From positions 111,001 through 175,000 of the forward strand of contig JAVKOQ010000097.1 in the NCBI GenBank assembly GCA_031835245.1: DNA of 64,000 nucleotides, read 5' to 3'. Shown one piece after another: positions 1 to 64,000 of the stretch. The translations under genes and the position numbers were made by a program. This DNA comes from Balamuthia mandrillaris. Its lineage: Eukaryota > Discosea > Longamoebia > Balamuthiidae. Numbering within the stretch: position 1 is the first letter of the stretch; the number at the start of each line of letters is the position of its first letter. A model generated the notes under the pieces. That model worked only from the letters and a program-made list of their open reading frames with translations, was not told the origin of the DNA and searched no databases.

Positions 1-174
1 TTTGGCGCTTCCTTGGCAATTCCACAGGCAATGGGGTTGTTCCTGTGAGGTCCGGAGAGGCGGCAGAAGTAAACACTCCGAACAAAGGACATCCCCACTG
101 AAAAGTATGTGTTGTTTTGTTAAATGGAGTGCTTTATTGATGATATGGGGTGGGTTTTCGTGTTGTTAAGTGCA
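1..174. other. Window edge; possible 3' end of an upstream gene
   Basis: No gene can be called with confidence. On the + strand positions 1-48 read FGASLAIPQAMGLFL and then a stop, which could be the last codons of a hydrophobic protein cut by the window edge. A GTGAGG donor-like sequence overlaps that stop, so the reading may instead run into an intron. The remainder looks like 3' untranslated sequence shared with the convergent eIF4A3 gene. Confidence 0.2.
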
Positions 175-1916
175 TTAAATCAATTCGGACACATTCATCG
201 GCTGCAGAAAAAAAAACGAACAGTTAGCTCTTAAGAGAAAGAAGGCAGGAGGAAAAGAGGGAGTTACCATTTCATCAATTTGAGTGGCGTAAAACTGCTC
301 AATGTCGCGCAGGATGCGAACATCATCGTTTTTCACAAAGTTAATGGCCACACCTTTGCGTCCAAAACGGCCGGAACGACCAATCCTGTGAATGTAGTTC
401 TCTCGGTTGTTGGGAAGATCGTAGTTAATTACAAGAGACACTTGAGACACGTCAATTCCACGTGCCCACAAATCAGTTGTGATGAGGACTCGCCTAAAAT
501 ACGCCGCAATAAATAGCTCAGCAATGGTTCTTGGAAAAGGAGAGGAGTGGAGAGAGACTAAAGAGAAAACGAGACGAGAAAAAACAAGAACAAATGAGCC
601 TTATATAAGGAGAGAATGGCTTACGCGTCTCCAGAGCGGAACTGTTCCATGATCTCATCACGTTCGTTCTGCGGCATGTCTCCATGCATGGAAACGACAG
701 TGAAGTTAGCCTTGCGCATTTTGTCTGTTAGCCATTCGACCTTTCTCTTTGTATTGCAAAAGATGACGGCTTGTGTGATCGTCAACGTATCTAGAATGAT
801 AGTCAGTCTAATGTCAGAATTGAATACTCCATTACAAAGGGAGAAGTGTCTTACCGTAGAGATCGCACAAGGTTTCAAACTTCCACTCCTCTTTTTCTAC
901 TGCAATAAAGAACTGTTTGATTCCCTCGAGAGTGATTTCGTCACGCTTTACCAGTATACGAATAGGTTCGTTCATGAATTTGGTCGTCATTTCTAGTACT
1001 TCGTTGGAAAGTGTGGCAGAAACGAGCACGACTTGCGTGGAAGGAGGGAGGTAGCGGTAAATATCGTAGATCTGTTCTTTGAATCCCATGCTGAGCATCT
1101 CGTCAGCTTCGTCCAGCACCAGCATTTTAATGTTGCGGGTGCGAAGACTCTTTCTGCGAATCATGTCGAACACGCGGCCGGGTGTGCCGCTGACAACGTG
1201 AACTCCTTGTTCGAGCTTGTGCATGTCCTCCGGAATGTTGGTTCCGCCCACGCAACAGTGGACTCGCACGTTCATATAGTTGCCCAAAGAGAGAATGACC
1301 CTTTGGATTTGTCCTGCCAGCTCACGAGTGGGAGAGAGTACCAGGGCTTGCGTCTCCTTTGAGGTTGTGTCCAAAGACTGCAGCACTCTGTGTTATAAAA
1401 GAGACGGTTAGAGCAAGCGGAAACGTGTGGCTCGTCGGCAGCAATGCAGAGGGACATACCCAATGGAAAAGGTGGCCGTTTTACCAGTTCCTGATTGTGC
1501 TTGGGCGATCACGTCGCGTCCTTGTGTGATTGGGATGATGGCTCTTTGTTGAATGGCTGAAGGTTTTTCAAAGCCTGCAATCCCGATTCACGCGTTAGGG
1601 GAAAAGGAGAACAACCTTCCGAACAAACAATGTCAAAGAAGAAGATAAAAAAAAAGAAAACCTACCAAAGGCATAAATGCCACGAAGAAGCCGTTCCTTC
1701 AAGTTCATGTTGTCAAAGCTTGGTACCACTTTCACTCCCGACGTGGTTTCGAAATCCAAGACATCTTGGCTCAAGCGAGCACCGCCGCGTCCGGACTCTG
1801 AGGTGATAACGATAAGTGATAAGACTTCAAGGAGAGTAGGGCGATTGGGGAAGCACATTGGCTAAGAACTTTGGGTGCATCATCGTACCTTTGTTGTCTC
1901 TGCTGCTGCGTTGCAT
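175..1916 (-). CDS. EIF4A3: DEAD-box RNA helicase eIF4A3 (exon junction complex)
   Basis: This is the ATP-dependent clamp of the exon junction complex, which marks spliced mRNA in the nucleus. Seven exons on the - strand can be joined in frame: 1916-1889, 1797-1666, 1574-1460, 1387-855, 790-625, 493-268 and 201-175, giving about 400 residues, the family's normal length. Visible motifs are the Q motif (FEKPSAIQQ), Walker [27 protein letters not shown] and [13 protein letters not shown]. The C-terminus, TQIDEM then PMNVSELI, is the eIF4A3 signature and separates it from translation-type eIF4A. The ATG at 1916 opens a nine-residue first exon that splices in phase into [12 protein letters not shown]. 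The gene is convergent with whatever lies left of the window and divergent from VPS35. I am confident of the identity; only the very short first exon is inferred. Confidence 0.95.
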
Positions 1917-2056
1917 CCTCCTTTGCTTTGTGAGTGGTGTGTGCCTATTCTTCCTCTCCCCCTTTCTCCCTCTTTTTTTTTTGCTACTCCTTTGTTGCTT
2001 CTTTTTCTCCGCTTGGCCCTGACGCTGTGGAATGACCCTCAGGTTACTTTCCTACA

Positions 2057-2080
2057 CTAACCCTAACCCTAACCCTAACC
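2057..2080 (+). repeat. Interstitial telomere-type repeat, CCCTAA x4
   Basis: Four tandem CCCTAA/TTAGGG units (CTAACCCTAACCCTAACC and so on) lie in the 336-bp divergent region between eIF4A3 and VPS35. The array is too short and too far from any end to be a chromosome terminus. Its promoter position suggests a binding site for a telobox or Myb/RAP1-type protein, or telomere-mediated repair. See findings. Confidence 0.9.
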
Positions 2081-2252
2081 TGGCGAACATTGCCATTTTT
2101 TTTTCTTTTCCCCCTCTTTTTCTTTCCTCCCTTTCTGCCTTGCGTTTTAAAAAAAGCGGGAGGGGGAAAGGGAGAAGGTGTTGTTGGTGGTTTGATCTGT
2201 CCCTAAGCCTGTTGTGTCCGCTTCCTTGCTTCACTCTATTTGATACGCGAAA

Positions 2253-5200
2253 ATGGTGAGTACTGAGGAGTGCAGAGATTATTATGTGGCTTTGTTGATT
2301 GAGCCGAAGCAGCAAGCGCGCCTATGCTCCTTTTTCTGAAGCGTGTATCTGAGTTCCTTTTTTTTATTTGGGCTTTTAACAGTCCTCAGGAAAGAAAGCT
2401 AAGCCTGTCACTCCTTCGGTCCTTCCCAGCGAGGAAGAGCAAAGAAAGCTCTTGGAAGAGGCCCAGGACAAGGTCAGAAAAGAGGCCTTCCAAATGAAGC
2501 GCTGCTTGGTACGCCTACCTCCTCCTCCTCCTTCGTTTTGTATGCCCAACCGTTGCGCTGCTCTTCGTGGAACTCACTCCTTTCTTCTCTTTTAGGACCA
2601 CCAAAAACTGATGGAAGCGCTGAAGCACGCCTCTACCATGATTGCCGAACTGCGGACCTCGATGCTCTCCCCGAAGAACTACTATGAACTTTGTGAGTCT
2701 CTCTTGCGTGCCACTTCAACGCGGTTCTTGGTGCTAACTTTTTTTTTTTGCTTTCGTTTTTTCGTACAGACATGGCTGCTTTTAACGAGTTGAGGCACCT
2801 GGAGTCTTTCTTGGCAGAAGAAAGGCAAAAGGGCAAGAAAATGAGCGAGCTCTACGAAGTTGTGCAGTATGCCGGCAACATCTTGCCCCGCCTGTACCTC
2901 CTCATCACCGTGGGCAGCATTTACATCAAGTCCAAAGAAGCCCCTGCTAAGGATGTATTGCGTGATCTTGTTGAGATGTGCCGAGGAGTTCAACACCCCA
3001 CCAGGGGCCTCTTCCTGAGGAATTATCTCTCCGAAATGAGCAAGGACATGCTTCCTGATACCGGCGGCGAGTACGAGGGGTAAGTTCCACGCTTTTGCGC
3101 CATTTTTCGCTCGTTTGGTAATGGTCTGACCCGTTTTGACTTTGCTTGTTTCCTGCTTTTGCTTGGGCATTATAGTGAAGGTGGAACGGTCAAGGACTCA
3201 GTTAGCTTCATCCTCCAAAACTTCACTGAGATGAACAAGCTGTGGGTGCGCATGCAACACCAAGGCCCCGTCAAAGACAAGATTCGGAGAGAAACAGAGC
3301 GCAAGGAATTGCGCTTGTTGGTTGGCAAGAACTTAGCCCGCCTCAGTCAACTTGAGGGAGTTGATGTTCCCCTCTACAAAAAGGTGAGTATCATACTCTC
3401 AGTTTTTAGTTGGATTTGCTTATCGTCGTTTGTCCCTTAGAGCGTATTGCCGAAAATCATGGAGCAAATTGTGAGTTGCAAGGATCAGATTGCACAACAG
3501 TATTTGATGGAGATTGTTATTCAGGTGAGACCAGTTGAGTTCTATTCTTTCGTCTAGCCGTTCATTGACTCTTGCTTTGCGTTTAGATATTCCCGGACAA
3601 TTTCCATCTGGAAACGTTGGACATGTTCTTGGAGACTTGCTCCAAGCTTCAGGCTAATGTGGAAATCAAGACAATCATTGTCAGTCTGATAGAACGTTTG
3701 GCAAACTATGCTACTCAACCAGGAAATCACATTCCTGCAAACATTAATGTTTTCGAAATATTTTTCAAGCAGATCAAAACTATCATTGAGGTCTCTTTGC
3801 TTTGTTATACTTCATTTGGCATGTTTTGCTTGATGCTTAACATTCATTCCTTGCCTTTCACACAGGAACAACCCAAAATGCCTCCTGAGGACATGCTTGC
3901 TCTCCAAGTTTCCTTGCTTAATTTGGCCCTCAAAGTTTATGCCGGCAATATCGACTACGTAGATCAAGTTTTGAACGCAACTTTCAATTTGCTCTCCAAG
4001 TTTAAAGAACAAAAGTGCGTTCTTTCATTCCCTTTCTTTTTTGCGGTGATAGTGATTGCTGATTTATCCTTGCTGTTCTTCAGAGTGGATTACCAAAAAC
4101 AGAGTTGTGTCAAGCACATCTTGAGTTTGCTTACTATTCCACTGACCACGTTCAACAACGTGCTCACGCTCATTAAGCTCCAGAATTACTCTAACATCAT
4201 CCAGTTCCTGTCGTACTATCATCGCAAGAAGATGGCTATTGACATGGTGCAAAACGCCATCGCAAATGAGACTATCATCCCTGAACCTGAAGATGTGGAA
4301 AGCCTCTTCTTCGCCATTCATCCGCTCCTCAAGGATGAAGAAGACCAAGACGAAGTTGATGAAGTCCGTCTCCTTTTGCACTTATGTTCTGCCTTCTATC
4401 GTTTTAACAATCTTCTATTTCTAGGAGGACTTTGAAGAAGAGCAAAATGCTGTTGCCTCGCTGGTTCACCTCTGTGATAACTCAAGCCCTGAAAAAGTAT
4501 TCAAGGTATTTATCGTTATTATTTAGTGTAATTGTTTTCGTTGCATCGAGAGCGCGGTAAGTAACCTTTTTGCAATGGGTTCTAGATTTTCGCCACCGCC
4601 AGGAAAGTGTTTGGACAAGGGGGCACCAAGCGTATAAGGCACACTCTCCCCCCATTGGTCTTCCGATCTTTGAAGCTTGCTACTCAACTGAAACAACGTA
4701 CTACGGATGAGGTATTAAAAAAAACATTTATTTATCTCTCTCATTCTAATGGTGTGCGTTGGCCGACAAACAGGACGAGTGGCATAAAGTCGGTACACGT
4801 ATCTTCAAATTTGCCCACGAGACAGTGACCGCTCTAGCAAAGACGGACTACAAAGAGTTGGCAATGCGCCTATTCTTGCAATGTTCCAAGGCTGCTAGCA
4901 CCTGTGGCTTCGAAAGGATTGCCTACGAGTTTTTGACGCAGGTGTTTGAGATCTACGAGACCGACGTGGCGGACTCCAAGGCCCAATTCCGCGCTATCAA
5001 CGAAATCATCGGAACCCTTCAGACTTTGCGCTGCTTCTCTGAGGAGAACTACGACACCTTGAGCACAAAGACAGCCATGCACTCTGCCAAGTTGCTGAAA
5101 AAACCTGACCAGTGCCGTGCGGTTTACATGTGCTCCCATCTATTCTGGACAGGGGATGGAGAGGTAACAAAACTGGCGCCCTCTCTCTTTCGTGTTGAGA

Positions 5201-5738
5201 TCATGTACCTCTCTCGCTCTCTGAACTAACTGAATTTTCTTATGGTGGCCGCAGGCGACCGAAGAAGAAAATGAGTACCGAGATGGCAAGCGAGTACTTG
5301 AGTGCTTGCAGAAATCACTGCGAATTGCGGGCTCGTGTATGGACGCTACTTTGAACGTACAACTATTTGTGGAGATCTTGAACGAATATTTATATTACTT
5401 TGAGCACCGAAACGAAGCGGTTCGTCCTCCCTCCTTAAGGAATCCTTCCCAAAAACAAACCCAAAGCAAGCCTCGCATCCTATTTCCTTTGCCTTGTGTC
5501 TCACCCTTCATCATATGCTCTTCTTTCTTACCACACGCAGATTGCTGTAAAATACTTGACTGGCCTTATCGCTCTTATCAAAACAAACCTTGCCAACATG
5601 GAGATCGGGGAAGGGAAGAACCACGAAGTGGCAGAACAAGTCAACACCTATTACGCCAACACACTGAAGCACATCGAGGCCAAACAAGAAGCCGGACAAA
5701 CGGAAGGGGGCAGCATCTACGACGAAATTGAACTGTGA
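2253..5738 (+). CDS. VPS35: Retromer subunit VPS35
   Basis: VPS35 is the alpha-solenoid scaffold of retromer, which recycles cargo from endosomes to the Golgi and plasma membrane. The start is unusual: the first coding exon is only the ATG at 2253-2255, followed directly by GTGAGT. The second exon (2383-2508) begins [12 protein letters not shown]. The VPS26-binding signature [15 protein letters not shown] lies at about 2886-2930, followed by [19 protein letters not shown] and [10 protein letters not shown]. Later exons encode HEAT-like helical repeats to the C-terminal YDEIEL, with the stop at 5736-5738. The multi-exon model has roughly the 780-800 residues usual for the family. It shares a divergent promoter with eIF4A3. 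The identity is firm; the exact boundaries of a few middle exons (5150-5560) were not checked one by one. Confidence 0.95.
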
Positions 5739-6222
5739 GCGGATAAACAACAACAATTCAAAAAAAAAAATGAGCAGCAACCAACCAACCACCCTTTTTG
5801 TCGGCACTAAATAAACCACAATTGTTACCCGTCACCCTCGTCTTTTCTTTTTGGTGGTTAGTTGGGTCGGGAAAGTTCCAGGCAACCACTACCGCACTAG
5901 CAACCTCACCCCAATTCTTCGGTTTTCCTTTTGTTGATGTGTAACTTTGATTATTAATTCCGTACCAATAGGATGATTACGGAGTAACGGAGACAAGAAT
6001 TGAGGCCTTTCATTGGATATAAATTGTCAACTCCGCCATTCCGAAATGAAAAGGTACGCCACCTAAAATCAAAACTTGCTTGACAGCGCGGGTTCCTTCG
6101 TTTATTTCCGATCCGCCTTGTATTGCGCTTACCCTTGTTTTTAAAGCCATTTTTTTATTTCTCTCTTTTGTGTACCAAACAACAACCAACAACTTCTTCC
6201 TTTTCTACCCCATCAACGAAAC
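5739..6222. other. Intergenic: VPS35 3' end and LIM gene promoter
   Basis: There are about 480 bp without a gene. An AATAAA signal occurs at about 5810, fitting VPS35 polyadenylation. A TATA-like GGATATAAATTG lies near 6015, about 200 bp before the next start codon. Nothing else is recognised. Confidence 0.4.
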
Positions 6223-6947
6223 ATGTCTGGCAAGCCCTGCACAAAGTGTGGCAAGACCGCCTACCCCCTCGAGTCTCTCGTCGCTGGTGACGACACCTAC
6301 CACAAGCTCTGCTTCAAGTGTAAGTATTCACCGCAAGATTTAACGAGCGAAACTGTGCGATGAGCGCCGTGCTTTATTCTTTTTTTAAGCGCGGCGGAGG
6401 CCGCACACTGAGGGAGGAGAGCACTGAGCGATACTGTGGAGAGTACTAGAGGGCGAAGGCCGTTGCTGTTGATCACGAGCGCGAGGGAAAGGTGAAGTTT
6501 TTTGTTGCTACCGCTAATACTCTCTCTTTCCACTCCGGTTTAGGCACCAGCTGTGACATCACCTTGTCCCTCAAGACCTTCAAGAAGGCTGACGGCAAGA
6601 TCTGGTGCCCCACCTGCACCCCCAAGGCCAAGCACACCCAAGTTGCTGACTCTGTGCTCACCAAGGCTGCCCTCTCCGCCCCCAAGGTGACCTCTGGTTT
6701 CGTTGCTGCCCACAAGGGTGACTCAAGGACTGCCCCCAAGGTTGCCACCTTCGGCAATGACAAGCAGGTCCAGTCTGGTGAGTTCGAGTCTGAGGTGTCT
6801 GCCTCCACTGCCGACACTGGCATTGGTGGCAAGGCTGTTCAGGAGAGCCAATCTGGAGAGTTCGAGTCCACTCCCCAAGCTTCCCACGCTGAGACTGGTG
6901 GCTCCTGGGGCAACCAGCCCGTGGAGACCTCCGGCCTCGATGACTAA
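6223..6947 (+). CDS. Single-LIM-domain protein, LimE-like
   Basis: There are two exons, 6223-6319 and 6544-6947, joined inside the LIM domain at codon Cys (AAGT|GC), encoding about 166 residues. The N-terminal LIM zinc-binding module is clear: CTKCGKTAYPLES, YHKLCFKC, CDITL and CPTCTPKA. The remaining 100 residues are a low-complexity tail rich in Ser, Thr, Gly and Ala with two SGEFES repeats, ending in Asp-Asp. The LIM sequence and layout resemble the LimE group of actin-associated LIM proteins described in Dictyostelium; that is from knowledge of the family, not a search. Codon use is strongly C/G-biased at third positions, as expected for a highly expressed cytoskeletal gene. A cysteine-rich LIM protein of another subfamily is the main alternative. 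Confidence 0.85.
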
Positions 6948-7330
6948 ACTTGCCGCAAGTTTGTGGTAATTCTTACCTGTGTGATTATCTGTGTTAGAGA
7001 CCAACAACATAAAAACCCCCTGTTAAAATTTTCGCTTTTGTCTTGCACTCGACAACAAAGGGAGACGAGCTTTCGCTGCGCGTCTCTTCTACTTTGCTTC
7101 TCTTTCTCACCCTCCCCCCTTACTTTTCGCCGGCCGCTTGCCTGCTGCTGTCACTATCTCGTCACCCTTTGTTGTCGACCTTTTTGTCTTGCAAAAAACC
7201 GCAGCAGAGGCTGATTACAACAGAAGGAGGAAGGAGGGAGTTCGTTGCTTAGCCTGAAGAGAGTTCCCAACTGGAACCCGACCAGCCTTGTGAAGCACTT
7301 GCCTTATCTCCCGTTCAAGATCTCTTGGGC
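6948..7330. other. Intergenic between LIM gene and METTL17
   Basis: There are about 380 bp without a supported gene. The stretch is pyrimidine-rich near 7080-7180 and presumably holds the 3' UTR of the LIM gene and the promoter of the next one. Confidence 0.4.
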
Positions 7331-9285
7331 ATGCAGCCACGGCGTCGATGCTTCTTGGGTGGAGCCATACAACTCCTTCGGCCAACACGATCTAGCGCTT
7401 GTTCCCACGCCTGCCTCGCTTTGCGTGGGCAGCAGCTTTACTCTTCCTCTTCCTTTTCAGTACTGTCCCCTCGCTTGTCTCCCTCCTTTTTGCTTCAGCG
7501 TTTATTCTCAGCCCACTTCACTCACCAGCATGAAAAGGAGAAGGTTGCTCTGGAAGACAACACACCAACAAAAGATGTTGAAGACCCTGAGATCGCGGCA
7601 CAAAGAAAAGCTCGCTGGGCAGAGCTTGCCGCCAAGAGAAAAGAGACAAAGAACCTTCTGCCCCTCAAAATTGGGATGGTAATCTTGCCCGATCAACTCA
7701 AAGCCAAGCTTACCGACTTTCTTAGACGTGCGTTCTAACTTTTTCCTCCATCTTTATCACCCTGTTGATTAAACGTCCTCTGTGCACAGAGCATCCTTCC
7801 TCCAACGTAACAGAAGCTGCGCGCCAACTAGCCGCAACCTTAGGACAACGCACAATCATAAAGCCTGTCGCACCAGAGTCTGCTACCACCACCACACAAC
7901 AAAAGGACACTCCTCCACCCATAGCCTACCGAACCAAAGAAACTTTGGGTTACTGTGCGCACAGAATGCCTGGCGTCTACGCGTGTATTCTCCGGGTCTT
8001 ACATGAGGTGCGATATTTGTTTTGCTTTTTGACTTGCCCACACTTGGTGCTGTGGTCAACTCGTTTTTAACGCCAACCCTCATTGCTCTAGTTGCAACTA
8101 AGAAGGCCAGAATGGCGGCCGCGCTCACTGTTGGACTTTGGCTCTGGGCCTGGCACAGCCGTCTGGTAAAATTGTCTACTTTCTCCTCTTGTCTGTGTTG
8201 TCTCAGCTAACATGGAAGATAAGGGCTTCAATGCAGACATGGCCGAACATCAGTAATGTCCTTGCCGTGGAACCTTCTGAAGCTATGACTGAAGCTGCTC
8301 ACTTCCTCCTTCAAGGTTCGCTTTCCTCTCTCTCTCTCTCTCTCTCTCCCCTCTGCCTGCCTTTACCTTTCCCTTTCCGCCTCTGTGTATCCCCTGTCTC
8401 GTTATTATATTTCTCTGGTGTGCTGACTAGATATACCTTTACCGTGCAGATTACGGTCAAACACGTTGGCAACGGATACTGACTACAGAACCAGAAGAGC
8501 GTTATGACCTTGTAATGGCCGCCTTTGTATTAAGCGAATTGAAAGATGATGCAGAAAGAGCTGAAAAAGTAACGACACTTTGGCGTCACACCAAACGGGG
8601 CGGTGTGTTGGTGAGTCCTTAAGCCATTTCAAAAAATGCTGGAATCCAATTAACTTTAGTTTGTGAACCTCATCTAGCTATTCATAGAACCAGGTACACC
8701 TGTTGGTTTTAACATAATTCGTACAGCTCGTTCTCAAGTCTTGGAGGATCCCAGACATGGTGTGCCCAGTGTACTTGCACCGGTATGGCTTACTTTCGCT
8801 CTCATTTTTGTCTGTATGCGTTGCGTGCTTATTCTTGTTGTTTCTTTGTGTACATTCAATAGTGTCCACATAACTTCAGCTGCCCAATGAAAAGTGATTC
8901 GTGGTGCCACTTCTCTCAAAGAATGCAGCGCCTCCCTTCTCAATTGTGGTCTGGCTCAACCGCCATCAATTGGCAAGACGAAAAGTATTCTTATGTGGCA
9001 CTAACCAAAGGAGACCCGTTGCTCCGAGAGGAGGAGACCTTCAGCAGGGTTCTCGGCCAACCGAAAAAGCGAGGAGGGCATGTGGTGCTGACCGCCTGCG
9101 ACCGGTACTCTGGCATGATTCAATCTCACGTCCTGTCCAAGGTCCACAAGGAGGCCTACAAGGAAGCACGAAAGGCGAATTGGGGGGATGCGTTCATCTT
9201 CCCTAAGGACTCTGTCCGCTCCCTCCCTTCCAAAACTTATCCAAAGAGTTTTGCTCCTACTCCCCGTTCTAAAAAGGATAACTAA
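7331..9285 (+). CDS. METTL17: Mitochondrial ribosome assembly methyltransferase-like METTL17/Rsm22
   Basis: This is a small-subunit mitoribosome assembly factor of the Rsm22/METTL17 family, with a methyltransferase fold and an Fe-S cluster. The ATG at 7331 begins MQPRRRCFLGG, an Arg-, Leu- and Ser-rich N-terminus typical of a mitochondrial presequence. Exons joined in frame give RSLLDFGSGPGTAVW (the SAM-binding motif I) at about 8113-8165, AVEPSEAM, LVMAAFVLSEL, LFIEPGTP, and the family cysteine cluster CPHNFSCPM ... WCHFSQRMQRLP at 8864-8938, which holds the 4Fe-4S site. The last exon ends KKDN with the stop at 9283-9285. A (CT)n tract sits in the intron at 8323-8348. The length (about 450 residues) suits the family. 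Confidence 0.92.
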
Positions 9286-9401
9286 CTAAAGCCTACACAT
9301 ACAATACCTTGCCTTTTCCATTATTCTTCAATATTTCTCTGCGTCTCGGTACACATAGGAAGGCCAAAAGCAAGCTTTGTGACTGGAACACATAGGAGGT
9401 T

Positions 9402-9800
9402 ATGGCAAACTTGTTTCAAACGGCCCTACTAAGCAATATCCTCGGCGAGGATAACGTTGAAACAACACCCAGGCCTGACTCTTTGAAGGTCGGATCGTTT
9501 CATGGCCTGAGACGCCGCGCTTCCAGGCGGGGGTTGTTAAAGCTGCTTGGGACGGCAAGAAACACTTTTTTTTAGGCAAAGGGCGACCGTTCGTAAAAGA
9601 AAGTGGTGTCACTCCAAACTCTGGTGAGCATGAAGCTGATGGCGGTGCAGCAAAGACAAAAGCCAAAAGATATTACGGACTTGGCAGAGCTTATTAGGAA
9701 GCATAACATTCTCCAGGACAATAAGTTTCTGCAACAGCTCTCCAGAGAAAAGAAACGACTTTTTTTATTGTTTCTAGACAAGTTTAAGTTATGGGAATAA
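9402..9800 (+). CDS. Doubtful small gene; frames conflict
   Basis: An ATG at 9402 opens MANLFQTALLSNILGEDNVE, which looks protein-like. Further protein-like stretches follow in the other two frames: RFQAGVVKAAWDGKKHFFLG at about 9517-9576, and ITDLAELIRKHNILQD ... LDKFKLWE ending near 9800. No set of normal-sized GT-AG introns joins all three. A well-formed 84-nt intron (GTCGGATCG to a T-rich tract and AG at 9575) leads at once to a stop. It could be a short gene with an intron I cannot place, a frameshifted relic, or chance. It is tail-to-tail with the gene ending at 9789, with their ends overlapping slightly. No function is recognised. Confidence 0.25.
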
Positions 9801-10135
9801 AGCAAACGCCCAACGCATTCTTTCGAGTTGAGTCCTAAAGTCCTCCTCGTTTTCATCAACTTCGTTGGAATCATCGTCATCAAAGTTGAAGTCGTCTGGC
9901 TCAAATGTAACCTTGTCCAGGAGCTCTTGCGCTTGCTTTGAGTCTGGGCGACAGCAGATAGTGAGAGCAGGGTACTTGAATATTAGGTCATCGTCCTTCA
10001 TCAGTTCTTCCTTAAGCTCCACCATGTTCTGTGCGTTGGACCCGTAGTGGAACCGGTGGTAATAATCCGCTTGTACTGCTTTGAACTGGTTCTCCACAAA
10101 GTATCTTGGCTGTGCCACCTTTTAAAACATAAGAG

Positions 10136-10180
<45 letters not shown>

Positions 10181-10181
10181 G

Positions 10182-10232
<51 letters not shown>

Positions 10233-10725
10233 AGAGAGCAATGAGCAGGAAAGAATGAAATGAATATTCACTCGGACAAACCTTGAGGTTAGGGAAGGTA
10301 GGATCCGGGTCAAGAGGCTCTTCGTCATCGACAGGGTAAACATCGAGCATGGTCTGAGGAAAGTCTTTGTGGCTGAACATAACTTTGTTCCTGTGGTTAG
10401 CGTCGCTACGCTGGAAGAGGGGCAACGTAGTATCCTGCTGAGAGAACTGGTGCTCGACCAATAACTCGGTGGCTCTGGAGAGGTCGGACCTCCTGAGGAT
10501 GATATCGACGTCGCAGTTGAGCACAGGATAGCCATTCAGCCGCAAACAGTACCCCCCAACAATCAGATAGGGAAGGGAGGAACCCAAGGCCCCATGCATC
10601 AGAGCGGCCACCTTTGGCACCTGCTTGTTGATCCTGTCCACCAGCACCAGGTTGTGCACACGGGGCTTGCCCCAAGAAGGCGTCTTGCTCTTCTCCTCCT
10701 CCTCCTGCTTCTTTCCACTTGGCAT
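9789..10725 (-). CDS. Nucleotidyltransferase-fold protein (uncharacterised)
   Basis: There are two exons on the - strand, 10725-10282 and 10118-9789, joined NLK|VAQPRYF, giving about 257 residues. The first in-frame ATG is at 10725 (MPSGKKQEEE); the frame stays open upstream without another ATG, so an earlier exon is possible. Residues around YLIVGGYCLRLNGYP and NCDVDIILRR match the general pattern of nucleotidyltransferase-like proteins, in which a Gly-Gly turn is followed by an acidic pair. The C-terminal half (FVENQFKAVQAD, LKEELMKDDDL) is helical, with an acidic FNFDDDDSNEVDENEED stretch. The substrate is unknown, and I cannot say whether it is a tRNA, antibiotic-type or pseudo-enzyme relative. 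The intron is filled by a long (GA/CT)n array. Confidence 0.65.
10139..10230 (-). repeat. (CT)n array in intron (GA on + strand)
   Basis: This is a near-perfect GA dinucleotide run on the + strand with one short interruption near 10170-10180. It fills most of the intron of the nucleotidyltransferase-like gene, so the sense strand carries CT. Confidence 0.95.
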
Positions 10726-10963
10726 CAGCAGGCGGCTGCCTTTTGGTTTTATTTTCCCTAAAATTCGGTGGTGGTGGTGGTTTTGGCTGTTGGTCGCTGC
10801 CAAGGTAGAGCGGGCAGCAGCAACAACAGCGACGAGAACTAGACTAGTCGACCCTACAAAAGCCCCCCCCCCCGCTCCAGCTCTAACTTTCTCTCTTTCT
10901 GGAGTTCAACTTCGCCTCCTCCACCTCGAACCCCCCCAAAGACAAAAACAGTGGGCAGGACTC

Positions 10964-11829
10964 ATGCTGCAATCAGTTGATAGGACGGGAGCTGCAGGGG
11001 GGACAACGGGCCGTCAGGAAGACACTACTGCTGCTGTCACTGCTGCTCCTCATAGCACCTCTGCTTCTGCTGGCGGGACCACTCCTTCCCCGGCTCTCAA
11101 CAATCACATCAAGCAAATCAACGCCGCCTTTGAGGTTCGGAGAGAGAGGGAGAGAGAGGGAGAGGAGAGAAGAGAGGGGAGGGAGTTTTTGCATCCTCCT
11201 GTTATGCGGCTTTCTGTTAACGTTCTGAACTGCTGCCAACAACAAACAACTTAACAGGCCATTTTAGGAGCAGCCAACCAGGCCCTAACAGCCAGCTCAG
11301 CAAGGTAAGATGACCCTTGCTGCGTTACCTTGTTGTTGTTGGTGGCTTTTGCTTTTTTCCTCACCTTCTTCTCGCTTCTTCCCTCACCGAAGTGCACGTA
11401 CCGCTGTTGTCAATGAGCTAGGCAGCAAGTACGAAGAGTTTGAGAGTGCTTGCGATGACCTCTACCTACTGTTGGTTTGTTTTCTCTCTTTGCACCCTCT
11501 GTTTTTGTTCTTACTCCAAACAAACGAACGAACGGACATGGTAGGAAGGAACAAGGAACCATTTACTTAAACAAGAGATAACGGCAGCAGCTTCTGCGGC
11601 TGCCGCCACTACTATTGCCTCACAACAGCTCCAACCAGCGGCTGAAGGAGAAGGAACAGAAAGTGGAGAGGAGGTAGCGCAGCTCCCACGGCCAACTGGC
11701 CTCTTGCAGGCTTTTGAGGAGCAGCTCGATGTGGCTGCAAAGATAAGGGAAGAACTTAGCTCCTTCACCGACGATCTCACTAGCACTTTGGAACCACCGA
11801 TGGAGCAAAACGGCTTCCTTCATGACTGA
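10964..11829 (+). CDS. Small helical protein, possibly Mediator-like
   Basis: Four exons read in frame from the ATG at 10964. They give MLQSVDRTGAAGG, a Thr/Ala-rich stretch, LNNHIKQINAAFE, then AILGAANQALTASSA, ARTAVVNELGSKYEEFESA ... CDDLYLLL, and a last exon beginning ITAAASAAAATT and ending EPPMEQNGFLHD, with the stop at 11827-11829. The product is about 180 residues, mostly amphipathic helix. The order of a YEEFxxxCDDLYLLL-like helix followed by an LPRPTGLLQAFEEQL helix recalls small Mediator subunits such as MED29, but this is a weak resemblance made by eye. A GA-rich array lies in the first intron at 11133-11180. The gene is divergent from the nucleotidyltransferase-like gene, with about 240 bp between starts. 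Confidence 0.5.
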
Positions 11830-11942
11830 AAAGCAACACGCCGCGTGACTGAATAGCGTGTTGTTTCTGCTGCTGACATTACTCCTGCTGGTGAGCTAGG
11901 TGCATAGCTTCTTCCTCTTCTTCCCCTTCTTCTTGACCGCTA

Positions 11943-12451
11943 GAAGCGAGGCGCTTCCACACCCCACAAGACTCGAGCATTGCCTTCTGTGCTTGCAACA
12001 AGCGGCCACCGGGTGTGCTCAGTTCAAGCATGCCGTCCAAGCAGTCATTACTGTGAGTGTTGTTTTCTTATATCAGTTTTTTGTTTTTTTGTTAAAAAAG
12101 TACAACTAAAGGAGCATATGTGCGTAAAGTACATCATCATACATTGTTTTCACTAACTCTGCTGTCAGGCTTAGCTCCTGAAGCACCTGCAGCTGGTTCT
12201 CTGAGAGCTGCCCTCGGTGCTCTTCTTCTCTCTCCATCCCGCTTACCCTCCTTTGCTTTTTTTGTTGCCAACTCTTCTGCTGCTTCCTCCTCCACCTGTT
12301 GTGCAGGTTATGTCCACAGCTTCCATTCCATAATATCGACGTAGCGAACAAGTGTCTCGCCCTGCACTTCCGCAACGCACACGAAGAAAGGGAAGCGTCC
12401 AGATTTTCGTGTCCTCAAAAAAAAATTGTTAAGATTTACCCAATAAGGTAA
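11943..12451 (+). CDS. Unresolved coding exons, function unknown
   Basis: Three + strand stretches look coding. They read SEALPHPTRLEHCLLC ... KHAVQAVIT (about 11944-12053, before GTGAGTG), LLKHLQL (after a TTAG acceptor near 12171), and LPFHNIDVANKCLALHF then NAHEEREASRF, ending KIVKIYPIR with a stop at 12449-12451. The junctions are in phase, but no start exon was found. They could belong to the preceding gene through an exon I missed, or be a separate short gene. Antisense readings (a - strand ORF ending VKTMYDDVLYAHMLL) also look passable, so even the strand is not certain. Confidence 0.3.
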
Positions 12452-12679
12452 AATTTAAAGAATTGCAGGTATTGCTTTTTTTTTTTTGGGGGCAGCGCAG
12501 TGTGTGCTTTGTCGTTGTTGCGGTCAATTTATTATTTTATTTGGGTGTGCTGTTGCTTTTTTTTTTTCCCCCAAAGGCCAAGCCGCACAAAAAAAAAAAA
12601 AAGGAGAGCGAAACAGAAAAAACAAAACTAAAAGGGGCTGCTTGCTGCTGGCTGCGCATCTTCTCTCAATCATAGAAAA

Positions 12680-14090
12680 ATGTCGGAGGTCACCAAAGAA
12701 GAGGTTGTGGAAATCGTCACCGGCTTTCTTTTGAACAGCCCTCCTGGCGAGTTCATGGAAGTTGTTACTGGTAACCCATCCTTTTCCCTCTTTCTCCTCT
12801 CTTGTCCTCTTTGTCTATTTTTTTTTGGCTATTCTTTGTCTAGTTTTTGGTGCGCCACCAAGTGCTGGCTTTGGTTTATTATTTTGCTTTGTTGTTGAAT
12901 TTTGGTCACTTACTCTTTTTGCCTTCATGAAGACGTGAGGGGTTTGTTGCCCGATGAGTCCGTAATCAATGAATCTGCTCCACGGACCTTCCGTGAGTAC
13001 AACACCGATCAAATGTTGCAGGTGCAGTCCCCTGGCCATTCCCACAAGGTTCTCATCACAAAGTTCGGAGAGGTTGGCAACAGCGAGTATTTGGACCCTC
13101 GCGGCAACCAAGTTATTCACTTTGATCACATCAGACAGGTGCGGCTCCCCCCTCCACACTACTTTTTCCTACCTTCCCCCCCCCCTTTGTGTTAAGTTTT
13201 CTCTAACTCATTTGGTTTACTGATGTAGGAGGTGACTGGTTCCCGAGCCATTGGCGGTGAGCTTGATGGTTCCATCGAAAACCTCAGGTATTTTTTCTTG
13301 TGTCCAGCGTTTTTTTTTTTCATTTTGGATAACCTCTTTGTTCCCCTTTTCAAGGTCTGCTTTTGATGCCGCTGCTGTGGCCTACGTAGATGAGTACTAT
13401 GCCAACGGCACTTCTACTGTGTACGCCAAGAAGGAAGGAGGCAGCACAGTTGTTACCGTCTGCATTTCTTCCGCCAAGTTCAACCCCAACAACTATTGGT
13501 TTGTAGTCAGCGGCATTTCTCTTGCGTGTTCTGCTCCCCTTCACCTAAAAACACGCCTAACCAAAGCAATAAATAGGAACGGCCGCTGGCGAGCTGTTTG
13601 GACCTGCCGAATTAGCGGTGGGCAGGTAGACCTTTCCGGCGTTATCAAGGTCAACGTTCACTACTACGAAGACGGAAACGTGCAGCTTACCACTGAGACG
13701 CCAAAGAAGCTTAACAGCGCTGCTGGTGTACGTCCTCCCTTTGCTATTTTTTTTTTCAACATTTTTGTCGGGTCAAACTGACGTTATCGTATTGTAACGT
13801 TTTTTGACACAGGACCCCAAGAGTACTGCTGATGCTGCCCTCAAGGCTATTTCCAGAGCAGAGCAAGACTTCCACGCCAAGTTAGAACAGAGCTACGCCA
13901 CCATGGGCGACACCACCTTCAAAGCCTTACGCAGAGTACTTCCTATTACACGCACCAAGATCGACTGGACCAAGATCCAGAACTACAAGATTGGTTTGTT
14001 AATTTTCTTGCCCTCTCCATTTCTCTCTTTGTATTTCTAACTGGTTGTTTAGGCGGAGATGTGGGAGGCAAGCCTATGAGGGGCAAGTAA
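12680..14090 (+). CDS. CAPZA: F-actin capping protein subunit alpha
   Basis: This is one half of the CapZ heterodimer that caps barbed ends of actin filaments. The first exon is 12680-12770 (MSEVTKEEVVEIVTGFLLNS) and the second starts at 12933. The exons give the family landmarks SPPGEFMEVVT, DVRGLLPDESVINESA, HKVLITKFGEVGNSEYLDPR, FDAAAVAYVDEYYANG, ISSAKFNPNNYW, NGRWRAVWTCRI, GVIKVNVHYYEDGNVQL and FKALRRVLPITRTKIDW, with the C-terminal tentacle ending GGKPMRGK at 14090. About 285 residues, as expected. An unusual T-rich, A-rich leader precedes the start (12470-12610). The gene is convergent with the GHMP kinase. Confidence 0.95.
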
Positions 14091-14312
14091 ACGAGAATCT
14101 CGCTATTGTGCAGTGTTTGTAGTCGGGTGGTGTTAGCGTGCTTGCTTTCTTGTACTTTACTCTTGCAGAGGACACGCAATCCCTTCTTTATATAACCAGA
14201 GTTCCGACTCCAAAGATTTTTTTTTTGCTCCTTTGTCTCTCCCTCTTCCCCCCCTCTTTCTACGCTCTTCTTTCTCCTCTCCTCTATTCCTTGCCGTTTT
14301 TTCGTGTTGCTT

Positions 14313-16304
14313 CTATTTATTACAGGAGGAAGGTAGGGTTAATGCAGCAAGACCTGCCACCGGAAATGAGACATGAAAGTATGGCTCTTCTTGTGGTTCC
14401 GCTTTACCGCTCTTTGCAAAGTAAAGTTGGTGTACGCTCTGTTTTATCTCCTCAACGGCACTGCAAGGGGCGACACCCACTACAACCCCTCCTAACCCTT
14501 TATATTGGGCAAACAAAAGGGTGAGATGGGACAAGAGGCGGGAAGCAGAGAGGAGACACTAACCAGCACCAGTAAGGGATGCACCTATGCATCCGCTTTG
14601 TTGCAGAATACGTTGTATTTCATCCAGCTCAGGAGTGCTGGCTCTGAAAGCTCCTGGCTGGTACTCCAGTTGGGCTTCTTCATCGTTGGCGTCCTCCTCC
14701 AAATGTTTTATCAAGCAGTCAAGGTACTCATCTGTTATGGCTGCATCCTGTTGCAACTGTGGTTCGTTCAGCTTTCAACAAGTCGAGAAAAAAGCCAATA
14801 GAAAAGGACAAAAAACTTACACTATCGCCAGCATGGCCGATGTTCATAAGTTTGCCAGCCTTTGACAACAATCCCAAAAAGCTTTCGTTGTGCCCAGCGT
14901 CATGCTGCGCCATAGCCTCCCTCCAAAGCTCGAAGAAGCGACGAGCACGAGCACACTCAGCAATGCCAAAGAGAAGGGCTCCTCTCAACTGCAACGTCGC
15001 TGGACGAGCACTCTCTGGAAGTTTGATGAGGTAGTTCTGTTCGGCACGAGCGATCACACTCACCAATGAGGGATAACGCTCTTTCAGCTCCATCAGTGTG
15101 ATTTGTTCTGGTATTTGTTGTAACAGTTTGTAGATGGCAGCACTGCCGCCATGCTTGCTGAACATCTGCTGACTGAAACGAGAAAGTCGATCCACGTTCT
15201 CAGTAAACTCTGCAGAGTAACCGCTTTCTTGCATTATTTCTGTGCAGATTCTCAAGTCAGTCGACTATGAGAAGAGGAGCCACCAACACAACAACGAACC
15301 TTTCAGTAAACCGAGACCAATGCTGTATGCAAACCTAGGTACCGCATAGTTGGCAGCCTCCTTGCCAGACAGGTTTCTTCGGACTCGGGAATCCACTACA
15401 ACCTTATTGTTTGGGAAAAAAAAAAGATTCTTTAGTTTATACTTTCCACAGCAGCAAGTAACACCACTACACTCAAAACAGAGAACACCAAACGCACCAG
15501 ACAAAAACCGTTAGGCCATGCATTGTATACCGGTTTGATGGCTTGGTGGTCCTCCTGAAAGAAGCTTGCATGCACTATTGCGCCACAACGAGCATATTTC
15601 ATTGCTCCCTACAAATAACAAGAACTCATTAATAAACATAGAAGGCAGAGAAGGAAGAAGTAGAAGGTAGGAGCTAACACACGGAAAAGGCGATGAAGTC
15701 GAACCTGATCGCCAAGACCAGTAACTGCACCAGCTTTGCCCTCTGCAAGTCTTGCAAGTTCGATGAGCGCAACTGGAGATAGCCGTAACGTATCTTTGTT
15801 TACTAGAAGGCAGCTATGAGCGATGGAAAGAACCAGAGAATGGGAGGAGCTAATGCCAGCCCCTTTTGGTATGTCGCTCGAGACCAGCGCTGTGAACCCG
15901 TTTGGTGTAACTCCTGTTCGTTCCTTCAATGCCAGGAGGGTGCCTTCCACGTATTTGCCCCACCTATCATTTTTGCTGTTTCTGTTAGACCGCACTGCTT
16001 TACGCCAGAGAGAAGCAGAGAAGCATAGAACAAGAGGAGGGAGAGCAGAGAAGAGGAGTACCCAGCTTCTGGCTCGGTAGAAGGGGTGCTGAGGTCAAGG
16101 TGAAGTGGAGGAAAGAAAGGATCTGTGTTTTTGAATGTAAACACGTGGCGAGCAGCAGCATCACCGCTGGCGGCAGTAGGGCAAACAATGACCATGGTTT
16201 CCTTCGATACGGCCAACGCGTTACAGCTGCCACCGTGCGAGTCTATGTGCATGCCTCTCAGGTTTACTCTCGCTGGGCACCTTACTGGCGTGATTGGTTT
16301 CAAT

Positions 16305-16338
<34 letters not shown>

Positions 16339-16686
16339 GAGAGAGGAGAGAGAGAGAGGGAAGAAGAACAGACCTATCATGACAGGGGAGCCTTTAAGAT
16401 AGGGAAAGGCTTCCACGAACGCCTCCAACGTGTTAGAGTACCGCTCGACCCGTTCTTGCAACAAAGCAGCGCGCAGGCGGTCCTCCTCCGTTTGCGCGGC
16501 GCCCTCTCCAGTCTTCGCTGGAGCGCCATAGAGGCTTCCCAACAGCTGGAAGAGGGCCTCCTCGCCAGAGCTGAACCGCTGCAACCACTCTACTGGCGTC
16601 AACATGGTTGCTGCTGGCAGCTCCTCTTCCTCCATGGGGGAAGGTGGCTCCATCACGTCGAGCCCCTGCTTCTCTGCTGCTTCCAT
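14313..16686 (-). CDS. GHMP-family sugar kinase (galactokinase-like)
   Basis: This is a GHMP-fold kinase that phosphorylates a sugar or sugar acid at the anomeric position. Motif 1 is CPARVNLRGMHIDSHGG (about 16282-16232), motif 2 is PKGAGISSSHSLVLSIAHS (about 15872-15816) and motif 3 is GASLTGAG|LGGVVVGV, split by an intron between 14561 and about 14490. The stop is at 14313. The gene starts at the ATG at 16686 (MEAAEKQGLDVMEPP). About 100 residues precede motif 1, including ERYSNTLEAFVEAFPYLKG, so it is longer at the front than classical GalK. The pattern ARVNLxGxHIDxxGG fits galacturonokinase/arabinokinase-like and bacterial galactokinase-like GHMP kinases, so galactose, galacturonate or arabinose are all possible substrates. 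An intron at about 16300-16366 carries a (CT)n array on the sense strand. Confidence 0.85.
16304..16360 (-). repeat. (CT)n array in GHMP kinase intron
   Basis: GA dinucleotide repeat on the + strand with a GACAGACA interruption. It lies in the intron just upstream of the exon encoding kinase motif 1. Confidence 0.9.
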
Positions 16687-16871
16687 CTCGTTCTCTTTCT
16701 TTTTCGTTGTCGACAGAAAATGTACATTGGAAAGAGAGACGAGAGAAGAGAACGATGAAGAGAACGACGAAGAGAACGATGAAGAGAGAAGAACAGTGGA
16801 GCTTTTTTCGAACAGTAATACAAATAACAAACATCTACAAAGAAGGGGTCGAACCACCACCAACGTTTCGG

Positions 16872-18331
16872 TTAGGTGGAGGAGGAAGTGTAATCCTGAT
16901 ACAGAAGACGATGAAAGTGATGGTCGGCATGTTCCAGCAGCGGGGCGTATCGACCGGTGTCGTAGGAGATGGAATGCAGTCCCCTCTGCACGCTTGCCGA
17001 TATGAACTCGTCCTCCTCCTGGATCTGCTCGCTCGTTCTCAGATTCTCAGCAATCCACTTGTCCACATCCATATTATCGCCCTTGTTCTCCTTGTCGAGG
17101 AGGAAGTAATAGTCGAACTGAACGATGCACTTGTCGTGCGATACAGGGATGACCAAGTTGGTGTCCATGATGTCTCCATACCGGTTGATCATGAAGTTGG
17201 GATAGATGAACGCATAGTGGGCTCCCTTCGAGCCGACCCGCTCTCTCTTGAAAGCCTCTTGGTCTGCTTCTGCTCCCTTCTCCTCTTCTTTGTTCTGGCG
17301 GTCAACGCTGATACCGGGGCATTGTTGTAGAGATGCCATGCCCAGCAAACGTGTCTTGTATTGCTCGCATTGCAGCTTTTTTTTAAAAAAAAAAACATCG
17401 TTAAAACTACAGCACATGAAACTCTCTCTCTCTCTCTCTCTCGTTTGTTCTCTCCTTCACTGCTCTGCTTCTCTCCTCTCGCTCATGTTGCAAGTGAAAA
17501 AGGATGACGGTGAAGGTACCTGTGCAGCCAAGTCTTTATGAAGGACGGAGACATGGTAGCCGCCATCGAGGTAGTTGTCCACGTAGACCTTCCAGTTGCA
17601 GTTCACGGGATAGACTCTGGTGCAATGGTACTGCAACTGCTGGTAGTCCGTCTCCTCCAACACGTCCTCGATTGCTTTCAATTCCTTCGTCAGGTGTTTA
17701 GTGTTTCTCCCATCTTCGTTGTTATTGTTATATAGTGGTATTATAGATAGCTAAATTGGTGAGAAAGAGAAACGAAAGAAGCGACAGGAAAACAAAGAAG
17801 GATACCAATGTTGATAAAGACCCAACGGCCCCAAGCGCTTACGTTGATGGGTCGCAGACCATAGTCCTTGGCCCTGAAGTTCTTGATGCCGCCGACCTTC
17901 GGGGCGATGCGCAGCCTTCCGTCCAAGCGATAGGTCCAACCGTGATAAGGGCACGTCAACTCTGCGGCGGTCCCACTCTCCTCCTTCTCTCACCCAACCC
18001 AACCCAACACGAGGAAACTTCACGTTACTAACCATCCAAAACCAAAAAGAAACGACAAGACGAAAAAGAGAGGAAAGGAACGGAAGAAGGAGAAGCAGAA
18101 CAAGAAGAAGAAGAAGAAGAAGAAGAAGAAGAAGAGAACAAACATGTGTGAGTTGAGCGGCGTGATGGCGGCACACGTTGAAGAAGGCACGCAGCTGGCC
18201 CTCCTCGTCCCTCACCACAATGTAGGGCTCTCCCAACAGCGAGCCCGTGATGAAGCTGCCTGGCTTTTCCAACTGTTCCACTCTTCCCACTTTTTTTTTT
18301 GGCTCATCAGCTCAGCTGAGCAGAGGGCAAT

Positions 18332-18378
<47 letters not shown>

Positions 18379-19006
18379 CGAAGAGAACAATGAAGAGAAC
18401 AATGAAAAGAGAGAGAGAGAGAGAGAGAGAACCTTTTTGCCAACCAGGGAAAAAGACTTGGTGAGTCTCTCTGGCGAGGAACTCGGGGTGGAGGTACCAA
18501 GAGGCAGGCGGCGTGGCGGCCTCCTCCACCGGCAGCGCTGCCTCCCACCTCTCCACCTCCTTTCTAAAGTCCATCATCGGCACGGCCTGTTGCCTCTTGT
18601 AGGAGGAGGAGTACAAACTTTCTCCTCCATCAGCCGAAGAAGCAGCTGGAGGAGAGCACGAGGAGGAGGAAGCTGAACAACAGCTTTTCTTTCCATGCGT
18701 GGCCACAGGGTTGCCAAGAGAAGCAGAAGAAGAATAGTGACGGTGCGGTAGCTCCCATGGACTCGCGTTGTAATGGTCGGTGGGGAAGGGAGAGGAGGAG
18801 AAGGAGGAAGCAGCAGCAGCCCACGCCACCCTCTGTGCTCTGCTGCCACCACCTTGATGGCGCCCCCACCACCACCGCCTGGCATTACCGCCGCCGACCA
18901 AAGCGGGGGAGGAAGAGGAAGCAGAGCGCAAGAGGAAGTAAGCTGAGCTGACCGACAAGCCAAACCCACCACCACCGGTGGGGGTGGTGGCGGTGTTGGC
19001 CCTCAT
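16872..19006 (-). CDS. Rieske non-haem iron oxygenase, choline monooxygenase-like
   Basis: This is an aromatic-ring-hydroxylase-type Rieske oxygenase. The Rieske centre reads FFNVCRHHAAQLTH, then an intron, then ELTCPYHGWTYRLDG (the CxH ... CxxH pair). The mononuclear iron site reads DNYLDGGYHVSVLHKDL, with Asp, His and His in the usual order. The closest family by layout is choline monooxygenase, which makes betaine aldehyde from choline in the route to the osmolyte glycine betaine. The start at 19006 gives a Ser-, Ala-, Arg-rich N-terminus of about 150 residues, likely an organelle presequence. The last exon ends YQDYTSSST with the stop at 16872. Introns carry (CT)n, (CTT)n and 12-bp repeat arrays. 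Substrate is inferred from family; other quaternary amines are possible. Confidence 0.85.
18337..18431 (-). repeat. (CT)n arrays split by a 12-bp repeat
   Basis: Two GA runs on the + strand (18337-18372 and 18409-18431) flank three copies of a GAACGAYGAAGA-like 12-mer at 18373-18408. The block lies in the first intron of the Rieske gene. The same 12-mer recurs near 16750 and 23971. Confidence 0.9.
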
Positions 19007-19183
19007 TTTTTCTTTCTCAATAAATAAATAGGCTTTGTTTTTGGTGTTTTATTATAATAACGTTTAGCATTATAACAACTACTAGTTGTTTTTAGTGTGT
19101 GTGTGCTTCATTCATTTGTCGAGTCAGTAAGGCCTACCAATCAGATAGTATCGTACATAACTTATGGGAGAATTATCAGCCCT

Positions 19184-19477
19184 CTAATGGAGGGCTGACA
19201 CTTCTTCCTCTTCCTCGTCTGCTGAAGTTAACAAGTCCCGAAGCAGCGCTGAGCTCAGCGTTCCTGGATCGGATGGATGCTTGTGTTGCTGTTGTTCTCC
19301 TTCTCCTTCTCCTTCTGATGATGATGATGATTCATTTGGTTGTTGTTCTTCTTTGCCTTCGTTTTGTGCTCTTGGTTTCTTCCTCCGTGTCAACAGAGGA
19401 AGTACCACATCTGGCCTTTGCTTTCTTTCTATCAGGATGTTCTTTGCTGCAAGGTGTCCTTAATCAGAACTTCGTAT

Positions 19478-19513
<36 letters not shown>

Positions 19514-19534
19514 AAAGAGGAAGAGAGAAGAGAA

Positions 19535-19587
<53 letters not shown>

Positions 19588-19788
19588 AGACGAACCAAGT
19601 TGTTCTGAGTGTTGCAGTCCTTCATGAATCTCAGAGGACTCGCTAGCCAATTGTTGCAACGCTTCGATGTCTATCCGCTGCATGAGACTCAACAACGCCC
19701 GTGCCCGCTCCTGTTTTGCCTCTAGCTTAGTGATGGCCGTTTGTAAGTTCTCCAGCCGTTCTCTGCGTCGTTGGTACCTGTGAGAACA

Positions 19789-19824
<36 letters not shown>

Positions 19825-20439
19825 TGAGTGTGAATTCCCATCAAATGGCTGGATGGTCCAAGGAACAGCGACAAAAGTGTTTGGTAGTAACGCACTGCTC
19901 AAGCAACTCCTCGTCGTCCGCTTCTGCAGGCTCCCAGTCCGCTGGATATACGTTCAATATAGAGCTGTTGCTGAGGTCTATTAGCATGCAAAAAAAGGAG
20001 CAGGAGAAGGGGGCTGCCACGAACGTTGCCTCTCTCTTTCGCTTTTTGAGGTCGGTTTCTTGCTTCTCTCGTTCAAGCTTGTGCGTTGTACGGAGGGAAA
20101 CAAGCTGCTTGAGAGCCACGCCCTGAGTCGCCCTTCCCTTCTCACGGTGTATCAGTCCCGAAACGTGAGCGTTCACTTAGGAAGAGGAGAGATGGACACA
20201 GAAAAAAAAATATGGTTCATCCAACAGTCGAAAAAATAAATATGGTTCATCAAAAAGAAAGAAAAACGTTTCGTACGCCGTTTTAATGAGGTGCGTAGCA
20301 CTTGTTTGGGAATGTCCTCCTCCTCCAGGTCTTCCTCCCACTCAAAGTCTTGCGCTAACAACGCCACATTGTGCGCCAGGAACTGCTGGTCCTTCACCAC
20401 CCCCCCCAAGTTCGCTTCCTTTTCGCTGCTACTGTTCAT
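19184..20439 (-). CDS. Coiled-coil protein, not recognised
   Basis: Exons on the - strand join in frame from the ATG at 20439 (MNSSSEKEANLGG). They give an acidic DFEWEEDLEEEDIPKQV, a helical part (VALKQLVSLRTTHKLERE), YPADWEPAEADDEELLEQ|YQRRRERLENLQ, a coiled coil (AITKLEAKQERARALLSLMQ, IEALQQLASESSEIHEGL), and HSEQLG|HLAAKNILIERKQR. The tail is basic (LLTRRKKPRAQ) and then Ser/Glu-rich, ending EEEEEVSALH at 19184. A possible 43-nt intron (GTGGCAGCC to GCTAATAG) lies near 20017-19975. The overall look, an acidic N-terminus, a central coiled coil and a basic-acidic tail, would fit a kinetochore or chromatin-bound scaffold, but no family signature was seen. Introns contain long (CT)n arrays. 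Confidence 0.6.
19483..19587 (-). repeat. (CT)n-rich array in intron
   Basis: Compound GA/GAAA repeat on the + strand, about 105 bp, in the last intron of the coiled-coil gene. A second array of the same kind is at 19793-19821 in the preceding intron. Confidence 0.9.
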
Positions 20440-20584
20440 GGACGTAGAGAAACGGAAGTGGCTTTCTTTTCGGTGTCCACCCTACGGTAGTTTGGACAGC
20501 AATTTCGGTTCGAAAAATAAGTATCGTTTGCCGCACAGTTTATTTCTCTGTGACGACACGATCAAGAACGCAAGCAGTCTAGTT

Positions 20585-20745
20585 CTGTTGTTTCTTCTTC
20601 TTCTTGTTCTTCTAGTTCTTCTTCTTGTTCTTCTTGTTCTTCTTCTTCTTGTTCTTCTTCTTCTTGTTCTTCTTCTTCTTGTTCTTCTTCTTCTTGTTCT
20701 TCTTCTTCTTCTTCTTCTTCTTCTTCTTGTTCTTCTTCTTCTTCG
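20585..20745 (+). repeat. (TTC)n/(TTG) compound microsatellite
   Basis: About 160 bp of TTCTTCTTCTTG-type units on the + strand, in the divergent region just upstream of the next gene's ATG. It gives long pseudo-ORFs (poly-Leu/Phe or poly-Glu/Arg) in several frames, none of which is taken as a gene. Confidence 0.95.
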
Positions 20746-20786
20746 CCGGTAAGAAACAACAGAAAGTCTTGTCAAAGTCACAGTCT

Positions 20787-22322
20787 ATGATGCCTGTGGC
20801 TCGGTCTGTAAAGAAGAAAGGAAGCTCTGAGGAGAAAGTGGGAAGCTCAGGAGGAAAGCAGAAAGCACGGGACCGGAAAGCAGAGGGAGAGAGGGAGAGA
20901 GCGGCAAGCGTGGTGGTGATGCCAAGCAATGGTAGGACAGCATCCAAGGGAGGAAAGGTTCGCAGTAAGATAAACTCGCGTTGGTCCAATGATAAGGAAA
21001 TGAAAGAGGGCTAGCTGGAGCACCTGCGCAGCGCTGGACATGACTGTCTGACGAACGTTTACACTTGGATTCACAACGACGTCGAAGCTCGGTTAAAGAA
21101 GAACTATTATCTTTGGCGAAGAAGCTGTTTTGGTCTGGCACCTACATGACGACACGACCTAATCAGTGCCTGAAAACGAGTGCTCTGAGAGAGAGAAACA
21201 ACTCTCATCGGCGCCCTGCCGTCATCTGTTACTCTTGTGGATTGGCGTCCTCTTGTTACCCTTGTGGATCGGTGCCCTCTTGTTACCCTCGTGGATCGGC
21301 GCTCTGCTGCTACTCTTGTGGATCGGCGCCTTGTTGTTACTCTTGGAGATGGGCGCCCTGTTACTCTCTCTCCTGGATCGCGAATGGGCATTACGCTGTC
21401 ACTCTTTCTCCTGCCATCGCTACGATCCTTTGTTCCTTCGTACCATGCTGTGTTCCTTCACACCTGTGTTCCTTCGTACCTTGCATTCTTTTGTACTGTA
21501 CTGCGTTCCTCAGTACTGTGCTCATTCCTTCATACTGTGCTTTCCTTTGTACCCTGCTGTGTTCCTTCATACCCAACATTCTTTCGCACTGGGCTATGTT
21601 CCTTCGTACTATTATTCTGCACCTTACTGCATCCCAAGCGGAGTTGTAGCTCAGCAAAGTCCATGTCAAAGGCTCTATCTATACGAGTTCGGCAGCTCTT
21701 TGGGGCCTTGGACTGTCAAGTGAGACGTGGTTCAATAGAAATCCGTTGGTATTGCCCTGCTGTAAATGGTGTACAAGGCCTTGAAGCCCTCGCACAGAAA
21801 GATTCCTTTACTTTAGGTGGTGAATACAAGATAAAAAGGGAAGAAGTAAGGATTCCGAGACCTGGGCAGAACATTTGGGCCGGGTTCGAACCAAAAGAGG
21901 CAAGTGACTGCAAGATGGGTTTGTCGTTGTGTTAGCTCTCTTTTTGGGACCTCAGTTTCACTAATATTATTCACCTACATCCAGCGCCTGGGGAAGAGTT
22001 TGCCCCGATGCAAGACGTTGTGGTAGATATTGTAAAAGAGTGTGAAGCTCTGGGTATGTCACTCAAAAAGACATGCTTCCTTCAACAGCTTGGCGCTCGT
22101 CTGCCAGATGCTGTGCTGCTCATCGAGAGCGTGGACCCCTCTTTACTTGGAGTATGTTGGATTGACAAAATTTCGCTTATTATCGGCGAGAGCGACCAAG
22201 GGGCTACCATCACGACCTTTATGAGCGATGGACCTCACCATCAGCACTTTGAAGCCGAAGACCTACCTGACAAGGTGGTGGAACAGTTTGCTTTGGCCTA
22301 CGAACAACTTAACCAGAAATAA
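20787..22322 (+). CDS. Unrecognised protein, four exons
   Basis: A consistent four-exon model starts at the ATG at 20787 (MMPVARSVKKKGSS). Exon 1 is Lys/Ser-rich. Exon 2 (21014-21137) reads LEHLRSAGHDCLTNVYTW then HNDVEARLKKNYYLWRR. Exon 3 (21655-21916) gives KALSIRVRQLFGALDCQ, RRGSIEIRWYCPAVNGVQGL and ending FEPKEASDCKM. Exon 4 (21986-22322) gives APGEEFAPMQDVVVDIVK, LLGVCWIDKISLIIGESD and ends YEQLNQK. Every junction is in phase, which supports the model. Beyond a basic N-terminus the product (about 300 residues) shows no motif I know. Intron 2 is about 517 nt and made largely of minisatellite repeats, far longer than its neighbours. Confidence 0.6.
21230..21625 (+). repeat. Two adjacent minisatellites inside one intron
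   Basis: At 21236-21375 a 27-bp unit (core GTGGATCGGCGCCCTCTTG) repeats about five times with drift. At 21420-21625 a different degenerate unit of about 20 bp (core TGTTCCTTCGTACC) repeats about nine times. Both lie in intron 2 of the unrecognised gene. Because 27 is a multiple of three, the first array leaves open frames that mimic coding. Confidence 0.85.
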
Positions 22323-22671
22323 AAGTTTATAACATGTTTAATGGTTGTGCAATACTATTGGCAAGTACCCATCCGTCCGTGTGTTCCTGTTTCTTCATAA
22401 GTTTGGCTACTGTCTGAATGGAGTAGGAAAGTTTTGGGTGGATAAACTACCTTATGGATAAACTTTGACCGCATGACTGTGCATCTGGGGGAAAAAGCTG
22501 GTCGTCGGATTCGTCTAAAAAGGATTTTCCGACAAAACTTTACACAAGGAAGAACCAGAGTGAGAATCTCTTGCTCCTTTCCGCCTACATTAAACTTGCA
22601 CATTTTGCAAATCTTGCACAGAAGAGACCAAGACTTGGTGTTTTTTATTCTAACTCCGATGAGGGGGAAAA

Positions 22672-22713
<42 letters not shown>

Positions 22714-23058
22714 ACCGTTTTTTTTAAACCAAGCAGCACGAATTTCGGCCACACACTCCGCCTTTCCGCTTGTTTCTTGTTATTTGTTTTCTTCGTTATC
22801 TCCTCCTGTGTGTTTGGGACAAGCGCAAGGGCTAGACTGTCGAACAGGCAGAGGGTCGGGCTGATCACTCGCGGAAAGAAACTCTTGCTTTTTTCCTGGG
22901 CTAGCATCCTCTCTTCCTTCACATCCAAAAAATGCATCCTCCCTCTGCGGCGTACAGGACGACTTTCGTACTCTTTTTTTCTTCCTCCTCTTCTTTGGGA
23001 AAGATAAGATACGCAATTGCGAGCAATGAGGCAGAGGGAGAAGGGAGAGATGACAAGC

Positions 23059-23102
<44 letters not shown>

Positions 23103-23457
23103 CAAAAGGAAAGAAAGGAAATAACAAACCCAAGTACTGTATATCTATCTCTCCCAAATCCATTATCATCCATCATTCCATAGCCACATCCACATCCATT
23201 CCATTCTCCAAACTAAACTCTTCAAGAAAAAAAAAATCCACAAAGAATCCACATTTATCCACCTTTATAAAGCAGGCCCGCAGCACTCTCATCCATCATT
23301 GACTAACATTCTATAACATCAAGTACCAAATAGACAACCACAAAGAAACAACATTAAACAACGGAAGCATCACTCCTATCTACGTAGATAGATAGTTGCG
23401 GTGCATGGAAAGAGAGTGTTAGTCAATGATGATGTCGGTAGCAGTAATGCTGTCCAT
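22323..23457. other. Intergenic between two convergent genes
   Basis: About 1.1 kb without a supported gene. It holds (GA)n runs at 22677-22708 and 23063-23098, a TTTATAAAG sequence near 23265, and the inverted repeat and palindrome listed separately. A - strand reading near 22400-22640 (LCKICKMCKFNVGGK) has cysteines, but no start, splice signals or continuation could be established. Confidence 0.45.
23290..23434. repeat. Inverted repeat with central 16-bp palindrome
   Basis: The arm at 23295-23312 (CATCATTGACTAACATTC) recurs in reverse complement at 23413-23434 (AGAGTGTTAGTCAATGATGA), with one mismatch over about 19 bp. Between them, 23376-23391 is a perfect palindrome CTATCTACGTAGATAG. 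The block ends 24 bp before the stop codon of the RS-protein gene, so it lies in that gene's 3' UTR or terminator region. Confidence 0.75.
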
Positions 23458-24963
23458 TTAGTCTTCCTCGTTGATGAGACGTTGTCTCTTGTCAGCACCA
23501 GGGCTGGGCGTACGGGAAGGTGGGCTGCGAGATCTCTTGCGGTCCCCTTAAAAATCGTGCATCAATTGTCAGAGAGATGACCAATAAGAGAGGAGAGAAG
23601 AGAAAATACCAGGACTACGGGGGGAACGTGTAGGAGTAGCAGAGCGTGGCCTTGGGGAACGGGGAGAGGGGGAACGTCTGTACGGCGAGCCGCTGCGGCC
23701 ACGGCGAGGAGAACGAGGGGAGCGCGGTTCGGCTGCCCTGCTACTGCTGCTTCCTCCAGGTGAAGGTGGAGACCTAGGCGCCGGTGACCTTGTTCTAGGA
23801 CTGCGACGCGGAGAACGCCCTGTAGTGGATCGTCGTCAGGATGATACCAGAAAAGATAGCAAAGAGGGAGTGAGAAGAGAAGAGAAGAGAAGAGAAGAGA
23901 AGAGAAGAGAAGAGAAGAGAAGAGAAGAGAAGAGAAGAGAAGAGAAGAGAAGAGGAAAGAGAAGAGAAGAGAACGATGAAGAGAAGAGAAGAGAAGAGAA
24001 AGAAGAAAGAGAAGAGAAGAGAAGAGAAGAGAAGAGAAGAGAAGAGAAGAGAAGAGAAGAGAAGAGAAGAGAAGAGAAGAGAAGAGAAGAGAAGAGAAGA
24101 GAAGAGAAGAGAAGCAGACCACGAGGAGAAGGAGAACGACGAGAGCGGCGGGGGGAGCGTCTAGGAGAACGTGAACGACGACTCCTGGTGCTACCATCGG
24201 TGCCATAGCCATAGAAATTCTGCTTGCGGTTGAGTCCGACATCCCAATCTATGCGCAGGCGACGTCCATCCAAATTATAGCCATTGTATCTTTTAGAAAG
24301 AGAGTGAGAAAGAGGTTTTAAGAGAGGTCACAGACTTACAACAAGCTATTGCACAAAGACAAAACAAACCTTTCATAGGCATCTTCGGCATCTCTTCGGT
24401 GCTCATACTCGACAAAGGCGTAGCCTTTGCTTTGACCAGTGCGTTTGTTGTAGCCGACGGTAACCTGTCGAATGGGGCCACAGCGCTCAAACTCGCGGCC
24501 GAGGTCCCTCTCTCGCATGTGATAGGGCAAGTTACCAATGAAGAGAGTGGTGGAGTCTCTCTTATCCCGCTCTAATCCTCTGCTCCTTTTTATTTTAAGT
24601 GGATGAAAGAAGAACCGCAGGCGATTAAATTAATCAAAGTTCGTTGTGTGTTCAGAACAGAGGATATGAGATACGTACTGTGACCTGAAGCCACGCACAG
24701 GGGAGCGAGAACGGCGTGATCGTTCGGGCGAATGCCTGCTACCTCTTCTTCGTTCGGGCGAAGGTGAACGGTGGTATGACTTTTTTTTTTTTGGGGGAGG
24801 GGGGGGGATAATCCAAACTCGACCGATTAGTTATCATTATTTTTTTTTTGAAACCTAGATGTGAGGCCAACCCACCATGGTTTTCTATCTCTCTTGTTGG
24901 AGGGGGGCTGCGGCCAGGCCTTTCTGCAATTGCAGCCACTTGCTGTTGTCGCTTCTGCTGCTG
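23458..24963 (-). CDS. RRM plus RS-domain splicing protein
   Basis: SR-type RNA-binding protein. Reading down the - strand: an exon with QQKRQQQVAAIAERPGRSPP (24963-about 24870), then SYHRSPSPERRRGSRHS and SRRSRSPVRGFRSQ (24780-24680). A single RRM follows, with RNP2 TTLFIGNLPYH, RNP1 KGYAFVEYEH and the end NGYNLDGRRLRIDWDVGLNR. A long RS/SP-rich tail (RRSRSPRRSPRRSRRSPSPRG ... ) ends with RQRLINEED at 23458. RS repeats on both sides of the RRM recall Tra2-type proteins, but the RRM is not a clear match to any one family. The start codon was not found: no ATG lies in frame in the 24963 exon, and the join to the 24780 exon is out of phase with the visible donors. The 5' end is therefore unresolved. 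Confidence 0.8.
23868..24117 (-). repeat. (AGAAG)n array, about 250 bp, in intron
   Basis: A pentanucleotide AGAAG repeat on the + strand (CTTCT on the sense strand) with a GAACGATGAAGA interruption at 23971-23982. It fills the intron between two RS-domain exons of the RRM/RS gene. Confidence 0.95.
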
Positions 24964-25238
24964 GATAAAAAAAAACAGATCTTTGCGCTTGAGGGGTTTT
25001 TTTGGGGTGTGAAATACTAACCCAAGAGAGCAGGAAGAACGAAGAGAGAAAAAAAGGGGGATTTTGTTTGCAGGAAATGCGATTTTCTTTTGATGATTAC
25101 AAGAACAAAAGAAAATGTCTCTCTCTTGGAAGAAGTGGTGTTTTTTGGGGCCAAAAAAAATATTGTTCAGCTACAACGTTTGTCGGTCCAAACTCGTTTT
25201 TTTGCAGTCTAACACAAAAAATGCATCCATTTTGTTTT

Positions 25239-25545
25239 TTACTTCTTCTCGGTGGTGGTGGCCTGGCCAGCACCAGCGTTGGGTCCCTTGCGGCGGCCAC
25301 CAGGTCCAACCACAGCGTTCACAAAGCGCCTGTTGTAGATGATCCTCTTCTTGGCGCGGCCGGTCTTGGCCTTCTTCTTCTCAACGGCTTCAACCTTGGG
25401 GGTCTGTCCCCTCACCTTACCAGCACGAGCCAATCCTCCGTGAACCTTACCTGAGGATTACAAAGGAATAAAACACCGGTCAATGTTCCATTCGATCACT
25501 AAACGCAACGCAAAAATCAAAGAGCGGAGATGAACACTCACCCAT
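25239..25545 (-). CDS. RPS30: Small ribosomal subunit protein eS30
   Basis: A component of the cytosolic 40S subunit. There are two exons: 25545-25542 carries only ATGG, and 25450-25239 carries the rest. The join gives [20 protein letters not shown], then [24 protein letters not shown] and [11 protein letters not shown], ending ATTTEKK. It is about 71 residues, with no ubiquitin-like (FUBI) domain in front, unlike animal FAU. The intron directly after the start codon is unusual and resembles that of VPS35. It is divergent from CIAO2B, and an ACCCTAA telobox-like core lies between them near 25666. Confidence 0.95.
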
Positions 25546-25806
25546 TGTCTTTCCTGCAAGCTGTGTTTACTAGTAACAAACTGTTTCTTTGGCGTTGAGA
25601 GGGGCGGAATGAAGTCTTTTGTTTTTATTTTTTGTCCCGCCTGAGGGGGCATCTTCAAGATTTTACCCTAAAAGGTTCTTGTAATTTTCTCAGTTGCGGA
25701 GTTTTGAGTCTGTAATGCCTTCGAAATTTCAAGTAACCCACGTCATACATTGTGTCGACATAAAACATTGCAAAAGAAGAAAAGAAGCCAGAGAGGAGAG
25801 AGGAGA
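25546..25806. promoter_or_regulatory. Divergent promoter, eS30 and CIAO2B
   Basis: 260 bp between two start codons. It contains TTTTACCCTAAAAGG (about 25663-25677), matching the telobox core seen in other promoters of this window and, in plants, in ribosomal protein promoters. No TATA box is evident. Confidence 0.4.
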
Positions 25807-26283
25807 ATGGAACTACAGAACCCAAACCCGGTGGTGTTTGCCGTGTCCAAACTGGACAGGAGGCGGGAGCGAGGGGTGGCAGATGATGAGGAGCGCGAGG
25901 ACGTTTATGACGAGTTCGACGCTCTGGAGGTGTTCGACCTCATACGACGGATCAACGACCCAGAACACCCCCTCACGCTCGAGCAGCTAAACGTGACACA
26001 GCATCAGAACATACAAGTGGATGACAAGACCAACAAGGTCATTGTTCACTTCACCCCAACCATTCCCCACTGCTCCATGGCCACACTGATAGGTCTCTGC
26101 ATTCGTGTGAAGCTGTTGCGCTCCTTGCCACGCCGGTTCAAGGTGGACATCATGGTCACTCCTGGCTCTCACGCCTCGGAAGAAGCCGTGAACAAGCAGC
26201 TCAACGATAAGGAAAGAGTGGCGGCTGCTCTGGAAAACAAAAGCTTGTTGGAGGTTGTGGACAAGTGTATCGCCACTGCTTGA
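25807..26283 (+). CDS. CIAO2B: Cytosolic iron-sulfur assembly protein CIAO2B/MIP18
   Basis: Targeting-complex subunit of cytosolic Fe-S assembly (with CIAO1 and MMS19), which delivers clusters to nuclear and cytosolic enzymes. A single exon of 158 residues. Key stretches are [14 protein letters not shown]-like ([17 protein letters not shown]), [20 protein letters not shown] with the conserved reactive Cys, [50 protein letters not shown]. The start at 25807 fits the family's length. The absence of introns is unusual in this intron-rich window. Confidence 0.95.
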
Positions 26284-26567
26284 CTAAAGAACCAGACGGC
26301 AAATTCAAGCAATCACCTAAGGAGCCACTTCTTTTTGCGACAGACTGATCCGCTTCTCGTCTTCCACCATTCTGATCCCTACTGCTAGCAAGAAGACGAA
26401 ACAAACAAAAACAAGACGACCATGAGAGGAAAATGAAGAAAAAAAAGGTGTTGTAAAAAAGACTTTTTTAAACAAGTGTAAAAAGAATACAACAACATAA
26501 TAATATTTAAACAGCATACTACAAAACCACAAAACAAACACAACATCGCCAAAAGCGGAGGATACAG

Positions 26568-29249
<2,682 letters not shown>

Positions 29250-29882
29250 CTTTGCTTTTTGCTTTTATTTTAATTCTTTGTGCCCATTTTTTTGTGTTTT
29301 TGGGAAACCAAGGGGCCTAACGCCAACGTTTCAATGGCTGGAGTCTTAGACATTTTCTGCCCTTGTCAGTGTGATCGTCTGCTGGAATTGAACAGTGCAC
29401 GCATAAAGGGTTTGATTGTCTACAAGAACCAGCGCCAATCCGGTCAGACATTCTGCTGTAGCCTTGCGGTTTCCTGGGGTCATTACACGAAAATACCAGG
29501 GAAAGAAAGAGGAGGAAACCAAAATCGAGAGAGAGAAGAAAAACCACCGCCATACCACCGCCCTACCCCAACCACCACAAAGAACAGAAGAGAGGCGGCC
29601 TCACACCTTTTGCTGCTGTCAAATCACTGCTTACTGCAGCTGCAAAGCGAACAAAGAAGAGACAACGTACTGCGCGCGTGCCAAAGCGCAAAGCAGAGCA
29701 ATCCAAGCCTATCCTCCTCCTCCTCTGATTTGGAGGAACAACAAACAACAACAAAGGGGGTTGTCATATCAAACTAAAAAGGGGGAAAGTAAGGAGGATC
29801 AAACTCAAGTCCACCTTTTTTTTTTCTCTCTCTCTCTCTCTCTCTCCCTTTCTTTTTCCTCGTATTTTAAGGGAGGCATCGA
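29250..29882. other. Intergenic, divergent region of Hippo kinase and site-1 protease
   Basis: About 630 bp. It is T-rich near 29255-29300, purine-rich at 29500-29700, and has a (TC)n run at 29826-29846 just before the protease ATG. Overlapping readings exist in several frames, but none has protein-like conservation or splice support. Confidence 0.4.
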
Positions 29883-30431
29883 ATGGAAAGGGAGGTGAAG
29901 GGAAGGATCAAGTCACGGCGACGAAAGAAAGGTGGCTTGTTGCTTGTTGGGTGGCGTACCGTTCTGAACCCCTCCACCCTCTTCTTCTTCCTCTCCTTGC
30001 TGCTTTTAGGCTGCTTTGATACCTCCTCCACTGTTGCAAAGACTCCATCCTCCTCTCCTTCTACCTCTTCTTCGTCATCCTCTTTTGCTTTTCATGCAAC
30101 GACCGTTGAAGATGGTACTGGTCATCGTCCTCCTTTGCTTCTCTCTCTCTCTCTCTCTCTCCCTGCATGAACAAATAATGAAAGAATCTATGCAAAAACA
30201 ACAGAGTTTATAGTGCAGTTTAGGAGTTATGGTTATCAGAAGGACCTCGAGCCTTTGCTGCGTGCCATACTTCCCTCTTCTCTCGGCTGGACCCTTGTGC
30301 CACGCCACAACCCCGCTTCCACCTTTCCTACCGACTTTGCTCTCATCAAAGTACTTGTTTCTATCTCTCTCTCTCTCTATCTCTCTTTTCTGCAATTTCT
30401 TCTTTCTTCGTATAGTTTCTATTTCGATTTT

Positions 30432-30467
<36 letters not shown>

Positions 30468-31049
30468 TCCTCCTTCTCTTACCAGTTGTTATTTTCTTTC
30501 TCTTTCTTTCTTTCGAACCACAACAAAATTGAAAAATAGGTATCAGGCAAGAACGCAACACGAGAGGTGTTAGGTCCGTTGCAACGGAGCAACCAGGTCA
30601 AACGTGTCATCCCGCAACGCAAGTTTATCAACGCGTTGAAGGAGTTCGAAGTGGGCCATACCCACGATGACAACCACCACCACATTAATCTTCATCAAGA
30701 CAACGACGTGAAGACTGCCGACTCTACCAATAGAGTTCATCCTGTTACTCCAAATAAGAGTAGCAAATACGGTCAACACGTTCCTTTTGATGGGTTGATG
30801 CGCGGAAGGTATGAAACAGCCTTTGTGTTTGTCTAATCATACTTATTCTTAATCTTCTCATAAATCAACAGACAAAGTGGGGATTTCTCTTCGGAGGATG
30901 AAGAGGGTTGGTCCCAGAACTTTAGTACATCGAGGCGGTTGCATTCTTCTCTAATGCAGGTTACTCATCGTCTCAATGCAGATTATCTGTGGGACAAAAC
31001 TTATACGGGTATCCCTTCGCACGCGCGCTCTCTCTCTCTCTCTCTCTCG

Positions 31050-31099
<50 letters not shown>

Positions 31100-31898
31100 C
31101 TCTCGCTCTCTCGCTCTCTCGCTCTCTCGCTCTCTCTCCATACCAATCATTTAATGAATAAATCACCAAAAGGAACGGGGGTCAGAGTGGCTATATTTGA
31201 CACAGGCCTGCGCAAGGACCATCCTCACTTCCGTAACATAAGAGAAAGAACGAATTGGACAGATGAAAACTCATTAGAGGATGGCTTGGGCCATGGTACG
31301 TTTGTGGCTGGCGTCATTGCCTCTCAGAGCGAGTGTTTAGGCTTTGCACCTGACGTAGATCTTTACATCTTCCGTGTCTTTACCAACGATCGAGGTACGT
31401 TATTATTTTTTTTGCTACCTTCCGCTATGATGTTACATCACTTTAATTCTTTTCCGCAACTTAACTTATTCAACTGAAGTCTCGTATACGTCGTGGTTCT
31501 TGGACGCTTTCAACTATGCCATTCACACCAAGATCAATGTCCTTAATTTGAGCATTGGCGGACCCGACTTTATGGACATGCCCTTCATTGAGAAGGTATG
31601 GGAAATGAGCGCCAACAATATCATTGTTGTTTCTGCGATAGGCAACGATGGTCCTCTTTACGGGTATCTCTCTCTCTCTCTCTCTCTCTCTCTTTTCCTC
31701 CTTTACTTTCAATCAGGGACTAATAAAGCCTTAAAGGACGCTAAACAATCCTGCTGACCAATTGGATGTCATTGGAGTGGGCGGCATTACTTTCCAAGAC
31801 ACTATCGCCCCATTCTCCTCCCGTGGCATGACTGCATGGGAGCTGCCCAGCGGCTATGGTCGTGTCAAACCCGATATTGTAGCTTATGGTACAACTTC

Positions 31899-31940
<42 letters not shown>

Positions 31941-33831
31941 GCCTTTATTTATATTTTCCTGTCGAAGGCGAGAGTGTATCTGGGTCACGTATCTATGGCG
32001 GTTGTAGGTCGCTTTCAGGGACGAGTGTGGCCTCTCCCGTTGTGGCTGGCGCTGTAGCACTGCTTGCAAGCACCGTCCCGGAGCGACAGCGATGGTCTAT
32101 TCTGAACCCAGCTAGTATGAAGCAGGTGCTGGTGGAGACTGCAGAAAGATTGCCTGATGCCAACATTTTTGAGCAGGGCATGGGTAAACTCAATTTGTTG
32201 AACGCTCATAAGGCGCTCAGGACTTATACGCCGCGTGCCTCGGTCGTGCCCAGCTCACTCGATCTGACTGATTGTCCTTACATGTGGCCTTATTGTAGTC
32301 AGCCAATGTACTTCTTTCCCCTCTTATTCCCTTCTTCATTCTCTTTGTTCTTCGTATTCATCCCTCTGTCTATCTTCATCTGTATGTCTTCCTGTTTTCC
32401 TTTTCCTTATTGCTTTTGCTCTCTTTAGCTATTATGGAGGAATGCCGACCATAGTTAACGCAACCATCCTGAATGGTATGGGTGTAGTTGGAGAAATCAC
32501 CGAAACGCCACAATGGCTGCAAGGTGTTAATGGAGAAAAAATAGAGGTATGTCTCCCTCCCCTCCCCTCCCTCCCCTCCCCTCCCTCCCTCCAATAACGT
32601 GCTTCGTGTGCCACACAGCTCGCCTTCGAACACAGTGAGCAGCTTTGGCCATGGACAGGCTATTTAGCAATTCACATTCGAGCAAGTCCTACAGCTCGCA
32701 ACTGGGAAGGTGAAGCGGAGGGCATAATCCGCTTTACCGTTTCTTCTCCTCCTGCTGTAACGTTTTCCTTCTATCTCTTTTATTCATTTTGATATGCTTT
32801 TGACATTTAAATTTATCGCTACCTCGACATTGAACTGCAGGTAGGAGAAACTCAAAAAAGGAGCACAACTGTAGAGTTGCCGCTGAAAGTTAAAATTGTA
32901 CCAACACCACCCAGAGAAAAGAGAATACTTTTTGATCAATATCACAACCTTCGCTATCCTTCTGGTTACTTCCCTCGTGATGCACTCTGGATGAAGGTTT
33001 GCTCTTTGCTTACTTCTCTCTCCCAACCTATTCTGCGCTTCAATAACGAAGATTTAATGGTAACAACTACCAGACGGAACCATTTGATTGGAATGGAGAT
33101 CACATACATACAAACCTCAAAGATATGTACACAATGTTGCGGCGGTATGGTTACTTTGTGGAAGTGCTGGGCTCTCCCTTCACCTGCTTTAACGCCTCTG
33201 AGTACGGCACCTTATTGCTGGTCGATCCCGAGGAGGAATTCTTCCCCGAGGAAGTGACCAAGTTGTACCAAGATGTCACCGAGTTAGGTCTATCAGTATT
33301 AGTCTTCGCTGATTGGTACAACGCAGACGTAATGCAAACTATCAAGTTCTTTGACGAGAATACACGGCAATGGTGGACTCCAGCTACTGGGTATATACAG
33401 TCTTTGCATCTATATGTCGTCTACAAATTTTGCTTACTTTCTTCTTCTTCTTCTTCCTTCTTCTTCTTTCTTCTTGTTCTTCTAAACCTTCTCTCGTTGA
33501 CGAAATGCAGAGGAAGTAACGTGCCTGCTCTGAATGATTTGTTGAAGCCATTTGGGATAGCTTTTGGAGATAGAATCTATGACGGAGAATTCCAACTGGG
33601 TGACGATCAACGCCACGCTGCGCTGGTACCTCATCCTTCTGTTGTTCTCTCGGTGCAAAAAACATGAATGCTGACTTGTATCTGTTGTAGTTTGCTTCTG
33701 GCACCGCTATAGCTTCGTTCCCAAAGGGCGGCACTCTTTTGTCGCTTCCTCTTCACGACCAAACAGTGGATATTTTAACCAATCAGGAACACACTGAAAT
33801 TGTACAAGTACCAGTTCTAGGAATGTACGTT

Positions 33832-33882
<51 letters not shown>

Positions 33883-34691
33883 CCCGTTTTTCTTCAAATA
33901 ACAGAAGGACTGATTCGTATGCAGGTTAACAACGCAAGGACAAAACCTGACACGGGGAGGAAGAATCGCTGTATTTGGCGATTCAAGTTGTCTAGACAAC
34001 ATTCACCAACGGAGAGGAGATACCATACCTCAACAATGCTTGTGGCTGTTGGAACGACTGCTGCAGTACTCCTCTCGGGGCTTTCTCGATACGAACGTGC
34101 TGCTGGGCGCAGAACAACTGCGGCATACTTTTGTGTCAACCGTTGTGCAGCCTCCGATGCGCCTGCCTTCCAGTGACCTTCCCAAGTTCTCCAAAGTGTT
34201 AAATAACAACAAGGGGGCAGGCCTCACTGGACCTCGCTACGCTACTCTGCCCCAGTGCAGCAACAAACAGTGGCTTACTTTCTCCAAGTCTCGCGATATA
34301 GTGCATATCGAGTGGATGGTAACAAATTTCTCTTCTTCTTCTTGTTCTTCTTCTTCCCATTTTCTTTTTTTTAAAATTATTTTTTGCTATCTCCTTCTTA
34401 TTTAGGATGAAAACAATGTGAACACGGCCACCGGCCGAGGTCCCTTGAGCTACTCTCCAGAAACTCTTCCCTTTGAACAAACCGAAAACCTTGAAAGAAG
34501 TACACCCTTCTCTCTCTCTCTCCCTCTCCTCTCTTGTACTTATTGTTTTTTGTGGAACAAAAGGCAATGTAGGGGATTACTTTGCAGGATACTTGGTGCT
34601 CTGCGTGGTGGTGCTGGCCGCCATGGTGGTGGGGTACCATCGGAGTCAAACGCCTCGCCTCGCTCGCCGGATAAACTCTTCTTCCGTATAA
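29883..34691 (+). CDS. MBTPS1: Membrane-bound subtilase, site-1 protease
   Basis: Golgi serine protease of the S8 family, which in animals cleaves SREBP, ATF6 and lysosomal targeting factors. The ATG at 29883 gives a signal anchor ([18 protein letters not shown]). The pro-region contains [18 protein letters not shown] and [11 protein letters not shown]. The catalytic triad is Asp in [18 protein letters not shown], His in [16 protein letters not shown] and Ser in [19 protein letters not shown]; the oxyanion Asn is in AIGNDGP. Downstream stretches [26 protein letters not shown] and GDSSCLDN are typical of site-1 proteases. One C-terminal membrane helix ([20 protein letters not shown]) is followed by a short basic tail, with the stop at 34691. 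About 15 exons; intron arrays of (CT)n are frequent. Autocatalytic sites cannot be judged from sequence alone. Confidence 0.93.
31023..31138 (+). repeat. (CT)n array with CTCTCG variants
   Basis: About 110 bp of CT dinucleotides interrupted by regular G substitutions (CTCTCTCGCTCTCTCG), in the site-1 protease intron directly before the exon carrying the catalytic Asp. The intron's donor is GTATCCCTTC, close to a minor-spliceosome donor. Confidence 0.95.
33836..33878 (+). repeat. (CT)n array in site-1 protease intron
   Basis: A run of about 20 CT units on the sense strand. Similar shorter runs occur in other introns of this gene at 30136-30163, 30436-30465, 31668-31693 and 31903-31931. Confidence 0.95.
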
Positions 34692-34900
34692 AAAAGACAA
34701 AAAAAATGTACAGGTTGTTGGAAGGTGGTCTTTATTTATTTTATTTTTCTTTTTAAACTGATTAAAATGCGTTATAACAAGCGAATAAGTTATTTAGTTG
34801 TACAAAGGAATAATTAACAACACAAAAAAAAGGAGGCAAGCAGCACACTAAGCAAAAAGGTAGGTACAGTGCTGCTGCTACTATTACAACAAAAGACTCG
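34692..34900. other. Convergent 3' ends
   Basis: About 210 bp between the stops of site-1 protease (+) and the LIM protein (-). It is A/T-rich with AATTAA and ATTAAAA stretches on both strands that could serve polyadenylation. Nothing else is seen. Confidence 0.4.
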
Positions 34901-36700
34901 CTAGTTGAACACATCCTTGCCGTCAATATCTTTGCCCTTCTTCAAGCTCTTCTTCTCCTCCTTATCCAACAGTTTCTGCTCTCGCTTTTCCTTGCGCTGC
35001 CGCGCCTTCTCCATCTTGGCCTCCATCTTGTCCTTCTTCTCGAGCTTCTTGCGGATCTCGTTGGGCAGCTTGAGATAGCACTTCTTACAGAGGGGCTTGC
35101 CCTCCCAGGCGCAAATCTTGGAACCGACAGAAAGTGGGGTGTCGCAGGTCTGACAGGCAAAGTGCTCCTTGTGCCAGATCTTGCCGAGGGCCTCTACAGC
35201 GCCGTGCGTGACGGGCTTGTTACACTTGGCGCAGAGACGACCAAAGAGAATCTTGTAGTGGACCTCACAGTAGGGGAGGTTGTCGTGCTCGTAGAACTGA
35301 CTGCCAGAGAAGGGTGTGTGACAGTGGGCGCAGCAAAAGTGCTCCGGATGCCAAATGCGTCCCATGGCGGTCATTGAGCGTCCGGTGATGGGCTTCCTGC
35401 AGCCAGCACAGATGTCCAGCTGGAGCTTGTCCCAATCCTCTTTGCAGTAGAGCTTACCCATGTGCTCGTGGCAGTCTCCGTTGGTGAACTCCTTGCCGCA
35501 GGCCTCGCAGCGAAAGTGCTCAGGATGCATGCGCTGTCCGTTGAGGGTGACGTACTCTCCGATGATAGGCTTCTTGCAGCGGCCACAAATGTGTATCTTG
35601 GGGTCCACCTCCACCTGTAAGGCTGCCTTGCAAACATCGCAGTAGGGTTCTCCGCCGGCCTCCTTGTACTTCTTACCTACGAGGCTCACGCCGCAGCCCG
35701 TGCACACAAAGTGCTCTGGATGGAAGAAATGGCCCAGGGCCTTTACCACCTTTTCCTTGATGGGCTGCTCGCAGGCAATGCACCGCGGTGCAAAGAGTTC
35801 GTAGTAGTGAGGCTCGCAGTAGGGCTTGCCCTCGTACTCCAGGAACTTGCCCCCCGGAAAAGGCTGCGAGCAGTTGGTGCACACAAAGTGCTCGGGGTGA
35901 TAGTGCTTGCCCAAGGCGTTGGTCACTTTGCCCACTACCGGCTCTCCGCAGTAGTCACACGGAGGGCCATGGACGGTAAGCTTCTTGCCCTCTGGTGTGA
36001 ACTCTGCTACTCCTCCGATGTTTCCTCCCCCTCTCCCTGCGTGCTGTGGCCGCACAAAGGCAGCACCTGGTCCTGTGGAAGCCAAGCCAGGTCCAGTGGA
36101 AATGGGGCCTGGTCCAGTTGACACAAAGCCTGCTCCAGGTCCGGTGCTGACCCTGGGGCCTGGTCCTGTGCTTACAAAGCCCGCCCCAGGGCCTGTGCTG
36201 ACCCTGGGGCCGGGTCCGGTGCTGACAAAACCGGGTCCAGTGGAAATGGGGCCTGGTCCTGTTGAAACAAAGCCTGCACCAGGTCCGGTGCTTGCTCTGG
36301 GACCTGGCCCTGTGCTAACAAAGCCTTGGCCAGGTCCTGTGCTGAGAATCGCAGTAGCACCGCCGGAAGCAGTCAACCCTGCACCTGCGGAAGAAGGCGG
36401 TTGGTTTATACTTCCCAACAAGTCATCAAGCTCATTCATCGAGAAAGCGGAACCGCCCTGGCCAGCGGTCTGCCCTCCAATGTCTTGCATAAGACTGTCC
36501 AACTCCTGGCACAGCAACAGCATGAATTCTTATTCATAGGGAGAGAGAAAGAAAGGAAGAGAGAGAGAGAGAGAAAAAAAGGCTGTACCGCTGTGAGCGA
36601 ATCCAAGGAAGTCATCTTGCGCTTCTTTCTTTTTCCCGTCCTTCTTGCTGCTGTTGACGCAAATGACTTTTTTTTTAGGGGTGTCTTTGTTTGTGGCCAT
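34901..36700 (-). CDS. Five-LIM adhesion protein with LD motifs (PINCH/paxillin-like)
   Basis: Focal-adhesion type scaffold. Exon 1 starts at 36700 (MATNKDTPKKKVICVNSSKK) and joins in phase near 36591 to the main exon (EFMLLLCQELDSLMQDIG). Two LD-like helices follow the paxillin pattern: ELDSLMQDIG and NELDDLLGSI. Next comes a linker of about 100 residues of STGPG repeats. Five LIM domains then begin at CDYCGEP, CIACEQP, CGRCKKP, CAGCRKP and CAKCNKP, each with the full set of Cys, His and Asp ligands. The C-terminus (CKKCYLKLPNEIRKKLEKK) matches the way PINCH ends after LIM5, then continues into a Lys/Glu-rich helix. Paxillin has four LIM domains and PINCH has five but no LD motifs, so this protein mixes both. 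It shares a divergent promoter with the 10-kb kinase gene. Confidence 0.92.
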
Positions 36701-36710
36701 CAATCAAAGA

Positions 36711-36759
36711 TAAGGGTTAACCCTAATCGGGGGGCCAGCGATAACCCTAACCCTAAATC
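36711..36759. repeat. Telomere-type repeats in divergent promoter
   Basis: TAAGGGTTAACCCTAATC at 36711-36728 contains two head-to-head units forming the palindrome AGGGTTAACCCT. ATAACCCTAACCCTAAATC follows at 36741-36759. They lie 11-59 bp upstream of the LIM gene ATG and about 420 bp upstream of the kinase gene. Confidence 0.85.
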
Positions 36760-37181
36760 TCATTTCTTTACTGTCGACAAGTGCCCCTTCGCCCAGCAAG
36801 CCCCTTATGGGCCTACGCCGCCCCCAACCCGAGGGGGTGTTCCTCCCCCCTCGCCAACCACGAAAATAACAAAGGAATAATAATAACAAACTAAACAAGT
36901 TGAAAGACCCTCCCCTCCTCCCGCAAGCAGGTTCAGGTGTGCCCCCTCCACCAGTTTGTTGGTTAAAAAAAACAACAGGAAAGGCTTGGAAATCGATAAC
37001 AAAGGTTTTTCTGGTTTGCCGTTGTTTGCAAGAGGTGGAGACTCAGAGGGGAACAGAAGGGCTGTTTCCATTTTACACGTTGCATCAAGCGGCTCAAAAA
37101 GAGAACCTGACTGACATAGCCTACCATCCGGTCAAGAAGGGAAGTCCCAAACATCACTCGGAGTATTGTTCCTAGAAAGAG
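36760..37181. other. Rest of divergent promoter region
   Basis: About 420 bp without a supported gene before the ATG at 37182. It contains a CCCCAACCCGAGGGGGTG stretch near 36825-36845 and A-rich tracts. No TATA box stands out. Confidence 0.35.
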
Positions 37182-37986
37182 ATGGCAGACGGCAAGGAGA
37201 AAGGGGAACAACAGCAACAACAACAGCGGGGGCAAGTGGCGGTGTTCAGCTACTCCCGTTTCCTGCGCCGCAAGGAGATCAAGGACACCAACATCTACGT
37301 GGTCAATGACCAGGAGGCCAACGACATCCTGGCCTCTTTGTCTCCCGGTTCCTCTCTTCTCCGCCTCGACTCCAAAGATGCCAAAACCAACAAGAGCAAA
37401 TCCGCGTATGTCTCCTTTCTTCTGCTTCTTGTTCTGCTTCTGCTTCTGCTTATACATCCTGCTCCAATGAATTGTGAACAGGCTCATCGTTTCGTACAAG
37501 TTCTTGAACATGACGTTTCACCATCGGCTTCCAAGCTTGCTGATGAATCTCAAACGGAAGAAGAAGCAAAAGAAGAAGGACCTAGCAAAGCGCTCCTCCT
37601 CCTCCCCCAGCAATCTCCTCAAGTGCGTGCCCTCCAACAGGACAACCTTCTATTTTGTACAAAAGGTTCTGTTGGAGTTTTTGCCACGGCTTGAGCAGTT
37701 CATCAAGGAGTTCTCTTGCAACAAAAACTATGTCGGTGCGTTGTTCTTACTCCAACTTTTTCTTTTCAGTTTTCATTTATTCTTTGATCGGTAACGCGAA
37801 CAAAACTTTGTTTTGATGTGACTCACCGGTGGCTTTGCCTTGCGTGCAGAGTTGGACCTGGAGGGAGATGCGGAGCTCGAGAACGAGTTGTCTTTTCGCC
37901 CCTTCATCATCTATCCCACCACCAAGGGTGACTTGGTGATCAAAAAGAAGAACTTGGTTAGTAGAAGATGAAAGATCTTCTCTAGG

Positions 37987-38032
<46 letters not shown>

Positions 38033-41000
38033 TTGTTACACAAATGCACACCACTGGGTCTTCTATAAGCTCACCACCAATCCAAACAACACGACCTGCA
38101 GGAAGGAGAAGTCCAGTCCACCATCATCAGCACAAACTTTTTGAGAGGCTGCTTTGTGGTGCAGAGGCCCGATGGCTCCACCGCTGACTGCGAGCGGTTC
38201 AACGATGCGCTATTGGGTTTGACTCCGCCCTCTGCTTTATTCTCTGCTCACTTTGCTCTTCCCCTCTCTCCCTCTCTGCTCTTTTTCTCACGCTGAAAGG
38301 CAAACCTACTCTGTGGAAAAAAACAGGCTTCTTACAGATCCAATCCAGCGATACAGCATCGGTCCTTCGTGCTTTGGACAAGAAGCAGGAGGATGGGCGT
38401 TACACCATCAAGGAGACCGATAAGGACGGCAATGAGCTCCGCATAGATGACGACGACGCGGGCAGCAGCGGCGGCAGGGCCATTCCCATCAAAGGCAAGG
38501 ACAAGGACCGGATGATACATACCCTTAAGGCTGCCATCTTTGGGGATGAGGAGGTTAAGCCTTTCTTTTTTAAAAACAAACTTCTTCTATCCATCTTGTT
38601 GTTGTTCTTCCTGTGCTCTTCATTCTTCATGGCTGATAAAATTGTTTCGTGCAATAATAGAACAAGGACCTACCACTGCAAGGTGATCTCAAACAAACAG
38701 CAATGGTCATTCTGGACACACTAAAGGCCCTTCGTAAGAACGACGTTGCCGGCAAGATGGACTGGATCAACCGAGGCATCTTTAAAATCCTCATCACGGT
38801 TTGCTTCCTCCCTTTTGTTGTTTCTTTTTGCTCAACAGGTCTAAAACTCTCTTTGCTCTCTTCTTTCCTCCATGTTACAAACAGATCATTCACAAGAACG
38901 GGGATAGCGAGGAGAACATCCCCTTCGTGCAGATCATTCGCCAGTTGATAGCAAGCAATCCAGAAGGCAGCGAGCAATTTTGTCAGCTTCTCTTCCAGCA
39001 TCTCAAAGAGAACGAGACAGAGTGTCTCGGCATGATTAGCGCTCTCTGGCTTTTACTCAAGAGCAAACCGTTTCGCACTGTTCGTCACCTCTCTCTCTCT
39101 CTCTCCCCCTTTTCTTTCTGCTTACGAACAATTTTATTAAGGTGTTTGTGAGGCTGTCTGGAGCAAGCATCATCCAAGACATCTTTTTCAAAGCATCTTA
39201 CGAGCTTATTGGTCAGCAAGTCGGAACAAGCATAGGCAAAGTCTTCAATCGAGCTGTGCGATCAGGCTCCCTTACCTCTCCCCGAACTTCAACTGCTCGA
39301 ACCTCAACGCCTGGCAGCAGTGTATGCTTAGTTGACTTCTCCTTTTTGCTCATTCCTTGATTGTCCTGCTGACCCTAGTGCTGCTTTACCTCCTCATTCG
39401 TATAACAAATAGACGGAGGAAGGTGAAACTACTCCCCGCTCTCCCTCAGCTCCAACCCCCACCACGTGGCGGCACCAAGCCACTTCTGCCACTGCTACCC
39501 CTGGTAATAAATGGAGAAACTCTCGTGCCTCGTTGAAACTCCAATCCTACCAATCCTTGGTGCAGTCAGGTTCTGCCAGCCCTGCCGCCAGCCCCCGTTC
39601 CATGTTTATGCAGGGACCACCAGCCCTCTCTTGTGGCAATCTACGCTCAAGCTCTCCCTCTCCTCCACCTTTCTTCGGCTCTCCATCTCCTCGACCTTCC
39701 TCTCCTCACGGAGGAGTACCTTCAAGCCCTGACTCAGCGAGAAAGAAGCCAGTGGTACCTGTGCTCAACATCCCGAAAAAGGGGAGAGAACAAGCCCTTT
39801 CTTCTCGGTCGAGTCGCAGGCTTTCCAGTATGTTCTCCCAAGGTAGCCAATCCTCTCTCGAAACCCCACAATATCACACCGGCAGTCTTCCAGGTAGGCA
39901 CCAGTCTTCATTCGGTATTTATGCTATTTCGACTTGCCAGCTAATGTTGCTGTAAATAAGCAGATGTACAAACAGAATTTGAGCAAAATGCTGTTCAAGA
40001 ATTTACGACCTTGGCGACGAGCCTTGGAGCTACATGTTTGTATCTCTTTAGCAATCTTCTTATTGATTGTTCTAACGTGCTGTTCTCTCTCTCATCTGTA
40101 GACATGACGGCAGATCTTACGGCATTGATCGCTTTTAAAGAGAACGATAAAGACCTTTCAGCACGAAAGAGCATAAAGCAATTTTCCAGGCCTGTAAGTC
40201 TTCACTAACATACCCCTACTCTCCGTTTGGCTAAACATTAGATAGATTAACGTAAACTCTCCATTCACTAGCAAACTGTGAAGAAAGACGAACATCGTAT
40301 ATCAAGATTCAGAGGTTCTACGACATACAAGATCAAGTGTCACATCCTTCATTCCTTGTCTATCATTACCAGTTATCCTGACCTACGAAAGGTTCATCGT
40401 CTATTGTTTTTTGCTGTTTAGACCGAGTCTTACTCTTTCTCTTCTTTTCAACACAATCAAATAGCAAATCCGGTATCCATTAAACATGCTTTTTTCTGAG
40501 TTGGTGGTTTGCGCAAAGGTTGACCGTAGGGACACGCAGTATCGCAAGCTCATCTATTCCGTGCTGGCAAACTACTCAGAGGAAGTAGAAATTATGCACA
40601 GAGTTAAGTGGAAGGGCTTAACTCGGGCTATGGATGAGGAAGGAATGCTCCACTTTCGTCGTAGGCTCGATACAGTTCTCTTTCGGCTGGACCAGAGACT
40701 TCAAGACACATATCAAAGCCAGGTAATGATATTTTCTGTTTTTACGATCTCGAAAACATACATACTTAGATTATTATTTATGGATGATTCTCTAGCACGT
40801 GGACAACATGGAACTTTATTTATCTCTTCTAGCTGAGTATATACGAAATTGCCCCTCGCGGGTTATTACTGCTCAAGTCATAGACGTTTGTATGGAAACG
40901 CTGTTGCGTGTGAAGGTTTGTCGTCTACCTTCCGTAAACGAAACATTTAGAACATTTGTGCTCACCCACGGCTACAGTATGTCATATTCAATCGTGGCAA

Positions 41001-44000
41001 GATAACCTCAGAGAAACTCAAGTTAGTGCGGGTGTTTCATCGCCTACTGGAAGTCTTTGATGAGCTTGCTGCGCATAACCGGCATGGCCCCACAAACGAA
41101 TTGTTGTTGGACCTCCTTGTGGACTTAAATGAGAACAATTTTCAATTCATCAAAATGTATGCAAAGGAAGTGCTGCTGAACACAAAGTTGGAGAAGAAAA
41201 TACAGGAAAGCTCCGATGATGGAGAGTCTTTGTTGGACGAATATAGGATACGGATCATGCAGCATTACTCAGTACGATGCCTCGCGCACGCGCGCTCTCT
41301 CTCTCTCTCTCTCTCTCTGTATGGTGCACAGGCTGAGCCTGCCTTTACACTCACCCAGGTTTGTGTGGACATGATCAACCTAAAATTTGATTTGTTGGAT
41401 GAAGAGGAGGCAAGCAAAGGTGGAAGAGGAGGAGCAGTAGGAGAAGGCGGTGGTAAATTCCAGGATCTACTATTAAGAGACAACTACAACCTCATTATGC
41501 AAAAACTCGAGTTTCTGATTCTTCCGGTACATCAGCTCTCACTCTCGCGTGTTTGGCATACATTGATATCTTATATCCTCATTCCATTTCAGACAGGATA
41601 CATAATGCAATTTTTGACAACGGGCTCGGACTATCATAATCTACCAGTCAAGGTGGAAATGCTTCGCTTTCTCATAAAAATGTTCGAAAATCCTCGCTCT
41701 CCATTTGTGACCAAGAAGCTTTACGTTGGCACTTTTATCAAGTGCGTTAATTCTAGCTCTATAGAAGTTATTGCATTTACTGACTATTTGCCTCCGTTTG
41801 TTCAGCTTTCATTACATCAGATTCATCAAGCTTTACAACAGCAACAAGTGGGATCCTTCTACAACCGAATTGTGTAAACTGCATCTCATGTCCTTACTTG
41901 CCTTTGCGAAGCACAAGAACAAGAGGATAGTGATGAAGTTTTACCAGTTAAAGGCTATGGATTATCTCGTCCGTATGATAACGCTGGAATATGAGATCAA
42001 CCTCAACCGAGAAAAGTTCATTGAGAAGCAGGCAAATCAAGACAAGGAAAATAGCGGCACTGCATCTCCTCGGGACCCTTCTTCTCCGCGTGGTGCAAAA
42101 CGAAGGGCTCAAAATAAGAAACAAGGAAAAGGAGGTCTGGCGCGCGGCAGTTCTCGTATGCAGCTAGCTTCATCACCAGGAGAGTTTTTGTTGAAGCAAG
42201 CGCAACTCGAGCACAGCAGTAACAATTTGAATACAAGAAAGCAGCAACAAACAACCGCGAATGTGTCAACACAAAACGGGCTGGCTTCTCCAAAACTTGG
42301 TATTCGCCTTTCTTTAAACTTAGCAGGTCTACAAAAAGGTGGTGCTTCCACGGTTCCACCTAACAACAACCAAAATTCAATCGCCAATGCAAAAGCTTCC
42401 CCTTCATCCTCATCCTCTTCAGACACAGAATCGGACGAAGATAAGGCGGCAGATGAAGGAAAGACCGGCGAGGATAAGAACAAGGAACCGGACGAAGAGG
42501 AAGATAAGGAGGAAGAAAGCAGTGGCACTGAGACAGAAAGTGAAAGCAGCAGCGATGAAAGTAGCAGCTCGGATGAGGATGAATCGGAATCCAGCACGCC
42601 ATCAAAGCCACAACTTTTTCTCAACCTGTCCGGCCTCACCAAAGGATCAAAGATACTGCCACCCCAATCTCCGCTTCGCAATTCCTCTCCTGGTGTTTCC
42701 AACGCAAAACAAGCAAGCAGCGGCAATAAGCACGAACCACTGCCTTCATCCTCTTTTGCTACCACTGCTTCCTCTTCTCTACCTGTTTCTTCAAGCTCTC
42801 CAGTGATAGTCAAAAAGCCCTCGCTTGCTCTCAACTTGAGCGGACTACAGAAGGGCTCCGTGATCCGAACCTCATCAGGAAGTGCTCGAGGGGATAACAA
42901 GCTTGGAAGTTCGAATGACACGTCATCTGCGACGAAAGACCTCGGAGAACTTTCCTCTAACAGCGAGAAGGAGAAGGAAAAGAGCAAGCCCAATGGCCTG
43001 CCACTTGGTAAAGGCTTTTCGTTGGATCTAACGGGATTGGAGAAAGGATCTAAAATTGGCGGAGTTGGAGGCGGTGGTGGAAGCAAGATATTGGTGCCAC
43101 CATCTCAACCAAATGACCAACGCGGCCAAAAGACCCAGGACAATGTGCACTCCGACGATGAAGATGGTACAACAAGCAGCGAAGAGGAGGAAGGAAGCAG
43201 CGAAGGTGATACAGGAAGTGAAGATAGCAGTGAGGACACCAGTGAGGGCGAGAACAAGGGGGCAAGTGTTGCTGCTGCTGAAAATGGACCCAAGTGGGTT
43301 GCGAAACGGCCACAAGCAGCACCTGCCAAAGCTAGCACTCCTTCCTTCATTCCTATTCTTAACCTAACGGACGTTCGCAAGGACAACCCTAAAAACCTCC
43401 TCAACAACAAGAAAGACAAAGCCGTGGAACAAGTTGTTCAGCCCGCTGCTGTCGCCACAGACCGGAACGAGAGCAATGGAGGGCCGCCACCCAACAGCTC
43501 TTCTTCAGTTTCTTCCTTTGCAAATGTCACTTCGAAGCCTTTGAAAACACGGCACGACCGCAAGATCACCAGCAATGACCCTCCCAACGCCCCTCCTCCC
43601 AGACATTCTTCCTCTGCTGCCCCAGATCGTAAACTCAGCAACCCAGAGGCGCTCTCTGACTCAGAGACATTGCAGATTATGGAGGACATTGACCCCACCT
43701 TCAAGGGCTTTCTCAGCAATCTCTTTGAGTCCAAGATGACAGCTGAGGATCCAAAGCTACAATTGCTGTTTGGAGGGGCTGGTGCTAGAACTAGCCTCAA
43801 TCAGGATGCAGCATATCTCTACCGTACTACCAGCCAAAGCACCCTCAGCCCTGATGAGCTCATCATTGAAAATCAGCTGTATCTGCGTGAAAGAGAAGAT
43901 AGAAAGCTCTACCATGATCCTGATTTGCATATCACGGCCCTTTTGCTTATTTTCAGCCTCATGTTGTCCCCCAAGTACGTGTTTAAGCCGGTTTCTTTAA

Positions 44001-44785
44001 ATTTAAAACGCTTGACTTATGAATTTTACAAAGTGATACTTTGGAGTCTCTTTACAACGACCAGTTTCCGCTCAACAACAAAAAGTTGAACATTCCGTTC
44101 TATCTAAGCATGCGTACGTAATTGGTTTTAATTCCCAGTTTCCATCAACTCCTGCTCATTAGCCATATTACACTAGATATTAACCATCCAGCAAACGCTG
44201 GCATCATCCCCGAGTTGACATCGAAGACGCTGGAGCTTGGCACTTCACCGTTTCGGCTGCTCAAGCTGCTGTGCAAGCAGCTCTATGATACCTCCATCTT
44301 CAAGAACATGCAGCGGATAGGCTTAGGTACATATGGCTCAGTCTATAGAGCCTATCTCGAGTCGGAGAAGATGGAAGTGGCCGTTAAGCTCATGCAAGTG
44401 CCAAAGAGCATTCACGACCGTTGTGTCTTGCACGACATATTTACCGAGATATTGGTAATGGACATGTACAAAAAAGACGAACGCGTTGTTCATCTGTGCG
44501 TATTTTTTCCCATTTGCGAGCTTTTATTTTCTTTGTCCCTTACCTTCAATGTTTAACCTGCACCTGTCCTTTTGCTTTTAGATTTGATTATGGAGTGGAT
44601 GACGAGCATTATTGGATAGTAATGCGCTTGTACAAGGACAGTCTGAAGGGATGGGTTAAGCATCAGAATCCTGATGCCCCGTTCTATGAGACTCTTCCCC
44701 TTTATCTCAACATTTTCGAGAAAGTTCTCACCACAATGAAGTTTCTCAGCGAATGTCGTATCCTTTTATTTTTTCATGTAGCTCG

Positions 44786-44828
<43 letters not shown>

Positions 44829-45704
44829 AATAATTTTTTTTGTATTGATACTTACATCGGATTGCAAAGATGTAAATCACTACGACCTGAAGTGCGACAA
44901 CTTCTTATGTCATCCCATCAATCCGGATACTCCTGACGAAGACTTTTATGAACAACTGAATGATCAACCGAACTTCAGCGTTTGTCTAGCAGGTGAGGAA
45001 TTTGTATTTTTCTTTCCAGCTTTCTTCTCTTCTGTTCTGAATTATCAGGTCCATCGCTCACCAAATCTTTTGTTTTCTCACCCTTCTTATTGATGTCCAC
45101 TTCATGAAACCGCAGACTTTGGAGAGGCTAAATACTACACAACACCTGAAGAGGGATACACCACCCGCAATCGTGGCACGGAGCTAATCAAAAGCCCCGA
45201 GATGCTCCGTGTTGCCTACGCTAGCCAAAAAGAGAAGGATTCTTATGACAGAAGAAAGAAGGTATAGCCTTTTTCTCCCTCTATCTTTTCTTCCGTTGCT
45301 TATCACGTTTGCGACAGGTGGGAGCGAACTCGGCCAGCGACATTTGGTCGTTGGGCTGTCTATTGTTCGAGTTGTTGACGGGGCAGTTCCTGTTTTTGGA
45401 CAAGGACCCTTGCCACTTCTTCATCCGTGTGACATGCCCTGGGCAGGTACTGTACAGCTTATTCCTCTGTAATGTATAAACTTACCCACATTATTTGGTA
45501 AATCCTGGTATTTGTAGGAACTCATTACCAAAGAAAAGAAAGCTATGATCGAAAACGAGCAGCTCCTGATCGACCTCATAGAATACATGCTCTTCAGGGA
45601 TCACCTATTGCGGCCAACCATAGATGACGTGATCATGCGGTTCAGAACGGTTAAGCCCCAACTCCTGGAAAAAGCGAAACGATATTCCAACAAGCATCAG
45701 TACT

Positions 45705-45749
<45 letters not shown>

Positions 45750-47173
45750 GCTTCTCTTTTGGAGGAGTGTTTAATAACAATGGAATTTTGCATGATTGCT
45801 TGCAGTGGAGAATTAGAGCATATGCTAGCCCCTAACAGAGGAAGGAGCAACTCCTTTACGAAGCAGCTATATGATAGCCTTTGTGTGTCTAGCGTCAACT
45901 CGGTGCGAGAGCGAAAGGGTTCCCGTTCGGAGGATAACAGATCCCAACCCAGCACCCAAAACAACTCGCCCTCATCCTCACTTCGAAGTAGCCACACTGC
46001 AGCCTCAGGAACTAATTCCAACGATAGCACTCCCAAAGCCACCACTGTGGAGCATATCAATCGTAGAGAAATCGTCATTCCCAGCGATGTCACCGGATAC
46101 TTTATCGAGCACTGCAGCAAAATTGTTGACCGGCTCTACGTTGGATCTTACTGCGTTGCCTCTCAAAAGTCATTGCTTAGAGACCAACTCGATATCCTTC
46201 TGAGCCTTCTCTCCTCCCTCTCATTCCTTGCCTTTTTTTCCTTAACTCTTTCACACGTATCACGCATATTGTGAATTGTACAGGAGCCCCCAATGTCCAC
46301 GAAGAGCACTTTAAGTACCTACATGTCAAGCTATTGGATGATCCCTACCAAGACATCCTCTCCCACGTGCACGAGGTCATCGCCTTCATCCGTAAGGCTT
46401 TGGTCAAGAAGGGCAACGTCCTCATCTACAGCGAGAAAGGTGTCTCTCGCTCTGCTGCCATGGCCATCGTCTACCTCATGGAGACTCGACGGATGAACTA
46501 CTTTGAGGCCTTTGTCTTTGTGAAGGAGAGGAGATACATCATCCAACCCAACCGTGGATTCGTACGACAGCTGGCCGCATGGGGAGAGAACATGGTCAAG
46601 CAGCTCAATCTGAGCATTAACAAGCAACAGTTCCAATGCATTTGTAAGGCTACCGTGTTCTCCCTCTTCTCTGCTTTGAACCTCAACGAGGATGGCAAAG
46701 ACAGCGACGTCAAGCCATGTTGCTGCCGTGTATGTTTATGTTTCTCTTCTTTACTTCTCCTCTCTCCGTTTCTTGTTTTTTCTAACCAGAATGTTTGTTA
46801 TACTTTATAGGATGCCTCGAGTTCATCCTGCCCCAACATTATATCTTGTTTCGATTTTTTGGAAGTCATGAAAGAAAAATACCACATGCGAGGGCGCACC
46901 CTGAACTGGGGCTACACCGACCTTTCCAACGTGTTTGGCGACTTTAAGCGCACGACCAAGGAATGCAAGTCCCCTGCTTTGTCCGTCCATCGAAAAAAGT
47001 GGAAGGTCTTCAAGTGCAGCACCTGCGGATTCATCACCCATGCCCTGCCTCTAAAACCGCCCTTCCCCTCCAACCCACCCCAAGAGCACGCGCAGTGTAT
47101 AGCTATCGTCACCAACAACAACAGCCCAGCAGCTGCAACCGACATTCCCCGGCAAGTTCCACTGTCTGTTTAG
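37182..47173 (+). CDS. Giant protein kinase-pseudophosphatase fusion
   Basis: One gene of about 10 kb, clearly over 2,000 residues. From the ATG at 37182 (MADGKEKGEQQQQQQRGQ) the first 4.6 kb encode mostly helical sequence (LPRLEQFIKEF, DMTADLTALIAFKEND, RVFHRLLEVFDELAAH, RIVMKFYQLKAMDYLVRMI), perhaps an armadillo/HEAT-like solenoid. A 2-kb exon (about 41860-43976) is low complexity and carries five LNLSGLxKGS-type motifs. A kinase domain follows (44310-45690), then a dual-specificity phosphatase fold (46095-46620) and a tail with FKCSTCGFITH. Joins across 43976-44187 are in phase (YLSM|HINHPANAG), so kinase and N-terminus are one reading frame. The stop is at 47171-47173. No full-length family is known to me. 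Some of the early exon boundaries (39900-40480) were not fixed. Confidence 0.85.
37990..38030 (+). repeat. (CT)n array in kinase-fusion intron
   Basis: About 20 CT units on the sense strand. Further arrays in introns of this gene lie at 39089-39105, 41297-41320, 44790-44827 and 45706-45744. Confidence 0.95.
42300..43380 (+). other. Five spaced LNLSGLxKGS-type motifs
   Basis: Within one exon of the kinase fusion these motifs recur, separated by 60-110 acidic, Ser-rich residues: RLSLNLAGLQKGGAS (about 42306), QLFLNLSGLTKGSKI (about 42611), SLALNLSGLQKGSVI (about 42821), GFSLDLTGLEKGSKI (about 43015) and IPILNLTDVRKDN (about 43354, most diverged). Flanks do not align, so the motif itself is under selection. 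It probably forms a short amphipathic docking segment. The partner is unknown. Confidence 0.85.
44310..45690 (+). other. Protein kinase domain of the fusion
   Basis: Landmarks are the G-loop RIGLGTYGSVYRAYLE, VAVKLM (ATP-binding Lys), SECHVNHYDLKCDNFLC (catalytic loop with Tyr in place of Arg, so a non-RD kinase, with Asp, Lys and Asn kept), DFGEAKYYTTPEEGYTTRN, GTELIKSPEML in place of the usual APE, ASDIWSLGCLLFELLTGQFLF, and RDHLLRPTIDDVI. All residues needed for phosphotransfer are present, so activity is likely. The catalytic-loop intron at 44758 has the donor GTATCCTTTT. Confidence 0.85.
46095..46620 (+). other. Dual-specificity phosphatase domain lacking the catalytic Cys
   Basis: The fold is clear: IVDRLYVGSYCVASQK, LG|ITHIVNCTGAPNVHEEHF, LLDDPYQDI, VLIYSEKGVSRSAAMAIVYL, MNYFEAFVFVKERR and IQPNRGFVRQLAAW. 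The signature HCxxGxxR reads YSEKGVSR: His is replaced by Tyr and the nucleophilic Cys by Ser. Arg is kept. By comparison with STYX-type proteins this should bind phosphopeptides without hydrolysing them. Confidence 0.88.
46192..46256 (+). other. AT-AC (U12-type) intron in the pseudophosphatase domain
   Basis: 65 nt starting ATATCCTTCT (exact minor-spliceosome donor), with TTCCTTAAC at 46238-46246 (exact branch-point consensus) and ending CAC|AC at 46256, 11 nt after the branch adenosine. Removing it joins QLG|ITHIVNCTG, the expected phosphatase strand. No GT-AG choice gives this. Confidence 0.92.
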
Positions 47174-47835
47174 ACTTCCTTCCAAAACGAACACACCCTC
47201 CGCTTTATGCCACCACCACCTCAACATCAAGCCAAGCCCACGCCATGGATTGAATCGTCAGAGCAGGAGAACTAAGGAACCTCCACAACGTATACCCTGA
47301 AAGCCTTTTTCGTTGGCAACAAAAAAAAATTCAAGATATCATCTCTATCGCGTCGTCCCGACGACAGGCCTTGCTAGGCAACAACAACGGGCCGTTTCCA
47401 TGGCGGCCGGTTTCCACCAGCCAAGCGGAAGGGAGAAAAAAAAGCGCAGCAACCAACCAGAGGGGGAAAAAAAAAACGATAGGCGCACAACCAACGCAGC
47501 GCGGGGTGGCTGGCTTTGGTTGGTTGTTGTGGGATACCTACCGCACCGTCTCCCGTGGAAACCGTACATCCACCCAAAGGCGACCGTTATATCCGTCAGC
47601 AGGTGCGCTTGATTGTGTTTGGAGAGATGAGCTTCTTCTTCTTTTCTTTCGCTTCCCCCCTCGCCACACTTTGAACGTTGTGTGATTTGTGCCGCCATCT
47701 GCAATCCTGCATGAAGAAGGGGAACAGCAGAAAGGACAAAGCCTAACGAGAGCTTCTGCTCTTTTTGCAGTATTTTTTTTTAAACTAAAGTAGGTGCCGA
47801 CGCCTCCCTCGCGACAGAGTAGGCACCATCAAGAG
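47174..47835. promoter_or_regulatory. RFX gene upstream region with X-box-like sites
   Basis: About 660 bp between the kinase fusion and RFX. It holds CGTTGGCAAC (47311-47320), CCTTGCTAGGCAAC (47369-47382) and CGTTTCCATGGCGG (47393-47406), each resembling one or both halves of the RFX-binding X-box (GTNRCC N RGYAAC). The second is the best, with a perfect AGGCAAC half. No gene is supported here. Confidence 0.45.
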
Positions 47836-50800
47836 ATGCAAGAGGTTGCATTGCCCGCTGAAGCTCCGGAGGGCAGCCGCAGCTCAGAGAAAGGGCTTGC
47901 ACCTCATCGTCATCTTCGGGAAGGCGAAGCCATCAAGGAAGGAGAAAGTTCCCACTCCACGCCGTCGAGTCTTGAGAGAGGGGCTCCAGCAACAGCGACG
48001 ACAACAGGACAGAAGAGAACGGCAGGTGAGGCCTTTGCTTTTGCTCCACCGTCTTCTTCTCCATTCAACGAAGGGGAACCTTCGCAAAGAGGAGAAGGTG
48101 CAGGGGGAGAAAGAAGAATGGAGGAAGCAGAAAGAGGAGAAGAGCGAACGCCTGCTACAGAGGATGTAAAGTCCGCTACCAACGTCATGCATGACACGCA
48201 CCATGCTGACCTTACTTCCCCAAAAGCATCCTCCAGATTGGTCTACAAATGGTGCGTACTTTTTGCTTCGGTAGAACACCACGTCTGCCTCTCTCTTTCT
48301 CTCTTCTCTCTCTGTCTCGCTCTCGCTCTCTTCACTTCTCGACTCTGATTCGCTCTCTTCTGCTCTCTTGGGTTGGCTTCAGCTCCTCTTTTGCTCTTTC
48401 ATTTTTTTGTTAACATTCACCTAAAGGTTGAAGGAAAACTATGAAACAGCAGAGGAGTCGAGCCTCCCAAGAAGTGCACTCTTTGACCATTACCTCCAGT
48501 TTTGCGAGGAGGAGGGGCTGGAATCCATCAATGCGGCCAGCTTTGGAAAGCTCATACGCACTATCTTTCCACAGCTCAAAACGCGTCGCTTGGGCACGCG
48601 AGGTAACTCCAAGTATCATTACTATGGCATTCGCATCAAACCAACCTCGAAACTAGCCTCTCCTACCTCCGATGATTCGACTTCTTCCTCTTCCTCCACT
48701 TCTCCCTCGTCTTCTTCAACTACTGGCCACAAACGAAAGTCTTCTCACAAGAAAGAGTCTGCTACTAGCAGAGGACGCCAATCAACATCCTCCTCAAAGA
48801 AAGCCAAGTCTCAACAATCGTCTGCCTTGCCTCTTGGGTAATTTATTTATTTCTTTTACTCCCCTTTCATTTTTTGTTTTTGAGATTACTGTGATGCTTA
48901 CTGGCATTTTACAGCATTATACCGGTGGAGGATGGCATACCTGGTCTGAATGCAGCATCCTTTGCAACGATACCCACCATAAACACGAAGCAACTTCCGG
49001 ATTTTGTGGATGTGGACCACAACTCCTTGCCTCCAGATCTTTCCCATGAGCTTGTACAGAGTTTTATGAGACTCTATCAAGCTCATTGCCAACACATTTT
49101 GGACACAATCAGCGGACAAAATCTGATGGATCTTAAGCAAGTGCTGAGTCACTTTTGGCAGGGATTGTCTCCTCAGTTCAATCCTCTTTTATCTTCGGAG
49201 GACTTTGCCAAAGAGATATGTGACAAGGATCACCTCCTTTATACGGTTAGCGCTTTTTTTCTCTCTGCTCTGCTCTCTGCTCCCCCCTCTCTTACATTTC
49301 TTTCTGAATGGCTCGTCAGATTATCATCAATGCATTGATACCAAACGTCTTGCAAGAACTGCCGCTGAATGTGTATATGGTTCGTGATTTCAGCAAAAAC
49401 TTTGAGACATGGCTATCTATGGCTCTGGAAGGTCTTCCTACAATTTTGTGTGCTCAAAAGCTTCACGGTATGCATTAACTGGTAATTTGTTTTGCGCCCT
49501 CTGTTCATGAACTCTCTTTCCATTCTGTAGTTTGCAGCAAGTTTACACAAACGCTACGGAAGCATGCCTGTCTAAACCACTTGGCACAAGCATCTAGGCA
49601 AGTCCTAAATGCCCAGAACGGGACCCATATTGCTCAAATGTTGGCTGATTGGGAAGCAATAGACTTTAGCTTCATTGCCACCCAGGCTGATTGGCTTTGT
49701 CCTGCTGGCGAGGAAACGGCTGCTTTGTGTATGTACCAGTTAAAAACTTTGTTTATCAAACTTATATTTTTGTTACATGATTACAGTACAAGAGGAGTTT
49801 AGACACTTTTTGCAGCAGCGGTGCGAGATAGAGCAATGGGCGCACTGGTTGCAAACCGTTGTTGACCGCTTTCTCAAGGTTAGATCAACCCTTTGATTTG
49901 GATTGATGAATCTCACCATAGCAATTGAATCATATTCAGAAATGCATCGATCTTCGCCAATTAGGTTTGTCCTCCCAACAACTTCTGCTCAAGTGGTCGT
50001 TCTACAATTCTCTCATCATACGAGACCTTACTATACGGAATGCTTCAACCTTTGGTTCGTTGTCCCTCCCGTTCCTTTCTGTTATGTTTTCAATCTTTTT
50101 ACCTTCTTTTTAATGATTTTTTTTGTTAATGCTAACGTACTTTTGTTTCACAATAGGTTCATTTCATGTATTGCGCACTTTCTTTGATGAATACCTTGCT
50201 TATACAGTGGAACAACGATTGTACATGTATCACACCCAAACTCCCTACTTGCACGAAGAAGCAACCAACAGAGTGCCTGCTGCAATGATTCCAACTTCTG
50301 CTCCTACCAGTAGCAATAACACCAAAGCAACTAGCACCTATCATCCTCACCGTTCTCCCTCGCCCCCCTACAACACACAGCGACCATCCTCTCCGTCCTC
50401 GCTAACCTCCGTAACGCCTCGCCTTATCAACAACACCTCTCCTCTTCCTCCTCCGGCCACCACCGCTATCTCCGCTACCACCACAATACCAACCGCCTCC
50501 ACAACAACGACAGTCGCCTCACGGGAGGAAGTCTCTTCCTCTCCTTCCCTCTCTTCTTCGTCTTTGCCTCCGTCTGGCATTGCCAGCCCAAAATCAAAAC
50601 TCGTATCTCCTTCCTCAGCTTCATCCTCTTCCTCCTCTTCAATGATGCATCCCCCCTCTACCACCAACAACGTGGTTTTAGTTAACAGCAGGACACCAAC
50701 AACAGTAGCAGCTGCTGGTGGAAGTGGAGGCAGTGGCCAATGGTTATCTCCTTCTGTTGCGGAGGGGGGACCTGGCGGTGATAGCTTGCCCTTGTTAGGA

Positions 50801-51418
50801 AGTTATTATCCACCAATCCCTCCCTCTTCGACTAGCTCTACCGCCGCTGCCTCCAGCAACAACATCAATGACGGTGCCGGGTTCTTTGACGGCTTTGCGA
50901 GGGCGCCTTCCTTCAGCAACGGTCTTCCCAGCTACTTCCTTCCATCCTCCTCCAAGGCCAGCTTCTCTTTGGAGCCCGGTGTCATGGACGTGGTGGGCGT
51001 GGGTGGTGCCTCCGCGCTAACATCTTCCTCTTTCCGTAAGCCCAGTTTTGGCAGCTTTGGCTCGTTTTCCTCCGAGTTTACACGCAGTCTCTTTCGCAGC
51101 AGCTTTGATCGGAGCGGCAGCATTGATAGAGGAAGCCTCGATCGGGAATGCATGCCTCAGCTGTTTCTCAACCTCAGCACACCTCACATCAACTTCAACT
51201 CTTTTTCTGCGCCTTTAGAAAAGGAGCAGGACTCCACCGCTTCACTGCACAACAACTCAGCAGCCTCCCCCTCCACCACCTCTTCTTCCTCCCCCTCCAT
51301 CACAACTGCCGATTCTTCTTATCGCGGGGATTCTTCGCGCTCCTCTACCACCACCACCACCACCACCAGCGCTTCCTCTTCCTCTCCTTCTGCCCCCACC
51401 AACAACGTGCCAACCTGA
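47836..51418 (+). CDS. RFX: RFX-family winged-helix transcription factor
   Basis: Sequence-specific DNA-binding protein of the RFX family, which binds X-box sites. The ATG at 47836 begins [14 protein letters not shown]; the N-terminus is low complexity. The DNA-binding domain reads [37 protein letters not shown] and [31 protein letters not shown] (about 48243-48640). Conserved downstream blocks are also present: [58 protein letters not shown] and [17 protein letters not shown], corresponding to the extended dimerisation region of RFX1-3-like proteins. The last exon is a long Ser/Pro/Thr-rich tail ending PTNNVPT at 51418. The B/C/dimerisation blocks make an RFX1-3 type more likely than RFX5. 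Confidence 0.93.
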
Positions 51419-51707
51419 AGCCCTTCTCTCTCTTTCTTGGCTCTTTTTTTTTTCCGTTGTTGCATAAATACTTCACGTCGACGTGAGTGTCTATTCTCAA
51501 GACGACACGAGATTTTAACCAAAAAAAACACAAAGGGAAGGAAGAAGGCCAGAGAGAGCCAAGAAGAAGAAGATGCAGAGCTCTGGCCGTTCCGCCTGGA
51601 AATTATGAGTATCTCCCATTGTTTGTTTTTTTTGACACTCTTGTCGGACTGTTTGTGTTTACTTACTCTCCTCTTCTGTTTGTCTCTCTCGTTCTTTGAA
51701 CACGCAG
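51419..51707. other. Intergenic/5' part of TAF2
   Basis: About 290 bp. It presumably contains the RFX 3' end and the first exon of TAF2. An ATG at 51572 (MQSSGRSAWKL) runs into a stop, and no donor in the right phase was found, so the TAF2 start codon is not assigned. Confidence 0.35.
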
Positions 51708-53001
51708 CGGCAACGGTTGTCGGTGGAGATCGACTATGCGGCCAAACGGCTCTCCGTACGAGTCTCTCCCTGCTCTCTCCCTAATTTTTTTTTGAAACTG
51801 TTGTTCATTCAATGCGCAAACAGGGCTACAGTGAGGTCACAGTGCAACCAACAGGTAGTTATTGCGATCAAGTGCAGGTACACAGCCGCCAAGTGTTGAT
51901 CACGCGAGTGGAGTGCAACGACCTTCCTACCACCTTCCAGCTCTTCAACTACCTGGAGCAAGTGGTTCCAGAAGAACAGCAGCAACAACGCAGAGAGGAG
52001 ACATGTTGCAGGGATCTGGAGGCGTTCAACGTCTTTCACAAAGCCGCTCTGCGCGCTTCGGACAGCGGAGAACTCTTGTTGGACGTCCCCTCTACCCTTC
52101 AAAAGCACGATGAGGAGAGAGTAAAGGTGAAGTTGGAGAGGGCGGAGGGAGAGGCAACGCAGCAGCAGGAAGCGGAGGCACAGAGAACACTAGGATCCCT
52201 CACGTTTCGTATTCACTTTGTCTTGGAACAGCCTCGTGGAGGTTTACATTTTGTGATGCCTGATGAAGCTCACCCACATCGCCCTCCTCATATCCTCTTT
52301 CCCTCTTCCCTCTCTCTCTCTCTCTCTCTCTCGCTCTTTTTCTTTATGATGGACTTTCCTTAATATAAGAGCACATGCGTACACGTACAGTCCTATCGAT
52401 GGAGCAAGGGTGTGGTTCCCCTGCGTGGACACATTAACTGATCGGTGTCCTTTCGAGTTGGAATACACTGTTCCTGCAGATTATCTTGTTATCAGCAGTG
52501 GTGACCTAACGGATCAGGTCTTGAGTGATGATGGACAGCGAAAAACGTTTTATTACAGCCTTTCCACTCCTACTCCTGCCTATTGCATCGGCTTTGCAGG
52601 TACGCACCAAATCACTCTTTGTCCTTCTCTCATGCAAATGGTCTCATATTACGTTTGCAGCGGGCAAGTTTGAGGTCTTATGTGACGAGGAGCAACCTAA
52701 TTTGACTCACTTTTGTTTACCTTCACGCAAGCCACTTCTGCGACACACTATTGGTTTTCTTCACCAGGTTGGGTTTTCATTCACTTTTATTCTCTTTTCA
52801 TTTTCATTTTTTTTTTGTTATATCTTCTTGTGTGAATTCTAAGCCTTTCTCCGCACAGGCATGGTCCTTCTATGAAGAGTTCCTTGGCTGCGACTTTCCC
52901 TACGGTTCTTACAAGCAAGTTTTTGTAGAGGATTTGCCTTCTAAAGTCGTCTCATTCGCATCCCTTTCGGTGTTAAGGTTCTCCCTCTCCCTCCCTCTCT
53001 T

Positions 53002-53047
<46 letters not shown>

Positions 53048-53780
53048 ATCACTAACATTGAGATCTTTCAACAGCACCCATTTGTTGCATGACGAAACCA
53101 TCATTGACCAAACTTTCATTTCGCGTCGCCACCTTTCGCGGGGCCTTTCCTATCAGTGGTTTGGCAACTTTATTGGTCCGAAGACCTGGTATTGTTTGTT
53201 TGTTTGTTTGTTTGTTTTTTTGTTAACAAAAACAAAAAAGGCCGGATGCTTGGGTAATACATGGAGCGGCTGGTCATCTTGCTAACCTCTTCTTGCGCCA
53301 GATGTTTGGTAAGAACGAGTTGCGTTTTGAGCAGCTAAAGGTTTGTGCGTGTTTGTGCAAGATTATAGATCCCTACTTACTACGACAGCTTCATTGAAGG
53401 AGGCAGAGGCAGTGCTTGCAAGAGGACAGACCACACTTTACAACATGGACTACAGCCACCCAATCGAGCTTTACTCAAAAGCTGTGGTACAAAAAGCACC
53501 TCTTGTTATGTTCATGATTGAGAAACAACTCGGCGAAGCTTTTCGCAAGGTATGTTACGCACGCCAGCATCTATACAACACAAGAGTTAATTTAGGCCGT
53601 AAATTTGTGATTGTCCATCGTCAAGATATTGAGCCAGCTGGTAGGAGGCGGTCGCAGACCTAACGAGGAAACTTCTGCAGCTCCACCCCCGCGTCCTGTA
53701 TGCAACCTAAGCACTCACTCATTTATGAAGCTGGCAAAGAAAATCACTGGCCACGATCTTAAGTATTTCCAAAAGAAGTG

Positions 53781-53833
<53 letters not shown>

Positions 53834-54657
53834 CACTTGTGTCTGTTATTTTATCTTTGTTGATAGAGTTTCTTCTTTTATTTCAAACAGCTTTAGAGGA
53901 GGCTATCCTGACCTAACCTGTGGCTTCTGGTTCAACAAGAAAAGGCATCAAACTGAGTTTGTTGTCAAACACAATCCGGGTCATTGTCTCTATCCCAAAT
54001 TCTCTGGGCTGACAGTGCGTGTGCACGAGTTGGATGGGACATGCGATCACGTGGTTCCTTTCGAGGAGGAAATCTATGGAGTAGACTTTCCTTGTCACTC
54101 TCGAGCTCGTAAAGGACGTCGCAAGAAGCAACAGTCTCAAGAAAACCTGAACCCTGAAGAGCCTGAGCCAATACTAGAATACCCAAAGAGGTTTTTCCTT
54201 CTCTTCGTCTCCTGCTAATTATCATCTGTCTTGTGTTTATTAATTGGATGTTTTTTTTTTCTGGTTTTGTAAACAAATAGAAATGACACACCGTTGTTAT
54301 GGATAAGAATTGACCCAGAAATGGACTTACCCATCAAACGGATTCTGTTTAAGCAGCCAGAGATAATGTGGGAAAACCAACTGGAGCTGGATAAAGATGT
54401 TGTGGCACAGTATGAGGTAAGTTTTTCTTTCTCTTTTTCTTTTATCGTAATTCCTTTCCTGATTTCAGTCACTGGTAAAAATTGTATTGCAGGCTATACA
54501 TGCGTTAGAATCCATTCCTTCTCCAAACACACTTCATGTATTGGCAACTGTTGTAGAGAATCCTCGTGTCTTTTATCGTATCCGAATGGAAGCTGCTTAT
54601 GGCCTTGCGAGAGTGAGTTTGCCCATTTCCTTTGTGTGTGTTACCTCACTCGCATTC

Positions 54658-54708
<51 letters not shown>

Positions 54709-56502
54709 AGGCGGCCACAAGAGAAAGTAACTGGGCGGGACTGGATCAAGCATTGCAAATATTTAAGAATTACTTTTACGATGAAGACATGGTTCAAGTA
54801 CGGCCCAACGACTTCAGCGATTTCGCTTTGTACTATGTTCAAAAGGTATCAGTGGTAAACGTATATTGTTGACCTTGTCTTATAGTCTCTTTTAAAAGGC
54901 ATTGGCTGAGGCGGTTGCTCTTGTGAATGATAAAGAGGCGCACAGAGCCACTCCGAGTGAAGCTCTTGATTTTCTTCTAGAATTATTGAAAACCAACGAC
55001 AACCAAATCAACAAGGTTCGTCTCTTCTACTATACTTCTTTTTTCTTCTGCTTCTTTGGCCGTTTTCTTAAACGGGATATATAAGTACTCGGATTGTTTC
55101 TATGTTGCAAGCTTATTACGTGCTGTGGCAAAAACGAACACACAAGGAATGGGTGATACCGAGAAGATCATGAAACAGTTACACCGGTATCTTAAATATG
55201 ACCAACTTGTGCCTTCCTATACCAACGTAGTTAGCGTGGCATGCCTACGGGTACGTTTAATTTATCTTCTCTCCAGGAGTATTCATATTGCACAGGCTCG
55301 ACTGAAGTTGTGTTTGCTTTTTGAACTGCACAGTCAATGTATAAAATGCAAGCTAAACGAGGAACGCCTTTAGACTTGTCCATATTTAAAGAATATTCAA
55401 GGTTTGCTCTTATTTTTTTCTTCTTGCCGTTTTTATTAGCGTTTATTCTCTTCTCTTAACTGCCATGAATATTGTGTAGGTATGGCTATTATCGTAAAGT
55501 ACGACTGGCGGCATTCAAGGGCCTTTTGAAGCTTGCTCTATTTGAGGAAGGCGTGGTGGACTCCGTTTTGGATGCCGTGCAGAACGACCCAGACATCGGC
55601 CTACGGACACGACTGCTGGGCATAATGTATAAAGCCATCGCGGCGACCAACGCTGCTCCCACAACTGCATCCAGCTACTTTGACAGCATGTTGTCTGTCT
55701 CATCTCGAGAGAAGCCCAAAGCGTTTTCCTCCTCCACCTCAATGCGATTGATGCATCGGTTATGGTCTTTGATGAAGTTTGTATATCTCCTATTTTTTCT
55801 CCTCTAACTTCGCTAACTCTGTTCTTTCGAATTACAGCTCTCAAGCAACGGCATTCAACAGTCAATACCGGAGAGAAGTGTGGAACATCTACAATCTGCT
55901 CTTCGGGCCGAGCGCACAGGCCTCAGCGTCTCCGCTGGCGAACCTCCTGCTGCTGCCTGTCAATGATGATCGTTTAATAAAGCAAGTGAAGGCATCCGCC
56001 CCCCTCATCGACCTCAACACCATCAAAAAGGCCAAAGAGGCGCGCACCCATCGCCGGGAGAACAAGCGCAAAGCTCAAGAAGCTGGTTCTATTCTCTCCT
56101 CTCCTCCTCTCCCCACAAGTGAACTCATCAACACACAACAGGATTGGAGCAAACACCAAAGACGAGTCAGGAAGAGGAGCATCGGGCAAATGGTGGGGAG
56201 GAAGGAGCTGAGCCGTTGGTGGCAAGTGTGGTGGATGGCTCTAAGCTGAAAATAAAGATTGCTCGACGGCCAAGCGCTACGTTTACGCCCACTTCCACTC
56301 CCGTTTCTACCACAAATTGGAGCCCTGTTTCGTCTGAGGCATGTGCTTTCTTCCCTCCTTGCCATCCAGCCTTCCTTTCTGCCTATCCTAAGTCTAAGTC
56401 TAACCTGATTCTCTCCAGGGAGAAGAAGAGGATGTAAAGCCACCAACAACTACGCCAGTACCAAGGCTACGCATCAAACTTAGCGGAAAGACTATCAAGT
56501 AA
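51708..56502 (+). CDS. TAF2: TFIID subunit TAF2
   Basis: TAF2 is an inactive M1-aminopeptidase-like subunit of TFIID that helps recognise core promoters. The first supported exon is 51708-51755 (RQRLSVEIDYAAKRLS), followed by GYSEVTVQPTGSYCDQVQVH at 51824. Later landmarks are HAYTYSPIDGARVWFPCVDT, PTPAYCIGFAGKFEV, FYEEFLGCDFPYGSYKQVFV, SRRHLSRGLSYQWFGNF, PDAWVIHGAAGHLANLFLRQMFG, and helical repeats such as RLAAFKGLLKLALFEEG. There is no HExxH zinc motif in the peptidase-like region, as expected for TAF2. The C-terminus is charged and ends RLRIKLSGKTIK at 56502. The join HAYTY depends on an AT-AC intron (52290-52374). The start exon is missing from the model. Confidence 0.9.
52290..52374 (+). 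other. AT-AC (U12-type) intron in TAF2
   Basis: 85 nt starting ATATCCTCTT, branch TTCCTTAAT at 52356-52364, ending GC|AC at 52374, 11 nt after the branch adenosine. It contains a (CT)n run. Removal gives RPPH|AYTYSPIDGARVWF in the TAF2 frame. The nearest AG acceptor (52391) leaves the wrong frame. Confidence 0.88.
53787..53831 (+). repeat. (CT)n array in TAF2 intron
   Basis: About 22 CT units on the sense strand. Other arrays in introns of this gene lie at 52310-52332, 53004-53043 and 54660-54703. Confidence 0.95.
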
Positions 56503-56630
56503 TTCTTCTGCAACAAAAAGTTAATAACAAACGAAAAGAAACCAAAAACCCATGATGGCTTTTGTTCACTAGCATCAACAAACAAAACAGAAGGGAGAAA
56601 AAAGAGGAAGTGGCAAAACCAGCGCACGTA

Positions 56631-57713
56631 TCAACTGCCACTATTGCAGCAAGAGGATTTAGCAGGAGGATTGTTCTGTGCGCCGAGTTTGATTTCACTG
56701 CTGTTCCTCCGTGTGGGGCCTGCCTCCCTGTTCTGATCGTTCTCCAGTATTTTGCTGACTAAAAACTTGGCCGCTTTATCGATGCCAATGTTGTCTTTGG
56801 CTGATGTTTCCTCCCTACCATGATTACCCATTAGTTTTCTCTTTTTCCTCTCCCTCTCCCTCTCTCCCTCTCTCTCCCTCTCTCTCCCTCTCTCTCCCTC
56901 TCTAATATGACTAAAGAGTTACAAGGTAGAAAGCGTACCAGCCAGCAAAGCCGTGATCCTCGCAGTACTTATCCATTTGAGCAGCGTTACGTGCAAAACC
57001 TTCCTTTGCCAAGTCGCACTTTATGTCGAGTGGTACCAATGAGAAAACGCAAGAGAGAAAGGAGAATGGAGAGAAGAGTTACTTTGTTTGCAAGCAAAAC
57101 GACCGGGATAGGCCTGTCATCAGGCGGCATGGTGACTTTGGCATCAATGTCGTTCTTCCACTTCTCGACAGCCTCAAATGTGGCTACTCGCGTGACGTCA
57201 AAAACTACGAAAGCCCCTACGGCCTCCTTGTAATACACACGAGTCATGTTACCGAAACGTTCTTGTCCTGTGTTTTTTTGAAACATGTTAAACAAAAATA
57301 ACGGATACGAAGAAATGAAAGGAGGACGAACCTGCAATGTCCCAAAGTTGAAGCCGAACAACTGTTTTGTTGTCCCAATTGATGACTTTGAGGGCAAAGT
57401 CGACACCGATCTGTTGCGTTTTGTGTTAAGAAAAGAGTCTTGAGTTAACAAAGGAAAAGTAGGACAAGCGGTTTTAACAAAGTAACACTTTCTTACCGTT
57501 GATTTGTAATGCATAGAAAAAATGTTGTGTACAAAACGTTTTATGATCGAAGTCTTACCTGTGCCAATGTCTCCCACTACCAACACCTTGTAGAGGTACC
57601 TGTTGGCAGGAATAAAAAAAAAACAAGAGCAACTTTGGTGTGAGACAAAAATGGCAACGGGAGAGGCACCACCACCGCACGTACTCGGTAATCCCATCAT
57701 CGTGATCGCCCAT
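56631..57713 (-). CDS. RAB32: Rab32/38-type small GTPase
   Basis: Membrane-traffic GTPase of the Rab32/38 group, linked to lysosome-related organelles. The start at 57713 (MGDHDDGITE) splices in phase to YLYKVLVVGDIGTGKTSIIK (P-loop). Next are RFVHNIFSMHYKST, IGVDFALKVINWDNKTVV and QLWDIAGQERFGNMTRVYY; the IAG in place of TAG is the Rab32-group signature. FEAVEKWKNDIDAKVTMP, VVLLANK and ETSAKDNIGIDKAAKFLV follow, and the C-terminus is SSCCNSGS with the prenylation cysteines, stop at 56631. About 220 residues. Introns have a CT-rich array on the + strand at 56848-56902, so GA on the sense strand, against the trend in the window. Confidence 0.92.
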
Positions 57714-58632
57714 CTTTGTATCCTCTGGTTCGCGCAACTTCTACTTCTCTTTTTTTTTTGTTTGTAAAACAAAAAAATTGCGTTAAAAAAATAAATAGTG
57801 TCACCAAGAGGTTTTCTTTTGTTTCTCGATCGGCGTGTGTATCGTCCGAAGCGAACGAAACACAAAGCTTTACCTGCAACAACACAACAAGCACCACCAC
57901 CACAACCCACAACCCACCGCCGCCAAAGCTTGCTAGTATCCCTTCCTCCCCCCTTTGCCAGCAACAGCACCACCGAGTAAAAGGCCTGTTGCTGTAGACT
58001 GTCCGCTTATACGTTTTTTTTCTGCGGCAAAAGAAAAAAAAAAGGGGTGATGTGTGCCGTTTCCAAAAATAGGATAAATGACATCAGCAGTTCCCTTGTT
58101 TGAGGGGTTAACATGGCCAACGTCAAAGTAAAGAAAAAAAGCGTACAACGCGAGCAAGGAGAATGGAAGGAGAAGATGGATGCTCCCCTGATAGGCTGGG
58201 CCGTGTCCCTCATGCAGTGCCGTCGCACCCATTACCACCACCACCACCATATTCTGCTTCTGATTCCTTCCTAGCTCCTTCACACGCTCGCTCTTCTTCC
58301 TGTTTAGCAACGACAGCATACTTTCATCTACCGCTCTCCTCCTCCTCCTCCTCCTCCTCCTCCCTCCTCCTCTCCTCCTCCTCCTCCTCCTCCCTCCTCC
58401 TCCTCCTCCTCCTCCTCCTCCTCCTCCTCCTCCTCCTCCCTCCTCCTCCTCCTCCTCCTCCTCCTCCTCCTCCTCCTCCTCTCCTCCTCCTCCTCCTCCT
58501 CCTCCTCCTCCTCCTCCTCCTCCTCCTCCTCCCTCCTCCTCCTCCTCCTCCTCCTCCTCCTCCTCCCTCCTCCCCTCCTCCTCCTCCTCCTCCTCCTCCT
58601 TTTCACAAACATCAGCACTGCCAGCATATGTC
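57714..58632. other. Divergent region of Rab32 and cyclin K, with (CTC)n array
   Basis: About 920 bp with no supported exon. It holds T-rich and A-rich tracts (57750-57800, 58010-58045), a GGGGTTAAC near 58104 and a trinucleotide array. Cyclin K might have an extra 5' exon here, because the family's usual N-terminal WYWDK-like segment is not seen in the model. Confidence 0.4.
58336..58602 (+). repeat. (CTC)n trinucleotide array, about 265 bp
   Basis: Nearly pure CTC units with occasional phase slips (TCCCTCC), immediately upstream of the cyclin K ATG. It generates long poly-Leu/Pro/Ser or poly-Glu/Gly/Arg readings that are not genes. Confidence 0.97.
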
Positions 58633-58959
58633 ATGATAGGACAGCCACCTCCTAAACCAAAACCGCCAGAGGCAACGAGAGCGACATGTTTGTTTCTACA
58701 AGAAACGGGCATGAAGCTGAGACTATATCTACCTCTTCTTCCTCTTCCTCTTCTTTCTCTTCTTCCTTTCTTCCTCTTTTCAAGTTGTTGGTTTGTTTTT
58801 GTGTTGTGCAGAATGTCTTTTGTTGTCATTGAATACGTTTTACTTTTTTTGGTTTTATTTCCTTAACTCGACACCTACGCCTCAGCTCACTATCGCTACT
58901 GCTATGGTTTACTTTCATCGCTTCTTTTCTCGTCGCTCAGTTCACAACTACGATCCCTT

Positions 58960-59007
<48 letters not shown>

Positions 59008-60623
59008 TGTCCTCTTCCTGTAAACTTACAAATAACAAATGACAGTTGATGGGAACAACATGTTTATTCCTGGCGGGTAAAGTGGAGGAAACGCCAAAGA
59101 AGCTGCGAGACGTGCTGCTGACCGCCTACTTGATGCACCACAAGAAAGAGCTGCACGACCCTCAGCACAGCGAAGAGCTGTGGGAGCTGCAGGACCAACT
59201 GCTGCTGTACGAGCGGGTGCTGTTGCAGACTCTTGCCTTTGACCTCACGGTAGAGCATCCTTACAAGTGCTTGCTCTCTTACGTCAAATCCATTCAAGGT
59301 TTGTTTCAATTGTATTGAACTTTATTTATTTTTAATTCTCACTTTTTGCGATGACTAATTCATTTAATGATGCTGTTATGAAAGGCGATCGGTCGTTAGC
59401 ACGATCGTCTTGGTATTTCGTCAATGATAGGTCTGTTCCCCGTTCTCGTTCTCATTCTTGTACTGCATTGACCGACATACCCTTGTTTCTTTTAAAAATG
59501 TTTCAGTATGAGGACGACATTGTGCTTGCAGTATTCTTCACATGCTATTGCGGCAGCGGCTATCTATCTCGCTAGCAAGGTTTTGCACTACAAACTGCCA
59601 GAGGCGGCTGGAAATAAGCCCTGGTGGGAGGCGTTGGATGCTCGCCTTGAAGATTTGGAAGGTTGGTCTTCTTCTCTTTTCTATCTCTCATATCTGTTCG
59701 CTGACTGTAGATGCACACTTTTTGTAGAAATCAGCAACCAGATCTTGGAGCTCTATGGGAATGTGCCGGTCTTAGAAAGCCGTTCAAATGGAGGACCACC
59801 GTCGTCCCGTTCTGTATGTATTCTTCCTAATATTGATAGGCGCTGTTTCATTGATACTAATGCAAACCTTCATTTTTTTAAAATACCAGCGGATCATTGG
59901 TAATAATCCTACTTTGGGCTCATCTGCACTGCAACGCCCGCCTTCACGTCTTCACGCTTCCTCCTCACTTTTGTCTCCAACAACAATCTGTACACATAGT
60001 GACCCTTTTGCACCCCATCCCCCTTCAATGCCTCCACCTCCACCACTGCCTCCGCCGCCCCCAGCATCACCACCTCCACCACCTCCACCCTCTTCTCCTC
60101 CGCTCCAGCTTCTCCCATTTCCACCATCTCCATCAGAAAGCAAACTTCCTTCATCTGTTCATGTTGCTCTACGAAAAACTGCCAAAACCTCCACTACTAA
60201 AACAAAAGCTCCTGGTCATTCCCATAGTCGAGAGCAATACTCACCCCCACCCACCAAATCATCATCCAGCAGAAGTGAAAGTCGTTCCCCCACAGAGCAA
60301 TCCCATCGCCGCTATGACAGCAGTAGACATCGGTCTTCCCACCACTATTCCCCTCGTGGCAGTGCCCGCAGAGATCGTCGACACAACAGCTATAACAACA
60401 AGGATAAACGGGGACATCAGCAAGGCCATCAAAGAAGTAGTAGAGAACATTATAGGGACCGAGGCCGAGAGAATTACAGCTCCACTTTGGATAAGCGTAC
60501 GTTCTTTGCTTCTGATTTTTGTGCTGATCCTTTATTTATTTCCTTTTGTTTTAAAATACAGGAAGAACCAATAATCGGTATCACCATGATAGAGATGATC
60601 GTTATCACCCCTATCGAAAATGA
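58633..60623 (+). CDS. CCNK: Cyclin K (CDK12/13 partner)
   Basis: Transcription-elongation cyclin. The ATG at 58633 gives MIGQPPPKPKPPEATRATC and FLQETGMKLR. An AT-AC intron (58725-58878) then joins LRL|PQLTIATAMVYFHRFF. Further landmarks are LMGTTCLFLAGKVEETPKKL, LLLYERVLLQTLAFDLTVEH, PYKCLLSYVKSIQG, SSWYFVNDS, HAIAAAAIYLASKVLHYKLP, WWEALDARLEDLE and ISNQILELYGN, which follow the cyclin K/T order with a WWE block typical of cyclin K. The rest is Pro-rich (PPPPLPPPPPASPPPPPPP) and then Arg/Ser/His-rich (SSRHRSSHHYSPRG), ending DDRYHPYRK at 60623. The start codon is the least certain part. Cyclin T or L are less likely alternatives. Confidence 0.88.
58725..58878 (+). other. AT-AC (U12-type) intron in cyclin K
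   Basis: 154 nt starting ATATCTACC, with the exact branch consensus TTCCTTAAC at 58859-58867 and ending CT|AC at 58878, 12 nt after the branch adenosine. Removal yields KLRL|PQLTIATAMVYF, the cyclin box. No GT donor is available in the exon. The donor deviates from the ATATCCTT consensus at positions 6 and 8. Confidence 0.8.
58963..59003 (+). repeat. (CT)n array in cyclin K intron
   Basis: About 20 CT units on the sense strand, in the intron before LMGTTCLFLAG. Confidence 0.95.
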
Positions 60624-63210
60624 AGCAAGAACCTGACTTTATTTCTTCTTCTACCTGGTGAAGTCTTTGAAAACCTTCTAAATATGGGCTGACAGGTGGA
60701 TGCAAATACTTTTTGTTCTGCAAAGGGTGTTGATTTTTTTTGTATACTTTCAAATTATAAAACAAATTTTAAGTCTATTGAGCTGGCCTTTTTGAATCTA
60801 TTCATTCTGTCACAACCCAGCCTTGGGTCGTGCCAATCCCTCTCTCTCTTACAACGCTCACAAAGGAGAGATAAGATTGGGGTGGTTCTTGGTTTGCTCT
60901 TATTAGAAAGACCTGCTTCGTGTGTACAGTTTTTCTCTCTAATTCTGTTATTCTCCCTTTTTCCCCGTTTTTCCCACTTCCTTGGGTAACACAATACTCA
61001 GAGATTCCATTCCGTTGATTGGCTAGTTGACGTCATCCTGTCGATCAGAACGAGATCATGCTGTGTGACAATTCAATTAGAGAGAAAACCTTGAGCTATT
61101 TGTTACTTTTCTGCTTGTTTTCATACAAACTCAAAATTCTTTAAGAGAATAGGCTATCTCTGGCCTTCTACTTTGTTACTTGAGCATGACCTTAGAACTT
61201 GCAGCAAACTTGTGGAATGGTTTGGAAGAATCATGATGGGCTTTGATGCTAACATTGGGTTAACTATATTATGTGTTTGCTTGGAATTCTCCAAGAAGTC
61301 TGCATTAGAAGACAATACAGAAAAAGAAATAAAATAGTCTTGTGGGATAGAGGGGCTAATGAAAAGCTGAAAAGGGAAAGATTTGTGGTAATGACTAAAG
61401 GCTAGGGAACTGGACAAGGGAGAGTACAAGGCCAAAGAAGCAGATAAGAAAAAAAAGAAGATGTAGGAACTTTCCTTTTGAAACATAGCTTCTTTTGATT
61501 AGTTCTTTTTTCTATTCATTTTGTTTCTCCTTTTCTTTATTTTCTCTTTTCTTTTTTCTTTCTTTTTTCTCTTGAAACAGGAAACAAGTACACTTACTCA
61601 TGACACTTTTCTTTCATTAAAAAGCCTATTCTTAGACTCATTTACTTGTAGATAAGCCCAAAGGACTGACAGTTATAATAAGGCTGTTGGAACCTGAGAA
61701 TAGATAGAACCAAGAAAATGGTAATACACAAAATGAGAGCCAAATGTATTTAATGACAGGAAGTAAACAAGTGTCTTTATGAGAGTAAGAAGATTGCACA
61801 GATAACACAAGCATGAGACCCTTTATTTACTAAAAGTGAAAAATACAAGTAATAGTAAAGTATTTTGTTTTGTATAAAAAAAGAATGAGAAAAGGAAACA
61901 TCAAGAAAGGGAAAGTTGAAAGATGAAATATTAAGAAAGAAAAAAATGAAAAAAATGAGATCCCAAGATCAACAGCAAGAAGGTGTAGTAAAAAGAAAAA
62001 AAAGCCACTACATTATTATGTCACCAAACCAAGTTTTCCCAAATTTCTGTTTTTCTTTGCTAAATTTGGGTGACAAAAGTATTTTAGGAAAAACTTGAAA
62101 CTGCAGCGTAATACAGTTTTTCAACATATATGGGTATTTTTGCACCTTAGTTTCATAGTTCTTCAGTTTTAGACTCAGGAAAGTTTTGGAATAGGCAGAA
62201 AAAAGATCTTTAGAATGGATTAGTGTTATTATTATTGGTAATTGTCAACAAAGCCAGTAGGAAAACTTAAAATCCACCAATTTGATGGAGTATAAATAGA
62301 ACTTAAGAATAAAGAAACCAAGAAGCAGCTTTTTAACTCAGGGTCTTTTTCTTCCTTGGTTTGTTTCTTTAGAATAGGAACAAGGAATGGAGAATAAAGA
62401 ACAAGAACTTATATCCACTCACACAAACACTTTATTTTAAGATTTTCCTCTTATTAAAAGCCCATTCTTTGTTTGTTCCATAATAAGGCTGATAGGGAAA
62501 CAGCCTAATGAACACCAATTTGATGTAGATACTGAAAAGATGACAGTATAAGCCTCCTTCTCTGTGATGAAGTCCTTGATGGTTCATCATTGAACACAGC
62601 TGAGATAATGCTCTAAGAAAAAAAAAATTCCTCATAAAAACAATTCAACTAGATAATTATCTCTTCATTATAACCATTTTCACTAATTGACAGTGTTATA
62701 CCACTCTCTTATAATACTTATCCCTATCTCTTCTTGTATATATTTCTTTATTTCATTCTTTCTTGCTTCTTTATATCTAGTTGTTATTTGCTTTTTTTAT
62801 TTGATCTTTTTTTAATTAAACACTAATTGAAAGTTGAAATATAAAAACAAAGAGAGATAGGGATAGGTATTATGGAAGAGTGGTATAACAAAACCAAGAA
62901 ATGAACAAAGAATTTGAAGAATGAAGATCTCCAGAGGAAAGACAGTTGTGGCCACACTGGATGTCTGGGCTGCTGATCAGCTTCCATCATGGAAATCACA
63001 AATGACAAAAAGCGGCTAATGCAAGTACAATTTACGAGGAGTCAATATCAATAATCTAACATAGGTTATCGCTGGCGATTAAATATGGCTAAATCGTCCG
63101 TCAAAGCGTCAGTGCTTTGGCACAAAATGAGGGGGTGCATCAACGAGAAAACAGGAGAAAAGATCGCTTTTCAAAGCACAGGAGCGAAGGGAGGATGCAG
63201 ACTAAAGTAG
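60624..63210. other. Gene-poor, AT-rich stretch
   Basis: About 2.6 kb without a supported gene. From about 61,080 to 63,050 the base composition is visibly richer in A and T than anywhere else in the window, purine/pyrimidine strands alternate, and no CT dinucleotide arrays occur. The longest reading (110 codons, - strand, 61486-61154) is Ser/Phe-rich with no motif. It contains a foldback repeat and weak direct repeats (compare 61613-61634 with 62449-62470, and 61674-61690 with 62481-62496). Confidence 0.6.
62694..62890. repeat. Foldback (inverted) repeat, arms about 38 bp
   Basis: The left arm at 62694-62731 (TGTTATACCACTCTCTTATA and on to CCCTATCTCT) is the reverse complement, with about five mismatches, of 62851-62890 (AGAGAGATAGGGATAGGTAT and on to GTGGTATAACA). 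The spacer is about 119 nt. A 10-bp direct repeat CACTAATTGA lies at 62681 and 62821. The shape would fit a small foldback or MITE-like element or a replication/transcription hairpin. Confidence 0.8.
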
Positions 63211-63417
63211 CAGATTCAAGCGCGGCTCCGGCCGCAACTGGCCTGCAAAAAGTCGATCCAAACGGACATCCAGGTGCGGAGAGAAAGGATTGACAAGGAG
63301 CGAAGGTGGGTGGGTTTGGGAGTCACTATGGCGGCCCTGTGTGTGGGGAAGGAAATTCCGCACATGCTGCGAGTTCATAGCATGGTTCCTACCAGCCGCA
63401 CCAGTAGCCCTGGTCAG
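63211..63417 (+). CDS. Possible partial coding exon near window end
   Basis: After a TAAAGTAG acceptor at 63210 a + strand frame stays open for 69 codons: QIQARLRPQLACKKSIQTDI, VRRERIDKERRWVGLGV, TMAALCVGKEIPHMLRVHSM, ending SSPGQ at a GTGATC donor. A further possible stretch in another frame at about 63567-63745 ends WTRPKLAKASFIF. Phases between the two do not match as drawn. No family is recognised; it may be part of a gene extending beyond the window or a chance frame. Confidence 0.3.
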
Positions 63418-63745
63418 GTGATCATTTTTCTTTTGTGTGTTCTCCGGTGGGAGTAAAAAAAAAGAGGGAGCAGAGGGAGAAGGAAGAGAGGCAACGAAAA
63501 CAGGTGCACAGATCTGCCACAAACCAGCTGTGACCAGTTGCGTGTCTTCTTTTCTTCCTGGCTGCAGCTCTCAAGGTGGGTTTGAGGATGCGAAAGGTTT
63601 GTCCTGCGGAGCAAAGGGACGGTTGAGGGAGAGCGCTGAGAGGGAGGGAAACAGTTTGCCGCCAGGCAAGCACCGTTTTTCTTTCTTGGCTGTCGAAAAA
63701 CCCTGGACCAGACCAAAGCTCGCCAAGGCAAGCTTTATCTTCTGA

Positions 63746-64000
63746 GTCCTTGTGACGCAAGATGCAAGGATGGGAAGAGAAAGGGTTTCGGGATGCGGCG
63801 CTTTTCAAGAGCAAGGTTTCTCGGACCTGAACGCTTGCCTTGCCCGTTGCTTCAACACATCTCTTCTTTTTGGGTGGTGGTCTTAAGCGATCTCCGCTTG
63901 GAGAGAGATAGAGTGAAGGGTAGCGTGGTAAGGGTAGCAAAGAAAGACACCCCAGTAAGCGGGGAGTTTGTATGTGATGTGCTCTGCACAAAAAAGATCA
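63746..64000. other. Window end, nothing recognised
   Basis: About 250 bp. Base composition returns to that of the genic part. No splice-supported reading or RNA gene is seen on either strand. Confidence 0.4.

What the first reader, a model, noticed from the sequence alone, without database searches (positions are those of the whole stretch)
37182..47173. Kinase-pseudophosphatase fusion with a novel 1,500-residue N-terminal half
A single reading frame links a long helical and low-complexity region, a kinase with all catalytic residues except the Arg of HRD, and a dual-specificity phosphatase fold in which HC of the HCxxGxxR signature is replaced by YS. The phosphatase part should act as a phospho-binding module next to the kinase, so the protein could recognise sites it has itself phosphorylated. 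I know of no described protein with this full architecture; kinase plus phosphatase-fold fusions may exist in other amoebae.
Basis: partly seen in the sequence, partly recalled or inferred. Interest (0 to 1): 0.82.

Follow-up and report, generated by a model that had tools for sequence, protein, structure and literature searches.

The report
Ancient kinase fused to dead phosphatase
An amoeba gene encodes one giant protein that joins a working-looking protein kinase to a phosphatase that has lost its cutting residue, and relatives of this protein occur in slime molds and Naegleria, with more distant ones in ciliates, liverworts and green algae, so it is a little-studied old signalling machine rather than a one-off oddity.

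Summary
Confirmed and extended. 37182-47173 is one 28-exon gene of Balamuthia mandrillaris; spliced, it equals the public 2579-residue protein P0001, with Pkinase and DSPc domains. The kinase has HYD for HRD; the phosphatase loop reads YSEKGVSRS for HCxxGxxR. The architecture is not unique: relatives run through Amoebozoa, Heterolobosea and Carpediemonas, more distant ones through oomycetes, ciliates, liverworts and green algae. H[YF]D is a hallmark (56 of 58 proteins); none of 34 readable family phosphatase loops has HCxxGxxR. The N-terminal half is predicted as helical solenoid plus, at the start, an SH2-like domain (no Pfam match); the C-terminus adds a conserved eight-cysteine module. Best mechanism, inferred: a non-RD kinase on a scaffold with a STYX-like phospho-reader in cis; that the fold is only a docking unit is nearly as likely. 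A Dictyostelium kinase with a dual-specificity phosphatase domain was noted in one sentence in 2006 (PMC1420674). One intron inside the pseudophosphatase is U12-type AT-AC. New variant of a known kind.

The parts
37182..47173 (+). Whole coding region, 28 exons: 37182-37405, 37482-37735, 37850-37956, 38102-38216, 38327-38553, 38661-38798, 38885-39079, 39142-39321, 39413-39893, 39964-40035, 40102-40193, 40272-40391, 40465-40722, 40796-40915, 40978-41271, 41359-41526, 41593-41741, 41806-43974, 44034-44113, 44177-44495, 44582-44757, 44870-44992, 45116-45261, 45318-45446, 45518-45699, 45806-46191, 46257-46729, 46811-47173
   Evidence: Spliced translation equals public protein P0001, 2579 aa
37281..37737 (+). 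SH2-like domain, residues 34-160 (exons 1-2 and the junction to 3), FLVR-type Arg at residue 61
   Evidence: Predicted beta-alpha-beta-beta-beta-beta-alpha order, pLDDT 36-82 by ten-residue block; profile-profile match to 14 Balamuthia SH2 sequences, probability 69 over 25 columns, against at most 1.6 in 100 column shuffles; no Pfam match
37867..38331 (+). Small beta-rich domain with C-terminal helix, residues 166-235, fold not assigned
   Evidence: Predicted structure, pLDDT 79-86
38494..39252 (+). Helical repeat block 1, residues 290-457
   Evidence: Predicted structure, pLDDT 84-95 for residues 321-440
39253..39971 (+). Low-confidence linker 1, residues 458-643, with short motif KKPVVPVLNIP (39752-39784)
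   Evidence: pLDDT under 45; similar motif in relatives
39972..42037 (+). Helical repeat block 2, residues 644-1142 (confident from about 710)
42038..43681 (+). Low-complexity Ser/Asp/Glu-rich linker 2, residues 1143-1690, with four copies of L[ND]L[STA]GLxKG (residues 1235, 1337, 1407, 1471) and FIPILNLT
43682..44298 (+). Conserved pre-kinase region, residues 1691-1855, including the linking exon 44034-44113
   Evidence: Unbroken homologue alignments
44299..45661 (+). Protein kinase domain, residues 1856-2160; HYD at 44878-44886
   Evidence: Pfam Pkinase 2.4e-31; motif positions
46101..46588 (+). Pseudo dual-specificity phosphatase domain, residues 2272-2412; dead loop YSEKGVSRS at 46427-46453
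   Evidence: Pfam DSPc 1.2e-29; fold match DUSP1 C258S E=3.5e-13
46192..46256 (+). U12-type AT-AC intron (ATATCCTT donor, TTCCTTAAC branch site, AC end), splitting the codon of Gly2302 in the pseudophosphatase domain
   Evidence: U6atac RNA in the same genome
46625..47053 (+). Eight-cysteine C-terminal module, probable zinc binder, residues 2425-2540
   Evidence: Eight Cys columns invariant or in at least 90% of 11 aligned relatives; profile found in 38 of 58 proteins, 11 of which built it

Best explanation
The gene encodes a member of an old eukaryotic kinase family: SH2-like domain, beta-rich domain, helical solenoid, flexible linkers, non-RD kinase with H[YF]D, STYX-like pseudophosphatase and an eight-cysteine module. 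The solenoid and the linker motifs hold partners; the kinase has an aromatic residue where activation-loop phosphate would be sensed and so is probably not switched in that way; and in Balamuthia the Cys-to-Ser phosphatase fold binds phosphorylated residues, as a natural substrate trap, either on the kinase's substrates or on the protein itself, and so holds or gates the kinase on phosphorylated partners. Shown here: the gene, the domains, the residues, the conservation. Inferred: that the kinase is active, that the dead domain binds phosphate, and that the two cooperate.
For: One protein: exact splice match to P0001, unbroken homologue alignments over the join, and a transcript-derived ORF marked complete of a relative, P0013 (name field), with SH2-like, helical, kinase and phosphatase parts. 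Kinase Lys, Glu, Asp, Asn and the Asp of DFG (DWG in four dictyostelid-type proteins) are kept in the aligned family rows; H[YF]D in 56 of 58 proteins (the other two are P0024, cut off inside the kinase, and P0038, a Perkinsus protein without this kinase). Dead loop: Cys replaced by Ser with Gly and Arg kept in 14 of 34 readable loops, from Amoebozoa and Heterolobosea; HCxxGxxR in none of the 34. Fold: best structure match is DUSP1 C258S, a laboratory Cys-to-Ser mutant; STYX 2r0b is also matched. MK-STYX has Phe-Ser in place of His-Cys (PMC8269279, passages). Loop 5th of 138 windows in conservation among nine proteins, but these were chosen because they keep the loop. SH2-like N-terminus.
Against: In 20 of 34 readable loops the signature is incomplete, so a fold-only role is the common denominator of the family. 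The four heterolobosean members compared have no acid Asp at the clearly aligned place. Liverwort and Coccomyxa relatives show no phosphatase domain by my profile. No binding or kinase assay is known to me. The SH2-like call has no Pfam support; it rests on four sequences (Arg kept in three, Trp in P0010) and one weak further hit, P0031. Solenoid scores are at the level usual for helical models (note).
Confidence: 0.42

Rival explanations
1. The phosphatase fold is no longer a phosphate reader but a structural or protein-docking module (a MAP kinase-binding surface like STYX and MK-STYX, or a clamp on the neighbouring kinase), and phosphate binding is incidental.
For: 20 of 34 readable loops lack the full xSxxGxSR signature while the fold is still detected; closest folds are mostly MAP kinase phosphatases and other DUSPs.
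Against: In nine proteins that keep the loop it is more conserved than the domain on average (the nine were chosen for the loop).
Confidence: 0.38
2. The kinase is itself largely inactive and the whole protein is a scaffold.
For: The HRD Arg is missing in all 56 proteins with a readable motif.
Against: Lys, Glu, catalytic Asp, Asn and the Asp of DFG are kept; loss of the HRD Arg alone defines non-RD kinases, many of which are active (recalled, no call).
Confidence: 0.12
3. Two genes wrongly joined: an N-terminal helical protein and a separate kinase-phosphatase.
For: A long low-complexity exon lies between the halves.
Against: Exon 44034-44113 links them in frame; many relatives have both halves in one protein; a search limited to proteins of about 270-870 residues found none with helical block 2 alone (capped candidate list).
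Confidence: 0.03

Closest known systems
MK-STYX (STYXL1) and STYX pseudophosphatases
   Same: DUSP fold, catalytic Cys lost; MK-STYX has Phe-Ser for His-Cys, here Tyr-Ser (PMC8269279, passages); STYX structure 2r0b aligns
   Different: They are separate proteins without a kinase, solenoid or cysteine module in the same chain (domain drawing legend in PMC8269279)
[quoted passage not shown]
   Same: Kinase plus dual-specificity phosphatase domain in one amoebozoan protein; probably the orthologue (inference: three named dictyostelid relatives)
   Different: The passage gives no name, no dead active site, no N-terminal half and no wider family; no hit named D. discoideum was among my hits, so orthology is not tested
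Plant PHS1 (kinase-like domain plus MAP kinase phosphatase; recalled, no call)
   Same: Kinase fold and DUSP fold in one chain
   Different: Atypical kinase and an active phosphatase, as recalled; no relation tested
NEK kinases (name given to P0001 by its source)
   Same: Protein kinase superfamily
   Different: No NEK among the 60 best of 309 solved-structure sequences, which are led by TTK, ULK3 and PAK1

Membership tests
Pseudophosphatase of the DUSP/STYX type | Dual-specificity phosphatase fold | tested here: met
   Pfam DSPc 1.2e-29, over its cut-off; Foldseek DUSP1 E=3.5e-13
Pseudophosphatase of the DUSP/STYX type | Catalytic Cys of HCxxGxxR absent | tested here: met
   YSEKGVSRS; DNA read directly
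Pseudophosphatase of the DUSP/STYX type | Loop Gly and Arg kept so that phosphate can still bind | tested here: met
   Kept in Balamuthia; in 14 of 34 readable family loops
Pseudophosphatase of the DUSP/STYX type | No phosphatase activity, binding of phosphorylated partners | not testable with these tools
   Needs protein
Active MAP kinase phosphatase | HCxxGxxR active site | tested here: not met
Non-RD protein kinase | Kinase fold with Lys, Glu, Asp, Asn, DFG | tested here: met
Non-RD protein kinase | Residue before catalytic Asp is not Arg | tested here: met
   Tyr1984; Tyr or Phe in 56 of 58
NEK kinase | Kinase domain closest to NIMA-related kinases | tested here: inconclusive
   No NEK among the 60 shown of 309 solved-structure sequences; NCBIfam gave only bacterial models far below cut-off; no NEK profile was used
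SH2 domain | Pfam SH2 match over the curated cut-off | tested here: not met
   No SH2 match in 4 members at E up to 10
SH2 domain | SH2 order of strands and helices with FLVR-type Arg in strand B | tested here: met
   Model order beta-alpha-beta-beta-beta-beta-alpha, residues 39-153, Arg61 in strand 58-63, pLDDT 36-82 by block; profile match over 25 columns. Predicted, not solved; not filed as SH2
Armadillo/HEAT repeat protein | Alpha-solenoid of short helices in repeats | tested here: inconclusive
U12-type AT-AC intron | ATATCC donor, TTCCTTAAC branch site 10-15 bases from an AC end (consensus recalled) | tested here: met
   46192-46256; U6atac present

The most novel reading that the evidence does not exclude
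A kinase family as old as the main eukaryote groups, with no animal or fungal member seen here, that writes and reads phosphorylation in one chain: the kinase phosphorylates partners held on a solenoid scaffold, and two phosphate-reading modules, an SH2-like domain at one end and a naturally substrate-trapping Cys-to-Ser DUSP fold at the other, keep the products bound, making a self-contained positive-feedback or memory device.
Probability: 0.2. Interest if true: 0.8.

Novelty: new variant of a known kind. Interest (0 to 1): 0.6.

Why it matters
The STYX-type pseudophosphatases described in the review I looked at are separate proteins that regulate kinases from outside (PMC8269279, passages). 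Here one sits in the same chain as a kinase in both Amoebozoa and Heterolobosea, without a working active site in any member read. That makes the question of what a dead phosphatase does for a kinase testable in an easy organism such as Dictyostelium, and it points to an undescribed family among the kinases of early eukaryotes.

Tried and rejected
Unspliced reading frames show only exon pieces. The first splice model was out of frame from exon 5, corrected; then five junctions were moved to the public model, three because relatives agree with it, a fourth; the fifth (44177) I did not compare. Pfam on the N-terminal half gave only sub-threshold, unrelated names. PDB by profile: the SH2-like block gave qacR at E=0.081 ahead of an SH2 chain (2cs0) at E=1.5; helical block 2 gave none. 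One search compared the SH2-like block with an SH2 set in which minus-strand loci had been read on the wrong strand (probability 80); redone with 14 of 16 loci (two dropped for stops at the edge; some of the 14 are near-duplicates), probability 69. A search for shorter relatives of helical block 2 found nothing (capped candidate list). CRM1, IP3 receptor, importin and CTNNBL1 rows are tied and were not taken as relatives. The eight-cysteine module was not assigned: one of 11 members hits GFA at E=0.85. Linker motif [VIL]P.L.[LI][PT]: 19 copies in 12 of 25 proteins against a mean of 0.34 in 200 shuffles; the pattern was chosen after seeing these sequences, shuffles ignore relatedness, five copies come from one protein, linker ends were set roughly, and Balamuthia was not in that set; likeness to MAP kinase or calcineurin docking motifs is recalled and not claimed. 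Literature: all ten searches used. Searches looked for kinase-phosphatase, pseudophosphatase or SH2 combinations (one found no paper, the others are capped lists of which I saw titles and abstract starts); one search was set too loosely and returned only papers on protists. Only the sentence in PMC1420674 was found. Supplementary files could not be read.

Full report
WHAT IS THERE. The stretch 37182-47173 codes for one protein in 28 exons. Spliced by hand from phase-consistent junctions it gave 2586 residues without an inner stop. The protein database holds the same gene as P0001, 'NEK protein kinase [Balamuthia mandrillaris]', 2579 aa. The two models differ at five junctions; at four of them relatives agree with the public version by eye, and with all five moved the window gives P0001 letter for letter. 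P0001's contig length equals that of the window's contig (180,813), so the window is very probably from that B. mandrillaris assembly. PMC10471605 (passage) says that three Balamuthia genomes were annotated with RNA reads; whether P0001 comes from that work is not known to me. The 3' third of the gene has one match in the genome.

ONE INTRON IS UNUSUAL. Intron 46192-46256 begins ATATCCTT, has TTCCTTAAC near its end and stops in AC. Joined this way the protein reads LGITHIVNC, the most conserved nine-residue window of the domain among nine proteins compared, and P0001 uses the same junction. The genome holds U6atac RNA (two matches, 84.3 and 83.2 bits against a gathering score of 33), so the minor spliceosome is probably present. 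The exact pattern ATATCCTT-N20-50-TTCCTTAAC, taken from this intron, occurs twice in 64.8 Mb, once here, and its reversed control not at all; the GT version does not occur. The survey PMC10639083 does not contain the word Balamuthia and reports twelve minor-like introns in Acanthamoeba, none conserved (passages).

KINASE. Pkinase E=2.4e-31. Gly loop, Lys1885, Glu1905, Asp1985, Asn1990 and Asp2021 of DFG are in place; HRD reads HYD. In the 58 proteins collected, H[YF]D[ILV]K is found in 56; P0024 stops inside the kinase and P0038 is a Perkinsus protein without this kinase. So the aromatic residue is a family mark, not a defect of one gene. KSPEML or a close variant is found in all but P0024, P0037 and P0038. 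Four dictyostelid-type proteins have DWG for DFG. By sequence the nearest solved kinases are TTK, ULK3 and PAK1 (60 shown of 309); the NEK name is neither supported nor excluded.

PSEUDOPHOSPHATASE. DSPc E=1.2e-29. The predicted fold (11 sequences, mean pLDDT 73, about 69-95 by block over the phosphatase part after residue 10) matches DUSP1 C258S best (E=3.5e-13, 40% identity), with STYX at rank 33. The loop is YSEKGVSRS. Of 58 proteins 36 match a profile of this domain (11 of them built it); one of these, P0038, is outside the family and has an intact HCSKGVSR. Of the other 35, one loop could not be read and none of the 34 read has HCxxGxxR. Fourteen keep xSxxGxSR (Balamuthia, dictyostelid-type proteins, a Physarum-type protein that keeps the His as HS, and the heterolobosean set); P0011 has a Cys at the catalytic place but no Arg; P0007 keeps Ser and Arg without the Gly; others are degenerate and their alignment is uncertain. 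Among nine proteins chosen because they keep the loop, it ranks 5th of 138 nine-residue windows (0.73 against a mean of 0.49), which is partly circular. The acid Asp is aligned in the amoebozoan members and not clearly in the heterolobosean ones. MK-STYX carries Phe-Ser in the same two places (PMC8269279, passages).

C-TERMINAL MODULE. After the phosphatase fold comes a block with eight conserved cysteines. Its profile finds 38 of 58 proteins (11 built it), including ciliate and, weakly (E=2e-4), Phytophthora members in which no phosphatase domain is detected. Heterolobosean members lack some of the cysteines. The model there is of low to middling confidence, pLDDT 45-76. Zinc binding is an inference.

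FAMILY. Named hits: Tieghemostelium, Cavenderia, Polysphondylium, Planoprotostelium (PMC10639083 says that NCBI entry is Protostelium aurantium mislabelled, passage), Pelomyxa, Willaertia, Naegleria lovaniensis, Carpediemonas, Pythium and Phytophthora; Coccomyxa, Marchantia, Riccia, Paramecium. A midpoint-rooted kinase-domain tree of 53 of the 58 proteins groups the heteroloboseans (support 1.0), the dictyostelids (1.0; with the Physarum-type protein 0.99), a green group (0.89) and a ciliate group with unnamed relatives (0.96), while several deep nodes are weak (0.18-0.6). This looks like vertical descent of an old family. No named animal or fungal protein was among the hits; the searches are limited in reach and in length range. 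Whether plants lost the phosphatase fold or never had it was not resolved.

HOW IT PROBABLY WORKS. Steps shown: one chain, intact catalytic kinase residues, dead phosphatase with loop Gly and Arg, predicted solenoid, cysteine block. Steps inferred: the kinase is active without activation-loop control (non-RD behaviour, recalled); the Cys-to-Ser domain holds phosphorylated residues, as laboratory Cys-to-Ser traps do (recalled) and as STYX-type domains are described (PMC8269279, passages); the solenoid and linkers choose partners. The rival that the fold is now only a docking or structural unit is nearly as likely, because 20 of 34 loops in the family have an incomplete signature.

NOVELTY. [quoted passage not shown] The dead active site, the SH2-like and solenoid N-terminus, the cysteine module and the breadth of the family did not show up in the searches, which see one open-access library only. 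I file it as a new variant of a known kind: a STYX-type pseudophosphatase in cis with a non-RD kinase.

Noticed in passing
46192-46256: U12-type AT-AC intron inside the pseudophosphatase domain; U6atac RNA found twice in the same genome; the exact pattern occurs twice in 64.8 Mb.
   Followed up: partly
42314-43048 (exon 18): Four copies of L[ND]L[STA]GLxKG in the acidic linker; the strict pattern is in none of the linkers of 25 relatives.
   Followed up: partly
linkers of relatives P0002-P0028: Short motif [VIL]P.L.[LI][PT] recurs in linkers of this family, 19 copies in 12 of 25 proteins; possible docking site, pattern picked after viewing.
   Followed up: partly
48425-48838 and 50117-51415 (+): Downstream RFX transcription factor pieces (RFX_DNA_binding 7.9e-32; weak BCD_RFX piece 0.0012).
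   Followed up: no
34904-36529 (-): Upstream opposite-strand ORF with five LIM domain stretches (1.3e-68).
   Followed up: no
3587-4432 (+) and 56990-58006 (-): Vps35 exon (1.8e-49) and Ras-type small GTPase pieces (1.6e-20).
   Followed up: no
own genome: 72 SH2 matches at E<=0.001, some on apparently duplicated contigs: a large phosphotyrosine-reader set, in line with the 48 SH2 proteins reported for Acanthamoeba (PMC4053784, passage).
   Followed up: no
introns near 37990-38030, 44790-44826, 45710-45745: Long CT runs inside several introns of this gene, read as Ser-Leu repeats in unspliced frames.
   Followed up: no
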